DNA from: Streptomyces sp. C10-9-1
GTDB lineage: Bacteria; Actinomycetota; Actinomycetes; Streptomycetales; Streptomycetaceae
Assembly (NCBI RefSeq): GCF_024497955.1
Contig: NZ_JANHKP010000019.1
Span: 1 to 64,000 of the forward strand
Length of the DNA: 64,000 bases
Direction of reading: 5' to 3'
Position 1 is the first letter of the stretch, and every line of letters starts with the position of its first letter. Made by a program: the position numbers and the translations under genes. Below the pieces are notes generated by a model that was not told where the DNA came from, searched no databases, and worked only from the letters and a program-made list of their open reading frames with translations. Shown piece after piece: positions 1-64,000 of this stretch.

Positions 1-461
1 TCTGCGGGTGTGAGCCCGGCGGCCGTCCGGGCGACGAGTGCCAGGGCGAGGGTCTTGCTCGTTGCACCACAAGCTCTTCGAGAGTTTCCTGGGCCCGGGC
101 GAGGGCCATCGCATGCTCGTCTCGCAGCGCTTTGTCGCCAAAGCGAGTCCGGCAGGCAGCATGTGCTCGCGTCGGCTGGTAGGTCATGGGCTCACAGGTT
201 GACCTGCCGCCGGTCGCCAGCCGGAACGCGAGTGACACGCCCGGCGGGTCTTCCACAGTGAACTCCGTATGTCGGCGGAACAGCTTGTGCTGACTGGTGA
301 CTGGTGGATGGGCTGGGCAACGAACGCGTGATCGATGCGTGAGCGGACGGGGGAGCACGTGCCGGTTCGGGCGGGATCGTGGATCACGGCGCACCGCTCT
401 GACCTGCTGGTTCGTCACGTAGTGATCGATGCCGGTAGCAGCCAGCCTGATCACTCTCGGG
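1..461. other. No convincing gene; probable interior edge of an integrated element
   Basis: I find no recognisable protein here. Short open frames exist on both strands (for example 10-261 on the plus strand), but none has a ribosome-binding site, a recognisable domain or support from context. A minus-strand frame through about 1-330 stays open and has a plausible composition, so a decayed gene cannot be excluded. The stretch lies on the side of the tRNA-Thr remnant at 462-502 where an integrated element would sit, so it may be the last few hundred bases of such an element. Confidence 0.4.
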
Positions 462-502
462 CTCGTAACGTAGGTCTCGGGTTCGAATCCCGAAGGCGGC
501 TC
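462..502 (+). other. tRNA-Thr(CGU) 3′ remnant, candidate att site
   Basis: The stretch reads as the 3′ part of a tRNA. It has an anticodon loop CTCGTAA (anticodon CGT, threonine), a perfect 5-bp T-stem with loop TTCGAAT (477-493) and the acceptor strand AGGCGGC (494-500). The sequence 5′ of the anticodon loop does not form a D-arm, and the anticodon stem does not pair. Relative to the tRNA-Thr sequence I recall, two bases (TG) after the loop are missing. This is the pattern left when a tyrosine-recombinase element integrates in a tRNA gene and duplicates its 3′ end. The native terminator follows directly, so the element should lie to the left. It is unlikely to make a functional tRNA. Confidence 0.7.
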
Positions 503-507
503 GTGTG

Positions 508-545
508 AAGCCCAGCTCGGATCTTCTCCGAGCTGGGCTTTTCTT
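508..545 (+). terminator. Rho-independent terminator of the tRNA locus
   Basis: A perfect 14-bp inverted repeat (508-521 with 527-540) closes a 5-nt loop and is followed by a T-rich tract. It begins six bases after the tRNA remnant, as a native tRNA terminator would. From here to 833 I see no other feature. Confidence 0.85.
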
Positions 546-833
546 CTTCAGTGGATGCGGCGGCGACGCCGCGCGGCGGCCCCCGGTCCCGGTCACGCGT
601 TCCGGGAGAGGCGTGAACACCTTCCCCCCGGTGACGCATCGCGTCCTACGCGACGTGGGATCCGCCCTTCGCACACCGCCGAGTCCGACCGGTCCGGGAG
701 TGCCGCAGGACTGCCGTGACGGTGGGGGCCCGCCCACCCCCGAGCCCGTTCGGGATCGCGTCGGCGGTGTCCCGGCCGCCGTCGTACCGGCGCCGGTCGT
801 CGATCCCGGCTTCCGATCAATATCCTGGGCCTC

Positions 834-1448
834 ATGAACCGTTGGGAAGAACTGACCGGTGGGACGTCGGGAGAGGACTACGCCGCCCGGTTCGCCGCCC
901 TGGCCGACAGCGGCAGGGACATGCACGGCGAGGCACGCCTGTGCGCCGCGCTGGCGCCCGCCGGGGCGCGGGTACTGGACGCCGGGTGCGGTACCGGCCG
1001 GGTCATGATCCGCCTTGCGGAGCTCGGGTACGACTGCGTCGGAGTCGACGTCGACCCCTCCATGCTGGCCGTGGCGCGCAGGCAGGCGCCGGAGCTGCCG
1101 TGGCTCCAGGCCGACCTGGCCGCACTCGACGCGGCCGCGCTCCCCGGTGCCACGGCCTTCGGCCTCGTCGTCGCCGCCGGCAACATCTTCCAGCTCCTCG
1201 CGCCGGGCACGGAGGCCGAGGTGGTCAGCCGCCTGGCCGCGACCCTGCGCCCGGACGGCCTGCTGGTCGCGGGCTTCGGCCTGGACGAGGCGCACCTGCC
1301 GGTTCGCCCCGCGATCACCCTTGCCGACTACGACGCCTACTGCGCCGCGGCCGGTCTCACCCTCACCGACCGCTTCGCGACGTGGGACGCCCGTCCCTAC
1401 GAGGGCGGCGGCTACGCCGTCAGCGTGCACCGGGCAGCTCTCGGCTGA
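834..1448 (+). CDS. Class I SAM-dependent methyltransferase
   Basis: A 204-residue protein with a complete Rossmann methyltransferase core. Motif I is RVLDAGCGTGR (about 46-56), and the acidic end of strand 2 is GVDVDPSML (about 70-78). These residues bind S-adenosylmethionine. The rest is short, with no fused domain, so the substrate cannot be named; similar small proteins are usually annotated as methyltransferase domain 25 or 11. No Shine-Dalgarno sequence is obvious before the ATG, so translation may be leaderless or weak. It stands alone and converges on the lipoprotein gene at 1557-2093. Confidence 0.85.
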   Translation: MNRWEELTGGTSGEDYAARFAALADSGRDMHGEARLCAALAPAGARVLDAGCGTGRVMIRLAELGYDCVGVDVDPSMLAVARRQAPELPWLQADLAALDAAALPGATAFGLVVAAGNIFQLLAPGTEAEVVSRLAATLRPDGLLVAGFGLDEAHLPVRPAITLADYDAYCAAAGLTLTDRFATWDARPYEGGGYAVSVHRAALG

Positions 1449-1556
1449 GAGAGCCGGGCCCGGATCCCGGAGCCGGCTCCAGGGAGCCGACCCTGACGGG
1501 GCAGGCCCGGTTCGGACGAGATCTGAGCCGGGCTCTCCATGGACCGCACGTGCCGC

Positions 1557-2093
1557 TCACTCCGTGCAGCCCATGGCCTTGAGGCCTTCGGGAAGGTAGG
1601 CGGCGGCGAACGCCTCCAGCTCGTCGCGCTTCCCCGCGGTTCCCGCTCCCCCGAGGTAGAGGGTGAGGGTGTGGTTGCTCTTCTCGCCGCGGGCCGGGCA
1701 GGGGTTCAGGGAGTGGAACGTTCCGTCCGAGATGACGGAGTCCCCCTGGACACCGGACCTGGCAGGGTCACCGGCCGGGTCCTTGTCCTTCTCCCGCTCC
1801 AGCATGTCGCGGGGCTCCTGGTCACGCCACTCCTCGACGACGAGGGCGGCGTCCCCGTCGACGGAGAGCGTGCACATCGAGGCGTCCTCGTCGACGGACC
1901 TGTGCCGCTCCTTCAGATTCTCGCCCTCCGGCAGGAGCGGTGCGAGCACCTCCGGGGCGATCGGCCGACCGCACACGGAGTCCGGCACGTCGTACCCGCC
2001 GAAGGCTGTGCACGCGGTGGTCGGGGCGAGGAGGGAGAGCAGCGCGGCCCCCGTCAGTACGCCCCGCCGTCCGCTCATCCTGGGGTCATTCAC
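1557..2093 (-). CDS. Putative lipoprotein of a WXG100-associated operon
   Basis: A 178-residue secreted protein with an arginine-containing N-terminus, a hydrophobic stretch and a weak lipobox ending at Cys28 (LAPTTAC), so probably anchored to the outer face of the membrane. The mature part has no family I recognise; four cysteines could form disulfides. The GTG start overlaps the stop of the upstream 705-residue gene by eight bases (GTGAATGA), indicating translational coupling. A later ATG (codon 6) is an alternative start. It is the last gene of a three-gene operon running from 4671 to 1557. Function unknown. Confidence 0.75.
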   Translation of the reverse strand: MNDPRMSGRRGVLTGAALLSLLAPTTACTAFGGYDVPDSVCGRPIAPEVLAPLLPEGENLKERHRSVDEDASMCTLSVDGDAALVVEEWRDQEPRDMLEREKDKDPAGDPARSGVQGDSVISDGTFHSLNPCPARGEKSNHTLTLYLGGAGTAGKRDELEAFAAAYLPEGLKAMGCTE

Positions 2094-4203
2094 CCACTGC
2101 TCCGTTCGCCGTGTCGTTGCCGTTGAAGGCCGCCGTTCCGATGGCCTGCTGACGCGGATACTTGTCTCCCTCCTGGCACAACGCGTGGTCCGGGTTCACC
2201 CTCGCCCACTCGTCGGAGAGGGCCGTCAGGTGGACCTGGCGGACGGAGAAGTTCCGGCCCTTGTCCTCCTTCTTCTCACCGTCGATGCGTGCCTGCTCCT
2301 CAAGCTGCCAGGCGTACGCACCCGCATCCACCCCGCGCTGGACCGCATCACCCACCACCGGGATGAAGTTGGCCGCACCGCCGATGACGTGGTAGCCCCA
2401 CTTCGCGGTCCAGGACGGATCGTCCGTGTCCGTCTCGATCGCGTGGTTGCGCACCGTCTCCATGAAGCCGATGGTCTGACCGGCCCGCTGGAGCTCCTCC
2501 ACCGGGTCGCCTTTGTGCTCGGCGTGGATGTCGGCGACGATGGCCTGGTTGACGCCCTCCATGAGGAGGCCGTACGAATCCGGATCGCGCGCCACCTGCT
2601 TCGACACTTCGAGCAGGTGCTCATAGTGCAAGGGCGCTTCAGCCGTGTTGATGGCGCTCGCCGTCTGGTGCACCTCCGCCCCGTGGTTGCCGATCAGCAG
2701 CGCCATGTCGTCGCGCAGTTCGGGCGGGAAGTCGTCACCGCGCTCGGCAAGGCGTCTCAGAGTGCCGGTGAAGGCGTCCTTCTGGGCCTCGGTGTGCTCG
2801 TAGGAGTCGATGATGTGCGGCTCGTCGGGGTTGATCCCGGTGCCGGCCGCCAGCAGCGCCTTGCCCAGGGCGTCGCGGGACTGCACCGTCCCGTCGCCCC
2901 GGTCGAAGGGGTCGTCCTCGTCGTAGAACTCGCGCTCCGTCAGCAGGTAGTCGGCCATCTCGTCGCGGTTGAACAGCTCGGTCGCGAAGTCCGGGTTGTG
3001 CGAGACGGCCTTCAGATAGCCGGCCATGGGGTCGCTGCCCGGAGCGCCGTAGTCGTCGTCCGGACCCTTGCCCGTGTAGTCGAGCTGGGACGCGATGAGG
3101 GGATTTCCCCACACGTCCGCCGGCTTGAAGGGCTTCTTCTCCGTCTCGAAGGAATGGAGGGCCTTGCCGTAGTCGTCGAGGAAGCCGCTGTCGAAGTTCC
3201 CCTTGACCATCAGGTTGCTCATGATCTGGAAGCCGTAGGGCCGGACCATGATCCCCTCGTGGCCGAAGTCCTTGGGGCCGGCGGCGATGATCTGCTTCTT
3301 CCACGCCTCCATCTCGGGGGAGTGGCTGTGCGAGGCGTTGGCCAGGGACATGCTGAGGTTCTGCTGGACCTCGCCGAGGAGCTCGGCCCGGTCGCCCTCC
3401 GGGGTCCTGCCCTGACCGGGGTCGGCGAGGTCGCGCCAGAACTGGAGCGTGCCGTCGGCTCCCAGGCCGACCGCCAGTGCCTCGGTGAAGGCCGGGTTGT
3501 CGTTCTGGTACGCGAGGACCTCGTTGAACCGGGCGAGCTTCTCCTCGCTCCACTCGTCGACGTTCCCCTTGGCGATCTCCCTGCGCCAGTACTCCGCGTC
3601 GGCCCTGCCCTGTTCGCGGTCGGCGTTCTTCAGGCTGTCTGAGCCTTCCCCGGCGAAGTCGTACTTGTTCTTGGCGAGTTGGCGCAGGGCGCGGGCGGCG
3701 ATGCGGTCGGTCTCGCCCGCCTCGGCGAGGATCTTCGTGATCCTGTTCTGCGCGATGTCCAGTTCCGCGTCCGTGGGCTTGTGGATCTCGGCGTCCCCGG
3801 CGACGCCCGGTGGGGGCACCGCAGCCACCACGCCGCCCTTGCCGTTGACGTAGATGTTGCGCTTGGCCAGGTCGTCGACGGCCGTCTGCAGGTCCGCCTT
3901 GTGCTGGGTGAACGCGGTGTGGGCCCCGCTGAGGATCGCCAGCACGCTCTTCGCCTCGGCCGCCGCGTCCGAGAACTGCGTCGCGGTCTTGGTGACGAAG
4001 GCCCGGGACACCGTGGCGTTGTCACCCTTCCAGTCGGCCGCGTCGGCCTTCTTCCTCAGATCCGCGGCGCTGGTCTCGCCGTTGCCGCCGGTCGCCAGGA
4101 GTTCCAGCTTGCCGGCCATGGTCTTCCAGTCGGAGACCGCGGTGTCGAGCGAGCCCAGGCGGAGGCTTCTCAACTCGTCCACGGTCATCGTGCCGGTCGC
4201 CAT
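2086..4203 (-). CDS. Large WXG100-like helical protein, Streptomyces family of unknown function
   Basis: A 705-residue, largely alpha-helical protein without signal peptide. The first 120 residues look like a WXG100/ESX-type hairpin: two helices around WKGDNA. A short proline-rich hinge (VAAVPPPGVAG) and a long helical body follow. Near the C-terminus a glycine-rich hydrophobic segment (VIGGAANFIPVVGDAV) resembles the pore-like segments of polymorphic toxins and type VII substrates. I recall close relatives of this size in many streptomycetes, all without assigned function. It lies 18 bases after the 149-residue gene and overlaps the lipoprotein gene, so the three are probably made together. 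A type VII secretion or surface role is inference; no EccC-type ATPase is in the window. Confidence 0.75.
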   Translation of the reverse strand: MATGTMTVDELRSLRLGSLDTAVSDWKTMAGKLELLATGGNGETSAADLRKKADAADWKGDNATVSRAFVTKTATQFSDAAAEAKSVLAILSGAHTAFTQHKADLQTAVDDLAKRNIYVNGKGGVVAAVPPPGVAGDAEIHKPTDAELDIAQNRITKILAEAGETDRIAARALRQLAKNKYDFAGEGSDSLKNADREQGRADAEYWRREIAKGNVDEWSEEKLARFNEVLAYQNDNPAFTEALAVGLGADGTLQFWRDLADPGQGRTPEGDRAELLGEVQQNLSMSLANASHSHSPEMEAWKKQIIAAGPKDFGHEGIMVRPYGFQIMSNLMVKGNFDSGFLDDYGKALHSFETEKKPFKPADVWGNPLIASQLDYTGKGPDDDYGAPGSDPMAGYLKAVSHNPDFATELFNRDEMADYLLTEREFYDEDDPFDRGDGTVQSRDALGKALLAAGTGINPDEPHIIDSYEHTEAQKDAFTGTLRRLAERGDDFPPELRDDMALLIGNHGAEVHQTASAINTAEAPLHYEHLLEVSKQVARDPDSYGLLMEGVNQAIVADIHAEHKGDPVEELQRAGQTIGFMETVRNHAIETDTDDPSWTAKWGYHVIGGAANFIPVVGDAVQRGVDAGAYAWQLEEQARIDGEKKEDKGRNFSVRQVHLTALSDEWARVNPDHALCQEGDKYPRQQAIGTAAFNGNDTANGAVGE

Positions 4204-4221
4204 CAGTGCGTCCCCGTTCCT

Positions 4222-4671
4222 CTACTTCAGGAGTTCGTTCAGCCGCGACACGGTCAGCAGGTCTCCCGCCGCGTCCCGCATGCCCGTCTCGATGTCCACC
4301 TCGTCCTTTGCATGCTGGGCCCGGGTGAAGTCCAGGTGGTTGGAGATGTGGGCGCATGCCTCCTTCAGGGCCTGCTGCTGCGTGTTCCAGGCGTCGTGCA
4401 TCTCGGTGAGTGCCGAGCCCAGGTCGAGACCGTCGTTGAAGAGCTCCACGGACGCGGTGAAGGTGCTCGGCCGCGCGTGGTCCGCGGCCACGCGGAAGCC
4501 CTCCCGCAGGTCGTAGGCCATGTTGCCCAGTGCGCCCAACTCGTCGTCACGGACGACCAGATCCGGGGCCCCGCCGCCGCCCGGTTCGTCGATCAGCCGG
4601 TTCAGTTGCATCTGCGTCGGCCCCCGTTGGGCGACCTCGTCCTTGACCTGCTCCCACTCGGTCCACGTCAT
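4222..4671 (-). CDS. Small WXG100/EspC-like helical protein
   Basis: A 149-residue helical protein starting MTWTEWEQ. The ATG at 4671 is chosen because a good ribosome-binding site (AGGGGG) lies five bases upstream; the longer open frame to 5067 has no such support. Residues from about 45 to 130 form two long amphipathic helices ending in a DAWNTQ...HISNHLDFTR pattern, resembling EspC/WXG100-type secreted partners, though no strict WxG is present. First gene of the operon with the 705-residue protein and the lipoprotein. Partner or chaperone of the larger protein is the most likely role, by analogy only. Confidence 0.7.
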   Translation of the reverse strand: MTWTEWEQVKDEVAQRGPTQMQLNRLIDEPGGGGAPDLVVRDDELGALGNMAYDLREGFRVAADHARPSTFTASVELFNDGLDLGSALTEMHDAWNTQQQALKEACAHISNHLDFTRAQHAKDEVDIETGMRDAAGDLLTVSRLNELLK

Positions 4672-4936
4672 GACGACCCCCTGCTGGACGTGTTCTGTCG
4701 TCGGTGTGCCGGGCCGTTGCCGACACGGCGGTCTTCGAGGGCGGGGCCGTGCCGGGTGGACTCGGCCGGGGCGCCACCGTTCACGGACGCCCCTCCCCCA
4801 CATCACAGAATCAGCCACCACCCTAACGAGTGGTTCCGGAGCGGTGCGGGACGGGAGGCCGCTCCAGCCGCCGGCGTACGCCGAGGGTGTCCGGCCGCAC
4901 GGAACACCCCTGCCGTGCGGGGCGGGTACGGCCGCA

Positions 4937-6265
4937 TCAGCCCCCGTGGGGACGGGTCTTGAACTCCACCGGACCGGTCCCCATGCGGAACTTCCGGTTG
5001 GAGTAGAGGGTCGGCCGCGCCTCGACGCGTCGGCCGCTGTACTGCTCCACGTGCTCGATCCGGACACCCCCCTCGACGGTGAAGTCGACCATGGCGATGG
5101 CCACCCAGTACGCCAGGGCCTTGGTGCTGAACAGCGGCACGGTGACGGAGGAGCCGCCGCGCTCCGTCACGACCACCCGCGCCCCGTAGGACCGGAAGGA
5201 GCCGATGCCGTTCTCGACGGCGCTGTAGGCGCACAGCAGGACGTAGCCCTGGAGGTCCGGGCGCGTGATGGTGACGGTCTCCCGCCCCGGCGTCCGGGCG
5301 TCCCCGTCCAGGGCGATGAACGGCGGACCGGCGAGCGAGCCGAGGTTGCGGTAGTACACGACAAGGTCGGTCGCCTTCGGCCGCTTGCCCCGCTCGGTGA
5401 CCAGGTGGCGGGGGACGGAGAGGGCGTAGAGGTCGAGGTCGGCCCCCGCCCGCCGGCGGCGCGCGCTGCCTCCGTCCCATTCCAGTGTCGCCGTGACGGC
5501 GGCACCGGGCTGGTCCTTGTGCAGCGAGAGCGTGTCGGAACCGGCCTTCGTGAGGACGATGTGCCGGGGTGCGGGCGGTCCGGGCGGCGGGATCGGTGCG
5601 GGGGAGGGCGGGGGCACGGCAGCGGCCGCGGGCTGTGCCGCGGGCCGGCCGGTCGGCCGCGGAGGTGCGGCGGGAGGGGCCGCGGGGGGCTCCGGCGCCG
5701 GGGCGGGGGGTGCCGCCGTGGTGGCGGGCGGTGCCGGGGGCGGTGCGGCGGGGGAGGCGGACGGGCCCGGGTCGTCGACGGCCACGCCGAAGTCCGTGGC
5801 CAGCCCGGCCAGTCCCGTGGACCAGCCCTGCCCCACGGCGCGCACCTTCCACGTACCGGCGCGCCGGTAGAGCTCGACCACCAGCGCCGCCGTCTCACCG
5901 TCGGCCAGCGGCGGCGGGTCGAAGGTGATGCGCGCCTCGCCGCACTCGACCGAGGCCCGGGGTGTGCTCGCGGCGTCGAAGCGGTGGACTCCGCCCTCCG
6001 CCGTGTCGAGCGCGGCGACGACGCCGATGCGCTCCACGGAGGCGGGCACCGCCGCCAGGTCGGCGGTGATGGTGCGGTCCTCCAGCTTCACGCCCCCCTC
6101 GGCCGGATGGTTGAAGAAGACCAGGTCCTCGTCCCCGCGCACCCGGCCGTCCGGGCCGAGGAGCACGGCGCAGACGTCGATCTCCGCACCGGCCGAGGCG
6201 AGGTGGACCCGGCACGGTCCGGCGGGCAGAGGGGCGTTGGCGCCTTTGGCGAGGCGGATGTCCAT
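4937..6265 (-). CDS. Double TerD-domain protein
   Basis: A 442-residue cytoplasmic protein with two TerD-like domains. The N-terminal one (about 1-165) shows the usual IDVCAVLL strand, FFNHP turn and a VERIGVVAAL strand. A second, more diverged one (about 240-442) opens IVLTKAGSDTLSL and includes ADLDLYAL. They are joined by a proline/alanine-rich linker of roughly 75 residues. TerD domains bind calcium and occur in tellurite-resistance and stress or conflict gene sets. Ribosome-binding site GAGAGG is six bases before the ATG. Last gene of the operon membrane protein, CHAT protein, TerD; it follows the CHAT gene by 102 bases. It may act as a calcium-responsive regulator or recruiter of the CHAT protease (inference). 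Confidence 0.85.
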   Translation of the reverse strand: MDIRLAKGANAPLPAGPCRVHLASAGAEIDVCAVLLGPDGRVRGDEDLVFFNHPAEGGVKLEDRTITADLAAVPASVERIGVVAALDTAEGGVHRFDAASTPRASVECGEARITFDPPPLADGETAALVVELYRRAGTWKVRAVGQGWSTGLAGLATDFGVAVDDPGPSASPAAPPPAPPATTAAPPAPAPEPPAAPPAAPPRPTGRPAAQPAAAAVPPPSPAPIPPPGPPAPRHIVLTKAGSDTLSLHKDQPGAAVTATLEWDGGSARRRRAGADLDLYALSVPRHLVTERGKRPKATDLVVYYRNLGSLAGPPFIALDGDARTPGRETVTITRPDLQGYVLLCAYSAVENGIGSFRSYGARVVVTERGGSSVTVPLFSTKALAYWVAIAMVDFTVEGGVRIEHVEQYSGRRVEARPTLYSNRKFRMGTGPVEFKTRPHGG

Positions 6266-6367
6266 CGGTGACCTCTCGTGTTTCTTGCGGGGACGTGCTT
6301 CCCCGCGGGTTCGAAAGCGCCCGGGGCGGGCTCGTCCGGCAGGCCCGCGACCCCGCCCCGGGCGCGG

Positions 6368-9300
6368 TCAGTGCCCGGTGGCGATGAAGCCCGCCCAGGC
6401 GCTCAGGTCGTCGGGAACGATGCGCGGCACCAGCCGCGCCAGGCCCGGTGGTGTGCCGGTCGGCAGCACCCGGTCCGGGTCGAGCATCCACAGCTGTGCC
6501 AGCCGCAGGGCCTCGGCGGGCTGCCGGCCCTCCACCCGCAGGTAGTGGTGGGTCATGAACATCAGCAGTGAGGTCGCCGCGTCCGGCACCGGCCACAGCG
6601 AGCCGATCACCGACCGGGCACCCGCCGTGAGGAAGGCGGTGGCGAGGGTGTACGCCTCGTTGGCGCCGCGTCCCGACACATGGCTGCGGCAGGCAGCCAG
6701 CAGCACCAGGTCGGGATGGGTGCCCCCGTCGGAGCCCCCGTCGGAGCCGCCGACGGACTCCGTCAGGTCCTCGGCGGAGAGGGTGCCCCCGTGCAGGATC
6801 AGCGCGGCGCTGCTGCGGGCGCCGCCGACCACCGTGGCGTGGCAGGCCAGGTGCAGGGTCCCGCCGCGGCCCGCACCCGAGCGGATCCAGCGCAGCAGCT
6901 CCGCGGGCCGTGCCGCGCGCTCGCTCCCGCCCGTGTCCTCCCGCCCGAGGAACACGGCCCGCGGGTAGTAGGAGTCGCGGACGGCCAGCGCCTCCCGCCC
7001 GGCGAAGGGCAGGTCCCCGGTCGGGTCGCCGACGACGAGGGCCGCGTCGGTGCGGGCGCGCGCGGGGCGGGCGGCGACCTCGCACAGCAGCCGGGCCGAG
7101 GCGCTGTAGGTGAACTCCACCGTCCTCAGGGCGTACCGGCGCCCGTCGCCCTCGGCGCACCAGGCGGCGTGCCAGGGCACGGCGGACAACTCGCCCATCG
7201 GGATGAGCACCAGACGGGGCGTCCGCCCGGTCGGCAGGCTCCGTCCCAGCGCGCCCGACAGGGGGGCGACCACCGTGTCCCAGGCCCAGGCGGTCAGGCG
7301 GTCGAGCCGCTGGGGGAGCGTCCCCGTCCGCCGGCCGGGCGGACCGCCGAGATCCCGCTGCGGGACGGGGCGGCGTGTCGCGGTGGCCAGGGTGTCGAAC
7401 GCCGCGAGCGGGTCGAAGGCGGCCGGGGCCGGAGACCCGGGCACGCCCATCGGGCCGGGGGCTCCCGGCCCGGCGGGCGAGCCGGGCCCGCGGGAGGGGG
7501 CCTCCCCCGTCGGCTCCAGGTGCTCCACGTACGCGCGCAGCGGCTCCGCCTCCTCCCGCAGCCCGGGAAGCGGGACGACCGTCACCCGGCCGTCGGAGGC
7601 CACCGCGATCGCCGCACCGGCCGCGTCCCCGGCGGCCCCGGTCGCCGCGGCGGGGAGCAGGTACACCAGGGCGTCCCGCCCCAGGGCCCGGAGCGCGGCG
7701 GCGATCTCCGGCACCGAGGGAGGGGAGAGCAGCCGGTCGGCCGCGCTGCCGTCCAGGGTGAGCAGCACGTCCAGCACCTCGCGCCGCAGGGCCGTCGGGG
7801 CGCTGCCGCCGGGGGCCGCCGCCCGCGACCAGCGGTCGGCCAGGGCACCGTGCCCGGCCTCGGACAGCCGGCGGTCCACCGTCCGGGCGGTCGTCGCGGC
7901 GTGCAGCGCCAGGCCGCGGCAGGCGTCGAGGGCGGTGACCGCCTCGGCCGGGACACCGTCGGCCAGGCACCAGCGGGCCACGGTCAGGGCCGCCTCGGTG
8001 GCCTCGGTCGCCGCGGACGCCGCGTCGGCCGTCCCGGACTGGAGCAGTACGGCGTAGGCGGTGGCCCGCAGCGCCTCGGCGGCGACGCGGCGGCCGGCCG
8101 TACGGTCGCCCTGCGCCCGGTCGCCGCGCAGGCGCAGGGCCTTGGCGAGCAGCAGTCCGCTGCGGCCCCGCCAGGGGTGCTCGGGCCCCCGGCACTCCCG
8201 GTACACCTCCTCCAGGTGCCCGACGGCCTCGTCGAGGCGCCGTCGTCTCGACCAGGGGCGGCCCAGCACCGCGTCCTGGCAGCCCGTGAAGCCGAGGAGC
8301 ATCCCGCCGGCGAGCCAGACGTCGTCACCGCGGGAGGCGGTCTCCCGGGCCGCGAGGATCAGCGTCGTGGCGTCCCGCCGCGCGGCCCGGTCACCGCTCG
8401 CGGTGGCCTCGGACACCCGTGCGGTGCCTGCCAGCAGGAGCCACGAGGCCCGTTGCAGCGGAGGCATGCCGGCCGTGGAGAGGATGATCTCCCGGGCCGG
8501 GGGGCCCGCCCCCGGCGAGGGCGGAGCCCCCTGCGGGGACCCGCTGCGGCTCAGGGCGGTGGTGAGGGCCTGCCAGGCGGGATGGTCGCCACGGAGGCCG
8601 ATGTCCTGCGGGTCCATCGCGGCGATGGCCTCGACTCGCTCCTGCGGTGAGGATTCGGCCCGGTAGAGGCGCACGATGTCCATCAGGCGCTGCAGGGCCG
8701 AGGGATCCGGGAGACCGGCCCGGTCGGCGGCCGGGATCGCTTCCAGGCGTCTCCCCAGGGCCTCCAGCTCGCGCACGCCCGCGTCGATGTCGTCGTATCC
8801 GCCGTTCATCAGGCCGTGCAGCGTCCTGAGCGTGGCGGCCATGCCCGCGACGCCCGCGGCCTGGGCGGCGGACATCCCGCTCGGCGAGTCGTCCCGGAGA
8901 GCGGCTTCCGCGGCCTCCGCGGCCTCGGCCAGCAGCGGTCCGGTGTGCAGGGCCCCGTAGTGGCCCAGCGCGGCGCCGAGTGCCAGGTGCGAATGCCGGG
9001 AGGGTTCACCCGCGCGCGGCCCCCCGGCGTCCACCAGGGCCCGTATCCGGTCGTCGGTCAGCACCTTCCGGGTGGGATCGAGGACCGAGGCGTGGCGGAG
9101 GAGGAACCGGGCATGACCGGCGTGGTGGCTGTCGCGTCCCGCGCCCTGCCGCCAGCGCCGGAACAGTTCCCCGACGGTCTCGGCCGGCCCTGCCAGCCGC
9201 TCGACGGTGGCTGCCCAGTGCGCCGGGTCCGCCGTCGCTCCGGTGCCCGCGGTCGCGGCCTTCCGGACGTCGGCCGCCCCGGGGTCCGCGGTGTTGCCGC

Positions 9301-10657
9301 CTGCTTCGAGCAGGGTGGCGTGTGCCACCGCGCGGAGCAGGTGCGCCGAAAGCACCGATCCCGGCTCCGAGGTCAGCTCCAGCACCCGGGCGGCATACCG
9401 GGAGCACGCCAGGAGCTCGGCCGGGCGGCCGCCGGAGAGGTCCAGGGCGCGTGTCGCGAGCATCAACCGGGGCACGTGGGCGTCGTCCCGGTCCGGGTCC
9501 CAGCGCCGGGCGGCCTCCCGGAGCATCCGGAAGGCGTGCTCCCGTTCCTCCGCGTCGTCGGCGGCGGGGGTGAGGTGGTCGAGGAGGAAGACCGCCAGGG
9601 TGGACAGCTCGTCCGGCTCGGCCTCCGCGAGGTGGCCCGGGGAGGCGGCGAGCGACCGGACCCCGGGCACCAGTGCGTGCGCGGGTTCGGCCGCGCCGTC
9701 CAGCCGCCAGGCCAGCACGGCCGCGACCGCGCTCAGGACGTCCGAGCGCCACGCCCGCTCCGTCCAGGAGAAGCCGTCCTCGCCGGGCGGCTCGGACGGC
9801 TGCTCCCCGCCCGGGTCCCCGGCCAGCTCCCACGCCAGTGCGGCCGCGGTGGACAGGGCGGTCTCCGCCCGGCGCAGCAGGGCGCTGTCACCGGTGAGCT
9901 GCCCCTGCTCCAGCAGCGTGATCCCCCGGGCCCCGGTGAGCCGGGCCCGTTCGCCGGGTTCGGCGTCCGGAGTCACGGCCTGCGCGAAGTGCTCCGCCGC
10001 CGCGGCGAGCCGGGGGGCGTCGCGCTCGGCCATCGCCCGTTCCGCGACCAGGCCGGCCAGTGCCGCGTGGGTGGCGGCGGCGAGCGGCGGCGGCAGCGGC
10101 GGTCGGCCGCGCAGGGCGGCGGTGTAGCGGGCCGTCGCCTGTGCGCGGTGGTCCTCCGCACCGGTGCGGTGCCAGCGCAGCGCGGCGATGTCGGCCAGAT
10201 GCAGCCGGGCGCCCCAGGCCACCTCGTCCTCCACGGATCCCGCCGGGAGGCCGTCGACCGCGGCCACGAGCGCCTCGGCGCGGTCCACCTCGGCCGGCGG
10301 CGGCTCGCCGTCCGCCTCCAGCAGCAGTTCGGCCAGCACCAGATGGCCCCGGGCCGCCCGGTCGACGGCCGGTCCGCCGTGGGCGAGGCCCTGGCCCAGG
10401 CCCCGTTCGAGCGCGGCGCGGGCCAGGGCGTGGTCGTACTCGGCCTGCGCGGGGTCCAGCCCGTCCACCAGGCGCCCGCCGCAGAGCAGTCCGAGTTCCA
10501 GCCAGGCCGTGCGGGCCTCGGGGGAGTGCGCGGGGGTCTGGCGGGCACGGGTCAGCAGCAGGTCCCGGTCCCAGCGCGAGGCGTCGTAGGGGGAGTCGTC
10601 CGGCGGGGGCGGCAGCGGGTGGTCGGGCTCGAAGGCGGGAGCGGGGAAGACGGTCAT
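6368..10657 (-). CDS. Giant CHAT-domain protein (caspase-like cysteine peptidase with helical repeats)
   Basis: A 1429-residue protein. The C-terminal 350 or so residues are a CHAT domain, a clan CD cysteine peptidase fold related to separase and caspases. The predicted catalytic dyad is His1273 in HLACHA and Cys1323 in LLAACRS, 50 residues apart, followed by the typical GARSVIGSLWPVPD strand. The first 1000 residues are alanine/leucine/arginine-rich helices resembling degenerate TPR-type repeats, usually the sensing or partner-binding part of CHAT proteins. No transmembrane helix or nucleotide-binding motif is seen. The ATG has a GAGGAG site eight bases upstream. It lies between the membrane protein and TerD genes. 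Proteases of this kind act as activated effectors in bacterial immunity and cell death; the substrate and trigger here are unknown. Confidence 0.88.
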   Translation of the reverse strand: MTVFPAPAFEPDHPLPPPPDDSPYDASRWDRDLLLTRARQTPAHSPEARTAWLELGLLCGGRLVDGLDPAQAEYDHALARAALERGLGQGLAHGGPAVDRAARGHLVLAELLLEADGEPPPAEVDRAEALVAAVDGLPAGSVEDEVAWGARLHLADIAALRWHRTGAEDHRAQATARYTAALRGRPPLPPPLAAATHAALAGLVAERAMAERDAPRLAAAAEHFAQAVTPDAEPGERARLTGARGITLLEQGQLTGDSALLRRAETALSTAAALAWELAGDPGGEQPSEPPGEDGFSWTERAWRSDVLSAVAAVLAWRLDGAAEPAHALVPGVRSLAASPGHLAEAEPDELSTLAVFLLDHLTPAADDAEEREHAFRMLREAARRWDPDRDDAHVPRLMLATRALDLSGGRPAELLACSRYAARVLELTSEPGSVLSAHLLRAVAHATLLEAGGNTADPGAADVRKAATAGTGATADPAHWAATVERLAGPAETVGELFRRWRQGAGRDSHHAGHARFLLRHASVLDPTRKVLTDDRIRALVDAGGPRAGEPSRHSHLALGAALGHYGALHTGPLLAEAAEAAEAALRDDSPSGMSAAQAAGVAGMAATLRTLHGLMNGGYDDIDAGVRELEALGRRLEAIPAADRAGLPDPSALQRLMDIVRLYRAESSPQERVEAIAAMDPQDIGLRGDHPAWQALTTALSRSGSPQGAPPSPGAGPPAREIILSTAGMPPLQRASWLLLAGTARVSEATASGDRAARRDATTLILAARETASRGDDVWLAGGMLLGFTGCQDAVLGRPWSRRRRLDEAVGHLEEVYRECRGPEHPWRGRSGLLLAKALRLRGDRAQGDRTAGRRVAAEALRATAYAVLLQSGTADAASAATEATEAALTVARWCLADGVPAEAVTALDACRGLALHAATTARTVDRRLSEAGHGALADRWSRAAAPGGSAPTALRREVLDVLLTLDGSAADRLLSPPSVPEIAAALRALGRDALVYLLPAAATGAAGDAAGAAIAVASDGRVTVVPLPGLREEAEPLRAYVEHLEPTGEAPSRGPGSPAGPGAPGPMGVPGSPAPAAFDPLAAFDTLATATRRPVPQRDLGGPPGRRTGTLPQRLDRLTAWAWDTVVAPLSGALGRSLPTGRTPRLVLIPMGELSAVPWHAAWCAEGDGRRYALRTVEFTYSASARLLCEVAARPARARTDAALVVGDPTGDLPFAGREALAVRDSYYPRAVFLGREDTGGSERAARPAELLRWIRSGAGRGGTLHLACHATVVGGARSSAALILHGGTLSAEDLTESVGGSDGGSDGGTHPDLVLLAACRSHVSGRGANEAYTLATAFLTAGARSVIGSLWPVPDAATSLLMFMTHHYLRVEGRQPAEALRLAQLWMLDPDRVLPTGTPPGLARLVPRIVPDDLSAWAGFIATGH

Positions 10658-10751
10658 CGGTGCGACTCCTCGTGCAGGCGCCTGGTCGTGGAGCGGGGGA
10701 GCGGTCCCGGCGGCGGCGAGGGGGCTCGGCCCCTGGCGGGCGGGGCCCGGG

Positions 10752-11801
10752 TCAGGCCCTCAGCACCACGCCGTGCCGGGTGGTCAGCCGGCGGACCTCC
10801 CACCACGCCACGGCCGAGACGGACAGCGGACCGCCCAGCACGAACAGCAGGGAGAGGGCGAAGGGGCCGGGCGGGAAGCCGGACTGCAGCAGGGCGACCG
10901 GCGTGAACTCCCACACGAGGAGGGCGGTGAGCAGGGCGGGCAGCGCCTTGTGGATCCCCCCGGTGCCGAAGCCGCTCCGTACGACGAGGCTGGAGGAGAA
11001 GACCGTGAACACCGCCGCCCAGTACAGGCCCAGGAGGGTGGCGACGGCGAGGAGGAAGGCCAGGAACGGGGCGTCCTCGGTGGCGGTCATGAGCGGGTAG
11101 ACCGCCAGGGCGAGCAGGGGGACGGCGGTGAGCGCGCCCACGTACTTCGCCAGGGTGACCAGGGGGGGCCTCAGCTCGGAGCGCATCCGGGTGTGCTCGC
11201 CGTGGGAGGCCCATCTCATCAGGAGGAACACCAGCAGCGGGGCGGTGAGCACCAGCAGCCACGGGGCGATCATCAGGCGGATCGCGCCGCCCGCCAGGGC
11301 CTCCTCCACGTCGGTGCGCGTGCCGTAGGCGAACAGGAAGGACGTGGAGGCGAGCAGGGCGAGCACCGCACGGGTCTTCTTCACCCGGGACAGGGTGTCG
11401 TCGGCGACCGGCTGCGCCGGGTGGCTGAACACGGTGTGCGCCCGGCTGCGGGCCGAGCGGGTGAGGGCGTACAGCGTGACCAGGGGTATTCCCAGCGGCA
11501 TGAACAGCACGAGGGTGAAGCAGCCGGGTGAGAGCTGGGCCCACTCCCGCACGGTGCGCCACTCGCGGTGGGAGGGAGAGGGGCTCGGCGAGCCTCCCGG
11601 TCCCCAGTTCTCGGGGTCCTGGTAGGGGCTGCCCCAGCCGGGCGGCGGGCCGGGCGGGGGCCCGGGGGGCATGCCCGGGGGGTGGCCGGGAACGGGGCCG
11701 GGTGCCTGCCCGGGGAGGAACCCCGGGCCCTGACCGGGGGCCGGGCCGTAGGGCCCGTACGGTCCGCCGGGCGGGTTCGGGTTCGGTGTCGTGCCGGTCA
11801 T
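10752..11801 (-). CDS. Multi-pass membrane protein of the CHAT operon
   Basis: A 349-residue protein. The first 75 residues are glycine/proline-rich and disordered (repeats of PYGP, PGPPPG). About six to seven transmembrane helices follow, the first near residues 85-110. I recognise no transporter or enzyme family. The ATG at 11801 is chosen because AGGAGG lies six bases upstream; the open frame extends to 12050 but without initiation signals. It is the first gene of the operon continuing into the CHAT and TerD genes (94-base gap). It could anchor the complex at the membrane or be its target, but nothing in the sequence decides this. Confidence 0.78.
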   Translation of the reverse strand: MTGTTPNPNPPGGPYGPYGPAPGQGPGFLPGQAPGPVPGHPPGMPPGPPPGPPPGWGSPYQDPENWGPGGSPSPSPSHREWRTVREWAQLSPGCFTLVLFMPLGIPLVTLYALTRSARSRAHTVFSHPAQPVADDTLSRVKKTRAVLALLASTSFLFAYGTRTDVEEALAGGAIRLMIAPWLLVLTAPLLVFLLMRWASHGEHTRMRSELRPPLVTLAKYVGALTAVPLLALAVYPLMTATEDAPFLAFLLAVATLLGLYWAAVFTVFSSSLVVRSGFGTGGIHKALPALLTALLVWEFTPVALLQSGFPPGPFALSLLFVLGGPLSVSAVAWWEVRRLTTRHGVVLRA

Positions 11802-12111
11802 CGTGTCCTCCTGCGCGAGGGTGCCCAGCGGGGCGGGGCACGCTGGTGGCCGCTCCCGGGGGCACGCGCGAGGGCGCACGGAAGCCGGGGGCGGGGGTAC
11901 GGGAGACGGGTACGGAGTTCGGGCCGGAGGGCGCCTGCGACGGCGCCATGACGGTGCGTCAGAGTGCCGGCGGCGGCGCTGGGCGCCGAACCGCGGCCGA
12001 CCTCCAGTGAACCCCAACAGGCGCCCTGGAAAAGGCGTTTCGTCGTACATTCCCGGAAGTCGCCCCGGATTCGCCCGACGGACGACCTGTCCGATCTGTC
12101 AGGCTTGCCGC
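11802..12111. promoter_or_regulatory. Divergent promoter region between CHAT operon and caspase gene
   Basis: This 310-base stretch separates the divergent starts at 11801 (minus) and 12112 (plus) and must hold both promoters. The segment 12020-12110 is less GC-rich than its surroundings and contains TACATT (12046-12051) as a possible -10 element, without a clear -35. No strong inverted repeat or riboswitch is seen. Confidence 0.4.
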
Positions 12112-13944
12112 ATGCCGACGGTCAACTGCCTCCTCGTGGGGATCGACGACTACGCCGACTCCCCTCTGTCGGGCTGCCTCAACGACATAGCCGCGGCGGA
12201 GCACTGGATCCGCTCCCTCCCCGGCACCGATGCGAACATCCGCGTCCTCGCCGACGCACAGGCCCGCCGCGACGCGGTCGTCGCGGCGATCACCGGTCAC
12301 CTGGGCGCCTCCGGCCCCGGGGACACCGCCCTGCTGTGGTTCAGCGGCCACGGCTCCGAGGACGAGACGTGGGACGCACGCGAGGCCACCGGCCGGGCCC
12401 AGGCCCTGGTCTGCCACGACGGCGAGGCCGACGGCGCGGAGGCCCTGGCCGACGACCTGCTGGGCGCCCTGCTCGACGGCGTCGCCGCGCGGGGCGCGCA
12501 TGTCGTCGCCGTCCTGGACTGCTGCTACGCGGGCGGCGCCACCCGCGAGGAGCGCCGGGGTGAGACCGGGCGGCCCCGCAGCACGGCCTGGCGGCCGTCC
12601 TGGGGCCGCCGCCCCGGGCGCGGCGCCGGGTCGCTCCCGGGCCGTGCCGACCCGCCCCGGCACGTGCTGCTGGCGGCGAGCCGACTGGACGAACCCGCCT
12701 ACGAGACACGGGCCGAACCCGTCCGCGGGGCCTTCAGCCAGGCCCTGCTCGGGGTCCTGGACGAACTGGGGCCCGAGGCGTCCTGCCGGGAGCTGCTCGA
12801 CCTCGCCGCGGCGAGGACGGGCGGCGGCGGACGGCAGCACCCCACCCTCTACGGCCGCGGGGACCGCGCCTTCCTGCACGGCGGCCCGGTGCCCGTGGCC
12901 CGGTTCCGCCTCGGCTTCGCCCGCGGCGCCTGGACGGTCAACTGCGGCGCCGTGCACGGACTGCGCGCCCCGGGATCGGAGTTCACGGCCCGCCCGGCCT
13001 CGGGCGGGACCGGCACGCTCGTCGTGCGCGAGGTGCTTCCGGAGTCCTCCCGGGTCGAACCGGTGGACGGCCTCGCGGCGCGGCTCGACCCCTCCCGGCT
13101 GACGCCGGTGGTGCCGTCCGCGCTGGCCTTCCCCCCGGCCGCGGTCAGCGTCCTCGGCGACCGCGCGTGGACCGGTCCGCTCGCCGACGCGGTCGACGGC
13201 CACCCGCTGCTCTCCACCACCGGGGACGGGACGCCGCTGGCCGTCGAGGTGCGGGACGGCCTCGCGTACGTCCGGGGCGGCGCCCGCGCCCTGCCGCCGC
13301 TCGCCGTGCGGGACGCCGGAGATCTGGTGGAGGCGGTCGACGCCCTGGCGCACCTCGCCCACTGGCACCGCGTCCGGGACCTCGCCAACCCCGATCCGTC
13401 GCTGTCCGGGCTGGTCGGCATCACCCTGGAACCGCTGCGCGGTGCCCAGCGGCACTCGGTGACCGGGGAGGTGGTGCACGAGTACACCCCCGACGGGCGG
13501 GAACCGCAGGTGGCGGTCACCCTCCACAACCACGCGGACCGCAGGCTCTGGTGCGTGCTGCTGGACCTGACGGACGACCACGGCAGCTCGCACGCGCTCT
13601 ACGAGGGGGACTTCGTCGGACCCGGGCGCACGGCGCGCGCCCGGCGGGGCGAGCCCGTCTGGCTCTACCTGCCCGAGGACCGGCCGGTGCGACCGGGCGC
13701 GTACGTCCGGGACTGGCTGAAACTCGTGGTGGCCGAGGAGGAGTTCGACCCGGCACCGCTGCTGCTTCCGCCGTGGCCCTCGCGGCACGGCCGGAGGGGC
13801 CCCCGGAGCACGCCGCCTCCGCTGCTGCGGTTCGCCGCGCCCGACCGCCTGCGCAAGGTGGGCGGCCCGCCCCGGCAGCCCGGCGCGTGGGGGACCGCGA
13901 TGCTCGCGCTGCGCACCCAGGTACCCGGTCCGCGGAGGGGCTGA
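12112..13944 (+). CDS. Caspase-family (metacaspase-like) peptidase
   Basis: A 610-residue protein with an N-terminal caspase p20-like domain (about 1-270): strand NCLLVGIDDY, then LLWFSGHGSED with catalytic His80, then VVAVLDCCYAGG with catalytic Cys138 (the DCCYAG version of the DSCHSG motif). The p10-like part includes HVLLAAS and GAFSQALLGVLD. Residues from about 280 form an extension of beta-rich modules with a substrate-facing or ligand-binding look (a VAVTLHNHADRRLWCVLL strand pair near 465). No signal peptide. The ATG at 12112 matches the start of the conserved fold; no Shine-Dalgarno is visible, so the message may be leaderless. It is divergent from the CHAT operon, placing two clan CD proteases back to back. 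Confidence 0.88.
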   Translation: MPTVNCLLVGIDDYADSPLSGCLNDIAAAEHWIRSLPGTDANIRVLADAQARRDAVVAAITGHLGASGPGDTALLWFSGHGSEDETWDAREATGRAQALVCHDGEADGAEALADDLLGALLDGVAARGAHVVAVLDCCYAGGATREERRGETGRPRSTAWRPSWGRRPGRGAGSLPGRADPPRHVLLAASRLDEPAYETRAEPVRGAFSQALLGVLDELGPEASCRELLDLAAARTGGGGRQHPTLYGRGDRAFLHGGPVPVARFRLGFARGAWTVNCGAVHGLRAPGSEFTARPASGGTGTLVVREVLPESSRVEPVDGLAARLDPSRLTPVVPSALAFPPAAVSVLGDRAWTGPLADAVDGHPLLSTTGDGTPLAVEVRDGLAYVRGGARALPPLAVRDAGDLVEAVDALAHLAHWHRVRDLANPDPSLSGLVGITLEPLRGAQRHSVTGEVVHEYTPDGREPQVAVTLHNHADRRLWCVLLDLTDDHGSSHALYEGDFVGPGRTARARRGEPVWLYLPEDRPVRPGAYVRDWLKLVVAEEEFDPAPLLLPPWPSRHGRRGPRSTPPPLLRFAAPDRLRKVGGPPRQPGAWGTAMLALRTQVPGPRRG

Positions 13945-14033
13945 GGCCCTCCCCCTGGGGGAGGTGCCGCCCCGGAACGGCACGGTGCCCCGAAACGGCA
14001 CGGCGCGCCGCCCCGGCCGCTCGCCCGGGCGGC

Positions 14034-14696
14034 TCAGCGCACGGCGGGCGCCACCCGGGCGCCGTATCCGAGGAGGACCCCGTTCAGCCAGCGCTCGCCC
14101 TCCGGCGTCCCGAAGTCGACCGGCGGAGCCGCATCGGCCTCCAGCAGCTTCGCCGGGCAGCGGTCCTCGAAGAGCACGGCCACCCGGTCCGCGGGCTCCC
14201 GCTTGGAGGGCCACACGAACCCCTGCGCCCAGGGCCTCGTCCGCTCCCTGAGCCACCGCGCCCAGTCCCGGGTCTGCGGGTACTCGGGATGCTCGGCGTG
14301 GATCAGCCACGAGTCCTGGCCGACCGACGCGAGGTCGGCGCCCGACATCAGGGACAGCACCTCGACCTCCTCCGCCAGCCGCAGATAGGACAGGCTGCGC
14401 CGGGCCACGGCGCCCCGGGGGATCAGCCGGAGCCCGCCGTCGGGAGTGAAGGGCACCGAGCGCAGCAGCACCTCGCTCACCGCCGCGCCCACGCCGAAGC
14501 CGGCGTACAGATAGGGGTAGGGCGCGCGCGGGGTGCTGTCGAAGCGGCCCCCGCCGTACAGCTCCTGCGACGGGACGGGGTTGAAGCCCGCGGCGGGGCG
14601 GTGGGAGGAGTGCACCCGGTACAGCAGGGTGCCGGCGGGCAGCGACGCCCGGTGCGGGACGCCGGGCAGTGCGGCGGGCGGCGGCTGGTTGGGCAC
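14034..14696 (-). CDS. RES-family toxin, probable NAD+ phosphorylase
   Basis: A 220-residue protein with the RES fold: LYRVHS (Arg27), YGGGRFDS (Arg51), YLYAGFGVGAAVSEVLLR (Glu75) and GFVWPSKR (Ser164), supplying the Arg, Glu and Ser that name the family. Characterised members such as MbcT destroy NAD+ by phosphorolysis and kill or arrest the cell when not held by their antitoxin. The GTG start lies three bases after the stop of the antitoxin-like gene, so translation is coupled. Third gene of the macro, antitoxin, RES operon. The relation to the family is clear; NAD+ as substrate is by family knowledge. Confidence 0.85.
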   Translation of the reverse strand: MPNQPPPAALPGVPHRASLPAGTLLYRVHSSHRPAAGFNPVPSQELYGGGRFDSTPRAPYPYLYAGFGVGAAVSEVLLRSVPFTPDGGLRLIPRGAVARRSLSYLRLAEEVEVLSLMSGADLASVGQDSWLIHAEHPEYPQTRDWARWLRERTRPWAQGFVWPSKREPADRVAVLFEDRCPAKLLEADAAPPVDFGTPEGERWLNGVLLGYGARVAPAVR

Positions 14697-14699
14697 GGA

Positions 14700-15371
14700 T
14701 CAGTCCCCCTCGCCCAGACCCGCCGCGTCGAGCCCGGCGGCCCACAGCGCGGCGTCCTGCCCGGTGCCCGGCAGCTCCGAGGGCGGCCGTCCCCACCAGG
14801 CGTGTTCCGACAGCCACCAGTCGGCCGTCCCCCACGGGTCCTCGGCCGATCCGAGCAGGGTGTTCACCCGCAGGACGACCTCCCAGGGGTGCCCGTGGGG
14901 GTCGAACTGGAAGGCCGGGTAACGGCGTTGCCCTCGGGGATCGGTGAGCACGAGCAGGGCGCGGTCCGGGGGGCGGGCACCGCCGCGGGCGGCCTCGTCC
15001 TCCGGCAGCGCGGGCGCGCCCAGCAGGCGCTCGCGGACCGGCCCGAGCACCGGGCCCACCATGGGGTTGCCGTCGATCACCAGCATGCACAGGTCCCCGG
15101 CGTCGAAGCCGCCCGCCTCCCGGCCCGGCGACCCGGCGAGGCGGGACGCGCCGGCCTCCTTCCGCAGCCCGAGGGTCTCGTCCTCGGGCAGGGCGCCGAG
15201 GACGGCCGCGAGGGCCCGCTCCGCCAGCACCTCGGCCTCCGGTCCGCCGGGCGCCTCCTCGCGGATGCGGGCCAGCAGCGCGGCGAGTTCACGGTGCGCG
15301 GACGGCGGCAGCCGCCGGCCCAACGGCTCCCAGCGCGAGGCGAGCACCCCCAGCGCCTCCCAGGCCCTCAT
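14700..15371 (-). CDS. ParS/MbcA-like antitoxin for the RES toxin
   Basis: A 223-residue protein whose C-terminal 70 residues carry the pattern of the Xre/MbcA/ParS toxin-binding domain: RRYPAFQFDPHG, then a helix (VVLRVNTLL) and a WWL...WWGRPPSEL end. The N-terminal half is helical without a clear DNA-binding helix-turn-helix, so it may neutralise the toxin without repressing transcription. Its ATG overlaps the stop of the macro-domain gene (ATGA at 15368-15371), and its stop is three bases from the RES start. Position immediately upstream of a RES gene is the classical antitoxin position. Identification rests on domain pattern and context. Confidence 0.75.
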   Translation of the reverse strand: MRAWEALGVLASRWEPLGRRLPPSAHRELAALLARIREEAPGGPEAEVLAERALAAVLGALPEDETLGLRKEAGASRLAGSPGREAGGFDAGDLCMLVIDGNPMVGPVLGPVRERLLGAPALPEDEAARGGARPPDRALLVLTDPRGQRRYPAFQFDPHGHPWEVVLRVNTLLGSAEDPWGTADWWLSEHAWWGRPPSELPGTGQDAALWAAGLDAAGLGEGD

Positions 15372-16537
15372 CGTGCTCCCTCCGCCACCCTGCCGCACCG
15401 GTACGCGGACGGCTCCCCGGTCTCCTCCACGCGGCGGCCGCCCAGTACCCGCAGCACCGCCCCGGCCGCCGCGGGCCGGCGGGTCACCAGGTGCACCTCG
15501 CGTCCCCCGGCGGCCACCGCGGCCATGGCGGGCCACAGCGCGCTCACGCTCTCCTCCACCGGAAGCCCGCCCCGCCCGGCGCCCAGCAGCGTGAAGCAGA
15601 CCGACCGCAGCGGCGGACCGGACGCCGCGGCCTCCTGCGCCAGCAGGGCCAGCACCCCCGACGCGGCGGCGGCGACATCGCGCGGCAGGACGTCGTAGTC
15701 GTTCGACCCGGCACGCGGAATGGCCACGGCCGCGTGGTAGACCCGGCGCACACCCCGCCCCGCCAGGGCTCCGGCCTCCGTGGGGACGACCGTGCCCGGT
15801 TCGACCGGGCCGTGCGGTATCCCGTGCGTCTCCCGCCAGGCCGCCAGCCCCTCCTGGAGCGGGTCCCGCAGGACGATTCCCGAGGGGCCGCGCACCGCCG
15901 CCGCCCGCCGCAGCCCGGCCGACAGCGAGGCCTTGTAGGTGCCCGGAAGCACCAGATGGGTGTTGGTCGGCGCCACCACCACGTCCACCCCGCGCACCAG
16001 TTCCACCGGGTGGACATGGAGCACGATCCGCGCGGCGGCGCCCCCGCCGCGCACCTCGACGAGCCGGTGCTGCAGCTCCGGCGACGGCAGCCCGGCTTCC
16101 CGCCCCGCGGTCCCGCGGGGCGCACCGGCGGTGCCCACGGCGGCGATCCAGCACACCTGCTCCGCCACCTGCCCCAGCACCTCGGCCTCCTGGGACTTGC
16201 GGAACCTCTCCACGCTCACCCCGTAGACGCCCGCGGCCAGTCTGCGCCGGTCGGCGGCCGGACGTCCGCGCAGCGCCGGGGAGAGGCCGAGGGAGCATGC
16301 GGCCGCCTCCCGCAGGTCACCCTCGCCGAGCAGGTCCAGGGCGGCCCGCAGCGTCCGTTCGACGGCGATCGGCCAGGCGAGCGTGGCGGGTTCCGAGGTG
16401 GCGGAGGCCGCCCGCCGCAGCTGCGGGACGTCGAGTTCACGCAGCCGGGTCAGGCCCTCGCGGCGAACCGCCTTGATCTCGTCCAGTACTGACGCGGGGT
16501 CGACGGGTTCCTCGGTCGGCCATCCCATGGCGCCCAT
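15368..16537 (-). CDS. Macro-domain-like protein with helical N-terminal domain
   Basis: A 389-residue protein. Residues 60-130 form a helical domain with the pattern LGLSPALRGRPAADRR and GVSVERFRKSQE, which I recall from many streptomycete proteins linked to conflict genes. Residues about 168-352 look like a macro domain: the VDVVVAPTNTHL strand-turn (184-195), GTVVPTEAGAL (248-258), VRRVYHAAV and the glycine-rich LLGAGRGGLPVEES (318-330) that would hold the ADP-ribose phosphates. Macro domains bind or hydrolyse ADP-ribose derivatives. First gene of the operon; overlaps the antitoxin gene by ATGA. An alternative ATG is at 16528. No good ribosome-binding site is seen for either. The macro assignment is by motif and needs a profile search. 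Confidence 0.68.
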   Translation of the reverse strand: MGAMGWPTEEPVDPASVLDEIKAVRREGLTRLRELDVPQLRRAASATSEPATLAWPIAVERTLRAALDLLGEGDLREAAACSLGLSPALRGRPAADRRRLAAGVYGVSVERFRKSQEAEVLGQVAEQVCWIAAVGTAGAPRGTAGREAGLPSPELQHRLVEVRGGGAAARIVLHVHPVELVRGVDVVVAPTNTHLVLPGTYKASLSAGLRRAAAVRGPSGIVLRDPLQEGLAAWRETHGIPHGPVEPGTVVPTEAGALAGRGVRRVYHAAVAIPRAGSNDYDVLPRDVAAAASGVLALLAQEAAASGPPLRSVCFTLLGAGRGGLPVEESVSALWPAMAAVAAGGREVHLVTRRPAAAGAVLRVLGGRRVEETGEPSAYRCGRVAEGAR

Positions 16538-16611
16538 CGTGGCACGGGAGGGGCAGGGGGCACGAGCGGTTCGCGGCTTCCGCCGGGCCGGGTCCGCCGC
16601 GCGCTGCGGGG

Positions 16612-19182
16612 TCACCGCAGGGGACCCAGCACCGCCCGCAGGCTGCGGCCGTGGCTCCGGTGCACGGACACCTCCAGGCGGACACCGCCCGGCACGGGGC
16701 GGGCGAAGACACCGTCGTCGGCGGACAGCAGCCGCAGCGGGCGCCCGCGGAGCGTGAGGGACAGGGTCCGGCGGCGGGTGGTGGGGTCGGCCAGCGCCAG
16801 GTGGACGCGGCCGTCCGCGGTGCGCCGCAGGAGCAGGGAGGCCGGCCCCTCGACGGTCAGCCCGGCCACCCGGTGGCGCCCCGCCCCGAAGGAGTTGACC
16901 GCCGTCAGCCCCAGGCCGCGGTGGTGGAGGGCCTGGAGCCGGGGCGTGTTGCACAGCACCTCCGGCGGACCGGAGGCGTAGGCGCGCAGCCGCTCCGCGG
17001 TGGCGTGCGGGACCAGCGCGTAGGCGTGCGCCATCGGCGGTGCGCCCGGCGGCCGGTCCACCGCGAGGGTGAACACCTGCTTGGTGACCGGGGTGTCCGG
17101 GTTCGACAGGCGGATTCGGCGGCGGCTGCGGGTCACCGTCTCCCGGAGCACGGTGGGCGCGGGCCCGGAGAGCAGCAGGTAGCCGATCGCCGCGCCCTGG
17201 GAGGGGTCCTCGTAGCGCAGCCACGCGGGGGCGCCGGAGCCGTTCCAGGGTGCACCGCCCGGGAGTTCGCCGGTGACCGCGACGGCGGCGTCCGGCTCCG
17301 CGACCCGGGCGTCGAGGGTGGTGGTGAGCGCGCGTCCCTCCGGGTCGCACACGCCCGCGGCCAGCACGACGATCTCCTCGTCCAGCAGGTACCACGACCG
17401 GGTGCCGCGCGCAGACCGGTGGGTGACCAGGCCGTCGGGCAGCGCCCCCGCGCGGGCCGCCGCACAGGCCGCGTCGTCGGTGAGCACATGGGCGGCGGTC
17501 CCGTAGGCGCCGAGCCGGGCGCCGCCGGAGTGGGCTCCGGTGCCGCGAGGGAAGTAGACGTACGCGTTCTGCGCCTCGGAGGAGGCGGTGAAGCCGTGTT
17601 CGGGGTCCTCGTACCAGAGCGTGCCGTACAGCTCCGGGACGGACCGCCGCCGCTCCACGGGCGCGGTGGTGCCCGGGAGGCGGTGCGGTTCCAGGACGGT
17701 GAGCCGGTCGGCGCCGTGGGCCCGTGTCTGGTCGGCTCCGGCGAGGTACAGCTGGTGTGCGCCGTCGCCCTGGAACCAGGGGGTGAGGTTCTCCCCGTTC
17801 ATGTACTCGTAGCGGCCGACCCGGTCCGAGCTGCGGGCGAGCGCGAAGGCGTAGCCGGGGCGGCGGTGGACCGTCCGGTCCATGGCGTTGAAGGCCGCGT
17901 GGTGCGCCGGCGGCACGAGGTCGGCCGGGGCGTCGGAGGACGCGAGGAGGCCGGCGTGGCGGGCGATGGTCACCGGGGAGGCGAAGCCGGCCGGGTCCGG
18001 CGGGGCGGCGGAGGTCGCGTGCACGTGCTTCACCCAGGCCGCGAGCCGCCGGGCGGCCCGGCGGGGCAGGTGCGCGGTCAGGTCGACGGCGGCCTCGACC
18101 ACCGCGGCGGTGTCCGTGTAGCCGCCGGCCGTCCGGGAGACCGCCCGGCCCTTGACGCACTCCATGAGCCACCCCTCGAAGACGAGCGGGGCGAAGCCCT
18201 CGGCGATCCACCGCAGCGCGGTCGCCGCGGGCCCCTCGGCCGCGGTGCCGGGGGAGGAGTCCGCGTAGGCGGTGCCGTCGACGAGCCGCACGCTCTCCAC
18301 GATCCGGGTGAGCAGTGCCCTGCCGTAGGAGCCGGTGTAGGCCACGCAGGAGTGCTGGAGGAAGGAGCCGTCCGCGTAGAAGCCGTCGGTGACCCCGTGG
18401 CGGAGCCGGTGGGGGTCGATCCGGGCGAGCACGGTGGCCTGGTCGGCGAGGGCCTTGCGGATCCGGGCGTCGTCGTCGAGGACGGCGCCTTGGAGGACGC
18501 GGTTGGTGGTGATGTCGGCCAGGTTGGCGCCGGTGTGGAAGCGGGAATCGAGGTCGACGTCGCCGTCCCGGCCGTTGCGCAGGTAGGCGTCCATGGTGGC
18601 GGTGTACGCGGCCGCCAGCCCGGGGTACCCGGCCGAGAGGTCCTCGTGCAGCAGGGCCAGGGTGCGGCCCGCGTACCGGGGGAAGCCGATCTCCCAGGTG
18701 TGCCAGTTGCCGTAGTAGCCGGCCGCCTGGTCGCCCACGTACTCCTCGTGGAGGCGCACCAGGGCCTCGGCGACGCGGCGCCGGGCCTCCCGGTCGCCGC
18801 GCAGGGGAGCGGCCTGTGCGGCCGGTGCGCCGCCGGGCACGCGGGTGGCGAGGGCGATCTCGTAGAGCGAGCGGAAGGTCCGGGTCAGGTTGCCGTCGCT
18901 CTGCCCGAGGGGCAGCCCGCGGAACAGCTCGCCCGCCGCGGCGCGGTCCATGTCGGCGAGCCGCGCGCGGGCCGAGGACTCGATCGCGGCCAGTCGGCGG
19001 GCGGTCTCGGGCCGGGTGTTGGACCACTCGGTGCCCGCGAGCACCGCGTGCGCGTTGGCGATCAGCGTCGCCCGGTCCCGCGCACTCCCGACCGCCGCGC
19101 CGGGCGGTGGGGCGGCCGCGGCGGCGGGGGTGAGCGCGGCCGCGGGAAGCGCGGACAGCAGGGTGCGGCGGGAGAGGTGCAC
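16612..19182 (-). CDS. Polysaccharide lyase family 8, exported
   Basis: An 856-residue protein with a Tat-type signal (SRRTLLSALPAAALTPAAAAA). The alpha-toroid lyase domain carries NWHTWEIGFPR (159-169) and the predicted catalytic set Asn227 (TTNR), His277 (FLQHS) and Tyr286 (GSYG). Their spacing of 50 and 9 residues equals that of Asn349, His399 and Tyr408 in pneumococcal hyaluronate lyase, and Arg346 in VKGRAVSR fits the fourth residue. The C-terminal half has the beta-sandwich pattern of the family. It cleaves uronic-acid polysaccharides (hyaluronate, chondroitin or xanthan) by beta-elimination outside the cell; the exact substrate is open. GTG start with TGGAG six bases before. A LacI-type operator lies 31 bases upstream. 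Confidence 0.9.
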   Translation of the reverse strand: MHLSRRTLLSALPAAALTPAAAAAPPPGAAVGSARDRATLIANAHAVLAGTEWSNTRPETARRLAAIESSARARLADMDRAAAGELFRGLPLGQSDGNLTRTFRSLYEIALATRVPGGAPAAQAAPLRGDREARRRVAEALVRLHEEYVGDQAAGYYGNWHTWEIGFPRYAGRTLALLHEDLSAGYPGLAAAYTATMDAYLRNGRDGDVDLDSRFHTGANLADITTNRVLQGAVLDDDARIRKALADQATVLARIDPHRLRHGVTDGFYADGSFLQHSCVAYTGSYGRALLTRIVESVRLVDGTAYADSSPGTAAEGPAATALRWIAEGFAPLVFEGWLMECVKGRAVSRTAGGYTDTAAVVEAAVDLTAHLPRRAARRLAAWVKHVHATSAAPPDPAGFASPVTIARHAGLLASSDAPADLVPPAHHAAFNAMDRTVHRRPGYAFALARSSDRVGRYEYMNGENLTPWFQGDGAHQLYLAGADQTRAHGADRLTVLEPHRLPGTTAPVERRRSVPELYGTLWYEDPEHGFTASSEAQNAYVYFPRGTGAHSGGARLGAYGTAAHVLTDDAACAAARAGALPDGLVTHRSARGTRSWYLLDEEIVVLAAGVCDPEGRALTTTLDARVAEPDAAVAVTGELPGGAPWNGSGAPAWLRYEDPSQGAAIGYLLLSGPAPTVLRETVTRSRRRIRLSNPDTPVTKQVFTLAVDRPPGAPPMAHAYALVPHATAERLRAYASGPPEVLCNTPRLQALHHRGLGLTAVNSFGAGRHRVAGLTVEGPASLLLRRTADGRVHLALADPTTRRRTLSLTLRGRPLRLLSADDGVFARPVPGGVRLEVSVHRSHGRSLRAVLGPLR

Positions 19183-19212
19183 CGGGGCTCCAGGGGCGGG
19201 TCGGACCGGTCC

Positions 19213-19225
19213 GGAAAGCGCTTGC
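19213..19225. promoter_or_regulatory. Candidate LacI/GalR-family operator
   Basis: GGAAAGCGCTTGC is a near-perfect inverted repeat around AAGCGCTT, the core shape of LacI-family operators that control sugar and polysaccharide genes. It lies 31-43 bases upstream of the lyase start, in the divergent region with the small gene at 19395. No LacI-type gene is in the window. Confidence 0.45.
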
Positions 19226-19394
19226 GGCGCATCAAAGCAACGGTGTCCGGCGCCGTCAACGGAGTGCGGCAGCTGTCGGCGGTGTGCGGGGCGACCGGGG
19301 GGCGCGCGCCGCCGGCTGCACGCCCCTGTCGTGGTCCGGGGGTCCCCGCGGCCCGGGGCTTGGCAGGCGACGGTGCGAGGAGCAGGCTGGAGGT

Positions 19395-19619
19395 ATGTCC
19401 GGCACCCCGCCGATCGTCGTGCACCGGATCTCCCCCACGGGAGGCCGCCGGGTGACCGTGCGCGGGCGGATCATGGGGCTGGCCCACTCCGACGACGAGG
19501 TGCGCGAGCTGGTCCGCCGGGCCGGCGGACCCGAACCGGTGCGGCTGGAGGACCCGACCTGGGTGGAGTGGACGGGCGGCCGCCCCCACCAGTACGACCC
19601 CCTGGAACTGCTGCCCTGA
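19395..19619 (+). CDS. Small conserved Streptomyces protein
   Basis: A 74-residue acidic protein starting MSGTPPIVVHRIS with a ribosome-binding site GGAGG just before the ATG. The pattern ISPTGGRRVTVRG...VRELVRRAG...DPTWVEWTGG is one I recall from many streptomycetes, always of unknown function. No membrane segment, metal-binding motif or signal peptide is present. It is divergent from the lyase gene and followed by a strong hairpin terminator. Confidence 0.75.
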   Translation: MSGTPPIVVHRISPTGGRRVTVRGRIMGLAHSDDEVRELVRRAGGPEPVRLEDPTWVEWTGGRPHQYDPLELLP

Positions 19620-19659
19620 GCGGCCGGGCCCGCGGTCCCGCCCTGCGGGCGGCGGGCCG

Positions 19660-19697
19660 GACGAGGGCCCCGGCGCCACGGCGCCGGGGCCCTCGTC
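19660..19697 (+). terminator. Hairpin terminator
   Basis: An 18-base inverted repeat (19660-19677 with 19680-19697; about 16 pairs once a loop is allowed) lies 40 bases after the stop of the small gene. There is no T-tract, as is usual for streptomycete terminators. Confidence 0.75.
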
Positions 19698-19877
19698 CGC
19701 GGAACCGGCCGCGGTGGCGACACTCCCCCGAGTGTGGCTGTCCCACGCCGAGCACCAGCGCGCCGGGTCCGACGCATCATCCAAACAGCCGTCGCCAACG
19801 GATCGCTAACATAAGGCCAACGCTCGGAGAGAGCGTGGGGACAGGGGGAGGCCGCGAGACGACCGGGAGGAACGGAC

Positions 19878-20771
19878 ATGCGCTTCAACCTCCTCGGCGT
19901 GCCCGCCGTCCGCGACGCCTCCGGGCGCCTGGACCACCCCGGCAGCCCCAAACTCCGCGCCCTGCTCGTCGCCCTGCTGCTGCGGCCCAACCGGGTCGTC
20001 CCGGTCCGGGAGCTCCAGGCCGCGCTCTGGGGTGCCGAGCCGCCCGCCTCGGCACGCGCCTCCCTGCACAACCACGTGGCCAGGCTCAGGCGCCTCCTCG
20101 CGGAGCAGGGCAGACTGCGCACCGTCGCCCAGGGGTACGTGCTGCGGGTGGAGCCGGGCGAGCTGGACACGGAGGTCTTCCAGGAGCGTGCCGGGGCCGC
20201 CCGTGCGGCCTACACCCGCGCCGTCCGGGGCACCGGCGACTGGGCGTCCGTCGCCGAGGCGGCCTCGGCGGCCCTGGCACTGTGGCGCGGGAGCCCGCTG
20301 GAGGGCGTCCACGGCCCGGGCGAGCGGCCGCCCCCGCTGGTGCACCGGCTCCGGGAGGTACGGCTGGAACTCCTCCAGTGGCGCTACGACGCCGAGCTGG
20401 AGCTCGGGGGCCACGACGGCCTCGTGCCCGAACTGTCCGTCCTCGCCGATGAGTTCCCGCTGCGGGAGGCGTTCCACCGCCAACTGATGCTGGTGCTGCA
20501 CCGCACCGGCCGCCAGGCGGAGGCGCTGGACGCCTACCGCACCCTGCGCCGCACCCTCGTCGAGCAGCTGGGCGTCGACCCCGGCCCCGCCGTCCGGCAG
20601 GCGCACGCCGAGGTGCTCCGGGGCGGCTCCGGCGCGCCCGCGGCCTCCCTGCCCGCGGCGCTGCCCCAGGGGCCCCTTGCCGCGCGCCCCGGCCCGCCGC
20701 ACCCCGTGCCCACGGACCCGCCGCCTCGGCGCCTGCCCCCGCCGGACCACAGGTTCGCCGACGGAGCCTGA
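19878..20771 (+). CDS. SARP-family transcriptional regulator
   Basis: A 297-residue regulator of the AfsR/DnrI/RedD type. Residues 1-90 are an OmpR-like winged helix (RFNLLGVPAVRD, then SPKLRALLVALLLRPNRVV and SARASLHNHVARLRRLL). Residues 95-245 are the bacterial transcriptional-activation domain of TPR-like helices (FPLREAFHRQLMLVLHR, DAYRTLRRTLVEQLGVDPGP). The tail is a disordered proline-rich stretch of about 45 residues. No ATPase domain, so it is a small SARP. SARPs bind direct repeats and activate antibiotic gene clusters, but no such cluster is in the window. A possible -10 TAACAT lies at 19807-19812. Confidence 0.88.
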   Translation: MRFNLLGVPAVRDASGRLDHPGSPKLRALLVALLLRPNRVVPVRELQAALWGAEPPASARASLHNHVARLRRLLAEQGRLRTVAQGYVLRVEPGELDTEVFQERAGAARAAYTRAVRGTGDWASVAEAASAALALWRGSPLEGVHGPGERPPPLVHRLREVRLELLQWRYDAELELGGHDGLVPELSVLADEFPLREAFHRQLMLVLHRTGRQAEALDAYRTLRRTLVEQLGVDPGPAVRQAHAEVLRGGSGAPAASLPAALPQGPLAARPGPPHPVPTDPPPRRLPPPDHRFADGA

Positions 20772-20848
20772 AACATTTCCCCCCGCCCGGCGCGTCGAGG
20801 GGGTGGAAGCGGCAGGGGACGGCGGAGCCAAGGGGAGTGGGCGCAGCG

Positions 20849-21361
20849 ATGCGAGCGGCACGTGTCGAGGAGTACCGGGAGTTCGCGGCGGACCGCGCCA
20901 CGCACCTCTACCGTTCCGCCTGCCTGCTGACCAGCGGGGACACCCATCTCGCCGAGGACCTGGTCCAGGAGACGCTGGGCCGGATGTACGTCCTGTGGGG
21001 CAGGTCCTCGCGCATCGACAATCCCGCGGCCTACGCGCAGACGGTGCTCGTCCGGGCCTTCCTCACCCACCGGCGTCGGCGCTCCGCCACCGAGCGCCCC
21101 GTCGGCGAGCTGCCCGAGGCGCCCCGGGCCCCCGACGACGACCCCGAGCTGCGCCTCGCCCTGCTGGGCGCGCTCGGACGGCTGTCGCCGAAGGACCGCG
21201 CGGTCGTCGTGCTGCGCTACTGGGAGGACCGCAGCGTCGAGGAGACCGCGGCGGCCATGAACGTCAGCTCGGCCGCCGTGCGCACCAGAACGGTGCGGGC
21301 GCTGGCCAAGCTCCGCGAGCACCTGGGCGGCGGCAGCCTGGTGGAGTTCGCAGCCGGCTGA
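20849..21361 (+). CDS. ECF sigma factor, SigE-like subfamily
   Basis: A 170-residue sigma-70 family member with region 2 (YRSACLLTSGDTHLAEDLVQETLGRMY split by the usual spacing) and region 4 (LSPKDRAVVVLRYWEDRSVEETA...VRTRTVRALAKLRE). This is the compact SigE/SCO-type group, often paired with membrane anti-sigma proteins. The ATG at 20849 is preferred over the GTG at 20837 because the AAGGGGA site abuts that GTG. It probably directs transcription of its own operon with the membrane protein gene that follows by 80 bases. Confidence 0.85.
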   Translation: MRAARVEEYREFAADRATHLYRSACLLTSGDTHLAEDLVQETLGRMYVLWGRSSRIDNPAAYAQTVLVRAFLTHRRRRSATERPVGELPEAPRAPDDDPELRLALLGALGRLSPKDRAVVVLRYWEDRSVEETAAAMNVSSAAVRTRTVRALAKLREHLGGGSLVEFAAG

Positions 21362-21441
21362 GGGCCCGGCACCGGCCCGGGACCTCCCGGGCGCCGCAGA
21401 GACGTCGTTTCGTACCGGACGATCAGAGAGTGTGGTTCCGT

Positions 21442-22740
21442 ATGCCGTTCGCACCCAGGGAAGAAGAGCGAGGCGCACCCCCCACCGGGGACTTCGAGCG
21501 GGAGCTCGGGGCCGTGCTGCGCCGCACGGGCGGGACGCTCGGCCCCTCCGACCGGGCCGTGCTGGTGGAGGGCGGGCTCGCCCGCGGCCGCCGCAGGGTG
21601 GTGCTGCGCCGGGTGGCCACCGGTGGGACCGTGCTGGCGCTCGCGGCCGCCGGGCTGCTGGGCGGGTACGCGGGCGGGCTGCTCGGGCCGGGCGGCGGGG
21701 AGCGCGGCCGCGTGGCCGCGGAGAATCCCGTGCCGCTGCCCTCGCAGGACGGCGCGGTCTCCGCCCGGCGGATGGTCGGCACCCTCACGGCGCTGCTGCC
21801 CGAGGGCGAGCTGACCCGGCAGAGCGGCCGCGGCAGCGGCCCCGGCCCCGAAGGCTCCGGGCCGACCGCCTCCGTGGTGCACGACGACGGCGGCGGCGCC
21901 GCGCTGATCCAGGTGGGCCTCGGCCGGACCGGGCTGGGCGACGGGACCGCCGAGCAGCTGCTGACCTGCCCGGCCAAGGCGTACACGGACGTCGACGACT
22001 GCCGCGAGAGCACCCTCGGCAACGGCTCCCGCGCCCTGGTCGTCGAGGGGTACGTGTACGGCCGCGACCGGGGCGCCAAGCAGTGGCGCGCCACGGTGGT
22101 GACGCCCTCGGGCGCGGTGATCGACGTCAGCGAGTACAACGCGCCCGAGGAGAAGGGCGCCGAGGCCACCCGCGAGGACCCCCCGCTCTCCTCCGAGGCG
22201 CTGCTCGCCCTCGCCTCGGACCCCTCCTGGCTGCCCGTCGCCGCGGACTACCTGGCCGATCTCGCCGACCAGGGGCCCCCGCCGGACGCCGCGGAGGAGC
22301 CCCGGCCGCCCGCCGGACCGTCGTCCGGGGACGTGCAGGCCACGCTGAAGGGCCTGATGCCGAAGGGGACGACGGTCGTCGAGGAGGGCGGCGACAGCGG
22401 GTTCGGCTACGTGGTCGTCGACGACGGCCGGGGCGGGAGCCTGGTGCAGGTCAACGTGCAGTCGGGCATGGAGGACCTGCGCGGGCACCTGTCCGGCGGG
22501 GAGACCCTGCCCGACGGCACGCTGGTGAGCGAGCGGCAGGAGGAGGACCCCGACCAGAAGGGCGGCCGGGGCGCCGTCGGCTGGACGGTCGACACCCTGC
22601 GCCCGGACGGCTTCCGGGTGGTCGTCATGGCCTTCAACGCCCCCGGACAGGGACAGGACGCGGTCCGGCCGACGCCCGCCCTGACGATGGAGCAGCTGCG
22701 CGCCCTCGCGCTCGACCCGGCCTGGCGCGGGCTGGGCTGA
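21442..22740 (+). CDS. Single-pass membrane protein, putative regulator of the adjacent sigma factor
   Basis: A 432-residue protein. About 55 cytoplasmic residues (a conserved PPTGDFERELGAVLRR-like start and an arginine-rich stop-transfer segment) precede one transmembrane helix (about 65-85). A large extracytoplasmic part follows with two repeated modules: each has TLTALLP or TLKGLMP, then a VVHDDGGG or VVVDDGRGG strand. The topology and position after an ECF sigma gene suggest an anti-sigma or sensor role, but no zinc-binding HxxxCxxC anti-sigma motif is present. The ATG at 21442 is taken; an in-frame GTG at 21430 is possible. Confidence 0.7.
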   Translation: MPFAPREEERGAPPTGDFERELGAVLRRTGGTLGPSDRAVLVEGGLARGRRRVVLRRVATGGTVLALAAAGLLGGYAGGLLGPGGGERGRVAAENPVPLPSQDGAVSARRMVGTLTALLPEGELTRQSGRGSGPGPEGSGPTASVVHDDGGGAALIQVGLGRTGLGDGTAEQLLTCPAKAYTDVDDCRESTLGNGSRALVVEGYVYGRDRGAKQWRATVVTPSGAVIDVSEYNAPEEKGAEATREDPPLSSEALLALASDPSWLPVAADYLADLADQGPPPDAAEEPRPPAGPSSGDVQATLKGLMPKGTTVVEEGGDSGFGYVVVDDGRGGSLVQVNVQSGMEDLRGHLSGGETLPDGTLVSERQEEDPDQKGGRGAVGWTVDTLRPDGFRVVVMAFNAPGQGQDAVRPTPALTMEQLRALALDPAWRGLG

Positions 22741-22745
22741 CGCGG

Positions 22746-22779
22746 CCCGGCCCGGGCGGCGCGGTCCGCCCGGGCCGGG
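22746..22779. terminator. Bidirectional hairpin terminator
   Basis: A perfect 14-bp GC inverted repeat (22746-22759 with 22766-22779, loop CGCGGT) sits between the convergent membrane-protein and DNA-polymerase genes and can serve both. Confidence 0.75.
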
Positions 22780-22801
22780 GCGCCCCGCCGGGCGCCGCGG
22801 C

Positions 22802-24466
22802 TCACTTGGCGTCCGCGTAGCACTCCACCGCGGCGAGTGTGAACGGGAAGCGCACGGGGGTGTCGCCGAAGGCCAGCCGCCCGGCGACGGCCCCCGCCTC
22901 CCGGATCGCCCCCGCCACCGCCTCCGCCTCCTCCGCCGGGCAGTGCACCACCACCTCGTCGTGCTGGAAGAACACCAGTTCGGCCCGCATCGCCGCAGTG
23001 GCCTGCCGCAGCGCCGCGAGCATCAGGAGCGCCCAGTCCGCGGCACTGCCCTGCACCACGAAGTTGCGGGTGAACCGGCCCCAGGCGCGGGCGTCCGCCC
23101 CGCCGCCCCGCTCGGCGCCCTCCGAATCCCCCTGCGGCAGGCCCGCCTCGCCGGACTCCTCCGCCCCCGGGGCCCGCGGGCTGGTCCGCCCCAGCCAGGT
23201 GCGCACCAGGCGGCCCTCCTCGCCCGCCCGCGCCGCCTCGTCCACCACGGCCACCGCCCGGGGGAAGCGGCGCCGCAGGGCCGCCAGGTTCCGCAGGCCG
23301 TCGCCCGAGGTCTGGCCGTAGACCGCGCCGAGCAGGGCCAGCTTGGCGTGCTCCCGGTCGCCGGAGAACGCCCGGTCGGACAGCGCGGTGTAGAGGTCGC
23401 CCTCGTGGCCCGCCACCTCCATCAGGCCCGGATCACGGGAGATCGCGGCCAGCACCCGCGGTTCCATCTGGTCGGCATCCGCGACGACCAGCCGCCAGCC
23501 CTCGTCCGCGACGACGGCCCGCCGGATCACCTTGGGGATCTGGAGCGCGCCCCCTCCGTTGGTGGTCCACCGCCCGGACACGGTGCCGCCGGGCACGTAC
23601 TCGGGACGGAAGCGGCCCTCGCGCACCCAGTCCTGGAGCCAGCTCCAGCCGTGCGCCGTCCAGATGCGGTAGAGCTTCTTGTAGCGCAGCAGCGGCTCCA
23701 CGGCGGGGTGGTCGACGCCCTCCAGCTCCCAGCGGCGCGTGGAGCGCACCCGGATCCCGGCCCCCGCGAAGGCCCGGACGACCTCCGCGGGCAGGTCGGG
23801 GCGCACCCGGCTGCCGAAGGCCCGCGACACCTCCTCGGCCAGCTCCGCGAGGCGCCGCGGCTCGCCGCCGCCCGGGTACCGCTCGCCGAGCAACTCGTGG
23901 AGGAGGGAGCGGTGCACGTCCGCCCGCCACGGGAGGCCCGCGCGGTGCATCTCGGCGGCCACCAGCGTCCCGGCGGACTCGGCGGCGGTCAGCAGCCGCA
24001 TCCGGTCGGGAAGGGCCGTCGCCTCGTGCCGCCGCTGCTGCTCGGCGTAGACCTCCAGCAGCGCCTCCAGCGGAATGTCGGCGCGCTGCGGCTCGAAGAG
24101 CGGCGACTGCGCCGAGGGGCCGGACCCGTGCGGCGGGAGGTCGGGCGGGACGGGCGCGTCGCGCAGCCGCGCCCATGCGGCCGCCGCCGACCGGGGCTCG
24201 CCGTGGCGGCCCTCGTGCCCCAGCAGCAGCCGCTCCGCCGCCTCGACGTCGTAGCAGCGCTCCACGCGGACCCCGGCGGCGAGCAGCCGGGGGGCCACCT
24301 CGGCGGTCGAGCGCCACACCCAGCGCCGCACCCGGGGACGGGAACGGACCGCCGCCACCAGGTCGGGCTCGTCGACCGCGGGGCCGCTGGGCAGGTGGTC
24401 GCGGCCGAGGGGGACGAGCCGCGCCCCGTCCCCGTCGGCCGCCGCCAGAGCCCAGCGCTCGTCCAC
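22802..24466 (-). CDS. Stand-alone family A DNA polymerase-like protein (bifunctional 3′-5′ exonuclease/polymerase family)
   Basis: A 554-residue protein with a complete family A polymerase palm and fingers: motif A VVADADQMEPRVLAA, motif B REHAKLALLGAVYGQT and motif C FFQHDEVVVH, retaining the metal-binding aspartates. The N-terminal 200 residues correspond to the proofreading domain but lack the clear exonuclease acidic motifs, and there is no 5′-nuclease domain. So it is an accessory polymerase distinct from PolA. A low-complexity acidic/glycine loop of about 30 residues separates motifs B and C. The GTG at 24466 (VDERWALA) is the likely start; the longer open frame upstream reads as composition noise. 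In streptomycetes this family is chromosomal and of unproven role, presumably repair. Confidence 0.85.
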   Translation of the reverse strand: MDERWALAAADGDGARLVPLGRDHLPSGPAVDEPDLVAAVRSRPRVRRWVWRSTAEVAPRLLAAGVRVERCYDVEAAERLLLGHEGRHGEPRSAAAAWARLRDAPVPPDLPPHGSGPSAQSPLFEPQRADIPLEALLEVYAEQQRRHEATALPDRMRLLTAAESAGTLVAAEMHRAGLPWRADVHRSLLHELLGERYPGGGEPRRLAELAEEVSRAFGSRVRPDLPAEVVRAFAGAGIRVRSTRRWELEGVDHPAVEPLLRYKKLYRIWTAHGWSWLQDWVREGRFRPEYVPGGTVSGRWTTNGGGALQIPKVIRRAVVADEGWRLVVADADQMEPRVLAAISRDPGLMEVAGHEGDLYTALSDRAFSGDREHAKLALLGAVYGQTSGDGLRNLAALRRRFPRAVAVVDEAARAGEEGRLVRTWLGRTSPRAPGAEESGEAGLPQGDSEGAERGGGADARAWGRFTRNFVVQGSAADWALLMLAALRQATAAMRAELVFFQHDEVVVHCPAEEAEAVAGAIREAGAVAGRLAFGDTPVRFPFTLAAVECYADAK

Positions 24467-24841
24467 GGGGGCGAGTCTGGCATCCGGCTCGGACAGCGCC
24501 CGCGCGGCGCGTCCGGGGCCGGCCCGGCCGCTGGGCCGGCCGACGCGCACGAGCCGACGCCCCCCGCCGCGAGGCGGGCCGGCCGCGGGCGGCCCCGCGC
24601 CTCTCCCGAGCCCTCCCGCGGGCGTCCCCGCGGCGCGCCGGGGGGATGCCCGCGCGGCGTCCCCGCCGTCCCGGTTCCGGGAGTTTCCCCCGGTCGGTGT
24701 CCCCGGACCGCTGCCGCACGGGGCAAGCTCCCCGTACGCTCTGATCCCAACCGGACGGCCCCGCCGCCCGGCGGGCGTGTCCGCCCTGCGCGGGGCACAC
24801 TGGGGATCGAGGCGCGTGCACGTGACCGGGAGGCCGAAACA
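24467..24841. other. Divergent intergenic region without gene
   Basis: This 375-base stretch lies between the divergent polymerase and PP2C-type genes. It is very GC-rich with several short inverted repeats (for example ACGGGG with CCCCGT at 24718-24735) but no coding support. It should contain both promoters; I cannot point to convincing -35/-10 pairs. Confidence 0.4.
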
Positions 24842-26635
24842 GTGAACGGGGGCAGCCGCAAACGACGCCTGACGCAGCGCCTCTCCGCGCGGACCGCCGC
24901 GATGCAGTCCTCCGGTGTCCGCGGCCTCCGCTTCCGCCGCGGGCGGGGGCACCAGCCCTCCGACGGCTTCACCACCCGCAGCCGCCTGGCCTGGCTCAAC
25001 TCCGCGAGCACCCGGATCGGCACCACGCTCGACCTGGAGCGCACCGCCCAGGAGCTGGCCGAGTTCACCGTGCCGAGGTTCGCCGACGGGGCGGCCGTCG
25101 ACGTGCTGGAGCGGGTGCTCCGGGGCGAGGAGGGCTCCCGCTGGACCGGGGTCGGCATCCCGGAGAGCCGCGCGATGGCGGTCTGCGCCATCGACGAACT
25201 GGCCCTGCTGGAACCCACCCCGGTCGGGGACACCAACACGGTCGGCGAGGCGACGCACGAGACGCTGCTCCACCGCTACTGCCTGCGCCAGGGCAAACCG
25301 GTGCTGCTGGCGCGGATCGCCGACGAGGACTACGTGCGCATCGCACCCACCGCCAGCGCCGCCGCGAAGATGCGGGACGCCGGGGTGCACAGCTACCTCG
25401 CCGTACCGCTGATCGCCCGGGGCGTTCTGCTGGGCACCGCCGACTTCGTCCGTGCCGGCGGCACCCCGCCGTTCTCCACCACCGATCTGGCGCTCGCCGA
25501 GCAACTCGCCTCCCGGGCGGCCGTGTTCATGGACAACGCCCGGATGTACGGGCGCGAGCGGGAGCACGTGATCTCCCTCCAGCGCAGCCTGCTGCCCCGG
25601 GCCACCCCCCTCACCCCCGGGCTGAGGGTCCGCGCCGAGTACGCACCGGCCGCCGCGGCACGGGGCGTCGGCGGCGACTGGTACGACGTGATGGCGCTGC
25701 CGGGCGGCCGTACCGCGCTGATGGTGGGCGACGTGATGGGCCACGGGCTGCCGGCGGCGGCCACCATGGGGCGGCTGCGCGCGGTCGGCCGGACCCTGAT
25801 GACCCTCGACATGGCCCCCGAGCGGGTGCTGGCCAGGCTGGACCTGGCCACCCGCGACCTGGAGGACGAGCAGGTCGCCACGTGCCTGTGCGCCGTCTAC
25901 GACCCCGCGGACTCCACCTACACCTTCGCCAGCGCAGGGCACCTCCCGCCGCTGCTGCTCGACGGCCGGGGCGGTGCCGACCTCCTCGACGTCCCCGTCG
26001 GCGCGCCGCTGGGCGCCGGGGTCATCCCGTACGACCCGCTGCGGGTCTCGGTGCGCGAGGGGGCCCGTCTCGCGCTGTACACCGACGGCCTGGTCAAGAA
26101 CCGCACCGACGACATCGACGTGCAGCTGGAGGGGCTGCGCGGCCGGGCGAAGTCCATGGAGCCGCAGCGGATGGAGGACGGGGGGCTGCTCGCGGAAGCG
26201 CCGGGCGCCCGCCGCATCGACGAGGCGGTGCTGCTGGTCGCCGGGAGCACCGGCGGCCCGGACGACGACCTGCGGGTGTGGCCGCTCCCCCAGGAGGGCA
26301 ACGTCGCCTCCGTCGCCCGCGGCCTGGTCACCGGGCAGCTCGCCGACTGGGGGCTCGCGGAGCTGGCGGACGTCAGCGAACTGGTCGTCAGCGAGCTCGT
26401 CGGCAACGCCCTGCGCTACGGCAACGGCCCCGGTCAGCTGAGGCTCCTCCGCGGCGAGCGGCTCACCATCGAGGTCTCGGACACCGGCCCGGACCTCCCG
26501 CAGATCCAGCACGCCGACGTCAGCGACGAGGGCGGACGGGGACTCCAGCTGATCAACATGCTCTGCCGGCGGTGGGGTTCGTGCCGCACGGTGGGCGGCA
26601 AGGTCGTCTGGGCGGAGCAGAACGTCACACCGTGA
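24842..26635 (+). CDS. GAF-PP2C-HATPase regulator (RsbU/RsbW-like fusion)
   Basis: A 597-residue cytoplasmic protein with three domains. A GAF sensor spans about 55-225 (ending SRAAVFMDNARMY). A SpoIIE-type PP2C phosphatase spans about 235-460 (GGDWYDVM, MVGDVMGHGL, FASAGHLPPLLL, ALYTDGLV). An anti-sigma-type histidine-kinase-like ATPase spans about 480-595 (N-box ELVVSELVGNALRYG, G-box DEGGRGLQLI). The phosphatase would act on an anti-anti-sigma serine phosphate and the ATPase domain on the same switch in reverse, so one polypeptide may set both arms. In the last PP2C metal site the usual DD reads DE (IDEAVLLV). GTG start with GGGAGG about six bases upstream. Confidence 0.87.
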   Translation: MNGGSRKRRLTQRLSARTAAMQSSGVRGLRFRRGRGHQPSDGFTTRSRLAWLNSASTRIGTTLDLERTAQELAEFTVPRFADGAAVDVLERVLRGEEGSRWTGVGIPESRAMAVCAIDELALLEPTPVGDTNTVGEATHETLLHRYCLRQGKPVLLARIADEDYVRIAPTASAAAKMRDAGVHSYLAVPLIARGVLLGTADFVRAGGTPPFSTTDLALAEQLASRAAVFMDNARMYGREREHVISLQRSLLPRATPLTPGLRVRAEYAPAAAARGVGGDWYDVMALPGGRTALMVGDVMGHGLPAAATMGRLRAVGRTLMTLDMAPERVLARLDLATRDLEDEQVATCLCAVYDPADSTYTFASAGHLPPLLLDGRGGADLLDVPVGAPLGAGVIPYDPLRVSVREGARLALYTDGLVKNRTDDIDVQLEGLRGRAKSMEPQRMEDGGLLAEAPGARRIDEAVLLVAGSTGGPDDDLRVWPLPQEGNVASVARGLVTGQLADWGLAELADVSELVVSELVGNALRYGNGPGQLRLLRGERLTIEVSDTGPDLPQIQHADVSDEGGRGLQLINMLCRRWGSCRTVGGKVVWAEQNVTP

Positions 26636-26716
26636 ACCCGCCCGGGCCGACGGCGGCCGCTTCCCGGCCCGGCCCGGGCGGGGCCCGCGCGGCCGCAGCG
26701 TGACACCATCCGGTGT

Positions 26717-27877
26717 GTGGGCACGGTGAGCACGGTCGAGAAGGCACTGGCGGCGGCGCTGTACGCGGAGGGCGACGCCCCCCTCGACGCGGCCGCCTCC
26801 CTGCTCGCCGCCGACCCCGGAGCCGACGCGGAGCTGCGGCGGCGCGGCGAGGAGCTGCTGCGCCGCGCCTGGGAGCGCGGCTGGCAGCCCGCGGACGTCG
26901 CCCGGCTGGTCCGGCGGGACCTCGGGGAGGTGCACCACCGGCTGCTCGCGGAGCTGGTCGCGGCGGAGTCCGCGCACTACGGCCCGCGGCTGCCGCACCG
27001 CTGGGAGGCCCAGCTGCGGGACCTCGCCGGCGAGGTCCCGCCACCGGCGCGCGGCGACCGCTTCGGCCGTGCCACCGCGGTCCTGGAGCTGTACCGGCTG
27101 CTGGCCCGGCTGCCGCGCATCGAGGCCGTCGCCCCGCCGCCGGGCGCCGGGCCCTGTGCCGCACCGGCGGGCGCCCGGGAGGGGACCGGCCCGGAGCCGC
27201 GGATGCTCACCCGCGTCCGCGCCCTGCTCGCCAAGGCGGAGGCCACCGGCTACCCGCAGGAGGCCGAGGCGCTCACGGCCAAGGCCCAGGAGCTGATGGC
27301 CCGCCACAGCATCGACGAGGCGGTCCTCGCGCACGGTGCCCCCGCCGCGCACACGCCGTCGGCGCGCCGCATCGGCGTGGACGCGCCCTACGAGACGGCC
27401 AAGGCGGTGCTGCTGGACGTGGTCTCCTCCGCCAACCGCTGCCAGGCCGTGTGGAACGGCGCCTTCGGCTTCTCCACGGTGGTGGGCTTCGAGGGGGACC
27501 TGGAGTCGGTGGAGCTGCTCTACACGTCCCTGCTGGTGCAGGGGACCAGGGCGATGACGGCCGCCGAGTCCGCCCAGCGGGCCGGGGGGCGCAAGCGCAC
27601 CAGGACCTTCCGGCAGTCGTTCTGGACGGCGTACGCCTCCCGCATCGGCGAGCACCTGGCCGCCGTCGCCGAGGAGGCCGTCCCCGGCGAGCTGCTGCCG
27701 GTGCTGGCCACCCGTGACCTGGCCGTGGCCGACCGGACCCGGCGGATGTTCCCCGAGACGCGCACCGCGCGGGTGCGGGCGGCGACCGACGCCGCCGGAT
27801 GGCGCGACGGCACCTCGGCCGCCGACCGTGCGCACCGGGCCGCCCCCGGGCGGCCCCTGCCCGGGCGCCGGGCCTGA
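26717..27877 (+). CDS. DUF2786-domain protein
   Basis: A 386-residue cytoplasmic protein with the DUF2786 signature near residue 160: MLTRVRALLAKAEATGYP...EAEALTAKAQELMARHSI. The N-terminal 130 residues are helical and the C-terminal part has a WTAYASRIGEHL helix and a conserved family tail. Family function is unknown; members of this type also occur in phages and mycobacteria. GTG start at 26717. Convergent with lutC, 28 bases between the stops. Confidence 0.82.
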   Translation: MGTVSTVEKALAAALYAEGDAPLDAAASLLAADPGADAELRRRGEELLRRAWERGWQPADVARLVRRDLGEVHHRLLAELVAAESAHYGPRLPHRWEAQLRDLAGEVPPPARGDRFGRATAVLELYRLLARLPRIEAVAPPPGAGPCAAPAGAREGTGPEPRMLTRVRALLAKAEATGYPQEAEALTAKAQELMARHSIDEAVLAHGAPAAHTPSARRIGVDAPYETAKAVLLDVVSSANRCQAVWNGAFGFSTVVGFEGDLESVELLYTSLLVQGTRAMTAAESAQRAGGRKRTRTFRQSFWTAYASRIGEHLAAVAEEAVPGELLPVLATRDLAVADRTRRMFPETRTARVRAATDAAGWRDGTSAADRAHRAAPGRPLPGRRA

Positions 27878-27905
27878 CCGCCCGGCCGGTGCCGGTCCGC
27901 ACCGC

Positions 27906-28544
27906 TCAGGCGTCGGTGCGCAGCACGACCTCCAGGACGCGCGGCCCGTGGACGCCCTCCACCCGCTCCAGTTCGATGTCGGAGGTGGCGGAAGGCCCGC
28001 TGACCAGCGTCGTCGGCCGTCCGGGTACGAGGAGGGCGAGCGCCTCGGGCACTCCCGCCGCGACGGTCGAGAGGCCGACGACCAGGACGTGGACGTCGGG
28101 GACGAGGGACAGGGCGCGGCGGCCCTGGTCGGGGGAGCCGTCGAGAAGGACGGTACCGGTCTCGGCGCAGGCCGCTGCGGAGGCCGTGACCACGGCGTCG
28201 AGGCCGTCGAGCATGCGGGGGGAGACCGCGGCCGAGTCGACCAGGACCTCCCCGCCGAACCGCTCCAGCCAGGCCGGGTCCAGTCCGGGCGGGACCCCGA
28301 CGCGCCGGGCCCCGTGGGCGTCCAGGGCCCCCGCCACGGCCTCGGCCGTGGCCGCGGCGGTGCAGACGCGGACGCCCGCCCGGTAGTCGGCCAGCCGCCC
28401 GGTGAACAGCGCCAGCCGCTCGTCGTCCGGCAGCGTGCGGCCCGTGCGGTAGGCGCGGGGGACGGGCTGCCGCCCCGGGGGCGCCAGCGCCAGGGCGTCC
28501 CGGATGCGCCCGAGCACCGCCTCCCGTGCCGTCGGCCCGCTCAC
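27906..28544 (-). CDS. lutC: LutC/YkgG-family lactate utilisation protein
   Basis: A 212-residue protein of the LutC/YkgG (DUF162) family, with the characteristic ASAAACAETGTVLLD segment and the C-terminal LVSGPSATSDIELERVEGVHGPR motif. It is the third component of the LutABC complex that oxidises L-lactate to pyruvate with iron-sulfur proteins. The GTG start overlaps the lutB stop (GTGA), so the two are translationally coupled. Last gene of the operon VOC, lutA, lutB, lutC. Confidence 0.9.
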   Translation of the reverse strand: MSGPTAREAVLGRIRDALALAPPGRQPVPRAYRTGRTLPDDERLALFTGRLADYRAGVRVCTAAATAEAVAGALDAHGARRVGVPPGLDPAWLERFGGEVLVDSAAVSPRMLDGLDAVVTASAAACAETGTVLLDGSPDQGRRALSLVPDVHVLVVGLSTVAAGVPEALALLVPGRPTTLVSGPSATSDIELERVEGVHGPRVLEVVLRTDA

Positions 28545-30184
28545 CGCTCCTCCTCGCGCCGGTCGTGCCCGTCCGCCGGGGCGCCGCCGCCCGGCCCCTC
28601 GTGTGCCGCGCGGCGGCGCTCGCCCTCGCGTGCCGCGGCGCGCATCGCCGCGGCACCCTCCGGCGAGGCGAACCACGACCGGAAGGCATCGCGCGCGGGC
28701 ACGGGTGCGTCCCGGGCCTCCGTCCAGCCGGCGAGCGGCGGTGGCAGCCGGGTGATCCGCCCCTCCCGCCTCGCGGCGGCGCGGGCGAGCCGGGCGGCGG
28801 TCCGCTGGGCGGCCGTGTAGAGCCGCGGCCGCCGCATGACGGCCCCGGCGGTCCGCATCGCGAGCGCCTCCGGGGTGCGCCCGGCCTCCTCCGTGTGGCG
28901 GCGGCGCAGGTCGACCAGCATCGCGGGGAGGTCGATCCGTACCGGACAGGCGTCCAGGCAGGCCCCGCAGAGCGTCGAGGCGTAGGGGAGGGTGCGGTTC
29001 GGATCGTCCCCGGTGGCGTGCATCCCGGCCAGGTACGGGCTCAGCACCGCCCCGATCGGCCCCGGGTAGGTGGAGCCGTAGGCGTGGCCGCCCACCCGCT
29101 CGTACACCGGGCAGACGTTGAGGCAGGCGGAGCAGCGGATGCAGCCGAGCGCACCGCGGCCGAGCGGGTCGGCGAGCGCCGCGGTGCGGCCGTTGTCGAG
29201 GAGGACCAGATGGACCTCCTGGGGCCCGTCGCCCGGGGTGACCCCGGTCCACAGGGAGGTGTAGGGGTTCATCCGCTCGCCCGTGGCGGACCGGGGCAGC
29301 AGTTGCAGGAAGACCTCCAGGTCCCGGTGGAGCGGGACCACCTTCTCGATGCCCATGACGGTGATCAGCGTCCGCGGCAGGGTCAGGCACATCCGGCCGT
29401 TGCCCTCCGACTCCACCACGCACAGGGTGCCCGTCTCCGCGATGCCGAAGTTCGCTCCGGAGACGGCGACGGGCACCGTGAGGAACCTCTCGCGCAGATG
29501 GGCCCGTGCCGCGGCGGCGAGTTCCGCCGGGTCGGACCCGAGCCGGGGGTCGGCATCCGGGATGCCGTCGCGGAGGATCCCGCGGATCTCCTCCCGGTTG
29601 CGGTGGATCGCGGGGACCAGGATGTGGGAGGGGCGGTCGCCGGAGAGCTGGACGATCAGCTCGGCCAGGTCGGTCTCGTATGCGGTGATGCCCTGCCGTG
29701 CCAGGTGCTCGTTGAGTCCGATCTCCTGGGTGGCCATGGACTTGACCTTGACGACCTCCTCGGAGCCCGTCTCCCGGACCAGGCGGGTGACGATCGCGTT
29801 GGCCTCCGCCGCGTCGCGGGCCCAGTGCACGGTGCCGCCGCGCCCGGTGAACGCGGCCTCCAGCTGCGGCAGCAGCTCGGGCAGGCGGTCCAGGGCCTCG
29901 GACTTGAGCGCGGCGCCCGCGTCGCGCAGCCGCTCCCAGTCCGGCAGTTCCCTGGTGGCGGCCAGCCGCCTGGCGCGGATGGTGCCGGTCGCGCGGCGCA
30001 GGTTGTCCCGGAGGGTGTGGTCGCCGAGGGCCGCGCGGGCCGCCCGGGGGAAGGGCGTGTCGCCGCGCAGGCGGCCGGTGCCCGGCGGAGCGTGCGGGGG
30101 CGGGGCGGGTGTCCCGGGAAGCGGGCGCTCCGGCGGGTCGTCCCCGGACCCGGCGGCGGCGCCGGGGCGGGAGGGGCGGGTCAT
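28541..30184 (-). CDS. lutB: LutB iron-sulfur lactate dehydrogenase subunit
   Basis: A 547-residue protein with the LutB/YkgF core: the DUF162-like nucleotide-binding region (EEVVKVKSMATQEIGLNEHL, GANFGIAETGTL) and two [4Fe-4S] clusters, CIRCSACLNVCP and CGACLDACP. It passes electrons from lactate in the LutABC complex. Both ends are longer than in Bacillus: about 45 disordered proline-rich residues at the N-terminus and an arginine/glutamate-rich tail. The ATG overlaps the lutA stop (ATGA at 30181-30184). Confidence 0.92.
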   Translation of the reverse strand: MTRPSRPGAAAGSGDDPPERPLPGTPAPPPHAPPGTGRLRGDTPFPRAARAALGDHTLRDNLRRATGTIRARRLAATRELPDWERLRDAGAALKSEALDRLPELLPQLEAAFTGRGGTVHWARDAAEANAIVTRLVRETGSEEVVKVKSMATQEIGLNEHLARQGITAYETDLAELIVQLSGDRPSHILVPAIHRNREEIRGILRDGIPDADPRLGSDPAELAAAARAHLRERFLTVPVAVSGANFGIAETGTLCVVESEGNGRMCLTLPRTLITVMGIEKVVPLHRDLEVFLQLLPRSATGERMNPYTSLWTGVTPGDGPQEVHLVLLDNGRTAALADPLGRGALGCIRCSACLNVCPVYERVGGHAYGSTYPGPIGAVLSPYLAGMHATGDDPNRTLPYASTLCGACLDACPVRIDLPAMLVDLRRRHTEEAGRTPEALAMRTAGAVMRRPRLYTAAQRTAARLARAAARREGRITRLPPPLAGWTEARDAPVPARDAFRSWFASPEGAAAMRAAAREGERRRAAHEGPGGGAPADGHDRREEER

Positions 30185-30951
30185 CGGGCGGCCTCCTCGG
30201 TCAGGGGGTGGGGCGCGTCGCGGGTGGCGGCGAGGATCTGCGCGAGGTGGAGGGTCCTCGGGCCGGACCGCAGGCGGGAGAAGCCCCCGCCGATGTGCAT
30301 CAGGCAGGAGGAGTCCGCGGCGGTGCAGACCTCGGCGCCGGTCGAGGCGATGCGGTCCAGGGTGTCCCCGAGCATCGCGGTGGAGGTCGCGGCGTTCTTC
30401 AGGGCGAAGGTCCCGCCGAAGCCGCAGCAGGAGTCGTCCCGGGGCGGCCGGAGGAGCTCGATGCCCTCGACGGACCGCAGCAGCGCCAGCGACCTGTCTG
30501 CCGACCGGAGCATCCGCAGGGAGTGGCAGGTGGGGTGGTAGGCCACGCGGTGCGGGAACCAGGCGCCCACGTCGGTGGTGCCCAGGACGTCGACGAGCAG
30601 CTCGGTGAGCTCGTAGGTCTTGGCGCCCACCTCCTCCACCGCGGCGGCCAGGCGCGGGTCGCCGTACCGTGCGGCGACCTGGGCGTGCTGGTGGCGGACG
30701 CAGCCCGTGCACGAGGCGGAAGGCAGGACCACCGCGTCCACGGCGGGGTCCCGGAAGAGTCCGGCGAACTGCCGCACGAGAGGGAGGGCGGTGCGCTGGT
30801 AGCCGGTGTTGACGTGCATCTGGCCGCAGCAGGTCTGCTCCGGGGGGAACACCACCTCGTGGCCCAGCCGGGCGAGGAGCAGGGCGGTGGCCCGTGCGGC
30901 CTCGGGGAAGAGGGTGTCCGCGAGGCAGGTCGCGAAGAGCCCGACGCGCAC
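30181..30951 (-). CDS. lutA: LutA cysteine-rich subunit of lactate utilisation complex
   Basis: A 256-residue (Fe-S)-binding protein with two CCG-type cysteine motifs, EQTCCGQMHVN and DSCCGFGGTFA, preceded by SASCTGCVRH and HPTCHSLRM. This is the heterodisulfide-reductase-like arrangement of LutA/YkgE. The GTG start lies six bases after the stop of the VOC gene, so all four genes are probably one transcript. Confidence 0.92.
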   Translation of the reverse strand: MRVGLFATCLADTLFPEAARATALLLARLGHEVVFPPEQTCCGQMHVNTGYQRTALPLVRQFAGLFRDPAVDAVVLPSASCTGCVRHQHAQVAARYGDPRLAAAVEEVGAKTYELTELLVDVLGTTDVGAWFPHRVAYHPTCHSLRMLRSADRSLALLRSVEGIELLRPPRDDSCCGFGGTFALKNAATSTAMLGDTLDRIASTGAEVCTAADSSCLMHIGGGFSRLRSGPRTLHLAQILAATRDAPHPLTEEAAR

Positions 30952-30957
30952 GGCGGT

Positions 30958-31389
30958 TCAGGCCGGGCCGGCGGCGACGCAGAACTCGTTGCCCTCGGGA
31001 TCGGCTATGACGACATGGTGCCCGTCGAAGGTCTCCAGGACGGTGCCGCCCGCCGCGGCCAGGCGCCCGGCCTCGTCCCGGATGCGGGCCCAGCGCTCCG
31101 CGGCGGTGCCGTGGCCGGGGAGGCGGATGTCCAGGTGCAGCCTGTTCTTGGCGCTCTTCGGCTCGGGGACCTCCAGCAGGCTCAGCCGGGGGCCCCTGCC
31201 CTCGGGGTCGCACAGCCAGGCGCCGCCGAGCCCGTCCTCCTCGTCCTCCTCGAACTGGGCCAGCCATTCCTCCCGTGTGGTGAAGGGCGGGGGCGGGGGC
31301 TCGTCGACGTAGCCCAGCGCGGTGCGCCAGAAGGCGGCCAGCCGTTCGGCGTCCGCGCAGTCCAGCGTGAGATCCAGTCGGGATGCCAT
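30958..31389 (-). CDS. VOC-superfamily (glyoxalase/bleomycin-resistance-like) protein
   Basis: A 143-residue vicinal-oxygen-chelate protein: DLTLDCADAERLAAFWRTALGY opening strand-helix, a RLHLDIRL middle strand with a metal-ligand type histidine, and the final GHHVVIADPEGNEFCV strand ending in the usual glutamate. No active-site set identifies a substrate. It is the promoter-proximal gene of the lut operon, which suggests a link to lactate or aldehyde metabolism, but co-transcription alone does not prove it. Confidence 0.85.
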   Translation of the reverse strand: MASRLDLTLDCADAERLAAFWRTALGYVDEPPPPPFTTREEWLAQFEEDEEDGLGGAWLCDPEGRGPRLSLLEVPEPKSAKNRLHLDIRLPGHGTAAERWARIRDEAGRLAAAGGTVLETFDGHHVVIADPEGNEFCVAAGPA

Positions 31390-31507
31390 GGAGGGACGGT
31401 ACCTCCCGCCGCCGACAGCGTCCCGGGACGCGGCGGGATCCGGTGGCGCCGCGGGGCGCCGCGGGCGGGGGCGGCAGGCGGGCCCGGGCGGGCGGCGGCG
31501 CCGGGGC

Positions 31508-32002
31508 TCAGGGGGTGGGCAGCGCCGTGGGCAGGCCCTCGGGGAGCGAACCGCCCTCGCTCCTGCGCAGGGTGTCCTCCGTGCCGCCGTCCCAGGCGAC
31601 GAGCAGCGTGGTGCCGTCCCCGGGCCGGATGGTGCCCGAGGTCCGGTCGGTGCTGCCGTCCGAGCAGGTCAGTGTCAGCTTCCAGGGGCCGGTGCCGGTG
31701 ACGTCGCCCGTGCAGGCGCGGCCCTCGGCCAGCAGGGCCACCTTCCCCCGCGTGAGGGAGAGCACGACGGGCTTGGCGTCGGTCAGTCCGGCCCAGGTGC
31801 CTTCGATGCCCCCGGCGGCGCCGTCCGCCCCGCCGTCCTGGACGCCGGTCGGATCGGGCGAGGCGGTGGCGGCGGGCGTCGTGGGGGCTGCGTCCCTGTC
31901 CTCGCCGTCCGCCGCCTCGTCGCCGCTTGCGCAGCCGCCCAGGACGAGGGCCGCGAGGGCGGTCGCGGTGGCGGCCGCCGTGCGAAGAGCGGTGGTGCGC
32001 AT
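31508..32002 (-). CDS. Putative secreted lipoprotein
   Basis: A 164-residue protein with a lipoprotein signal peptide (hydrophobic core and lipobox LGGC, Cys at about residue 24), an acidic alanine/threonine/proline-rich linker, and a small beta domain starting GIEGTWAG with one pair of cysteines (RACTGD, LTCSDG). The GTWxG strand with regular beta repeats resembles calycin-like folds, but I do not recognise the family. Divergent from the DUF397 gene; between it and the VOC gene (31390-31507) I see only GC-rich sequence. Confidence 0.78.
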   Translation of the reverse strand: MRTTALRTAAATATALAALVLGGCASGDEAADGEDRDAAPTTPAATASPDPTGVQDGGADGAAGGIEGTWAGLTDAKPVVLSLTRGKVALLAEGRACTGDVTGTGPWKLTLTCSDGSTDRTSGTIRPGDGTTLLVAWDGGTEDTLRRSEGGSLPEGLPTALPTP

Positions 32003-32168
32003 GGAGGTTCCCCCTGGGTGGTGTCGGAGAGACCGCGCAAAGCTACCAGGGCCCCGCGGGTGCTTCCGGGGGCCCTCGCCGGATCTCCACAACCGGGCCG
32101 CGGGCGGGGGAGGAACGGGGAGCCTGCCGCGGGCCGGGCGGAGCGTGTAACCGGGGGAACACCCCCTG

Positions 32169-32178
32169 TGCACGTGCA
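32169..32178. promoter_or_regulatory. Palindrome TGCACGTGCA upstream of DUF397 gene
   Basis: A perfect 10-bp palindrome followed by further half-sites (GTGCAT at 32186-32191, TGCACATG at 32199). It lies about 100 bases upstream of the DUF397 start. An identical palindrome occurs at 33198-33207 in the promoter region of the XRE/ATPase pair, so it is a candidate operator of the XRE regulator. Confidence 0.5.
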
Positions 32179-32221
32179 TCGACCCGTGCATTGGCTTCTG
32201 CACATGGCATATGAACGCGGC

Positions 32222-32227
32222 TATGAT
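32222..32227 (+). promoter_or_regulatory. Candidate -10 box of the DUF397 gene
   Basis: TATGAT lies 44 bases before the GTG start at 32271, in the most AT-rich part of this intergenic region. It is close to the vegetative -10 consensus; no good -35 hexamer is present at 17-18 bases, as with many activator-dependent streptomycete promoters. Confidence 0.4.
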
Positions 32228-32270
32228 CCGGCGTAGTTGACACCTGCACCTTGTACCCCGGGAGCGACTT

Positions 32271-32507
32271 GTGCACCACGTGTACAGCGGCATGGCGGCC
32301 ACGGAGCTTCAGGGGGTCGTCTGGCAGAAGAGCAGACACAGCAACTCCCAGGGCTCCTGCGTCGAGTTCGCCAAGCTGCCCGGCGGCGATGTGGCGATGC
32401 GCAACTCGCGGCACCCGGAAGGTCCCGCACTCGTGTACACGACGGCGGAGATAGAGGCGCTGCTCCTCGGGGCCAAGGACGGCGAGTTCGACCACCTGGT
32501 GGCCTGA
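32271..32507 (+). CDS. DUF397-domain protein (WhiJ-module small partner)
   Basis: A 78-residue protein with the DUF397 core: VVWQKSRHSNSQGSCVEFA, then DVAMRNSRHPEGPALVYT and a C-terminal EIEALLLGAKDGEFDHL helix. DUF397 proteins are the small partners of XRE/Scr1-type regulators in streptomycete development (WhiJ family) and may act as toxin-like or antirepressor factors. The GTG at 32271 has GGGAG eight bases upstream; a later ATG (codon 8) is possible. It converges on the ATPase gene of the same module. Confidence 0.88.
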   Translation: MHHVYSGMAATELQGVVWQKSRHSNSQGSCVEFAKLPGGDVAMRNSRHPEGPALVYTTAEIEALLLGAKDGEFDHLVA

Positions 32508-32577
32508 GCGCCGGGGCGCCCGGCCGGTGCCGCCCGGGGGCCCCGCAGGGCCGCGGCGCGGTCCGGCGGGGTGCGCC

Positions 32578-33093
32578 TCATCCCAGCCGGAAGAGCGCCC
32601 AGACGACCTTGCCCCGCAGCGCCCCGGCGAGCGGATGCCAGCCCCAGCCGTCGCTGAAGGACTCCACCAGCAGCAGCCCGCGCCCCGACTCGGCGGCGAA
32701 GTCCTCCTCCGCCTGCCGGGCGGTGGGGCCCTCGTCGCTGGGGTCGCGCACCGCGCACACCAGGCGCCCCGTCCAGCGCATCAGGTGCAGCCGCACCGGT
32801 GTCTCGCCGGCCTGCTCGTGTGCCTCGCACCCGGGCCGGGTCGGCCCGCCCTCGGGGGCCAGCGCGTGGCGCAGGGCGTTGGTGACGAGTTCGGAGACGA
32901 CCAGCGCCACGTCGTCGAAGCGGTGCGCGAGGTCCCACTGGCCGAGCGTCGCCCGGGTGAACTGCCGTGCGCCGCGCACCGCTTCGTGGCGGGGCGGCAG
33001 GGCGCAGGAGGCGGAGGTGGCCGCGGTCGAGGGGTCGGTCGGGTAGAGCCCCTGCCTTAACGGCGCGAGCATGGTCGATCGATTCGTCCCCAT
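32578..33093 (-). CDS. Anti-sigma-factor-like ATPase (HATPase_c, WhiJ/AbaA-type module) with a TTA codon
   Basis: A 171-residue GHKL-type ATP-binding protein of the RsbW/SpoIIAB class: helix ARQFTRATLGQWDLAHRFDD, N-box VALVVSELVTNALRH and G-box ESGRGLLLVESFSD. Such proteins accompany WhiJ-type regulators and DUF397 proteins in many copies per genome. Codon 12 is TTA (33058-33060), the rare leucine codon read by the bldA tRNA, so translation should depend on bldA and be delayed in development. The ATG at 33093 is taken; the alternative ATG at codon 8 would keep the TTA. Confidence 0.88.
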   Translation of the reverse strand: MGTNRSTMLAPLRQGLYPTDPSTAATSASCALPPRHEAVRGARQFTRATLGQWDLAHRFDDVALVVSELVTNALRHALAPEGGPTRPGCEAHEQAGETPVRLHLMRWTGRLVCAVRDPSDEGPTARQAEEDFAAESGRGLLLVESFSDGWGWHPLAGALRGKVVWALFRLG

Positions 33094-33416
33094 GCGAGGC
33101 ACTCCCGGGATTCGCTGCTGTGGCGCTACGACACGAACGAGCACGCAGGTGCGCGAGCACCATCGTTCCCAATGCGTAGGGCAGATGCAAGGGCAGATGC
33201 ACGTGCACGCGCCGGACCTGTCCGCGCCCGTGGCGGTTGCTGCTCATTTCTTCCACAGGCCGGTCGGGAGGCCCGGCGGCACTGTCTACTCTTTCCGTAA
33301 CCGCACGAGTACAGGCTGAAGCCTTTTGGTGGCAGAATCCGGCTCTTGGGTTTCGGGAGGCACTCGGCGACGATCGGACGCAGTGAAGTGGTGTACGGAT
33401 GGGGAGGGTTCGGGTC
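33094..33416. promoter_or_regulatory. Divergent regulatory region with TGCACGTGCA palindrome (33198-33207)
   Basis: This 323-base stretch separates the divergent ATPase and XRE genes. It holds the palindrome TGCACGTGCA at 33198-33207, preceded by two GCAGATGCA-type half-sites (33181-33189 and 33193-33200). The same palindrome precedes the DUF397 gene. The remainder is relatively AT-rich for this genome and must contain both promoters; I see no open reading frame with support. Confidence 0.5.
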
Positions 33417-34328
33417 GTGACGGCAGGAGTGTCAGGGGCGGCGTCGCCCGCATGGGGCGACCCCCGCGGCGAGGGGCCGGGTGGAGGGTCGGTCGTCCGG
33501 CGCATCCTGCTGGGGTCCCAGCTGCGGCGCCTGAGGGAGTCCCGGGGTATCACGCGGGAGGCGGCCGGGTACTCCATCCGCGCCTCCGAATCCAAGATCA
33601 GCCGCATGGAGTTGGGCCGGGTGAGCTTCAAGGCGCGCGACGTGGAGGACCTGCTCACCCTCTACGGCGTGGGCGACGAGGCGGAGCGCGCCTCGCTCCT
33701 CGGGCTCGCCAGGGAGGCCAACGTCGCCGGCTGGTGGCACAGCTACGGCGATGTGCTGCCGGGCTGGTTCCAGACCTACATCGGCCTGGAGGGCGCGGCC
33801 TCGGTGATCCGCATCTACGAGGTCCAGTTCGTGCACGGGCTGCTGCAGACCGAGTCCTACGCCCACGCGGTGGTGTCCCGCGGGATGCCCGGAGCCTCCA
33901 CGTCGGAGATCGACAAGCGGGTCGCCCTGCGGCTGGAGCGCCAGAAGGCGCTGGTGTCGGAGAACGCCCCCCTGCTGCACGTCGTCCTCGACGAGGCGGC
34001 GCTGCGCCGCCCCTACGGTGACCGGAGAGTGATGCAGGACCAGGTGAGGCACCTGATCCACGTGTCCGAGCAGTCCAACATCACGCTCCAGGTGATGCCC
34101 TTCGGATTCGGCGGGCACGCGGGCGAGAGCGGGGCGTTCACCCTGCTGAGCTTCCCCGAGTCCGATCTCTCCGACGTGGTCTACCTGGAGCAGCTGACCA
34201 GCGCCCTCTACCTCGACAAGCGCGAGGACGTCGCCCAGTACGCCCGGGTCATGGAGCGTCTGTGCGAGGACAGCCCGGATGCCGCCGGCACCCGCGACCT
34301 GCTCCGCGGTCTCCTTCAACTCGCCTGA
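33417..34328 (+). CDS. XRE-family regulator with Scr1/DUF5753 domain (WhiJ-like)
   Basis: A 303-residue regulator. Residues about 30-90 form an XRE helix-turn-helix (GSQLRRLRESRGITREAA...SESKISRMELGR). The rest is the DUF5753/Scr1-type domain (WHSYGDVLPGWFQTYIGLE, VHGLLQTESYAHAV, DEAALRRP, ITLQVMPFGFGGHAG). The GTG at 33417 is chosen because GGGGAGGG lies eight bases upstream; the ATG at 33399 has no site. It should bind DNA in the two flanking promoter regions and be modulated by the DUF397 protein (known for the family). Confidence 0.88.
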   Translation: MTAGVSGAASPAWGDPRGEGPGGGSVVRRILLGSQLRRLRESRGITREAAGYSIRASESKISRMELGRVSFKARDVEDLLTLYGVGDEAERASLLGLAREANVAGWWHSYGDVLPGWFQTYIGLEGAASVIRIYEVQFVHGLLQTESYAHAVVSRGMPGASTSEIDKRVALRLERQKALVSENAPLLHVVLDEAALRRPYGDRRVMQDQVRHLIHVSEQSNITLQVMPFGFGGHAGESGAFTLLSFPESDLSDVVYLEQLTSALYLDKREDVAQYARVMERLCEDSPDAAGTRDLLRGLLQLA

Positions 34329-34410
34329 AACATGCGTACGATGACGAAGCATCAGACACCTTGACGCGCGCCGGCGCCCCCGCCGCCCCTGCCCATGGAG
34401 CAGTGATCAC

Positions 34411-35868
34411 ATGTCCTTCTTCAGCGACCTGGCACTCCAGTACATAGACGGCGAATGGAAGCCGGGCAGCGGTTCCTGGGACATCATCGACTTCAACCCC
34501 TACGACGGCGGGAAGCTGGCCTCGATCACGGTGGCCACCGCCGAGGAGGTCGACCAGGCGTACCGGGCGGCCGAGCGGGCGCAGACCGCCTGGGCCGAGA
34601 CCAACCCCTACACCCGCCGGGGGGTCTTCGAGAGGGCGCTGCGGATCATCGAGGACCGCGAGGAGGAGATCGCCGCGGCGATCGTCGCGGAGCTCGGCGG
34701 CACCCACCTCAAGGCCGCCTTCGAACTCCACCTCGTCAAGGAGTTCCTCCGCGAGGCCGTCCAGCTGGCCCTGCGGCCCGAGGGGCGCATCCTGCCCTCC
34801 CCGGCCGACGGCAAGGAGAACCGCGTCTACCGCGTCCCGGTCGGCGTCGTGGGCGTCATCAGCCCGTTCAACTTCCCCTTCCTGCTGTCCGTCAAGTCGG
34901 TGGCCCCCGCCCTCGCGCTCGGCAACGCGGTGGTGCTCAAGCCGCACCAGAACACGCCCGTCTGCGGCGGGACCCTGGTCGCCAAGGTCTTCGAGGACGC
35001 CGGCCTGCCCGCCGGCCTGCTCAACGTCGTCGTCACCGACATCGCCGAGATCGGTGACGCGCTGCTGGAGCACCCCGTCCCGAAGGCCATCTCCTTCACC
35101 GGCTCGGACCGGGTGGGCCGCCACGTGGCGACCGTCTGCGCCGCCCACTTCAAGCACGCCATCCTCGAACTGGGCGGCAACAGCGCCCTGATCGTGCTCG
35201 ACGACGCCGACGTCGACTACGCGGTGGACGCGGCCGTCTTCAGCCGTTTCGTCCACCAGGGCCAGGTGTGCATGGCCGCCAACCGCATCCTGGTCGACCG
35301 CTCGCTCCAGGCGGAGTTCACCGAGAAGTTCGTCGCCAAGGTGCGGACCCTCGCCGTCGGCGACCCGGCCGACCCGGCCACCCACATCGGCCCGCTGATC
35401 AACGCCTCCCAGGCCGAGGCCGTCTCCGCCGTCGTGGAGCAGACCGTCGCGGCGGGGGCGACCGCCCTGGTGCGCGGCACGGTGGAGGGGAACCTGGTCT
35501 CCCCGACGGTGCTCGCCGACATTCCCGAGGGCGCACCCGTCCTGAGCCAGGAGATCTTCGGCCCCGTGGCGCTCCTCATCCCGTTCGAGGGAGAGGACGA
35601 GGCGGTGCGGATCGCCAACGACACCCCCTACGGGTTGAGCGGCGCCGTCCACACCGGGGACGTGGAGCGCGGTGTGCGGATCGCCAAGCGGATCCACACG
35701 GGCATGATCCACATCAACGACGGCACCGTGCACGACGAGCCGATCGTCCCGTTCGGCGGGGAGAAGCACTCCGGTCTCGGCCGCCTCAACGGCGACGCCA
35801 TGCTGGACGCCTTCACGACGCAGAAGTGGATCTCGGTGCAGCACGGCCGCTCGCGCTTCCCCTTCTGA
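34411..35868 (+). CDS. NAD(P)+-dependent aldehyde dehydrogenase (benzaldehyde/vanillin type)
   Basis: A 485-residue aldehyde dehydrogenase with the Rossmann motif SFTGSDRVG (about 227-235), catalytic glutamate in LELGGNSALIV, catalytic cysteine in HQGQVCMAANR and the C-terminal QEIFGPVALLIPF. Length and motifs match the superfamily; the HQGQ-C context is common in benzaldehyde and vanillin dehydrogenases. It oxidises an aldehyde to the acid in the cytoplasm. It stands alone 82 bases after the XRE gene, so a separate promoter is likely. Confidence 0.9.
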   Translation: MSFFSDLALQYIDGEWKPGSGSWDIIDFNPYDGGKLASITVATAEEVDQAYRAAERAQTAWAETNPYTRRGVFERALRIIEDREEEIAAAIVAELGGTHLKAAFELHLVKEFLREAVQLALRPEGRILPSPADGKENRVYRVPVGVVGVISPFNFPFLLSVKSVAPALALGNAVVLKPHQNTPVCGGTLVAKVFEDAGLPAGLLNVVVTDIAEIGDALLEHPVPKAISFTGSDRVGRHVATVCAAHFKHAILELGGNSALIVLDDADVDYAVDAAVFSRFVHQGQVCMAANRILVDRSLQAEFTEKFVAKVRTLAVGDPADPATHIGPLINASQAEAVSAVVEQTVAAGATALVRGTVEGNLVSPTVLADIPEGAPVLSQEIFGPVALLIPFEGEDEAVRIANDTPYGLSGAVHTGDVERGVRIAKRIHTGMIHINDGTVHDEPIVPFGGEKHSGLGRLNGDAMLDAFTTQKWISVQHGRSRFPF

Positions 35869-35918
35869 GGCGCTTCCGGCACGGCGCGCCGGCTCCGCCG
35901 CACGTCGGCGAGCCCCCG

Positions 35919-35956
35919 GGCCCCGCCCCGCCAGGTCCTGCCCGGGGGGCGGGGCC
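35919..35956 (+). terminator. Hairpin, probable terminator of the aldehyde dehydrogenase gene
   Basis: An 11-bp GC stem (35919-35929 with 35946-35956) with a 16-base loop lies 50 bases after the stop codon. The long loop and lack of a T-tract make it moderate evidence only. Confidence 0.45.
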
Positions 35957-36031
35957 TCGCCGTGGGCGGCGCCCCCCGCTCCACCGGGCCGCGCGTCCCT
36001 TCGGGGCGTCCGCGACCGCCCCGGTTCCCTA

Positions 36032-36050
36032 GCGGACAGAACCTGTCCGC
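36032..36050. promoter_or_regulatory. TetR-type operator upstream of the DinB gene
   Basis: GCGGACAG-AAC-CTGTCCGC is a perfect 8-bp inverted repeat with a 3-base centre. The CGGACAG/CTGTCCG half-sites are typical of TetR-family operators in actinomycetes. It lies 69 bases before the DinB start, at promoter position. No TetR gene is adjacent. Confidence 0.65.
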
Positions 36051-36118
36051 AATGCTCCGTAGCGTGGCAGGTGCAGCAGGGGAGAGGACCCCGGCGCTGA
36101 TCGGAAGGCGGCACCACC

Positions 36119-36661
36119 ATGGTCACCCACATTCCCGCGGAGGCACCCGGCGACGAGCGCGGCGCCCTGCTCGCGTACGTCGAGGGCCAGCGGGCGGCGA
36201 TCCGGCGCTCGGTGCTCGGGCTGACGGAGGAGCAGGCCGCCAGCCGGCCGAGCGCGAGCCGGCTGTCGCTGTCCGGCCTGCTCAAGCACGTCGCCGAGGT
36301 CGAACTGAACTGGCTGCGGCTGGCCCAGCAGCGCCCCAACGAGCGGCAGCGCACCCCGGAGACCTGGGAGGAGGGCTTCCGGCTGGTCGGGGACGAGACC
36401 GTGCCCGGCTTCCTGGCGTTCTGGGACGGGGTGGCGCAGGAGACCGAGGAGTTCATCCGCTCGGCGCCGAGCCTGGACCAGGAGTTCCCGCTCCCCGAGG
36501 CACCCTGGTTCCCGGCGGACGGCAGGATGTCGCTGCGCGCGCTGCTGCTGCACCTGGTCGAGGAGTTCGCCCGGCACGCGGGCCACGCCGACATCATCCG
36601 CGAGTCCCTGGACGGCAAGGACGCCTTCGCCCTGATCGACCTGGCCGAGGCCGGGCGCTGA
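36119..36661 (+). CDS. DinB-fold protein (DUF664/mycothiol-transferase-like)
   Basis: A 180-residue four-helix protein of the DinB/DUF664 superfamily. The three metal-ligand histidines expected for the fold are visible: LLKHVAEVE (helix 2), LLLHLVEEFARHAGHAD (helix 4, two histidines). Members in actinomycetes transfer mycothiol or other low-molecular-weight thiols to electrophiles. The ATG follows GGCGGCACCACC without a strong ribosome-binding site. A TetR-type operator upstream suggests induction by a small molecule. Confidence 0.85.
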   Translation: MVTHIPAEAPGDERGALLAYVEGQRAAIRRSVLGLTEEQAASRPSASRLSLSGLLKHVAEVELNWLRLAQQRPNERQRTPETWEEGFRLVGDETVPGFLAFWDGVAQETEEFIRSAPSLDQEFPLPEAPWFPADGRMSLRALLLHLVEEFARHAGHADIIRESLDGKDAFALIDLAEAGR

Positions 36662-36689
36662 GGCGAGGGCCCGGGGCGCCGCGCCCGCA

Positions 36690-37383
36690 CCGCCCCGGGC
36701 CCGCGGCCCCCCGGCCCACCCGGCAGGGCTGCTGTGCCCGCCGCCGCTCCGCGCTCCGCGGCGGCCGTCTCGATCGCGGCGGCCTGCGCCGGTGCCTCCC
36801 GGGCGGGGCCCGCGCCACCGAGGCGCAGGGCCGGTGGGCGCGGAGCACCGGCAGCCGCCGCGGCTCCGCGGGCCGGCGGGCCGGGGATCCCGCCGGGCGA
36901 GGGTCCGCTCCACGGCCCGGGCGGCGCCCGGGAGGTCCTCCCCGGAGTCGGCGAGGAGGCCCGCGAGGCGCAGGGCGGGCGCACCGGGCCCTTCGGGCCC
37001 GGGCGGCCCGGTCCGGGTCCCCGCCGAGGGCCGACCGACCCGGACGGTGTTGCCGTCGGGGACTGGCGCCCGCCGTACGGCATGTCCTCAAGCGCTCCCG
37101 GGCGCGGCACCCCGCCGCGCGGGACCACCGTGCGCCGTCTCCGGACCGGCGCGGAAGGCGGCGTACGGGCCGTCCACGCCCCCGGTGACCGCGCAGCGGC
37201 CGGAGTACGGCGGGCCGCGGGCTCACGGCCCGCCATACCGTGGAAGGGGACTTCGGCCGGGCAGCGGACCGCGGCGTGGGGGAGGGCCCGGTCCGGAGGC
37301 AGGTCGTCCCGAAGCCCAGGGCGGTGTAGAAATCGACCACCGGCCGGACGGCACGGCGGGAGCGGGACGGTCCTCTCCGTCAT
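36690..37383 (-). pseudogene. Frameshifted VOC-family (glyoxalase/bleomycin-resistance) gene
   Basis: Pieces of one VOC protein appear in order in different minus-strand frames. MTERTVPLPPCR starts at 37383. VVDFYTALGFGTTCLRTGPSPT follows after a frame change near 37340 (read as two pieces). Then come VPFHGMAG, VTGGVDGPYAAFRAG, LEDMPYGGRQ, PDGNTVRVGRP near 37030, and a tail LRLAGLLADSGEDLPGAARA around 36930. I recall intact streptomycete homologues of about 220 residues with the same order, including the ADSKEDLPGAARVLDRVL-like tail. At least three frameshifts separate the pieces, so no functional protein is made. The end near 36690 is approximate. Confidence 0.65.
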
Positions 37384-37427
37384 ACGGGCCGGGCCGGTCA
37401 CACGTGATGAGAAGGGGACCCCGGCAG

Positions 37428-38069
37428 ATGTCAGCGATCCGGCTCCTGGTGCTCGGCGCCGTGCGGCAGCACGGACGGGCCCACGGCTACCAGGTGCGCA
37501 ACGACCTGGAGTACTGGGGCGCCCACGAGTGGTCCAACGCCAAGCCCGGCTCGATCTACCACGCGCTCAAGCAGATGGCGAAGCAGGGCCTGCTGCGCGC
37601 CCACGAGACCGCGCCCTCCGACGCGGGCGGCCCCCCGCGGACCGAGTACGAGCTCACCCCCCGGGGCACCGAGGAGTACTTCGGCCTGCTCCGGGAGTCA
37701 CTGGCCGCCCACGACCAGCGGACGGACGTGCTGTCCGCGGCGCTCGGCTTCATCGTCGACCTGCCCCGCGCCGAGGCCGTCGAGCTGCTGCGCACCCGGG
37801 TGCGCGCCATCGAGGAGTGGCGCTCGTCGGTCACGGAGTACTACACGCCCCCGGAGGGGACGGCCTCGCTGGGCCACATCGGCGAGATCATGGACTTCTG
37901 GCTCGCCTCCGCGGACGGGGGCTCCGCCTGGACCCGCGGGCTGATCGCCCGCATCGAGGCCGGCGCCTACACCTTCGCCGGGGAGGGCGGGCCGTTCGTC
38001 GGCGTGCTGGCCGAGGGGCAGGAGAACCCCTACGCCACCGGGATCCCCCACGAGGGCGACGGCCGCTGA
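37428..38069 (+). CDS. PadR-family transcriptional regulator
   Basis: A 213-residue regulator with the PadR winged helix (LLVLGAVRQHGRAHGYQVRNDL, GSIYHALKQMAKQGLL, PRTEYELTPRGTEEY) and a C-terminal helical Vir_act_alpha_C dimer domain. The ATG at 37428 follows AGAAGGGG by ten bases. PadR proteins usually repress an adjacent transporter or detoxification gene; here the neighbours are the VOC pseudogene upstream (divergent) and gadB (convergent), so the original target may have been the decayed VOC gene. Confidence 0.88.
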   Translation: MSAIRLLVLGAVRQHGRAHGYQVRNDLEYWGAHEWSNAKPGSIYHALKQMAKQGLLRAHETAPSDAGGPPRTEYELTPRGTEEYFGLLRESLAAHDQRTDVLSAALGFIVDLPRAEAVELLRTRVRAIEEWRSSVTEYYTPPEGTASLGHIGEIMDFWLASADGGSAWTRGLIARIEAGAYTFAGEGGPFVGVLAEGQENPYATGIPHEGDGR

Positions 38070-38086
38070 GCGCCCCGGCGGCGTGC

Positions 38087-39514
38087 TCAGTGGTGGAAGG
38101 CCGTCGCGGCGGAGCGGTCCCGGGCCAGCGGCCCCGGCTGCCGCCGCAGCTCGGGAAGCACCTGGTCCAGGTCGTCCAGCAGCAGGTCCGCCAGGTCGAC
38201 CGAGAAGCCGTTGCGGCACACGATCCGCAGCACCGACAGGTCCTCCCGGTTCGCCGGGAAGGTGTACGCGGGCACCAGCCAGCCCCGCTCGCGCAGCCGC
38301 TGCGAGACGTCGAAGACGTCGAAGGCCCCCACGCCGTCCGCGGTGGTGAAGGCGAACACCGGCAGCTGGTCGCCCCGGGTGAGCAGCCGGAAGTCCTCCA
38401 GGCCGCCGATCCGCCCGGCAAGCCCCGAGGCCACGTCCCGTGCCGCCTGCTGCACCGCCCGGTAGCCCTCCCGGCCCAGCCGCAGGAAGGTGTAGTACTG
38501 CGCCACCACCTGAGCCCCCGGGCGGGAGAAGTTCAGCGCGAAGGTCGGCATGTCGCCGCCCAGGTAGTTGACCCGGAAGACCAGCTCCTCCGGCAGGGCC
38601 TCCGAGGACCTCCACAGCGCCCAGCCGACGCCCGGGTAGACCAGCCCGTACTTGTGGCCCGAGGTGTTGATCGAGACCACGCGCGGGAGCCGGAAGTCCC
38701 AGACCAGGTCCGGGTCGAGGAAGGGCGCCACCATCGCCCCCGAAGCCCCGTCCACATGGACCGGCACGTCCACCCCGGTGTGCTCCCGCAGCGCGTCCAG
38801 CGCCGAGCAGACCTCCGCCACGGGCTCGTAGGAGCCGTCGAAGGTCGAGCCCAGGACGGCGACCACGCCGATCGTGTCCTCGTCGCACAGCTCGGCCGCG
38901 GCCTGCGGGTCGAGGTGGAAGCGGTCGCCCTCCATCGGCACCAGCCGCGGCTCCACCTCCCAGAAGGTGCAGAACTTCTCCCAGCACACCTGGACGTTCA
39001 CGCCCATCACCAGGTTCGGCCGCGCCCGCGCCGGGTACCGGTCGGCGTTCCGCCGCGCCCAGCGCCGCTTCAGCGCCATCCCGGCGAGCATGCACGCCTC
39101 GCTGGAACCCGTCGTCGAGCAGCCGACGGCCGCCGTCGGGTCGGGGGCGTGCCACAGGTCCGCCAGCATCGCCACGCACCGGCGCTCCAGCTCCGCGGTC
39201 CGCGGGTACTCGTCCTTGTCGATCATGTTCTTGTCGCGGCACTCGCTCATCAGCACCGCGGCCTGGGGCTCCATCCACGTCGTGACGAAGGTCGCCAGGT
39301 TGAGGCGCGAGTTGCCGTCCAGCATCAGCTCGTCGTGGACCAGCTGGTAGGCGGTCGACGGCGCCATGGGCCCGTCGGGCAGGCGGTGGACGGGCGGAGC
39401 CGCGGTCATGTCGCCGACGGGGTCGGCCTCCCCGAAGAAGGGGTTCAGCGCCAGCCGGCGCCGCCGGGGGTCGTCCTCACCGCGCGCACCGGGGGAACCT
39501 TGGTGAAGTGCCAT
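38087..39514 (-). CDS. gadB: Glutamate decarboxylase
   Basis: A 475-residue pyridoxal-phosphate enzyme of the group II decarboxylase family, close to bacterial GadB in length. Visible are GCSTTGSSEACML (phosphate contact), VHVDGASGAMVAPF (cofactor aspartate), the Schiff-base lysine in SINTSGHKYGLV and VNYLGGDMPTFALNFSRPG. It converts glutamate to GABA and CO2 in the cytoplasm. Start MALHQGSPG at 39514 is chosen by family length; the open frame extends 12 codons further. No antiporter gene is adjacent. Confidence 0.94.
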   Translation of the reverse strand: MALHQGSPGARGEDDPRRRRLALNPFFGEADPVGDMTAAPPVHRLPDGPMAPSTAYQLVHDELMLDGNSRLNLATFVTTWMEPQAAVLMSECRDKNMIDKDEYPRTAELERRCVAMLADLWHAPDPTAAVGCSTTGSSEACMLAGMALKRRWARRNADRYPARARPNLVMGVNVQVCWEKFCTFWEVEPRLVPMEGDRFHLDPQAAAELCDEDTIGVVAVLGSTFDGSYEPVAEVCSALDALREHTGVDVPVHVDGASGAMVAPFLDPDLVWDFRLPRVVSINTSGHKYGLVYPGVGWALWRSSEALPEELVFRVNYLGGDMPTFALNFSRPGAQVVAQYYTFLRLGREGYRAVQQAARDVASGLAGRIGGLEDFRLLTRGDQLPVFAFTTADGVGAFDVFDVSQRLRERGWLVPAYTFPANREDLSVLRIVCRNGFSVDLADLLLDDLDQVLPELRRQPGPLARDRSAATAFHH

Positions 39515-39580
39515 GGGACCCAGGCTCGCCTCGGCGGGCACCGCCCGCAACGCGAGTCCCTCCGCGCCCCCGGACGGACC

Positions 39581-39946
39581 TCAGACCTGCGCGATCACCA
39601 CCGCCGTGCCGTAGGCGCACACCTCGGTCCCCACGTCCGCCGCCTCCGTCACGTCGAAGCGGAAGGCCAGCACGGCGTTCGCGCCCCGCGCCGCCGCCTG
39701 GTCGACCAGGCGCGCCATGGCCTGGTTGCGCGTCTCGACCAGGGTCTTCGTCAGCCCCCTGAGCTCACCGCCGACCATCGACTTCAGCCCGGCGCCGATC
39801 TGGCTCCCCAGGTGCCGCGAGCGCACGGTCAGGCCGAAGACCTCGCCGACCACCCGCTCCACCCGGTACCCGGGCACCTCGTCCGTCGTGACCACCAGCA
39901 CGTCGACGCCCGGGCTCTGCCCGCCGCCGTAGTCCTCGATACCCAT
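39581..39946 (-). CDS. YbjQ/UPF0145 family protein
   Basis: A 121-residue protein of the YbjQ (UPF0145, heavy-metal-binding domain) family: VLVVTTDEVPGYRVERVVGEVFG, a long helix (LVETRNQAMARLVDQAAARGANAV) and AYGTAVVI. It forms pentameric rings in solved homologues; its role is unknown. Start MGIEDYGG at 39946. Alone in its unit, upstream of gadB in the same direction with a 66-base gap. Confidence 0.87.
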   Translation of the reverse strand: MGIEDYGGGQSPGVDVLVVTTDEVPGYRVERVVGEVFGLTVRSRHLGSQIGAGLKSMVGGELRGLTKTLVETRNQAMARLVDQAAARGANAVLAFRFDVTEAADVGTEVCAYGTAVVIAQV

Positions 39947-40077
39947 GGGCCCAGCTTCGGGCCCACCGGCCCGGACCGCATCCCGGTACCCGGTGGAACC
40001 GAAGGCGTTCATCGTGCGTTGATAGTTTTGGGCCGCCTACTGTCCCGAACGACTTACACCACAGGAGCCCGGACCTC

Positions 40078-40779
40078 GTGAACACCCTTGCGCTCGGACC
40101 GAGCTGGCTCGACCCGGACTACCTGATCACCACGTTCGGGCTGATCGGGGTCCTGGTCATCGTCTTCGCCGAGTCCGGCCTCCTGATCGGCTTCTTCCTG
40201 CCGGGCGACTCCCTGCTCTTCACCACCGGTCTGCTGGTGACCACCGGCAAGATCGACATGCCGCTGTGGCTGGTCTGCACCCTCATCGTGGTGGCCGCGG
40301 TCATCGGCGACCAGGTGGGCTACCTCTTCGGCCGGAAAGTGGGCCCCGCGCTCTTCAAGCGCCCGGACTCGCGCTTCTTCAAGCAGGAGAACGTCGAGAA
40401 GGCCCACGACTTCTTCGAGAAGTACGGCCCCAAGTCCCTGGTCCTCGCCCGTTTCGTGCCCATCGTGCGCACCTTCACGCCGATCATCGCCGGCGTGAGC
40501 CGGATGAACTACCGCTCCTTCGTGACCTTCAACATCATCGGCGGCGTGCTGTGGGGCGCCGGGGTGACGCTGCTCGGCGCGGCGCTCGGCAAGGTCGAGT
40601 TCGTGCACCAGAACATCGAGGCCATCCTCATCCTGATCGTGCTGATCTCCGTGGTCCCGATCGCCGTCGAGCTGCTGCGCGCCCGCTCCAAGAACAGGAA
40701 GGCCGCCGCGGAGGGCTCCGCGGACGGCGACGACGACACGCCCCCCTTCCCGCAGCGCGGCCGCCACGCCCGCCGCTGA
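40078..40779 (+). CDS. DedA-family membrane protein
   Basis: A 233-residue integral membrane protein of the DedA/Tvp38 (SNARE-associated) family with the motifs ESGLLIGFFLPGDSLLFTTG, GDQVGYLFGRKVG and RFVPIVRTFTPIIAGVSRM, including the conserved Glu and Arg residues of the re-entrant loops. Four to five membrane helices and a charged cytoplasmic tail follow. Members move undecaprenyl phosphate or other lipids across the membrane; which lipid here is open. GTG start with ACAGGAG about nine bases upstream. Confidence 0.9.
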   Translation: MNTLALGPSWLDPDYLITTFGLIGVLVIVFAESGLLIGFFLPGDSLLFTTGLLVTTGKIDMPLWLVCTLIVVAAVIGDQVGYLFGRKVGPALFKRPDSRFFKQENVEKAHDFFEKYGPKSLVLARFVPIVRTFTPIIAGVSRMNYRSFVTFNIIGGVLWGAGVTLLGAALGKVEFVHQNIEAILILIVLISVVPIAVELLRARSKNRKAAAEGSADGDDDTPPFPQRGRHARR

Positions 40780-40810
40780 CACCGCCCGCCCGTACCCGGT
40801 ACCGCCGCCC

Positions 40811-40869
40811 GAGCCCCCGCCCCGCGGGGGCTCGCGCGCGTGCCGGGGGCGGACCGCCCGGCACGCGCG
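40811..40869. terminator. Tandem hairpin terminators between convergent genes
   Basis: Two stems follow each other: 40811-40819 with 40825-40833 (9 bp), and 40835-40847 with 40857-40869 (13 bp, perfect). They separate the dedA-type gene and the exporter gene, which end tail to tail. Confidence 0.75.
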
Positions 40870-42537
40870 TCAGAAGCCGCGGGTCCGCTTGGCCGCGCGG
40901 CGCCCGCCGGGCAGCTGGATCTCGCCGGGCGCACCCGGCACCCGGAGGAAGAGCCGGGTCACCTCGGAGCCCAGGTTGACCCCGATCGCGATGGCCAGCG
41001 CCAGCGCCGCGGCCTTGCTCAGCGAGCCCAGCCCGTCGTTCAGGTCGCCCCGCGCGATGGACAGCAGCCCGAAGTACAGCGCGCTACCGGGAAGCAGCGG
41101 ACCGATCGAGGCCGTCACGTACGGCATCGCCGAGGTGAACTGGTAGCGCGCCAGCATCTGGCCGAACAGGCCCACCAGTCCCGCCGCCGCCGCGGTGGCC
41201 GCCACGGGCGAGACGTCGCCCTGGATCGCCAGCGCCCCGTACACCACCCAGGCGACGCCCCCGTTGAGGGTCGCGAGCCACACCGTGTGGCGCTCCTGCT
41301 GGAGCATGACCGCGAAGCACAGCGACAGCGTCATCGCCGCGAGCGTCTGCACCTCCGGGCGGTCCACGCTGTGCAGCGCGGTCTCCGGCTGCAGCCCGGC
41401 GTCCAGCGCGAACCCGAGGTAGAGCACGCTGAGCACACCCACGACGATGCCGACGACCAGGTAGCCGACCTCCAGCAGACGGGCCGAGGCCGTGATGTAG
41501 AAGCCGGTCAGGCCGTCCTGCACGGCCGCGACCAGCGCCCGCCCCGGGATGAGGGCGAACAGGCCACCGGTGATCACCGCGGAGGCCCGGACGTCCAGCG
41601 GGGACAGGCTCAGCCCCACGCCGAAGGCCGCCGGGGGCATCGCCGCCACCACGAACTGGTAGAACTCCGGCAGGCCCCGCCCCGCCGCCAGCCACGCCAG
41701 GCGGTCCCCCAGCATCGCGCTGATCGCCGCGGCCAGGAAGACGATGACGTTACCGCCGACCAGCACGGCCGCGGACCCGGCCAGCAGCCCGCCCGCCAGG
41801 GTGATCGCCCAGCCGGGGAAGGGGTGCCGGTTCCGGCGGATCTCCGCGAGCCTGCGGTACGCCTCCTCCAGGGTGACGTCCGACTCCTCGACGCTGATGT
41901 CGTGCACCAGGCGGTAGACGGCCGCCAGCCGGGTGTAGTCCGTGCCGCGGCGGCGCACGGTGCGGTTCGCCGTCACCGGGTCGTCCACCAGCGACGGCTG
42001 GTAGGTGATCGACAGCAGGGTGAAGGTGACCGTGGGCTCGCAGCGGTCCAGCCCGTAGGAGCGGGAGACGGCGAACATCGCCGCCTCCACGTCCTCGGCG
42101 CCCTCTCCGCCCGCGAGCAGCAGCTCGCCGATCCGCAGGGTCAGGTCGAGCACGCGGGGCACCGCCGGCCCCTCCTCGTCGGCCCGCGGCACCGTGTCCG
42201 GCACCGGGCGCTCCCCGACCGGCAGCCGCAGCATCGCCCGCATCCGGTCCTGCCAGGGGGCGTTGTGCGTCACCCTGACCAGGGCCGTGCCGTGCGCGGG
42301 GGTGAACGCCGGAGGAGAGGTCCGGGCACTGTACGTGGACGGCGGGGCGAAGGCCGAACCCTCCGGCTCGGCCTGCACGGGGTCCGCCAGGAAGCCCTTC
42401 GGCACGGAGAACTCGGAACTGGGATGGTCCTCCTCCGGGGCCTCCCGGTGCTCCACGCCCACCGGCGGGGCGAAGGCGCTGTGCGCCTCGTCGGACTGAG
42501 GCTTCCGGTCTTCCGGACCCTCGGACTCCGCCACCAC
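40870..42537 (-). CDS. ThrE-type threonine/serine exporter family protein
   Basis: A 555-residue protein. About 110 hydrophilic residues lead to a cytoplasmic DUF1212 domain (LDLTLRIGELLLAGGEGAEDVEAAM, TFTLLSITYQPS), followed by about ten membrane helices (WAITLAGGLLAGSAAVLVGGN onward) with the GALIPGRALVAAVQDGL-like element (read LFALIPGRALVAAVQDGL). This is the fused form of the ThrE exporter of Corynebacterium, which exports threonine and serine by proton antiport. The GTG at 42537 is chosen by an AGGA site; the frame is open to 42633. Confidence 0.87.
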   Translation of the reverse strand: MVAESEGPEDRKPQSDEAHSAFAPPVGVEHREAPEEDHPSSEFSVPKGFLADPVQAEPEGSAFAPPSTYSARTSPPAFTPAHGTALVRVTHNAPWQDRMRAMLRLPVGERPVPDTVPRADEEGPAVPRVLDLTLRIGELLLAGGEGAEDVEAAMFAVSRSYGLDRCEPTVTFTLLSITYQPSLVDDPVTANRTVRRRGTDYTRLAAVYRLVHDISVEESDVTLEEAYRRLAEIRRNRHPFPGWAITLAGGLLAGSAAVLVGGNVIVFLAAAISAMLGDRLAWLAAGRGLPEFYQFVVAAMPPAAFGVGLSLSPLDVRASAVITGGLFALIPGRALVAAVQDGLTGFYITASARLLEVGYLVVGIVVGVLSVLYLGFALDAGLQPETALHSVDRPEVQTLAAMTLSLCFAVMLQQERHTVWLATLNGGVAWVVYGALAIQGDVSPVAATAAAAGLVGLFGQMLARYQFTSAMPYVTASIGPLLPGSALYFGLLSIARGDLNDGLGSLSKAAALALAIAIGVNLGSEVTRLFLRVPGAPGEIQLPGGRRAAKRTRGF

Positions 42538-42673
42538 TCGCCGTCCTCGCTCCCTCTCGCTCCTGCCCTCTGCCCGGCACTCCTGCCCAGTATGGGCGCG
42601 GACAAGGGGAGGTACGCGTCGCGGGCGGGACACCTGTGTGTCCCGCCCGCGACCGGGGCTTTGCGGCGGAGCG

Positions 42674-43168
42674 TCAGTGAGCGCCGCCCTGCGCCTCCAG
42701 GCGCTTGTAGCTGGCCTCGATCTCGGCCTCGGCCTCGGCGCGGCCGACCCAGTTGGCGCCCTCGACGGACTTGCCGGGCTCCAGGTCCTTGTAGACCTCG
42801 AAGAAGTGCTGGATCTCCAGGCGGTCGAACTCGGAGACGTGGTGGATGTCGCGCAGGTGCTCGACGCGCGGGTCCGACGCCGGGACGCACAGCAGCTTGT
42901 CGTCGCCGCCGGCCTCGTCGGTCATCCGGAACATGCCGATGGCCCGGCAGGTGATCAGGCAGCCCGGGAAGGTGGGCTCGTCCAGGATGACGAGGGCGTC
43001 CAGCGGGTCGCCGTCCTCACCGAGGGTGTTCTCGACGAAGCCGTAGTCCGCCGGGTAGCTGGTCGAGGTGAAGAGCCGACGGTCCAGGCGGATCCGACCG
43101 GTCTCGTGGTCCACCTCGTACTTGTTGCGCGAACCCTTCGGGATCTCGATGGTGACGTCGAACTCCAC
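42674..43168 (-). CDS. ppa: Inorganic pyrophosphatase
   Basis: A 164-residue family I soluble pyrophosphatase: [20 protein letters not shown], the [19 protein letters not shown] segment and the metal-binding [10 protein letters not shown], then [12 protein letters not shown]. It hydrolyses pyrophosphate from biosynthesis. The GTG at 43168 (VEFDVTIEI) is the true start by family length and the AGGAG site seven bases upstream; the ATG four codons earlier lies inside that site. Divergent from the carboxypeptidase gene. Confidence 0.96.
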
Positions 43169-43189
43169 GGGTGGCTCCTCCATGATCAA

Positions 43190-43219
43190 GACATAGCAAG
43201 ACGCGAATCTGGTGGTTAA
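43190..43219 (-). promoter_or_regulatory. Candidate promoter of ppa
   Basis: Read on the minus strand, TTAACC (43219-43214) and TATGTC (43195-43190) are separated by 18 bases and lie 22 bases before the ppa start. Both hexamers are near consensus for a vegetative promoter. Confidence 0.5.
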
Positions 43220-43264
43220 GTGTCCCTCACGCACAGGTGTGATCGCGAAAGGGGCTGGTGCGGG

Positions 43265-44671
43265 GTGCCGAAGGTCGGAACATGGCAGCTCGCGACGGGT
43301 GCCGCCGTGGTCGGGCTCGTCCTGTCGGTCGGGGCGGTGACCCTGGCCGGACCCTGGGACACGGGCCAGCGTACGGCCGAGCGCCGATGGGCGGCCGTCC
43401 GCGCCGACCCGGGTGGCGCACATCACGACGCGTCCGCCGCCCACCGCCCGCCGCCCGCTCCGAGCGCACCCCCGGTGCTCGACCCCCTCGGCGGCACCCG
43501 CGCCGCTCCGGCGGACGCCCCGGGCGCCGCCGCCGACGGCCTCGCGACCGCTCTCGCCCCGCTGCTGGCGGACCCGGCGCTGGGCTCCGCCCCCACCGCG
43601 AGCGTCGTCGACCTCGCCACCGGCCGCCGCCTCTACGGAGCGGGGGCCTCCCGGCCGATGGTCCCGGCCTCCACGATCAAGATCGCGACCGCCGCCGCGG
43701 CCCTGGGCGCGCTCGGCCCCGACCACCGCGTCCCCACCACCGTCGTGGCCGTCCCGGGCGAGGTGCGGGTGGTCACGCTCGTCGGCGGCGGCGACGCCAC
43801 CCTGGACCGGGACCGCCTGGACGACCTCGCCGGCCGCACCGCCCGCGCCCTCGGCGACCGGGGCGCCGAGGCGGTGCGGATCGCCTACGACACGGCCCTC
43901 TACCCCGGGGCCCGCCTGCACCCCATCGGCCCCAACGACAACATCGCCCCGGTCAGCGCGCTCATGGTCGACCAGGGCCGCAACGACCCCGCGAGCACCG
44001 GACCCGCCACCCGCTCGGCCGACCCGGCCGGCGAGGCCGCCCGCGTCTTCGCCGACCGGCTGAGCGAGCACGGCGTACGGGTGGAGGGCACTCCCGCGCC
44101 GGGCCGCGCGCCGGAGGAGGCCGTGCCGGTGGCCCAGGTCCTCTCCGCCCCCCTGGCCCAGGTGGTCGAGCGGATGCTGACCCACAGCGACAACGACATC
44201 GCCGAGTCGCTGGCCCGGCAGACCGCCGTGGCCGCCGGCCGCCCCGCCGACTTCGCCGGCGCGGAGCGGGCCGTCACCGACCAGCTCCGCCGGCTGGGCC
44301 TGCCGCTGGCCGGCACCCGGTTCGCCGACGGCAGCGGCCTCGACCGGCGGGACAGGGCCACCGCCGAACTGCTCACGGCCCTGCTCGCCGCGGCGGCCGA
44401 CCCGGAGCACCCGGAGCTGCGCCCGGTGCTGACCGGGCTGCCCGTGGCGGGATTCACCGGCACCCTCGGCGACCGCTACCCGGCCGCCTCCCCGGGCTCC
44501 GGGCTGGTCCGGGCCAAGACCGGCACGCTCACCGGCGTCGACACCCTGGCGGGCACCGTGGCCGCCCCGGACGGCCGCGTGCTCGCCTTCGCCTTCCTGG
44601 CCGGCGACACCCCCTCGCCCTACGCCGCCCGGCCCGCGCTGGACCGCCTGGCGGCCGCGCTGCTGGAGTGA
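43265..44671 (+). CDS. dacB: D-alanyl-D-alanine carboxypeptidase/endopeptidase (PBP4 class)
   Basis: A 468-residue membrane-anchored S13-family peptidase. One N-terminal helix (about 10-29) and a proline-rich linker lead to the penicillin-binding domain with SxxK at Ser136 (ASTIK), SxN in HSDNDIAES and KTG in RAKTGTLTG. It trims peptidoglycan cross-links outside the cell. The GTG at 43265 follows AAAGGGG; longer starts lack a site. It is divergent from ppa and upstream of the DUF2342 and tilS genes, the usual streptomycete order. Confidence 0.92.
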
Positions 44672-44748
44672 GACCGGGCGCCGCGCCCCGGTGGGTGGGC
44701 ACCGCCGACACCTCCACGCGGCACCGGTGGAGAACGTACGGTTGACGC

Positions 44749-45894
44749 ATGACGAGCATCGGTGGTGCCGAGATGGTCGACTGGAACCTCGCCGTGGCGA
44801 CGGCCACCCGCTTCGTGCGGCCCGGGCCCGACGCGAGCCGGGACGAGGCGCGCGCCGTCGTCGCGGAGCTGCGGCGGCACGCCAAGGCGTCGGAGGAGCA
44901 TGTGCGCGCCTTCACCCGCATGGTCCCCGAGGGGGTGACGCCACGGGACACACCGGTCCTCGTCGTGGACAGGGCGGGCTGGATCAGGGCCAATGTCGCG
45001 GGCTTCCGGGAACTGCTCAGCCCCCTGCTGGACAAGATGCGCGAGCGCCGCTCCGACACGGCCGGCGGCGCCGTGCTCGGTGCCGTGGGCGGCAAGGTGA
45101 CCGGCGTGGAACTCGGAATGCTGCTGTCCTTCCTCGCCTCCCGGGTCCTCGGCCAGTACGAGACCTTCGCCCCGGCGAGCCGCTCGCTCCCCGAGGGTGC
45201 TCCCGCGGGGCCCGGCGGCAACGGGGGCGGACGGCTGCTGCTGGTGGCCCCGAACATCGTGCACGTCGAGCGGGAGCTCGGCGTCGACCCGCACGACTTC
45301 CGGCTCTGGGTCTGCCTGCACGAGGAGACGCACCGCACCCAGTTCACCGGTGTGCCCTGGCTGCGCGACCACCTGGAGGGCGAGATCCAGTCGTTCCTCG
45401 CGGAGACCGACGTGGACCCGATGACCGTCCTGGAGCGGTTGAGGGAGGCCGCCCAGTCGCTGGCGGGGGCCCGCCCCGAGGGCGAGGAGGACGAGGGCAG
45501 GTCCCTGGTCGAGCTGGTGCAGACGCCCGCCCAGCGCGAGATCCTCGGCCGCCTGACGGCCGTGATGTCGCTGCTGGAGGGGCACGCCGACTTCGTGATG
45601 GACGGGGTGGGGCCCGCCGTGGTGCCCTCGGTCGCCGAGATCCGGGAGAAGTTCCAGCAGCGGCGCGCCCGTGGCGCCGGCCGTCTCGACCTGGCCCTGC
45701 GCAAGCTCCTCGGCCTCGACGCCAAGCTCCGCCAGTACCGCGACGGCGAGCGCTTCGTCCGGGCGGTCGTGGAGGAGGTCGGCATGGACGGCTTCAACCG
45801 CGTGTGGACCTCGCCCAACACCCTCCCCACCAAGGCGGAGATCGCCAAACCGGCGGACTGGGTCGCGCGGGTGCACCGCAGGGCGGAATCGTGA
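44749..45894 (+). CDS. Zincin-like metallopeptidase-fold protein (DUF2342 family)
   Basis: A 381-residue protein of the DUF2342 / F420-biosynthesis-associated family: [14 protein letters not shown] start, HEETHRTQF with the zinc-type HExxH (about 188-192) and a downstream EGHADFVMD with possible third ligand. Homologues sit between dacB and tilS in most actinobacteria. Proteolysis has not been proven for the family as far as I know. ATG at 44749, 77 bases after dacB. Confidence 0.88.
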
Positions 45895-46122
45895 ACCGCG
45901 GGTGCGGGGTCGCGAACGGCGGGTCGCCGGGGGCACGAGAGCGCCCCTCCAATCACCCGTCCGAGGGACCGTAGGCGTTGGATAGGCGTGCAATGCTCGG
46001 GTATTGGCTCGGCTCTGTCACCATCGACGCACTCTGAGTGACGAATGCGGGCGGCCGGTTCGCCGGCCCCGCACCGTCCTCGGGCCGACACCCCTCCCGA
46101 CACTCCACGAAGGGCACCGGAC

Positions 46123-47160
46123 ATGGGTCCCCATCCTGCGGTCGCGGCGATACGCCTGGCGGTCCGCCGCGTCCTGAACGAAGTCCTCACCCAGCACGCC
46201 CGGCACGCCGTCGGGGCCGGCTCCCGCGCCCCGGAGCCCGCCGACGGCCCTCCCCTGGTGCTCGTCGCCTGCTCCGGCGGGGCCGACTCCATGGCACTGG
46301 CCTCCGCCCTCGCCTTCGAGGCCCCCAAGCTCTCCGTCCGCGCCGGCGCCGTCACCGTCGACCACGGACTCCAGGCCGGCTCCGACCTCCGCGCCGCCGA
46401 GGTGGCCGCCCGCCTCACCGCGCTGGGCCTCGACCCCGTCGAGACCGCCACCGTGCGCGTGGGGCGCGCCGGCGGCCCCGAGGCCGCCGCCCGCGACGCC
46501 CGCTACGCCGCGCTCGACGCGGCCGCCGAGCGCCTCGGGGCCGCCGCCGTGCTCCTCGGGCACACCCGGGACGACCAGGCCGAGACCGTGCTCCTCGGGC
46601 TCGCCCGGGGATCCGGCATCCGCTCGCTCTCCGGTATGGCCGCCGTCTCGGGGGCGGCGGGCCGCTACCGGCGCCCGTTCCTGCTGATCGACCGCCAGAC
46701 GGTCCGCAAGGCGTGCATGGTCCAGTCGCTGCCGGTGTGGGAGGACCCCCACAACGCCGATCCGGCCTACACGCGCTCCCGGCTGCGCCACGAGGGCCTG
46801 CCGGCCCTGGAGAAGGCGCTGGGCAAGGGCGTCGTGGAGGCGCTTGCCCGGACCGCCCAGCTCTCCCGCGACGACGCCGACGCCCTCGACGCCTGGGCGG
46901 CCGAGGCGGCCGCCGGGGTCCGCACCGCGGACGGCGGCCTGGAGTGCGCCAAGCTCTACGCGCTGCCCCCCGCCGTGCGCCGCCGGGTGCTCCGCCGGGC
47001 CGTGATCGAGGCGGGGTCGCCCGCCGGTTCCCTCTTCGCCCGCCACATCGAGGAGGTGGACCGCCTGATCACCGGTTGGCGGGGCCAGCGGGCCATCAAT
47101 CTGCCCGGGCGGATCCAGGTGCTGCGCCAGGGTGGCAGACTGGTCATTCGGCAAGGGTGA
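46123..47160 (+). CDS. tilS: tRNA(Ile)-lysidine synthetase
   Basis: A 345-residue enzyme with the PP-loop SGGADSMAL (51-59) and the family motifs [29 protein letters not shown] and RRPFLLIDR, plus [19 protein letters not shown]. It attaches lysine to C34 of the AUA-reading isoleucine tRNA, an essential step. The ATG at 46123 (MGPHPAVAA) follows CGAAGGG by seven bases and fits family length. The next gene, hpt, starts 26 bases after the stop, as in many bacteria. Confidence 0.94.
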
Positions 47161-47185
47161 ACCGCCGAGACAGAAAGCGACGCGG

Positions 47186-47740
47186 GTGAACGAGAAGGAC
47201 ATGGGCAGCGACCTCCAGTCGGTGCTCATCACCAAGGAAGAGATCGACGCCAAGCTGGCCGAGCTGGCGGCGAAGATCGACGCGGAGTACGCGGGCAAGG
47301 ACCTGCTCATCGTCGGCGTCCTCAAGGGCGCGGTGATGGTGATGGCGGACCTGGCGCGTGCGCTCGCCACCCCCGTCACGATGGACTGGATGGCCGTGTC
47401 GTCGTACGGCGCGGGCACGCAGTCCTCCGGCGTGGTGCGGATCCTCAAGGACCTCGACACCGACATCAAGGGCAGGCACGTCCTGATCGTCGAGGACATC
47501 ATCGACTCGGGCCTGACGCTGTCGTGGCTGCTGAGCAACCTGGGGTCGCGCGAGCCGGCCTCCCTGGAGGTCTGCACCCTGCTGCGCAAGCCCGACGCGG
47601 CGAAGGTCGCCATCGACGTGAAGTGGATCGGGTTCGACATCCCGAACGAGTTCGTCGTCGGCTACGGCCTGGACTACGCCGAGAAGTACCGCAACCTGCC
47701 GTTCGTGGGCACACTCGCCCCGCACGTCTACGGGGGCTGA
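47186..47740 (+). CDS. hpt: Hypoxanthine phosphoribosyltransferase
   Basis: A 184-residue purine salvage enzyme: [15 protein letters not shown], the flexible-loop [15 protein letters not shown], the PRPP motif [14 protein letters not shown] and the C-terminal [17 protein letters not shown]. Converts hypoxanthine or guanine with PRPP to the nucleotide. GTG start at 47186 by family length; the ATG at 47201 is an alternative. Placed between tilS and ftsH, the standard order. Confidence 0.95.
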
Positions 47741-47925
47741 GCCGCCGGCACGCTGGGGAACCCAGCCCGCCTTTCCGCCGTTGGTGCAAGGGAAGGCGGT
47801 CGCCGGTGCCGAAGCTGGGGTACCGTCCGAAGAACAGTTGTCATTTCTCATAGCAGTCGCATAAACGAGTCAACAGCGGCATTTCACTACGGGCAGGAGG
47901 GACGGGGCGTTCTCGCTCCGTATGG

Positions 47926-49950
47926 ATGGACGTGAAGCGATACTTCCGTGGGCCGGTCATGTGGATCGTGCTGGCCGTCCTCGCCGTGGTCGTGCTGATG
48001 CAGGTCGTCGGCTCGTCCGGCGGCTACAAGACGGTGGACACCGGCAAGGTCGTCCAGGCGATCGACAGGAACCAGGTCCAGCAGGCCAAGCTGACCACAG
48101 GCGACGAGCAGCTCGTCAAGATCGAGCTGAAGGAGGGCCAGAAGGTAGACGGCGGCACCAAGGTGCAGGCCAGCTACATCGGCACCCAGGGCGTCGACCT
48201 GGCCGACAAGCTGCAGGAGAAGTTCGAGGCGGGTGAGATCGAGAAGGGCTACACGGTCTCGGTCTCGAAGCAGAGCCCCTTCGTCTCGGTGCTCTTCTCC
48301 CTGCTGCCCTTGCTGCTCATCGTGGTGGTCTTCCTCTTCCTGATGAACCAGATGCAGGGCGGCGGCTCCCGCGTCATGAACTTCGGGAAGTCGAAGGCCA
48401 AGCTCATCACCAAGGACACCCCGAAGACGACCTTCGCCGACGTGGCCGGGTCGGACGAGGCGGTCGAGGAGCTCCACGAGATCAAGGAGTTCCTCCAGGA
48501 GCCGGCGAAGTTCCAGGCCGTCGGAGCCAAGATCCCCAAGGGCGTGCTGCTGTACGGCCCGCCGGGAACCGGCAAGACCCTGCTCGCGCGCGCCGTCGCC
48601 GGCGAGGCGGGCGTCCCGTTCTACTCGATCTCGGGTTCCGACTTCGTCGAGATGTTCGTCGGTGTCGGCGCCTCCCGGGTCCGGGACCTCTTCGAGCAGG
48701 CGAAGGCCAACGCCCCGGCGATCGTCTTCGTCGACGAGATCGACGCCGTCGGCCGCCACCGCGGTGCCGGCCTCGGCGGCGGCCACGACGAGCGGGAGCA
48801 GACGCTCAACCAGCTGCTCGTCGAGATGGACGGCTTCGACGTGAAGGGCGGCGTGATCCTCATCGCCGCCACCAACCGGCCCGACATCCTCGACCCGGCG
48901 CTGCTGCGACCGGGCCGCTTCGACCGGCAGATCGCCGTGGACCGCCCGGACATGCAGGGGCGGCTGGAGATCCTCAAGGTCCACCAGAAGGGCAAGCCGG
49001 TCGCCCCGGACGTCGACCTCGGCGCCGTGGCCCGCCGGACGCCCGGCTTCACCGGTGCCGACCTGTCGAACGTGCTGAACGAAGCCGCGCTCCTCACGGC
49101 GCGCAGCGACCGCAAGCTCATCGACAACCAGTCGCTGGACGAGGCGATCGACCGCGTGGTGGCGGGGCCGCAGAAGCGGACCCGGATCATGTCCGACAAG
49201 GAGAAGAAGATCACCGCGTACCACGAGGGCGGTCACGCCCTGGTCGCGGCGGCCTCACCCAACTCGGACCCGGTCCACAAGATCACCATCCTGTCGCGCG
49301 GACGGGCGCTGGGCTACACCATGGTCCTTCCGGACGAGGACAAGTACTCGACCACGCGCAACGAGATGCTCGACCAGCTCGCCTACATGCTGGGCGGCCG
49401 GGCGGCGGAGGAGCTCGTCTTCCACGACCCGACCACCGGCGCGGCGAACGACATCGAGAAGGCCACGGCCACCGCGCGGGCGATGGTCACGCAGTACGGC
49501 ATGACCGAGAGGCTCGGCGCCATCAAGTTCGGCGGCGACAACAGCGAGCCCTTCCTCGGCCGCGAGATGGCCCACCAGCGCGACTACTCGGAAGAGGTCG
49601 CCGCACTGGTCGACGAGGAGGTCAAGAAGCTCATCGAGTCCGCGCACAACGAGGCGTGGGAGATCCTCGTCGAGAACCGCGACGTCCTCGACAACCTGGT
49701 GCTCCAGCTGCTGGAGAGGGAGACGCTGGGCAAGGAGGAGATCGCCGAGATCTTCGCCCCGATCGTGAAGCGCCCGGCCCGTCCGGCGTGGACCGGTTCC
49801 TCCCGGCGCACTCCCTCCACCCGCCCGCCGGTGCTCTCCCCCAAGGAGCTCGCACTGACCAACGGCGCGGCGAACGGAGCGGCCCCCTCGGTGACGGACC
49901 TCACCAAGGCACCGGCCGAGCCGGTAGCGGAGGAGCGTCCCGAGGCCTGA
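47926..49950 (+). CDS. ftsH: ATP-dependent zinc metalloprotease FtsH
   Basis: A 674-residue membrane protease. Two helices (11-28 and 120-141) flank the periplasmic-side domain; the AAA module has Walker [11 protein letters not shown], Walker [13 protein letters not shown] and the RPGRFDRQI second region of homology; the protease has zinc motif HEGGH and a later acidic ligand region ([11 protein letters not shown]). It degrades membrane and regulatory proteins as a hexamer. The best ribosome-binding site (AGGAGG, 47895-47900) is 25 bases before the ATG at 47926, further than usual. The C-terminal 60 residues are disordered. Confidence 0.95.
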
Positions 49951-49981
49951 GCCCCAGGCCAGGGCACTGCCCCGGAATGAC

Positions 49982-50019
49982 TGCCGCGCCCCCCGGGCTC
50001 TAGCCTGGGGGGCGCGGCA
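49982..50019 (+). terminator. Strong hairpin between ftsH and folE
   Basis: Eighteen-base arms (49982-49999 and 50002-50019) pair perfectly except for one G·T. The hairpin lies 32 bases after the ftsH stop and 44 before the folE start. It can terminate ftsH transcripts and so separate or attenuate folE. Confidence 0.7.
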
Positions 50020-50062
50020 TTCTCATATGCCCGCGCTGCGAGCAGACAGGAACGAGGCACAG

Positions 50063-50668
50063 ATGACCGACCCGGTGACGCTGGACGGCGAGCGTTCGAT
50101 CGCCGAGTTCGACGAGAAGCGGGCCGAGAACGCCGTGCGGGAGCTGCTCCTCGCCGTCGGGGAGGACCCGGACCGCGAGGGCCTGCGCGAGACGCCGGCG
50201 CGCGTGGCGCGGGCCTACAAGGAGATCTTCGCGGGCCTGCGGCAGCAGCCCGAGGACGTGCTCACCACCACCTTCGACCTGGGCCACGACGAGATGGTGC
50301 TGGTGAAGGACATCGAGGTCTACTCGACCTGCGAGCACCACCTGGTCCCCTTCAGGGGCGTGGCGCATGTCGGCTACATCCCCTCCACCACCGGCAAGAT
50401 CACCGGCCTGTCCAAGCTGGCCCGCCTGGTGGACGTCTACGCCCGCCGCCCGCAGGTGCAGGAGCGGCTCACCACCCAGATCGCCGACTCGCTGATGGAG
50501 ATCCTGGAGCCCCGCGGCGTGATCGTGGTCGTCGAGTGCGAGCACATGTGCATGTCGATGCGCGGCATCCGCAAGCCCGGCGCCAAGACCCTCACCTCGG
50601 CGGTCCGCGGGCAGCTGCGCGACGTGGCCACCCGCAACGAGGCCATGAGCCTGATCATGGCCCGCTGA
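50063..50668 (+). CDS. folE: GTP cyclohydrolase I
   Basis: A 201-residue enzyme with the zinc and catalytic residues of FolE type [14 protein letters not shown] (Cys and two His), [18 protein letters not shown] and [12 protein letters not shown]. It turns GTP into dihydroneopterin triphosphate, the first step of folate synthesis. The ATG at 50063 follows ACGAGGCACAG. The other folate genes (folP, folB, folK) lie 0.7-3 kb downstream on the opposite strand. Confidence 0.95.
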
Positions 50669-50778
50669 CCCCCGGGGCGCCCCGCCCGTTCCGTGACACC
50701 GGGGCGGGCCGGCGGCTCCCGCGCCGCGGGGAGGTCCGGGCCGCCGCCCTTCGCCCTTCCCCGTCCGGGCCGGGCGGA

Positions 50779-51267
50779 TCAGGCCGCGCTGGCCTTGGGG
50801 TCGTTGTCGTCGTCGCCGTCCTCCGGGAGCTTGCAGACCCGCTCCAGCCAGAGGGCGGTCGCGATGACCGCGATCCCGGCCACCACCGCGAAGCCCGCGT
50901 AGATCGCCTGGTCGCGCCGGGCCGGAACGTCCAGCGACCCCAGCAGGAAGACCCCCGCGCCGCCGTACATCCCGCTCACCAGCGCCGCTACCAGGGCGCT
51001 GGCCTGCGCGAACACCACGGCCCGCGCGGCCATCAGCGGCTCCACGCCCTCGGCGCCGGGCCGCCGTTCGCGCTGCGCCTTCAGGCGGTTGCGCAGCGAG
51101 AGGGCCGTCGCCGCCAGCACGGTGGCGATCACCGCGAGCACGATCGGCGCGGCCAGCGGGACGCTCGGCAGCGTGCCGAGCGCGTCCCACAGGCGGGCGC
51201 CGCCCCAGGAGAGGACTCCGGCCGCGACGAAGATCCCGGCCAGCATTCCGAGCCGTAGTTGCCTCAC
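50779..51267 (-). CDS. DUF3180 membrane protein
   Basis: A 162-residue protein with four predicted membrane helices, of the DUF3180 family always found next to folK in actinobacteria. It starts MRQLRLGMLAGIF-like (GTG at 51267), contains ARAVVFAQASALVAALVSGMY-type helix (two pieces) and ends in an acidic tail. Function unknown. Follows folK by 113 bases in the same direction. Confidence 0.85.
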   Translation of the reverse strand: MRQLRLGMLAGIFVAAGVLSWGGARLWDALGTLPSVPLAAPIVLAVIATVLAATALSLRNRLKAQRERRPGAEGVEPLMAARAVVFAQASALVAALVSGMYGGAGVFLLGSLDVPARRDQAIYAGFAVVAGIAVIATALWLERVCKLPEDGDDDNDPKASAA

Positions 51268-51380
51268 CGCTGCGAGCCGCCCTTCACCGTGTCCACCTCG
51301 TCCGTACGGGGCCTGGTCCGCCTCGCCCGTACCGGGCCGCGCCCGTACGGGACGGTGATCGCCCCGTACGAGCCTAACGA

Positions 51381-51980
51381 CTACTCGGGCAGCCGCAGTT
51401 CCAGGTCGGCACGGGCGTGGACCGTGCCGTCGCCGACCCCGGCGAGCAGCTCGGCCACCGCGCCGCGGCCCGGAAGCTGCGCCTCCGGCTGCACGTCGTG
51501 CCACGGGACCAGCACGAAGGCCCGCTCGTGGGCCCTGGGGTGCGGCAGGGTGAGCGCCGGGTCGTCGGAGACCACGTCCGCGTAGGACACGATGTCCACG
51601 TCGATCGTGCGGGGGCCCCAGCGCTCCTCGCGGACGCGGTGGAAGGCCTCCTCGATCGCCTGGCCGCGTTCCAGCAGCGAGGACGGCGGCAGCGTGGTGC
51701 GCACCACCACGACGGCGTTGAAGTAGGAGGGCTGGCTGCCGGGCTCCACGCCCCAGGGCTCGGTCTCGTAGACCGGGGAGACCGCCTTGACGCGCAGCCC
51801 CGGCGTGTCCTCCAGCAGGTCCACGGCGCCCTGCAGGGTCTCCAGACGGTTGCCGAGGTTGGACCCGAGGGAGATCACGGCCTGCTTCGGGTTGGACAGG
51901 GTCACGTCCGCGGCGTCCACCTGCTCGACCACGGACGCGGGCACCGGCTGCACGGTCGGGTCGCTCGCTGCCTGGTTCAT
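51381..51980 (-). CDS. folK: 2-amino-4-hydroxy-6-hydroxymethyldihydropteridine diphosphokinase
   Basis: A 199-residue HPPK. About 33 extra N-terminal residues precede the catalytic core AVISLGSNLGNR, followed by SPVYETEPWG, SYFNAVVVV and the ATP/metal motif RWGPRTIDVDIV and LPHPRAHERAFVLVP. It pyrophosphorylates hydroxymethyl-dihydropterin. The ATG overlaps the folB stop (ATGA), so the two are co-translated. Confidence 0.94.
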   Translation of the reverse strand: MNQAASDPTVQPVPASVVEQVDAADVTLSNPKQAVISLGSNLGNRLETLQGAVDLLEDTPGLRVKAVSPVYETEPWGVEPGSQPSYFNAVVVVRTTLPPSSLLERGQAIEEAFHRVREERWGPRTIDVDIVSYADVVSDDPALTLPHPRAHERAFVLVPWHDVQPEAQLPGRGAVAELLAGVGDGTVHARADLELRLPE

Positions 51981-52336
51981 ACTCGGCTCCGGGTGATCGT
52001 GATGGTCACGTCGTCGAAGGGGACCGTGATCGGTGCGTCCGGTTTGTGGACCACGACCTCGACCTCCTCGACACCGTCGTGTTTCAGGCACTGGCGGGCG
52101 ATGCGCTCCGCCAGCGTCTCGATCAGGTCGACCGGATCGCCCTCGACGACCGCGACGACCTCCTCCGCCACCACGCCGTAGTGCACGGTCTTCGCCAGGT
52201 CGTCGTCGGCCGCCGCCGGGCGGGTGTCCAGGCCGAGCACCAGGTCCACGATGAAGGTCTGGCCCTCCTCCCGTTCACGGGGGAAGACGCCATGGTGCCC
52301 GCGGGCCTTGAGGCCGCGCAGCGCGACACGATCCAC
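51977..52336 (-). CDS. folB: Dihydroneopterin aldolase
   Basis: A 119-residue FolB: VDRVALRGLKARGHHGVFPRE with the usual glycine-histidine substrate loop, VHYGVVAEEV with conserved tyrosine, and ERIARQCL with the KPDAPI end. Converts dihydroneopterin to hydroxymethyl-dihydropterin. GTG start at 52336 with AGGAG nine bases upstream. The 189-base gap before it suggests its own promoter. Confidence 0.94.
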   Translation of the reverse strand: MDRVALRGLKARGHHGVFPREREEGQTFIVDLVLGLDTRPAAADDDLAKTVHYGVVAEEVVAVVEGDPVDLIETLAERIARQCLKHDGVEEVEVVVHKPDAPITVPFDDVTITITRSRV

Positions 52337-52525
52337 GCGAATCACTCCTGCTTTCTCTGCTGGCGGACGGGTGCGCGCCACGTGCGGGTGGCGCGGTACC
52401 CGACGTCGAATCTACCGCCGGGCACCGACGGCCCGCGCCCACGGGGTCCCGCCGGGCCCGGTCGTGAGGAGACCGGGTCAGCGGCGCCTACCCCCCGAGG
52501 GGAGGGACGAACCTCCTCCGGGGTG

Positions 52526-52969
52526 TCAGGAGGGGCCGTCCTCCTCCTCGCCGTCGGAGTCCGCCAGCACGGGGGAGCCGTGGTGGGACCAGAGCTTCCA
52601 GCCGCCCGGCGTGCGGCGGAAGACGTTGGTGGCGACGACGAGCTGCCCCAGCAGCGGCCCGAGCTCGCCCGCCTCCTCCGCCGGCCCCCCGCTGAGGATG
52701 TTCTCCGTGCAGGTCACCAGGGCGGTGTCGCCGGCCACGTCGACCGTGACGTCGGTCAGGAAGAACTGGATGTACTCCGTGTTCGCCATGATCAGGGCGT
52801 AGGAGCGCAGGACCTCGCCGCGCCCGGAGAGCACCGGCCAGCCCGGGTGGACGCAGACGACGCCGTCGTCCATCCACAGCGCCGACAGCCCCTCGAAGTC
52901 CCCCCGCTCCATCGCCTCGTAGAAGGCGGTGTTGGCCGACTCGACCCGCTCCGCGTCGGTACGGCTCAC
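52526..52969 (-). CDS. NTF2-like/SnoaL-fold protein coupled to folP
   Basis: A 147-residue NTF2-like protein: ANTAFYEAMERGDFEGLSALW first helix pair (two pieces), VVCVHPGWPVLSGR with the usual pocket histidine, and FRRTPGGWKLWSHHGSP. Such proteins bind or isomerise small molecules in a conical cavity; the substrate is unknown. The GTG overlaps the folP stop (GTGA at 52966-52969), so it is translated with folP. The tail is acidic. Confidence 0.85.
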   Translation of the reverse strand: MSRTDAERVESANTAFYEAMERGDFEGLSALWMDDGVVCVHPGWPVLSGRGEVLRSYALIMANTEYIQFFLTDVTVDVAGDTALVTCTENILSGGPAEEAGELGPLLGQLVVATNVFRRTPGGWKLWSHHGSPVLADSDGEEEDGPS

Positions 52970-53826
52970 CGGGCGGCGCCCTCGACGGCCCGGGCGACGC
53001 GGACGGCGTCCGCGGTGGCCCGCACCTCGTGCACCCGGACCGCCCAGGCGCCCCGGTGCGCGGCGATCGCGGAGACCGCGGCGGTGGCCGCGTCGCGCTC
53101 CCGGGCGGGCGGGGCGGTGCCCTCCTTGGCCAGCACATGCCCCAGGAACCGCTTGCGGGAGGCGGCGACCAGCACCGGGCGCCCCAGGGCCCGCAGCGCG
53201 TCGAGACCGGCGAGGAGCGCGAGATCGTGCTCGGCGTTCTTGGCGAAGCCGAGACCGGGGTCGACGACCAGCCGCTCGAAGGCGATGCCGCCCGAGACCA
53301 CCGCGTCCAGCCGCTCCGCCAGCTCGGCCGTCACCTCGGCGACCACGTCGCGGTAGACGGCGCGGCTGTTCATGTCGGCGCTGAAGCCGCGCCAGTGCAT
53401 CACCACGAAGGGCGCCCCGGCCGCGGCGACCACGGGCACCATCCGCGGGTCGGCGAGACCGCCGCTGACGTCGTTGACCAGCCGGGCCCCGGCGGCCACC
53501 GCCCGCTCGGCCACCGAGGCGCGCATGGTGTCCACCGAGACGGCGACACCCTCGGACGCCAGCCCCCGCACCACCGGGACGACCCGGCGAAGCTCCTCCT
53601 CCTCGTCGACCCGGGTGGCGCCCGGCCGGGTGGACTCCCCGCCGACGTCGACCAGGTCGGCGCCCTGGGCGACGAGGTCCAGGCCGCGCTTGACCGCGGC
53701 CGTGGTGTCGAACCAGCGGCCTCCGTCGGAGAAGGAGTCGGGTGTCACGTTGACGACTCCCATGACCGCGCAGCGGTCCCACTCCGGCAGGCCGTCGGCC
53801 GTACCCCGTCCGCTTGAGCTCTTCAT
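52966..53826 (-). CDS. folP: Dihydropteroate synthase
   Basis: A 286-residue TIM-barrel enzyme with MGVVNVTPDSFSDGG, VDVGGESTRPGA, the Asp-Asn region LVNDVSGG, and LVAASRKRFLGHVL plus VRVHEVRA at the end. It joins pterin pyrophosphate and p-aminobenzoate and is the sulfonamide target. ATG at 53826. First gene of a two-gene unit with the NTF2-like protein. Confidence 0.95.
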   Translation of the reverse strand: MKSSSGRGTADGLPEWDRCAVMGVVNVTPDSFSDGGRWFDTTAAVKRGLDLVAQGADLVDVGGESTRPGATRVDEEEELRRVVPVVRGLASEGVAVSVDTMRASVAERAVAAGARLVNDVSGGLADPRMVPVVAAAGAPFVVMHWRGFSADMNSRAVYRDVVAEVTAELAERLDAVVSGGIAFERLVVDPGLGFAKNAEHDLALLAGLDALRALGRPVLVAASRKRFLGHVLAKEGTAPPARERDAATAAVSAIAAHRGAWAVRVHEVRATADAVRVARAVEGAAR

Positions 53827-53927
53827 GCTCCCAGCCTAGGTCTTCCGTTCGGACGGGGCCGAGCCGGTCAGGCGGCCGGGAGGCCGGTTCCGGCGGGGGC
53901 CGCCGGACGCCCTCGGGGGCGGCGCCG

Positions 53928-55805
53928 TCACGCGGCCCTGGTCCGGGACGCCCCGCCCTCCGGGGGCCCGGCGGCGTCCCCCGGGGCCCGGGCGGCGACG
54001 GGGAGGTGTGCGCAGGGGGCAGGCTCCCGGGCGGGCCGCCGCCGGGCGAGGGGCCGCGGGAGGGAGAGGTCGACGAAGCCCTCGGCGCGCAGTGCCGCCA
54101 GGCCGATCCGGGGCAGGTCGCGGGAGCCCCGGAAGACCACGAAGCGGGGCTCCCAGCGGGGCCGGAACTTCGCGTTGAAGCGGTACAGCGACTCGATCTG
54201 GAACCAGCGCGACAGGAACACCAGCAGCGCGCGCCAGGTCCGCAGCACCGGTCCCGCGCCGATGCGCTCCCCGCGGGCCAGCGCGGCGCGGAACATCGCG
54301 AAGTTGAGCGAGACCCGCGCCACGCCCAGCGCGGGTGCGCTGCGCAGCGCCGCGACGATGAGCAGCTCGTTCATGCCCGGGTCCGCGGCGCGGTCCCGGC
54401 GCATCAGCTCCAGCGACATCCCGTCGGCCCCCCAGGGGACGAAGTGGATGACGGCCTTCAGGTCGCCGTGGGGTCCGCCGCCGCCCGGCTTGTGCGCGGT
54501 CGCCAGGACCGCGTCGCCGTCCGCCGGGTCGCCGATGCGGCCGAGCGCCATGGAGAACCCGCGCTCGGTGTCGGTACCGCGCCAGTCGGCGGCGGCGCGG
54601 CGGATCCGCTCCAGCTCCTCGGCCGGGACGTCACGGACGCGTCGTACGCGGGTGCGGTAGCCGGCGCGCTCGATCCGCCCCACCATCTGGCGCACGTTGC
54701 GCATGGCGCGCCCCGCCAGGGAGAAATCCGCGACGTCCACCACCGCCTCGTCGCCCAGTTCCAGCGCGTCCAGGCCCGTCTCGCGCGTCCAGACCCGTGC
54801 ACCGGTCTCGGAGCAGCCCATCACCGCCGGGGTCCAGGAGTGCGCCGTGGCCTCGTCCATGAAGCGCTCGATGGCGCCGGGCCACGCCTCCACGTCCCCG
54901 ATGGGGTCGCCCCCGGCGAGCATCACCCCCGACACCACCCGGTAGCAGACGGCGGCCTTGCCGCTCGGGGAGAAGACGACGCCCTTGTCGCGGCGGAGCG
55001 CGAAGTGGCCGAGGGAGTCGCGGCCGCCGTGCTCGGCGAGCAGGGCGCGCAGGCGCTCCTCGTCCTCCGGGGTGAGCCGGGCCGCGGGGTGCTCGGGCCG
55101 CAGTGCCAGGTACACCGTGGTGACGGCCGTCAGCAGTCCCAGGGCGCCGAGCGAGTACGCGACGGTGCCGGAGGCGCCTGAGGTGTAGGCGAGGGGGCCC
55201 TCGACGCCGAACAGCCCGTACATGACGTGCTCCAGCCGGTCGGCGAGACCGGGGCTGCCCGGGGTCCTGCCCGGGTGCGCGCTCACGATCACCAGGCCGA
55301 GGAGGATCGACCCCGCGCCCATGGAGACGAAGTTGGCCAGCGCCCGCCACCGGCTGCGGGGGTCGGGGAGGGCCGCGAACTGCCGGCGATGGCGCACCAG
55401 CAGCCACAGCAGGGCCAGCGACAGCAGCACGCCGACGGGGGAGTGCCGGTAGGCGAACTGGGCGGCGGCGCCCAGCGGCAGCAGGACCACCGCGGCCCGC
55501 CACGCCCGGTGCTTGCGGCGCCGGAGGCCGTGCGCGAGCAGGAGCAGCAGGATGCCCGCGCTGAGCGAGAGCGCCGCGGCGAACGGGCCGAGCGCCCCGG
55601 GCAGCACCTCGGCGACGGTGTGCACCCGGCTGTGCCGGAACCGGGGGAACACCCCGGCGGCGATGTCGACCAGGCCCACGAAGGTGCAGGCGGCACCGAC
55701 GATCGCGGGCGCCGACTCGGGGCGGGGGCCGCGCAGCCGTCGCCGGGCGCCCTTCGGTGGTCCCGGGTCCGGCCGTGGGGCGTCCCTGTCTACCGTTGCG
55801 GACAT
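53928..55805 (-). CDS. MprF-like phosphatidylglycerol lysyltransferase-type membrane protein (DUF2156)
   Basis: A 625-residue protein. About six membrane helices (first at about 35-52, last at about 215-235) precede a cytoplasmic GNAT-like DUF2156 domain (about 260-570): GHFALRRDKGVVFSPSGKAAVCYRV, LAGGDPIGD, MSLELMRRDR, MNELLIVAAL and the SLYRFNAKFRPRWEPRFVVF end typical of aminoacyl-tRNA-dependent lipid aminoacylases. It would add an amino acid to phosphatidylglycerol and lower surface charge. It has fewer helices than full MprF. ATG at 55805; the C-terminal 60 residues are disordered. Confidence 0.85.
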   Translation of the reverse strand: MSATVDRDAPRPDPGPPKGARRRLRGPRPESAPAIVGAACTFVGLVDIAAGVFPRFRHSRVHTVAEVLPGALGPFAAALSLSAGILLLLLAHGLRRRKHRAWRAAVVLLPLGAAAQFAYRHSPVGVLLSLALLWLLVRHRRQFAALPDPRSRWRALANFVSMGAGSILLGLVIVSAHPGRTPGSPGLADRLEHVMYGLFGVEGPLAYTSGASGTVAYSLGALGLLTAVTTVYLALRPEHPAARLTPEDEERLRALLAEHGGRDSLGHFALRRDKGVVFSPSGKAAVCYRVVSGVMLAGGDPIGDVEAWPGAIERFMDEATAHSWTPAVMGCSETGARVWTRETGLDALELGDEAVVDVADFSLAGRAMRNVRQMVGRIERAGYRTRVRRVRDVPAEELERIRRAAADWRGTDTERGFSMALGRIGDPADGDAVLATAHKPGGGGPHGDLKAVIHFVPWGADGMSLELMRRDRAADPGMNELLIVAALRSAPALGVARVSLNFAMFRAALARGERIGAGPVLRTWRALLVFLSRWFQIESLYRFNAKFRPRWEPRFVVFRGSRDLPRIGLAALRAEGFVDLSLPRPLARRRPAREPAPCAHLPVAARAPGDAAGPPEGGASRTRAA

Positions 55806-55939
55806 CGCTCGCGTGACTCCGATGAGGTCGTGCGCCCGGACCTCGGGGGGTGCGGTCCGGGCGATGGCGCCTTCTATGACGGCACCCGCCCCGGCAGGGT
55901 TCATCCGCACGCGGGGGAAATCCCGGCGAACGGCCGGTA

Positions 55940-57109
55940 TCAGCCCCGGCCCGGACCTTCCGGTCCGGCCGCCCCGGACCCGGCCGCGGGGCCCGCGGAG
56001 CCGTCCTCGGCGGTCGGCGCCTGGGCGCCGACCGACCGCCGGAGCGCCCGGTGCAGACGCGCGGGCGTCAGCACCCCGGCGTAGCGGTCGCCGTCCTCGG
56101 GGTCGACCACCGCGATCCATCCGGCGTCGTGCCGGAGCATCAGGGACAGCGCCTGCTTGAGCGGGGAACCGAGCGGAACCCGGGCGTCCATCCGGCGGAC
56201 GCGGTCGCGGACCTCTCCGCCGGGCCGCACCTCCTCGGCCGGGATCCATCCGTAGGGCCGCCCGGCGTCGTCGAGCACGACCGCGGGGCCCTCGGCGCCG
56301 TCCGGCAGCCGGTCGCCGAGACGGAGCACCGCCGGGTGCTCCAGGTCGACTCGTGCGAGCGGGGTGACCGCGAGCCGCTTCAGCCCCCGGTCGGCGCCCA
56401 CGAACCCGGCCACGTACTCCGTCGCGGGGGCGCCGAGGACGGTGGCCGGGGCGTCGAACTGCTCGATCCTGCCCTGCCCGTAGACGGCGATGCGGTCGCC
56501 GAGGCGCACCGCCTCCTCGATGTCGTGGGTGACGAACAGCACCGTCTTGCGCACCCGCGACTGCAGGGCGAGGAACTCGTTCTGGAGGCGCTCGCGCACC
56601 ACCGGGTCGACGGCGCCGAAGGGCTCGTCCATCAGCAGCACCGGCGGGTCCGCCGCCAGCGCGCGGGCCACGCCCACCCGCTGGCGCTGCCCGCCGGAGA
56701 GCTGCTCGGGGTAGCGCGGGCCGTGGACGGACGGGTCCAGCCCCACGAGTTCGAGGAGTTCGGCGGCCCGGGCCCGTGCCCGCGCCCGGCCCGTGCCGAG
56801 CAGCTGGGGGACGGTGGCGGTGTTGTCGAGCACCGTGCGGTGGGGGAAGAGGCCGACCTGCTGGATGACGTAGCCGATGCGGCGGCGCAGCTGCACCGGG
56901 TCGACCCCGGCCACGTCCCGGCCCTCCACCAGGACCCGCCCGGAGGTCGGCTCCACGAGGCGGTTGACCATCTTCATGGTGGTCGTCTTCCCGCAGCCCG
57001 ACGGGCCGACCAGGGTGACCAGTTCGCCCTCGGCGACCTCGAAGGAGAGGTCGTCGACGGCACTGGTGCCGTCCGCGTACCGCTTGCTGACGTGCTCGAA
57101 ACGGATCAT
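55940..57109 (-). CDS. Quaternary-amine ABC transporter ATPase (OpuCA/ProV/EgtU type)
   Basis: A 389-residue ATPase with Walker A GPSGCGKTTT, IQQVGLFPHRTV Q-loop, signature LSGGQRQRVGVARAL, Walker B VLLMDEPFGAVD and H-loop FVTHDIEEA. Two CBS-like units (about 255-360) follow, which in OpuC sense ionic strength or nucleotides. It energises the permeases at 57261-58648, encoded divergently. ATG at 57109. Ligand class is betaine, choline, carnitine or ergothioneine by family. Confidence 0.92.
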   Translation of the reverse strand: MIRFEHVSKRYADGTSAVDDLSFEVAEGELVTLVGPSGCGKTTTMKMVNRLVEPTSGRVLVEGRDVAGVDPVQLRRRIGYVIQQVGLFPHRTVLDNTATVPQLLGTGRARARARAAELLELVGLDPSVHGPRYPEQLSGGQRQRVGVARALAADPPVLLMDEPFGAVDPVVRERLQNEFLALQSRVRKTVLFVTHDIEEAVRLGDRIAVYGQGRIEQFDAPATVLGAPATEYVAGFVGADRGLKRLAVTPLARVDLEHPAVLRLGDRLPDGAEGPAVVLDDAGRPYGWIPAEEVRPGGEVRDRVRRMDARVPLGSPLKQALSLMLRHDAGWIAVVDPEDGDRYAGVLTPARLHRALRRSVGAQAPTAEDGSAGPAAGSGAAGPEGPGRG

Positions 57110-57260
57110 GGCTCCCGATTCTCCCCCCTGCCGCGGACAGCGCCCCGGCGAGGTGGGGCGGGGGGCACCACGCCTGTCGGCGGCCGGGGTTAGGGTCGTC
57201 CCCGGTGCGCACCGTACGTGCCGTCGACATGCGTGCGGTTTTTCGGGGGAGGTGGGAAGG

Positions 57261-57968
57261 GTGACGTCCGAGCCGGCCGCGGGCAACTGCCTGGTGGCGA
57301 ACGACTGGATCTGCGGCGCCTATCTGCGCAGCCGCGGCCCGGAGCTGACCGACGCCACCCTCCAGCACGTCTGGATCACGGTCCTGTCCGTGGCGATCGG
57401 TGTGGCCGTCGCCCTGCCGCTCGCCCTGCTGGTGCGGGCGCGGCCCCGGTTCGCCGCGCCGGTGCTCGGCCTGACGACGCTCCTCTACACGATCCCCTCG
57501 CTGGCGATGTTCTCGCTGCTGCTGCCGCTCTTCGGGCTCTCGGCCGCGTTGGTGGTCACGGGGCTCGTGCTCTACTCGCTGACCATCCTGGTGCGCAACA
57601 CCCTCGCGGGCCTCCAGGCCGTGCCGGAGGAGGCGCGGGAGGCCGCCCGGGGCATGGGCTACGGGCCGCTGCGCCTGCTGTGGGAGGTCGAACTGCCGCT
57701 CGCGCTGCCCGCGCTGATGGCCGGGGTGCGCATCGCGACGGTGTCGACGGTCGCGCTGACCACGGTCGGGGCGCTGGTCGGCAAGGGCGGCCTGGGCAAC
57801 CTGATCGACGAGGGCCTGCAGACCACCTTCAAGGCCCAGGTGCTCACCGCCTCCCTGCTGTGCGTGCTGCTGGCGGCCGTCGCCGACGTGCTGCTGCTCG
57901 GGCTCCAGCGGCTGCTCACCCCCTGGACCAGGGCCCGGTCCGACCGGGCGGGAGGGGCGGCGCTCTGA
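57261..57968 (+). CDS. Quaternary-amine ABC transporter permease 1 (OpuCB/ProW type)
   Basis: A 235-residue permease with about six membrane helices and the EAA loop AREAARGMGYGPLRLLWEVELP, plus TVGALVGKGGLGNLI typical of the OpuC family. GTG at 57261 with GGGAAGG directly upstream. Its stop overlaps the ATG of the second permease (TGATG at 57966-57970). Confidence 0.9.
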   Translation: MTSEPAAGNCLVANDWICGAYLRSRGPELTDATLQHVWITVLSVAIGVAVALPLALLVRARPRFAAPVLGLTTLLYTIPSLAMFSLLLPLFGLSAALVVTGLVLYSLTILVRNTLAGLQAVPEEAREAARGMGYGPLRLLWEVELPLALPALMAGVRIATVSTVALTTVGALVGKGGLGNLIDEGLQTTFKAQVLTASLLCVLLAAVADVLLLGLQRLLTPWTRARSDRAGGAAL

Positions 57969-58648
57969 TGGGAGTCCTGACCGACGTCTGGACCTGGCTC
58001 ACCACCGCCTCCCACTGGAGCGGGGAGGGCGGGGCCTGGCAGCGCCTGGTGGAGCACCTGTACGTCAGCGGGGCGTCCCTGCTCCTGGCCTGCGCGGTGG
58101 CGCTGCCGCTCGCGCTCTGGCTGGGCCACATCGGCCGGGGAGGGGCCCTGGCGGTCACCCTCGCGAACGCCGGGCGCGCGATCCCGGTCTTCGCCGTCCT
58201 GGCCCTGTTCATGCTCACCCCGCTGCGGAGTGCGGGCTACTGGCCGACCGTCCTCGCCCTGGTGCTCTTCGCGGTGCCGCCGCTGCTGACCAACGCCTAC
58301 ACGGGCATGCGCGAGGTGGACCGGTCGGTGGTGGAGGCGGCGCGGGGCATGGGGATGTCCGGGGGCCAGCTCTTCCTGCGGGTGGAACTGCCGCTGGCCT
58401 ACCCGCTGCTGATGACGGGGATCCGCTCGGCGGCCGTGCAGGTGGTGGCCACCGCGACGATCGCCTCCATGGTGGGCCAGGGGGGCCTGGGGCGGATCAT
58501 CACGGCCGGTTTCGCCACGTACGACACCCCCCAGGTGGTCGCCGGGGCGCTGCTGGCGGCCCTGCTCGCCCTGCTGGTGGAGGGCGTGCTCGTCGCCGCG
58601 GACCGGCTGCTGAGCCCGCTGCGCAGGCCGGCCGCCGCCGGGCGGTGA
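57968..58648 (+). CDS. Quaternary-amine ABC transporter permease 2 (OpuCD/ProW type)
   Basis: A 226-residue permease with six membrane helices, EAA loop VEAARGMGMSGGQLFLRVELP (in two pieces) and ASMVGQGGLGRIITAGF. It pairs with the first permease as a heterodimer. Translationally coupled by the TGATG overlap. The binding-protein gene follows after 93 bases. Confidence 0.9.
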   Translation: MGVLTDVWTWLTTASHWSGEGGAWQRLVEHLYVSGASLLLACAVALPLALWLGHIGRGGALAVTLANAGRAIPVFAVLALFMLTPLRSAGYWPTVLALVLFAVPPLLTNAYTGMREVDRSVVEAARGMGMSGGQLFLRVELPLAYPLLMTGIRSAAVQVVATATIASMVGQGGLGRIITAGFATYDTPQVVAGALLAALLALLVEGVLVAADRLLSPLRRPAAAGR

Positions 58649-58741
58649 GGCGCCCCCGATGCCCCGGCACGCCGCCCCCGTGTCCGCTGTGTTCGCTCGC
58701 TGTGTTCGCTCGATCGGTTGCCGACGACGGAGGAGTCCGAA

Positions 58742-59725
58742 GTGTCTAGGACGGAGAGCCTGATGGGAAAGACCTTGCGCGTGACGGGTGCGGTACTCGG
58801 CGCGGCAGCGCTGGTGGGGGGACTCACCGCGTGCGGCGGCGACAGCCTGGAGCAGCAGTCGGGCGGCTCCCCCGGGGACCGGGGGAACCTGGTCGTCGGG
58901 GCCGCCGCCTTCACCGAGTCCAAGGTGCTCGCCGAGCTGTACCGCGGAGTCCTCGACGAGGCGGGCTACACCGTCTCGATCACCACGGTGAAGAACCGGG
59001 AGCTGTACGAGCCCGCCCTGGAGAAGGGCGAGATCGACATCGTGCCGGAATACGCGGCGACTCTTGCGGAATTCCTGAACGCCAAGGTCAACGGCCCGAA
59101 GGCGCCCGAGGAGAAGCCCGTCGCGTCCAGCGACGTGGAGGCAACGGTCGAGGCGCTGACCGCTCTCGCGGAGCCGCTCGGGCTGAAGGTCCTCGACGCG
59201 GGAAGAGCCGTCGACCAGAACGCCTTCGCCGTCACCCGTGAATTCGCCGAGAAGAACGACCTGGCGACTCTTTCCGACCTCGGCCGGGCGAAGATCCCCG
59301 TGAAGATCGCCGCCGGTGACGAGTGCGAGGTGCGGCCCTTCTGCGCTCCCGGCCTCACGTCCGTCTACGGCATCGAGGTCGCGGGCATCGACCCCAAGGG
59401 AGTCGGTACGCCCCAGGCGAAGCAGGCCGTCAAGGACGGTGAGGACCAGCTCGTCCTGACCACCACCACCGACGCCACCCTGGAGTCCTTCGGGCTCGTG
59501 CTGCTGGAGGACGACAAGGCGCTCCAGAACGCCGACAACGTCCTTCCGGTGGTCAACGCGAAGGACGCCGGGGACCAGGAGATCGCCGATGTCCTCGGCC
59601 GCCTGACCGCGGCGCTTACGACGGAGGACCTGGCACGGCTGAACCGCGCCGTGGACGCGGAGCGGGCGAAGCCGGCGGACGCGGCGAGGGACTACCTGGT
59701 GGAGAAGGGACTGATCAAGAAGTAG
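58742..59725 (+). CDS. Quaternary-amine ABC transporter binding lipoprotein (OpuCC/EgtU/ProX type)
   Basis: A 327-residue lipoprotein: lipobox GLTAC with Cys31, then the OpuAC-type fold beginning VVGAAAFTESKVLAELYRGVL, with IDIVPEYAATLAEFL and the aromatic/acidic pocket region. Ligand would be glycine betaine, choline, carnitine or ergothioneine. The GTG at 58742 is chosen because GGAGGAG lies seven bases upstream; the ATG at 58763 is an alternative. Last gene of the transporter operon. Confidence 0.9.
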   Translation: MSRTESLMGKTLRVTGAVLGAAALVGGLTACGGDSLEQQSGGSPGDRGNLVVGAAAFTESKVLAELYRGVLDEAGYTVSITTVKNRELYEPALEKGEIDIVPEYAATLAEFLNAKVNGPKAPEEKPVASSDVEATVEALTALAEPLGLKVLDAGRAVDQNAFAVTREFAEKNDLATLSDLGRAKIPVKIAAGDECEVRPFCAPGLTSVYGIEVAGIDPKGVGTPQAKQAVKDGEDQLVLTTTTDATLESFGLVLLEDDKALQNADNVLPVVNAKDAGDQEIADVLGRLTAALTTEDLARLNRAVDAERAKPADAARDYLVEKGLIKK

Positions 59726-59823
59726 GGGCTGTTCCGCAGGCGGCGCGCCGGCCCGGCATCGCATTCCAGAGATTTGCCGGGCCGACACCCCATTCGGCCT
59801 CTACGCACGGTAAATTTCGGGCC

Positions 59824-60921
59824 ATGCCACGTGGACGCCACCGCCATTCACCGCCCCTGCACAAGCAGCTGCCGCCCTCGGCCGTGGCCGGAGCCGCGGC
59901 CCTGTGCGCCCTCGGAGCGTGGTTCACCGGTGAGGCCCTCGTGCTGCGTCTGCTGGTGGTCGCCGCCGCGGCCGCCGCCGTCACCGGCGCCGTGATCATG
60001 CGCAGCTGGGACCACGGCGCGGGCCGCCGGGTCGCCGAGCTGACCCGCGCACGCGCCAGCGACCAGTGGAAGGCCGAGGAGCGCATCGCCGAACTGGAGG
60101 CGGACGTCGAGGAGTCGCGCGAGCTGCGCGCCAAGCTCGACGCCAAGCTCCGGGCCAAGCGGGTGGAGCTCGCCGGGCTGCGCGGGGAGCACGCCGCCCT
60201 GCTGCGCCGCTACGCCACCGCCGAGACCGAGCGCGCCAGCGCCCTGGAGGGCCGCCGGCAGCTCGCCGTCGACTCCGCGGCCCCGGCCAGGGCGCTCCCG
60301 CCGGCCGGCTCCACGCCGACCCCGGCGGTCTTCGCCCGCGCGGCCCGCGCCCTGACGGAGCTGTCCCGCAACGCCGCCGCGCAGGAGGCACGGCGCACCG
60401 TGGAGGAGGCCCGGGCCCGGGACCTCGCCGACCGCGCCCGCGAGACGGAGGACGCCACCGGCCGGCACGCGGCCCGCTCCGCCGCCCCCAGGACCCGCAC
60501 CGCTCCCGCGCTGCCCGCCCGGAAGGCCGTTCCGGCGGCCTCCGCCGTCCTCCCCCACGGTGCTCAGGGCCTGCGGGCCCGGCGCCCGGAGGGCGGTTTC
60601 GACTTCTTCGGCACTCAGGCCGGTGCGGAGGGCTCCGCCCAGGGCGGTCCCGCGCCCCGGACCGGTGCGGAGCCGTCGGCCGGTACCCCGGCGCAGCCTG
60701 CCGGGGAGCGGGCTGCGGAGGAGGCCGCCCCGGCGGCCCCGGCCGCGCGGGAGCAGATCGAGGCGGTGCAGGACGAGGACCTGGCCGACGTGGTCGGCCA
60801 GGAGGCACTGGCGGCGGAACGCGCCAAGGACACCCGCGCCATCGGCAAGGTCATCGACCTCACCGCGCACGACGAGACCGAGCAGCTGGACGTGGCCCGG
60901 CTGCGCGGCGCCGTCTCCTGA
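59824..60921 (+). CDS. Membrane-anchored coiled-coil protein of unknown function
   Basis: A 365-residue protein with two adjacent membrane helices (about 19-37 and 40-58), a charged coiled coil (about 65-135: AEERIAELEADVEESRELR) and a long alanine/proline-rich disordered part ending in a conserved-looking acidic helix (AIGKVIDLTAHDETEQLDV). I recall similar proteins beside nuoD2 in streptomycetes, without function. No Shine-Dalgarno; GGTAAATTT just upstream could be a -10 of a leaderless message. Confidence 0.75.
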   Translation: MPRGRHRHSPPLHKQLPPSAVAGAAALCALGAWFTGEALVLRLLVVAAAAAAVTGAVIMRSWDHGAGRRVAELTRARASDQWKAEERIAELEADVEESRELRAKLDAKLRAKRVELAGLRGEHAALLRRYATAETERASALEGRRQLAVDSAAPARALPPAGSTPTPAVFARAARALTELSRNAAAQEARRTVEEARARDLADRARETEDATGRHAARSAAPRTRTAPALPARKAVPAASAVLPHGAQGLRARRPEGGFDFFGTQAGAEGSAQGGPAPRTGAEPSAGTPAQPAGERAAEEAAPAAPAAREQIEAVQDEDLADVVGQEALAAERAKDTRAIGKVIDLTAHDETEQLDVARLRGAVS

Positions 60922-60972
60922 ACCGCCCCGGCGCCTGCCGCGCGACCGCGGCGGGCGCCGTTCTCCCCGGTC

Positions 60973-62115
60973 CTACTTGTCGATGTCGCCGACGACGAAG
61001 AACAGCGACCCCAGAATGGCCACCATGTCGGCCACCAGGGTCCCCGGCAGCAGCACGCCGAGCGCCTGGATGTTGTTGAAGGAGGCCGAGCGCAGCTTGA
61101 GGCGGTAGGGGGTCTTCTCGCCCTTGGAGACCAGGTAGTAGCCGTTGATGCCGAGCGGGTTCTCCGTCCAGGCGTAGGTGTGGCCCTCGGGGGCCTTGAG
61201 CACCTTCGGCAGACGCTGGTTGACCGGCCCGGGCGGCAGCTCCGCGATCCGGTCCAGGCAGGCGTCCGCCAGGTCGAGGGCGTTGTGGGTCTGGCCCAGC
61301 AGCACCTCGAAACGGGCCAGGCAGTCGCCCTCGGTACGGGTGACCACCTCCAGGGCCTCCCCCAGCTCCCCGTACGCCAGGTACGGCTCGTCCCGGCGCA
61401 GGTCCACGTCCACCCCGGAGGCCCGGGCGATGGGGCCGCTGACCCCGTAGGCGTGCACCGCCTCGGCGGAGAGCACCCCCACTCCCCGGGTGCGGCCGCG
61501 GAAGATCTCGTTGCCGAGCACCAGACGGTCGTAGACGTCCATCCGGGAGCGGACGGAGGCGACCGCGCCCCGGGCGCGCCCGAGCCATCCGGCCGGCAGG
61601 TCCTCCTTCAGTCCTCCGACCCGGTTGAACATGTAGTGCATCCGGCCGCCGGAGACCTCCTCCATGACGTGCTGGAGCTCCTCGCGCTCCCGGAAGGCGT
61701 GGAACACCGGGGTGATGCCGCCGAGTTCGAGGGGGTAGGAGCCGAGGAACATCAGGTGGTTGAGGACCCGGTTCAGCTCGGCGAGCAGCGTGCGCGTCCA
61801 CACCGCCCGCTCGGGGACCTTCATGCCGAGCATCCGCTCGACGGCCATGACCACGCCCAGCTCGTTGGAGAACGCCGACAGCCAGTCGTGGCGGTTGGCC
61901 AGCATCACGATCTGGCGGTAGTCACGGGCCTCGAACAGCTTCTCGGCCCCCCGGTGCATGTACCCGATCACCGGCTCCGCCTCGCGGATGCGCTCGCCGT
62001 CGAGGACCAGGCGCAGCCGCAGCACGCCGTGCGTGGAGGGGTGCTGGGGGCCGATGTTGAGCACCATGTCGGTGCTCTCCGCCGCACCGCCGATGCCGAC
62101 CGTGGTCTCCGTCAT
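60973..62115 (-). CDS. Stand-alone complex I 49-kDa subunit homologue (NuoD2)
   Basis: A 380-residue NuoD/NDUFS2-family protein: [15 protein letters not shown] with quinone-pocket His29, [11 protein letters not shown] with Arg55 at the position of bovine Arg85, and the C-terminal FFVVGDIDK. Counted from HRG without a gap, the bovine quinone tyrosine (Tyr108) corresponds to Trp78 (NRHDW). No other nuo gene is in the window, so it is an orphan subunit. In streptomycetes a full nuo cluster lies elsewhere (recalled). The upstream gene encodes a MidA-type methyltransferase, 76 bases away in the same direction. Confidence 0.9.
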
Positions 62116-62191
62116 GCGCCCAGTCTCTCAGAGCGGACCCGCCGCCCACGGCCCGGCCGGGGCGCCCCGGCCGGGCCGTGGGCCGGGTTCC

Positions 62192-63175
62192 TCACAGGGC
62201 CCCCGGGGCCCCCTCGGGAACGGGCTGGACCAGCCAGGTGAAGTCCCCGAGCCCGCCGCGCGCGGTCAGCTCGGCCGCCTCGCCCGCCCGCGCCAGCGCG
62301 CGGACGTACCCCGCCGGATCCGACGACGCCAGGGACAGCGGCGGCCTGCGGCCGGAGACGCCGAGCTCCCGCAGCACCTCGTGCTGTGGGCGCAGCCGCG
62401 CCCCGGGGGCCGCTGCGGCGCAGGCGTCCAGCGCCACGTGGGCGGTGATGTCGCAGCTGCCGTCGGGCACCGGGCGCACCTGGCGGCCGTCCCGGAACCC
62501 GGTCAGGGTGCCGAGGACGGGGCGCTCGTCCGCGGTGTGGGCGTAGTCGACGGCGACCGCGAGGCCGGCCTCCAGACACCCCGCCGCCCGCGCCCACGCC
62601 TCGTCGCGCGGGCGCCCGATCTCCGCCCGCGACCCCGGCCCGGCCGGGGGCCACCAGCGCTCCAGCCAGCGCGCGTCGGCCCCGGCGACCTCCTCGCCCA
62701 GGCGCTCGGTGCCCTCCCGGTCGACCAGCACCCGCCGGCGCCGCCCCCGTGCGTCCACCTCGGCGACGTCCACGGGGACGTTGTCCAGCCACTCGTTGGC
62801 GAAGAGCAGCCCGCTCTCGCCGCGCGGGACCTCCCGGTGCCAGCGGATGCGCGGGTCCAGCCCCTCCGGCCGCCCGGCGCGCTCCACGGCGTGGGCGCGC
62901 ACCGGGAAGTCCGGCGGCAGCGCGGCCAGCACGCCGCTCAGCAGCTCCCCGCGCCCCGCCCCCACGTCGATCAGCGCCGGTTCGCGCAGCCCGAACCGGT
63001 CCGCCGTGCCGACCAGCAGCCGGGCCACGGCGGAGGCGAACAGCGCGGAGGCGTGCACGGAGGTGCGGAAGTGCCCCGCGGGACCCTCGGGCCTGCGGTA
63101 GAACCCCTCGGGCCCGTACAGCGCCGCCTCCGCCGCACGGCGCCAACCGACCTGCTCACCGGCATCGGACCTCAT
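62192..63175 (-). CDS. MidA/NDUFAF7-type SAM-dependent methyltransferase (DUF185)
   Basis: A 327-residue methyltransferase of the DUF185/MidA family: [23 protein letters not shown] opening (two pieces), motif [34 protein letters not shown] and LAVAVDYAH. The human homologue NDUFAF7 dimethylates Arg85 of NDUFS2 for complex I assembly. The ATG at 63175 follows GGTGGAG; the GTG at 63190 is an alternative. It is the upstream partner of nuoD2. Confidence 0.88.
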
Positions 63176-63270
63176 GTGCACAGTCTCCACCTTGGGGAGT
63201 ACGGCCCGGCCGGGCGGATCGCCCCTCCGGTTGACTCCGGCACCTATCCCGCTTCCTTACGCTTGGTCGC

Positions 63271-64000
63271 GTGCAGCGCCTCTACGACTTCATCCGCAGA
63301 CACCCCACGGGAGTCGACTCGCTCTGGGCCCTCGGGCTCGTCGGGCTCACGCTGCTGTCCGTGGCCGGGGTCACCGAGGGGCCGGCCCATTTCTGGGCCG
63401 CCGTCGGGATCGCGGTGCTGTACGGCGTGGTCGTCGCGCTGCGCCGGCGGATGCCGGAGCGGATGCTGCTGCTGGCAGCGGCGCTGGGCGTGGCCCAGCT
63501 GGCGGCCGACGTGACGGTCTACCCGGCCGACTTCGCCATGCTGGTGATCATCTACACGGTCGCGGCCCACGGGGGTCCCCGGTGGGCGTCCCGGCTGGCG
63601 CTGGTCGGCGGGATCCTCGCCGCGCCGCTCGCCCAGATCCGCTGGCCGCTGGAGGACGCCGGGCCCGGCGGGCGGGTGTTCTTCACCGTGGTCATGGCGC
63701 TGCCCTTCGTCCTCGCCTGGGTGCTGGGCGACTCGGTCCGCACCCGGCGCGCCTACTTCGCCCAGCTGGAGGAGCGCGCCACCCGGCTGGAGAAGGAGCG
63801 CGAGGCGCAGGCGAAGGTCGCCGTGGCGGCGGAGCGCGCCCGGATCGCCCGGGAGCTGCACGACGTGGTCGCGCACAACGTGTCGGTGATGGTCGTCCAG
63901 GCGGACGGCGCCGCCTACGTCCTGGACTCGGCCCCCGACCAGGCGAAGCAGGCGCTGGAGACCATCTCCGGCACCGGGCGGCAGGCGCTCGCGGAGATGC
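63271..64000 (+). CDS. Two-component sensor histidine kinase (N-terminal part; truncated by window end)
   Basis: The first 243 residues of a NarL/DesK-type kinase: four to five membrane helices (about 20-150), a linker coiled coil (QLEERATRLEKEREAQAK) and the HisKA_3 dimerisation box RARIARELHDVVAHNVSVMV with the phospho-histidine in ELHD. The ATPase domain lies beyond the window. GTG start at 63271. The partner response regulator should follow to the right. Confidence 0.88.
   Translation, partial: MQRLYDFIRRHPTGVDSLWALGLVGLTLLSVAGVTEGPAHFWAAVGIAVLYGVVVALRRRMPERMLLLAAALGVAQLAADVTVYPADFAMLVIIYTVAAHGGPRWASRLALVGGILAAPLAQIRWPLEDAGPGGRVFFTVVMALPFVLAWVLGDSVRTRRAYFAQLEERATRLEKEREAQAKVAVAAERARIARELHDVVAHNVSVMVVQADGAAYVLDSAPDQAKQALETISGTGRQALAEM

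Follow-up and report, generated by a model that had tools for sequence, protein, structure and literature searches.

The Gene Cluster and Its TTA Codon

The stretch of DNA analysed here, referred to as the window, comprises 64,000 nucleotides of Streptomyces sp. C10-9-1 (positions 1 to 64,000 of contig NZ_JANHKP010000019.1). On its minus strand, at 32578–33093, it encodes an AbaA-like protein of 171 amino acids in which Pfam recognises the HATPase_c_2 domain at 45.1 bits against a cut-off of 27.4. Divergent from this ATPase gene, at 33399–34328 on the plus strand, lies the gene of a WhiJ-like XRE/DUF5753 regulator (Pfam HTH_31 and DUF5753), whose start is uncertain between an ATG at 33399 and a GTG at 33417. 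The regulator matches the NCBIfam model NF058600 with 388 bits against a cut-off of 350; as NCBIfam names it a member of the 'Sco1979 family', the model is apparently not confined to a single cluster. Convergent with the ATPase gene is the gene of a small BldB-like DUF397 protein (32271–32507, plus strand), and beyond the XRE gene Pfam finds an aldehyde dehydrogenase gene. The initial annotation had spoken of a WhiJ-type module, and the adjacency of ATPase, XRE/DUF5753 and DUF397 genes bears this out.

The neighbourhood was compared in 80 named loci, kept out of 97 that had been found by peptide patterns; these patterns include the N-terminus, so that the set is biased to conserved N-termini. 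The XRE and DUF397 genes adjoin the ATPase gene in 80/80 of these loci and the dehydrogenase gene is found in 78/80. The published sigma-E site located upstream of SCO3419 recurs close to where the dehydrogenase gene ends, exactly in 6/80 loci and with at most two mismatches in 17/80, and the published SCO3424 sigma-E site was met with two mismatches in 1/80; S. coelicolor A3(2) itself is absent from the set. As these two sites recur in orthologous loci, the XRE, ATPase and DUF397 genes of the window are identified as the orthologues of SCO3421, SCO3423 and SCO3424, respectively, and placed in the SCO3419–SCO3424 gene order. SCO3423 itself has been listed among the sigma-E sites detected solely under ethanol stress and among the regulators up-regulated in a glucose/agar comparison.

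The ATPase gene carries a TTA leucine codon at 33058–33060 (minus strand; the letters of the plus strand are TAA). Counted from the ATG at 33091–33093 it is codon 12, as had been annotated, and counted from the next in-frame ATG at 33070–33072 it is codon 5. It had also been noticed as the sole in-frame TTA in the predicted genes of the window, and the same result was obtained with a simple, admittedly crude gene caller: 55 genes with 18,863 codons and 2,087 leucine codons contain this single TTA. Streptomyces genomes have 51 to 505 TTA-bearing open reading frames, with a mean of 177 (PMC10327506), so that one such gene among about 55 is unsurprising in itself. What is above chance is the conservation of the TTA in orthologues rather than the presence of one TTA gene. 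The codon is not a general trait of HATPase_c_2 genes in this genome either: among the 30 of 63 genomic matches for which loci were obtained, in-frame TTA codons occur in just two open frames (10 of the 30 frames extend past the fetched DNA). The two frames, L290 and L299, are distinct from the ATPase gene of the window and lie on contigs C1 and C9.

The tRNA-Leu with anticodon UAA is the product of bldA, a tRNA described in the initial annotation as maturing late in development. The genome has 70 matches to the tRNA family, and ARAGORN typing, which left one match without a call, assigned tRNA-Leu(UAA) to just one of them. The genome thus has the tRNA gene expected for a bldA-dependent gene.

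Translation Start

Whether the TTA is translated, and at which position, depends on the start codon. An orthologue of the SCO3423 type was found in 198 of 199 genomes drawn evenly from the genus. In the search 196 genomes matched at 1e-30, and a looser search of 49 unlisted genomes matched each of them. The 198 orthologues consist of 30 top loci, 120 listed regions, 30 further loci and 18 deep regions; the remaining genome (G001, 79% complete) was left out as non-orthologous, its match having 41% identity and lacking the N-terminus. A further set of 261 sequences was obtained from 303 by removal of near-duplicates, which were dropped only among genes of equal length. The 198 orthologues, the 261 sequences and the 80 named loci overlap in species.

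At codon 1 (33091–33093) the 198 orthologues have ATG in 196 and TTG in two cases, and an SD-like stretch precedes it in 198/198. The Shine-Dalgarno sequence GGGAG (33102–33106, minus strand) ends 8 nt before codon 1 and is 90–100% conserved at each position in the 198 of 260 sequences used for this profile. The alternative is that translation begins at the ATG of codon 8 (33070–33072, minus strand), which would make the TTA codon 5. This is what the published numbering of a conserved TTA at nt 13–15 of FQ762_RS17645, an 'ATP-binding protein', implies (PMC10327506) if this gene is SCO3423, as we infer it to be. The simple gene caller likewise picked codon 8, and the position is ATG or GTG in 183/198 orthologues (ATG 158, GTG 25, CTG 6, ACG 3, TTG 2, GTT 2, GTA 1, GCC 1). 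In 13/198, on the other hand, it is CTG, ACG, GTT, GTA or GCC, which are not start-like, as opposed to a start codon with SD-like stretch at codon 1 in all 198. Furthermore, codons 2–7 change mostly at their third positions (25, 15 and 46 changes at positions 1, 2 and 3), as translated codons do. A start at codon 8 is therefore disfavoured and considered distinctly improbable, and even with it the TTA would be translated. Since the start codon and SD are present in 198/198 and codon 8 fails in 13, codon 1 is taken as the start and the TTA as codon 12.

Use of a start downstream of the TTA, which had been named as a finding that would speak against control by the codon, is without support. In the 261 sequences the stretch that separates the TTA from the ATPase domain, which begins near residue 33 according to Pfam, contains no column with mostly methionine, and at the valine columns 24 and 39 GTG is mixed with other valine codons.

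Conservation of the TTA Codon

A look at the codon in orthologues had been proposed, and its outcome is clear: a TTA is found at codons 12–15 in 179/198 genus orthologues (codon 12 in 169, codon 13 in 4, codon 14 in 2 and codon 15 in 4) and in 237/261 of the deduplicated sequences. Where the N-terminus contains insertions the TTA shifts together with its surrounding context to codons 13–15. The codon in the 19/198 orthologues lacking the TTA is TTG, CTG, CTA, TCA or GTC. No TTA was encountered from codon 17 onward in any of the 198 genus orthologues, and none from codon 21 onward across the 261 ATPase genes. Two orthologues of the set, L368 (G071) and L369 (G134), matched in two pieces (query 1–84 and 94–170), which suggests extra sequence in the middle of these proteins.

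The number of changes was estimated by fewest-changes counting on a single-gene FastTree tree calculated without the first 19 codons. The TTA state changed 17 times, and eleven chosen leucine columns of the protein core showed 23–63 codon changes; codon 9, a leucine inside a conserved block, changed just 12 times. That the TTA is a leftover rare codon with no regulatory meaning appears very improbable: several losses without visible compensation could be taken that way, but in about 90% of the species of the genus it has not drifted to another leucine codon, in high-GC genomes and in a gene otherwise free of TTA. As about one tenth of the orthologues lack the codon, bldA control would be non-essential. 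Transfer of the codon to a neighbouring gene was considered and rejected, as the XRE and DUF397 genes had a TTA in 0/80 named loci each, counted from the start of the tblastn match on and leaving the residues before it uncounted.

In a sister genus (g2, L382–L395) the position is TTA in 7/14 genomes and GCA in 7/14. Immediately after it TGGGAGGAGCTCTTCATG, a good SD with an ATG start, is present in 14/14, and translation seems to start past the TTA, which would thus precede the reading frame. The translated TTA may for this reason be a Streptomyces trait. A 2013 review records a TTA in the SCO3423 orthologue of K. setae (PMC4255298).

A Conserved Nucleotide Block around the Start Codon

The TTA lies within a block conserved at the nucleotide level, which extends from the SD to codon 16 (offsets −15 to +47; 33046–33108, minus strand) and includes the start codon. 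In a profile from 198 of 260 sequences the information per site, with a maximum of 2 bits, was 1.71–1.78 at −15 to +29, 1.45 at +30 to +44 and 1.2 at +45 to +74; upstream it was 0.67 at −30 to −16 and 0.17–0.36 beyond. Counted on the tree, sites at −15 to −1 changed 1–19 times and sites at −60 to −16 mostly 30–63 times. For conserved residues that can be encoded by four or six codons, the most frequent codon had an average share of 0.85 within codons 2–16 and of 0.71 from codon 20 on (11 versus 64 sites, Mann-Whitney p = 6e-4). Even rare codons are fixed: AAT4 accounts for 97% of Asn, GGA5 for 98% of Gly and CTT16 for 83% of Leu at those sites, and in codons 21 onward of the same gene AAT makes up 4.8% of Asn, GGA 9% of Gly and CTT 2% of Leu.

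As flanking codons are conserved at synonymous sites, part of the TTA conservation may reflect a wider regional constraint. In its strong form this alternative states that the TTA is kept mainly as a part of a conserved nucleic-acid element from the SD to about codon 16, which might be an initiation region, an mRNA structure or protein-binding DNA, with bldA dependence being secondary. The high information content from −15 to +29, where the spacer between SD and ATG is as fixed as the SD itself, and the dominance of AAT4, GGA5 and CTT16 are in line with it. Likewise, codons 2–7 and 9 with 9–19 changes on the tree are about as stable as codon 12 with 18, and GGATCGACC is kept in 8/19 of the genus orthologues without TTA. 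The region −15 to −1 is also more identical for the ATPase gene (0.98; 81/81 loci usable) than for the aldehyde dehydrogenase gene (0.53; 29/79) or the DUF397 gene (0.84; 30/81); this comparison has no figures for the XRE gene (3/81 usable) and a glyoxalase gene (found in one locus).

Against such an element stand codons 11 and 16, which lie within the block and, with 36 and 32 changes, are twice as variable as the TTA. A fixed start region is also seen in the DUF397 gene, with an identity of 0.94 at the third positions of codons 2–9 versus 0.98 in the ATPase gene. No second copy of the first 24 bases of the block was found in the genome within 3 mismatches, so that the block is not a repeated site. 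We regard an element of this kind as the main reason for the presence of the TTA as unlikely, yet as the most probable of the alternatives considered. At the DUF397 gene the conserved region (32271–32285) reads GTGCACcACGtGTac from the start codon on, as judged from the 30/81 usable loci.

Structure of the mRNA was considered in particular. In a fold that suits the main clade the SD pairs with codons 14–17, the region of the start codon pairs with codons 7–9 and the UUA is placed in a hairpin loop. Sixteen sequences folded singly gave z-scores between −1.67 and +1.91. Pair counts were made with the 248/261 sequences free of insertions (177 distinct). The share of paired positions was 91% versus 25–49% for slid pairings, a comparison in which relatedness is retained and the fold is itself that of a member of the set. 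In 500 column shuffles the observed values for percentage paired, for double changes and for double-changed pairs were never reached (27 versus 8.8 double-changed cells), the same two limits applying. Where bases had changed, however, the pairings P1, P2, P2b and P3 were retained in 31%, 43%, 25% and 6% of the changed cells, and that of the UUA hairpin in 2/36. An RNA fold around start codon and UUA is thus possible, but poorly supported.

A more elaborate proposal sees in the stretch between the SD and roughly codon 16 a dedicated cis-regulatory element which couples initiation with the passage of the UUA, for example because a ribosome held at the UUA alters access to the SD, or because this DNA or RNA is also bound by a protein. 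Combined with the operator-like motifs described below, it would make up a two-key switch, with transcription controlled via the WhiJ-type regulator and translation via bldA and the leader. This proposal is rather improbable. A description of the block was not found in the literature on the SCO3423 locus, to which the search for it was confined.

Operator-Like Motifs

Between the ATPase and XRE genes, at 33178–33208 on the minus strand, lies a candidate operator in which GTGCACGTGCATC precedes direct repeats of the TGCATCTGCC type (direct repeat D7). A second candidate is located upstream of the DUF397 gene at 32168–32191 on the plus strand and forms an inverted pair with the first (I1, 88%). 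The shorter motif TGCACGTGCA is present upstream of the ATPase gene in 261/261 sequences, as compared to 0–1 after shuffling, as well as in 198/198 orthologues of the genus sample and 14/14 genomes of the sister genus; upstream of the DUF397 gene it occurs in 80/80 named loci. The consensus on the ATPase side is GTGCACGTGCATCTGCCCTTGCATCTGC, and a longer form, TGCACGTGCATC, is found on the DUF397 side in 69/80 named loci. The exact 13-base GTGCACGTGCATC has two sites only in the genome, at 32168–32180 and 33196–33208. Allowing one mismatch yields 8 further sites, and as a reversed control pattern gives 17 within one mismatch, only the exact pair stands out.

In S. venezuelae, WhiJ9 has three intergenic direct repeats as its binding site (PMC10294661); given this similar placement, the XRE protein would be the natural candidate for binding the operator-like motif. 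The consensus of the WhiJ9 repeats is CGXXCTCAAC and differs from GTGCACGTGCATC and TGCATCTGCC of the window. The operator-like motif was not found described in the literature on the SCO3423 locus, and no text combining TGCACGTGCA with Streptomyces was found in the literature searched. Just past the operator-like motif a conserved CGCATTNGGAACCATGG-like motif (about 33160–33178, minus strand), aligned in 103/261 sequences, might be a promoter element.

The ATPase Protein

A structure model calculated from 34 sequences had a mean pLDDT of 66.9, with values below 50 for residues 1–18, 82–96 and 123–145. The best matches of this model in a fold search were SpoIIAB, UsfX and RsbW, with E values from 1e-6 to 2e-4. 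Residues E68, N72, D117, G137 and G139, which we take to be the ATP-binding residues of the GHKL (HATPase_c_2) fold, were invariant in the 34 sequences. The model thus predicts the GHKL fold as it occurs in anti-sigma kinases of the SpoIIAB/RsbW type, and with its moderate confidence it agrees with the earlier designation of the protein as an anti-sigma-like regulator. The NCBIfam RsbA model reached 37.5 bits, far below its cut-off of 210, no solved structure was found by sequence search at E 0.1, and a search of an anti-phage library gave zero matches.

Comparison with Known Systems

The TTA in this gene is already known. Table 2 of PMC4255298 gives SCO3423 the designation 'possible antisigma factor (AbaA-like)' and a TTA in 12/14 Streptomyces, which puts it, level with SCO4395, among the best conserved after adpA. 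The same paper states that the antisigma gene beside SCO3421 has the TTA nearly always within Streptomycineae and in none of the groups outside. As the SCO3423 described there lies beside the WhiJ paralogue SCO3421 and SCO3424, it is the same locus and the same TTA gene as in the window, and nothing essential differs from our results; the present analysis extends the comparison from 14 species to 198 orthologues, places the start at codon 1 and describes in addition the conserved block and the operator-like motif, two observations of moderate interest. The TTA of FQ762_RS17645 (PMC10327506) is very probably also the same codon; it is numbered there from codon 8, whereas conservation across species favours codon 1.

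A further parallel is adpA (SCO2792), which encodes a regulator gated by bldA and whose TTA is also conserved throughout Streptomyces (PMC4255298). Its TTA is located between two domains and its importance has been demonstrated by mutagenesis, while the TTA of the window is at codon 12 and is judged from sequence. AdpA is limited by the abundance of the bldA tRNA and in turn activates bldA (PMC4255298). In S. venezuelae the iosA-whiJ9-bldB9 and abaA6 loci are WhiJ/BldB/AbaA-type clusters like that of the window; the text on these clusters in PMC10294661 makes no mention of TTA. It does report an increase of the abaA paralogues in a bldB mutant and impaired sporulation upon overexpression of abaA6.

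Interpretation

Taken together, the TTA is a real, conserved and previously reported codon in the SCO3423 orthologue, and the predicted control of the ATPase by bldA is likely. The most probable explanation, in which we place considerable though not full confidence, is that it acts as a conserved bldA-dependent translation gate on an AbaA-like ATPase of the SpoIIAB/RsbW type, whose WhiJ-type cluster is the orthologue of SCO3421-SCO3423-SCO3424. For this gate we count the presence of the TTA in 179/198 and 237/261 sequences with fewer changes than the core leucine columns, the single tRNA-Leu(UAA), the lead of SpoIIAB, UsfX and RsbW in the fold search, TGCACGTGCA in 198/198 and the neighbouring genes free of TTA in 80 loci. 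Against it count the 19/198 orthologues without the TTA, with no substitute TTA seen in a neighbouring gene of the 80 named loci, the sister genus, in which the TTA occurs in 7/14 and seemingly before the start, the conservation of synonymous sites near the TTA as well, and the 12 changes of leucine codon 9.

Under the proposed gate, translation would initiate at codon 1 and the UUA at codon 12 would be passed efficiently only with abundant charged tRNA-Leu(UAA), so that little ATPase would be made before this tRNA becomes abundant. Transcription would probably be governed independently by the divergently encoded XRE regulator, via GTGCACGTGCATC-type operators next to the ATPase/XRE pair and to the DUF397 gene. 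The finished ATPase would act on a partner as an anti-sigma factor or switch kinase. The codon, its conservation, the orthology, the start codon, the tRNA gene, the synteny and the conserved motif are shown by the sequence comparisons; the bldA dependence, the binding partner of the motif and the biochemical role are predicted. Expression data for SCO3423 in a bldA mutant were not found in the literature on this gene. More generally, 0/19 products of regulatory TTA genes were detected by proteomics, and 21 mutated TTA genes (Li et al., cited in PMC2000904) gave no obvious phenotype (PMC2000904).

Few targets are known for the many WhiJ/AbaA/BldB clusters of Streptomyces (PMC4255298). The cluster described here is near-universal in the genus (198/199 genomes), and with its well-conserved TTA and a candidate operator with two exact cores it offers a small, testable case of bldA input to a WhiJ-type regulator.
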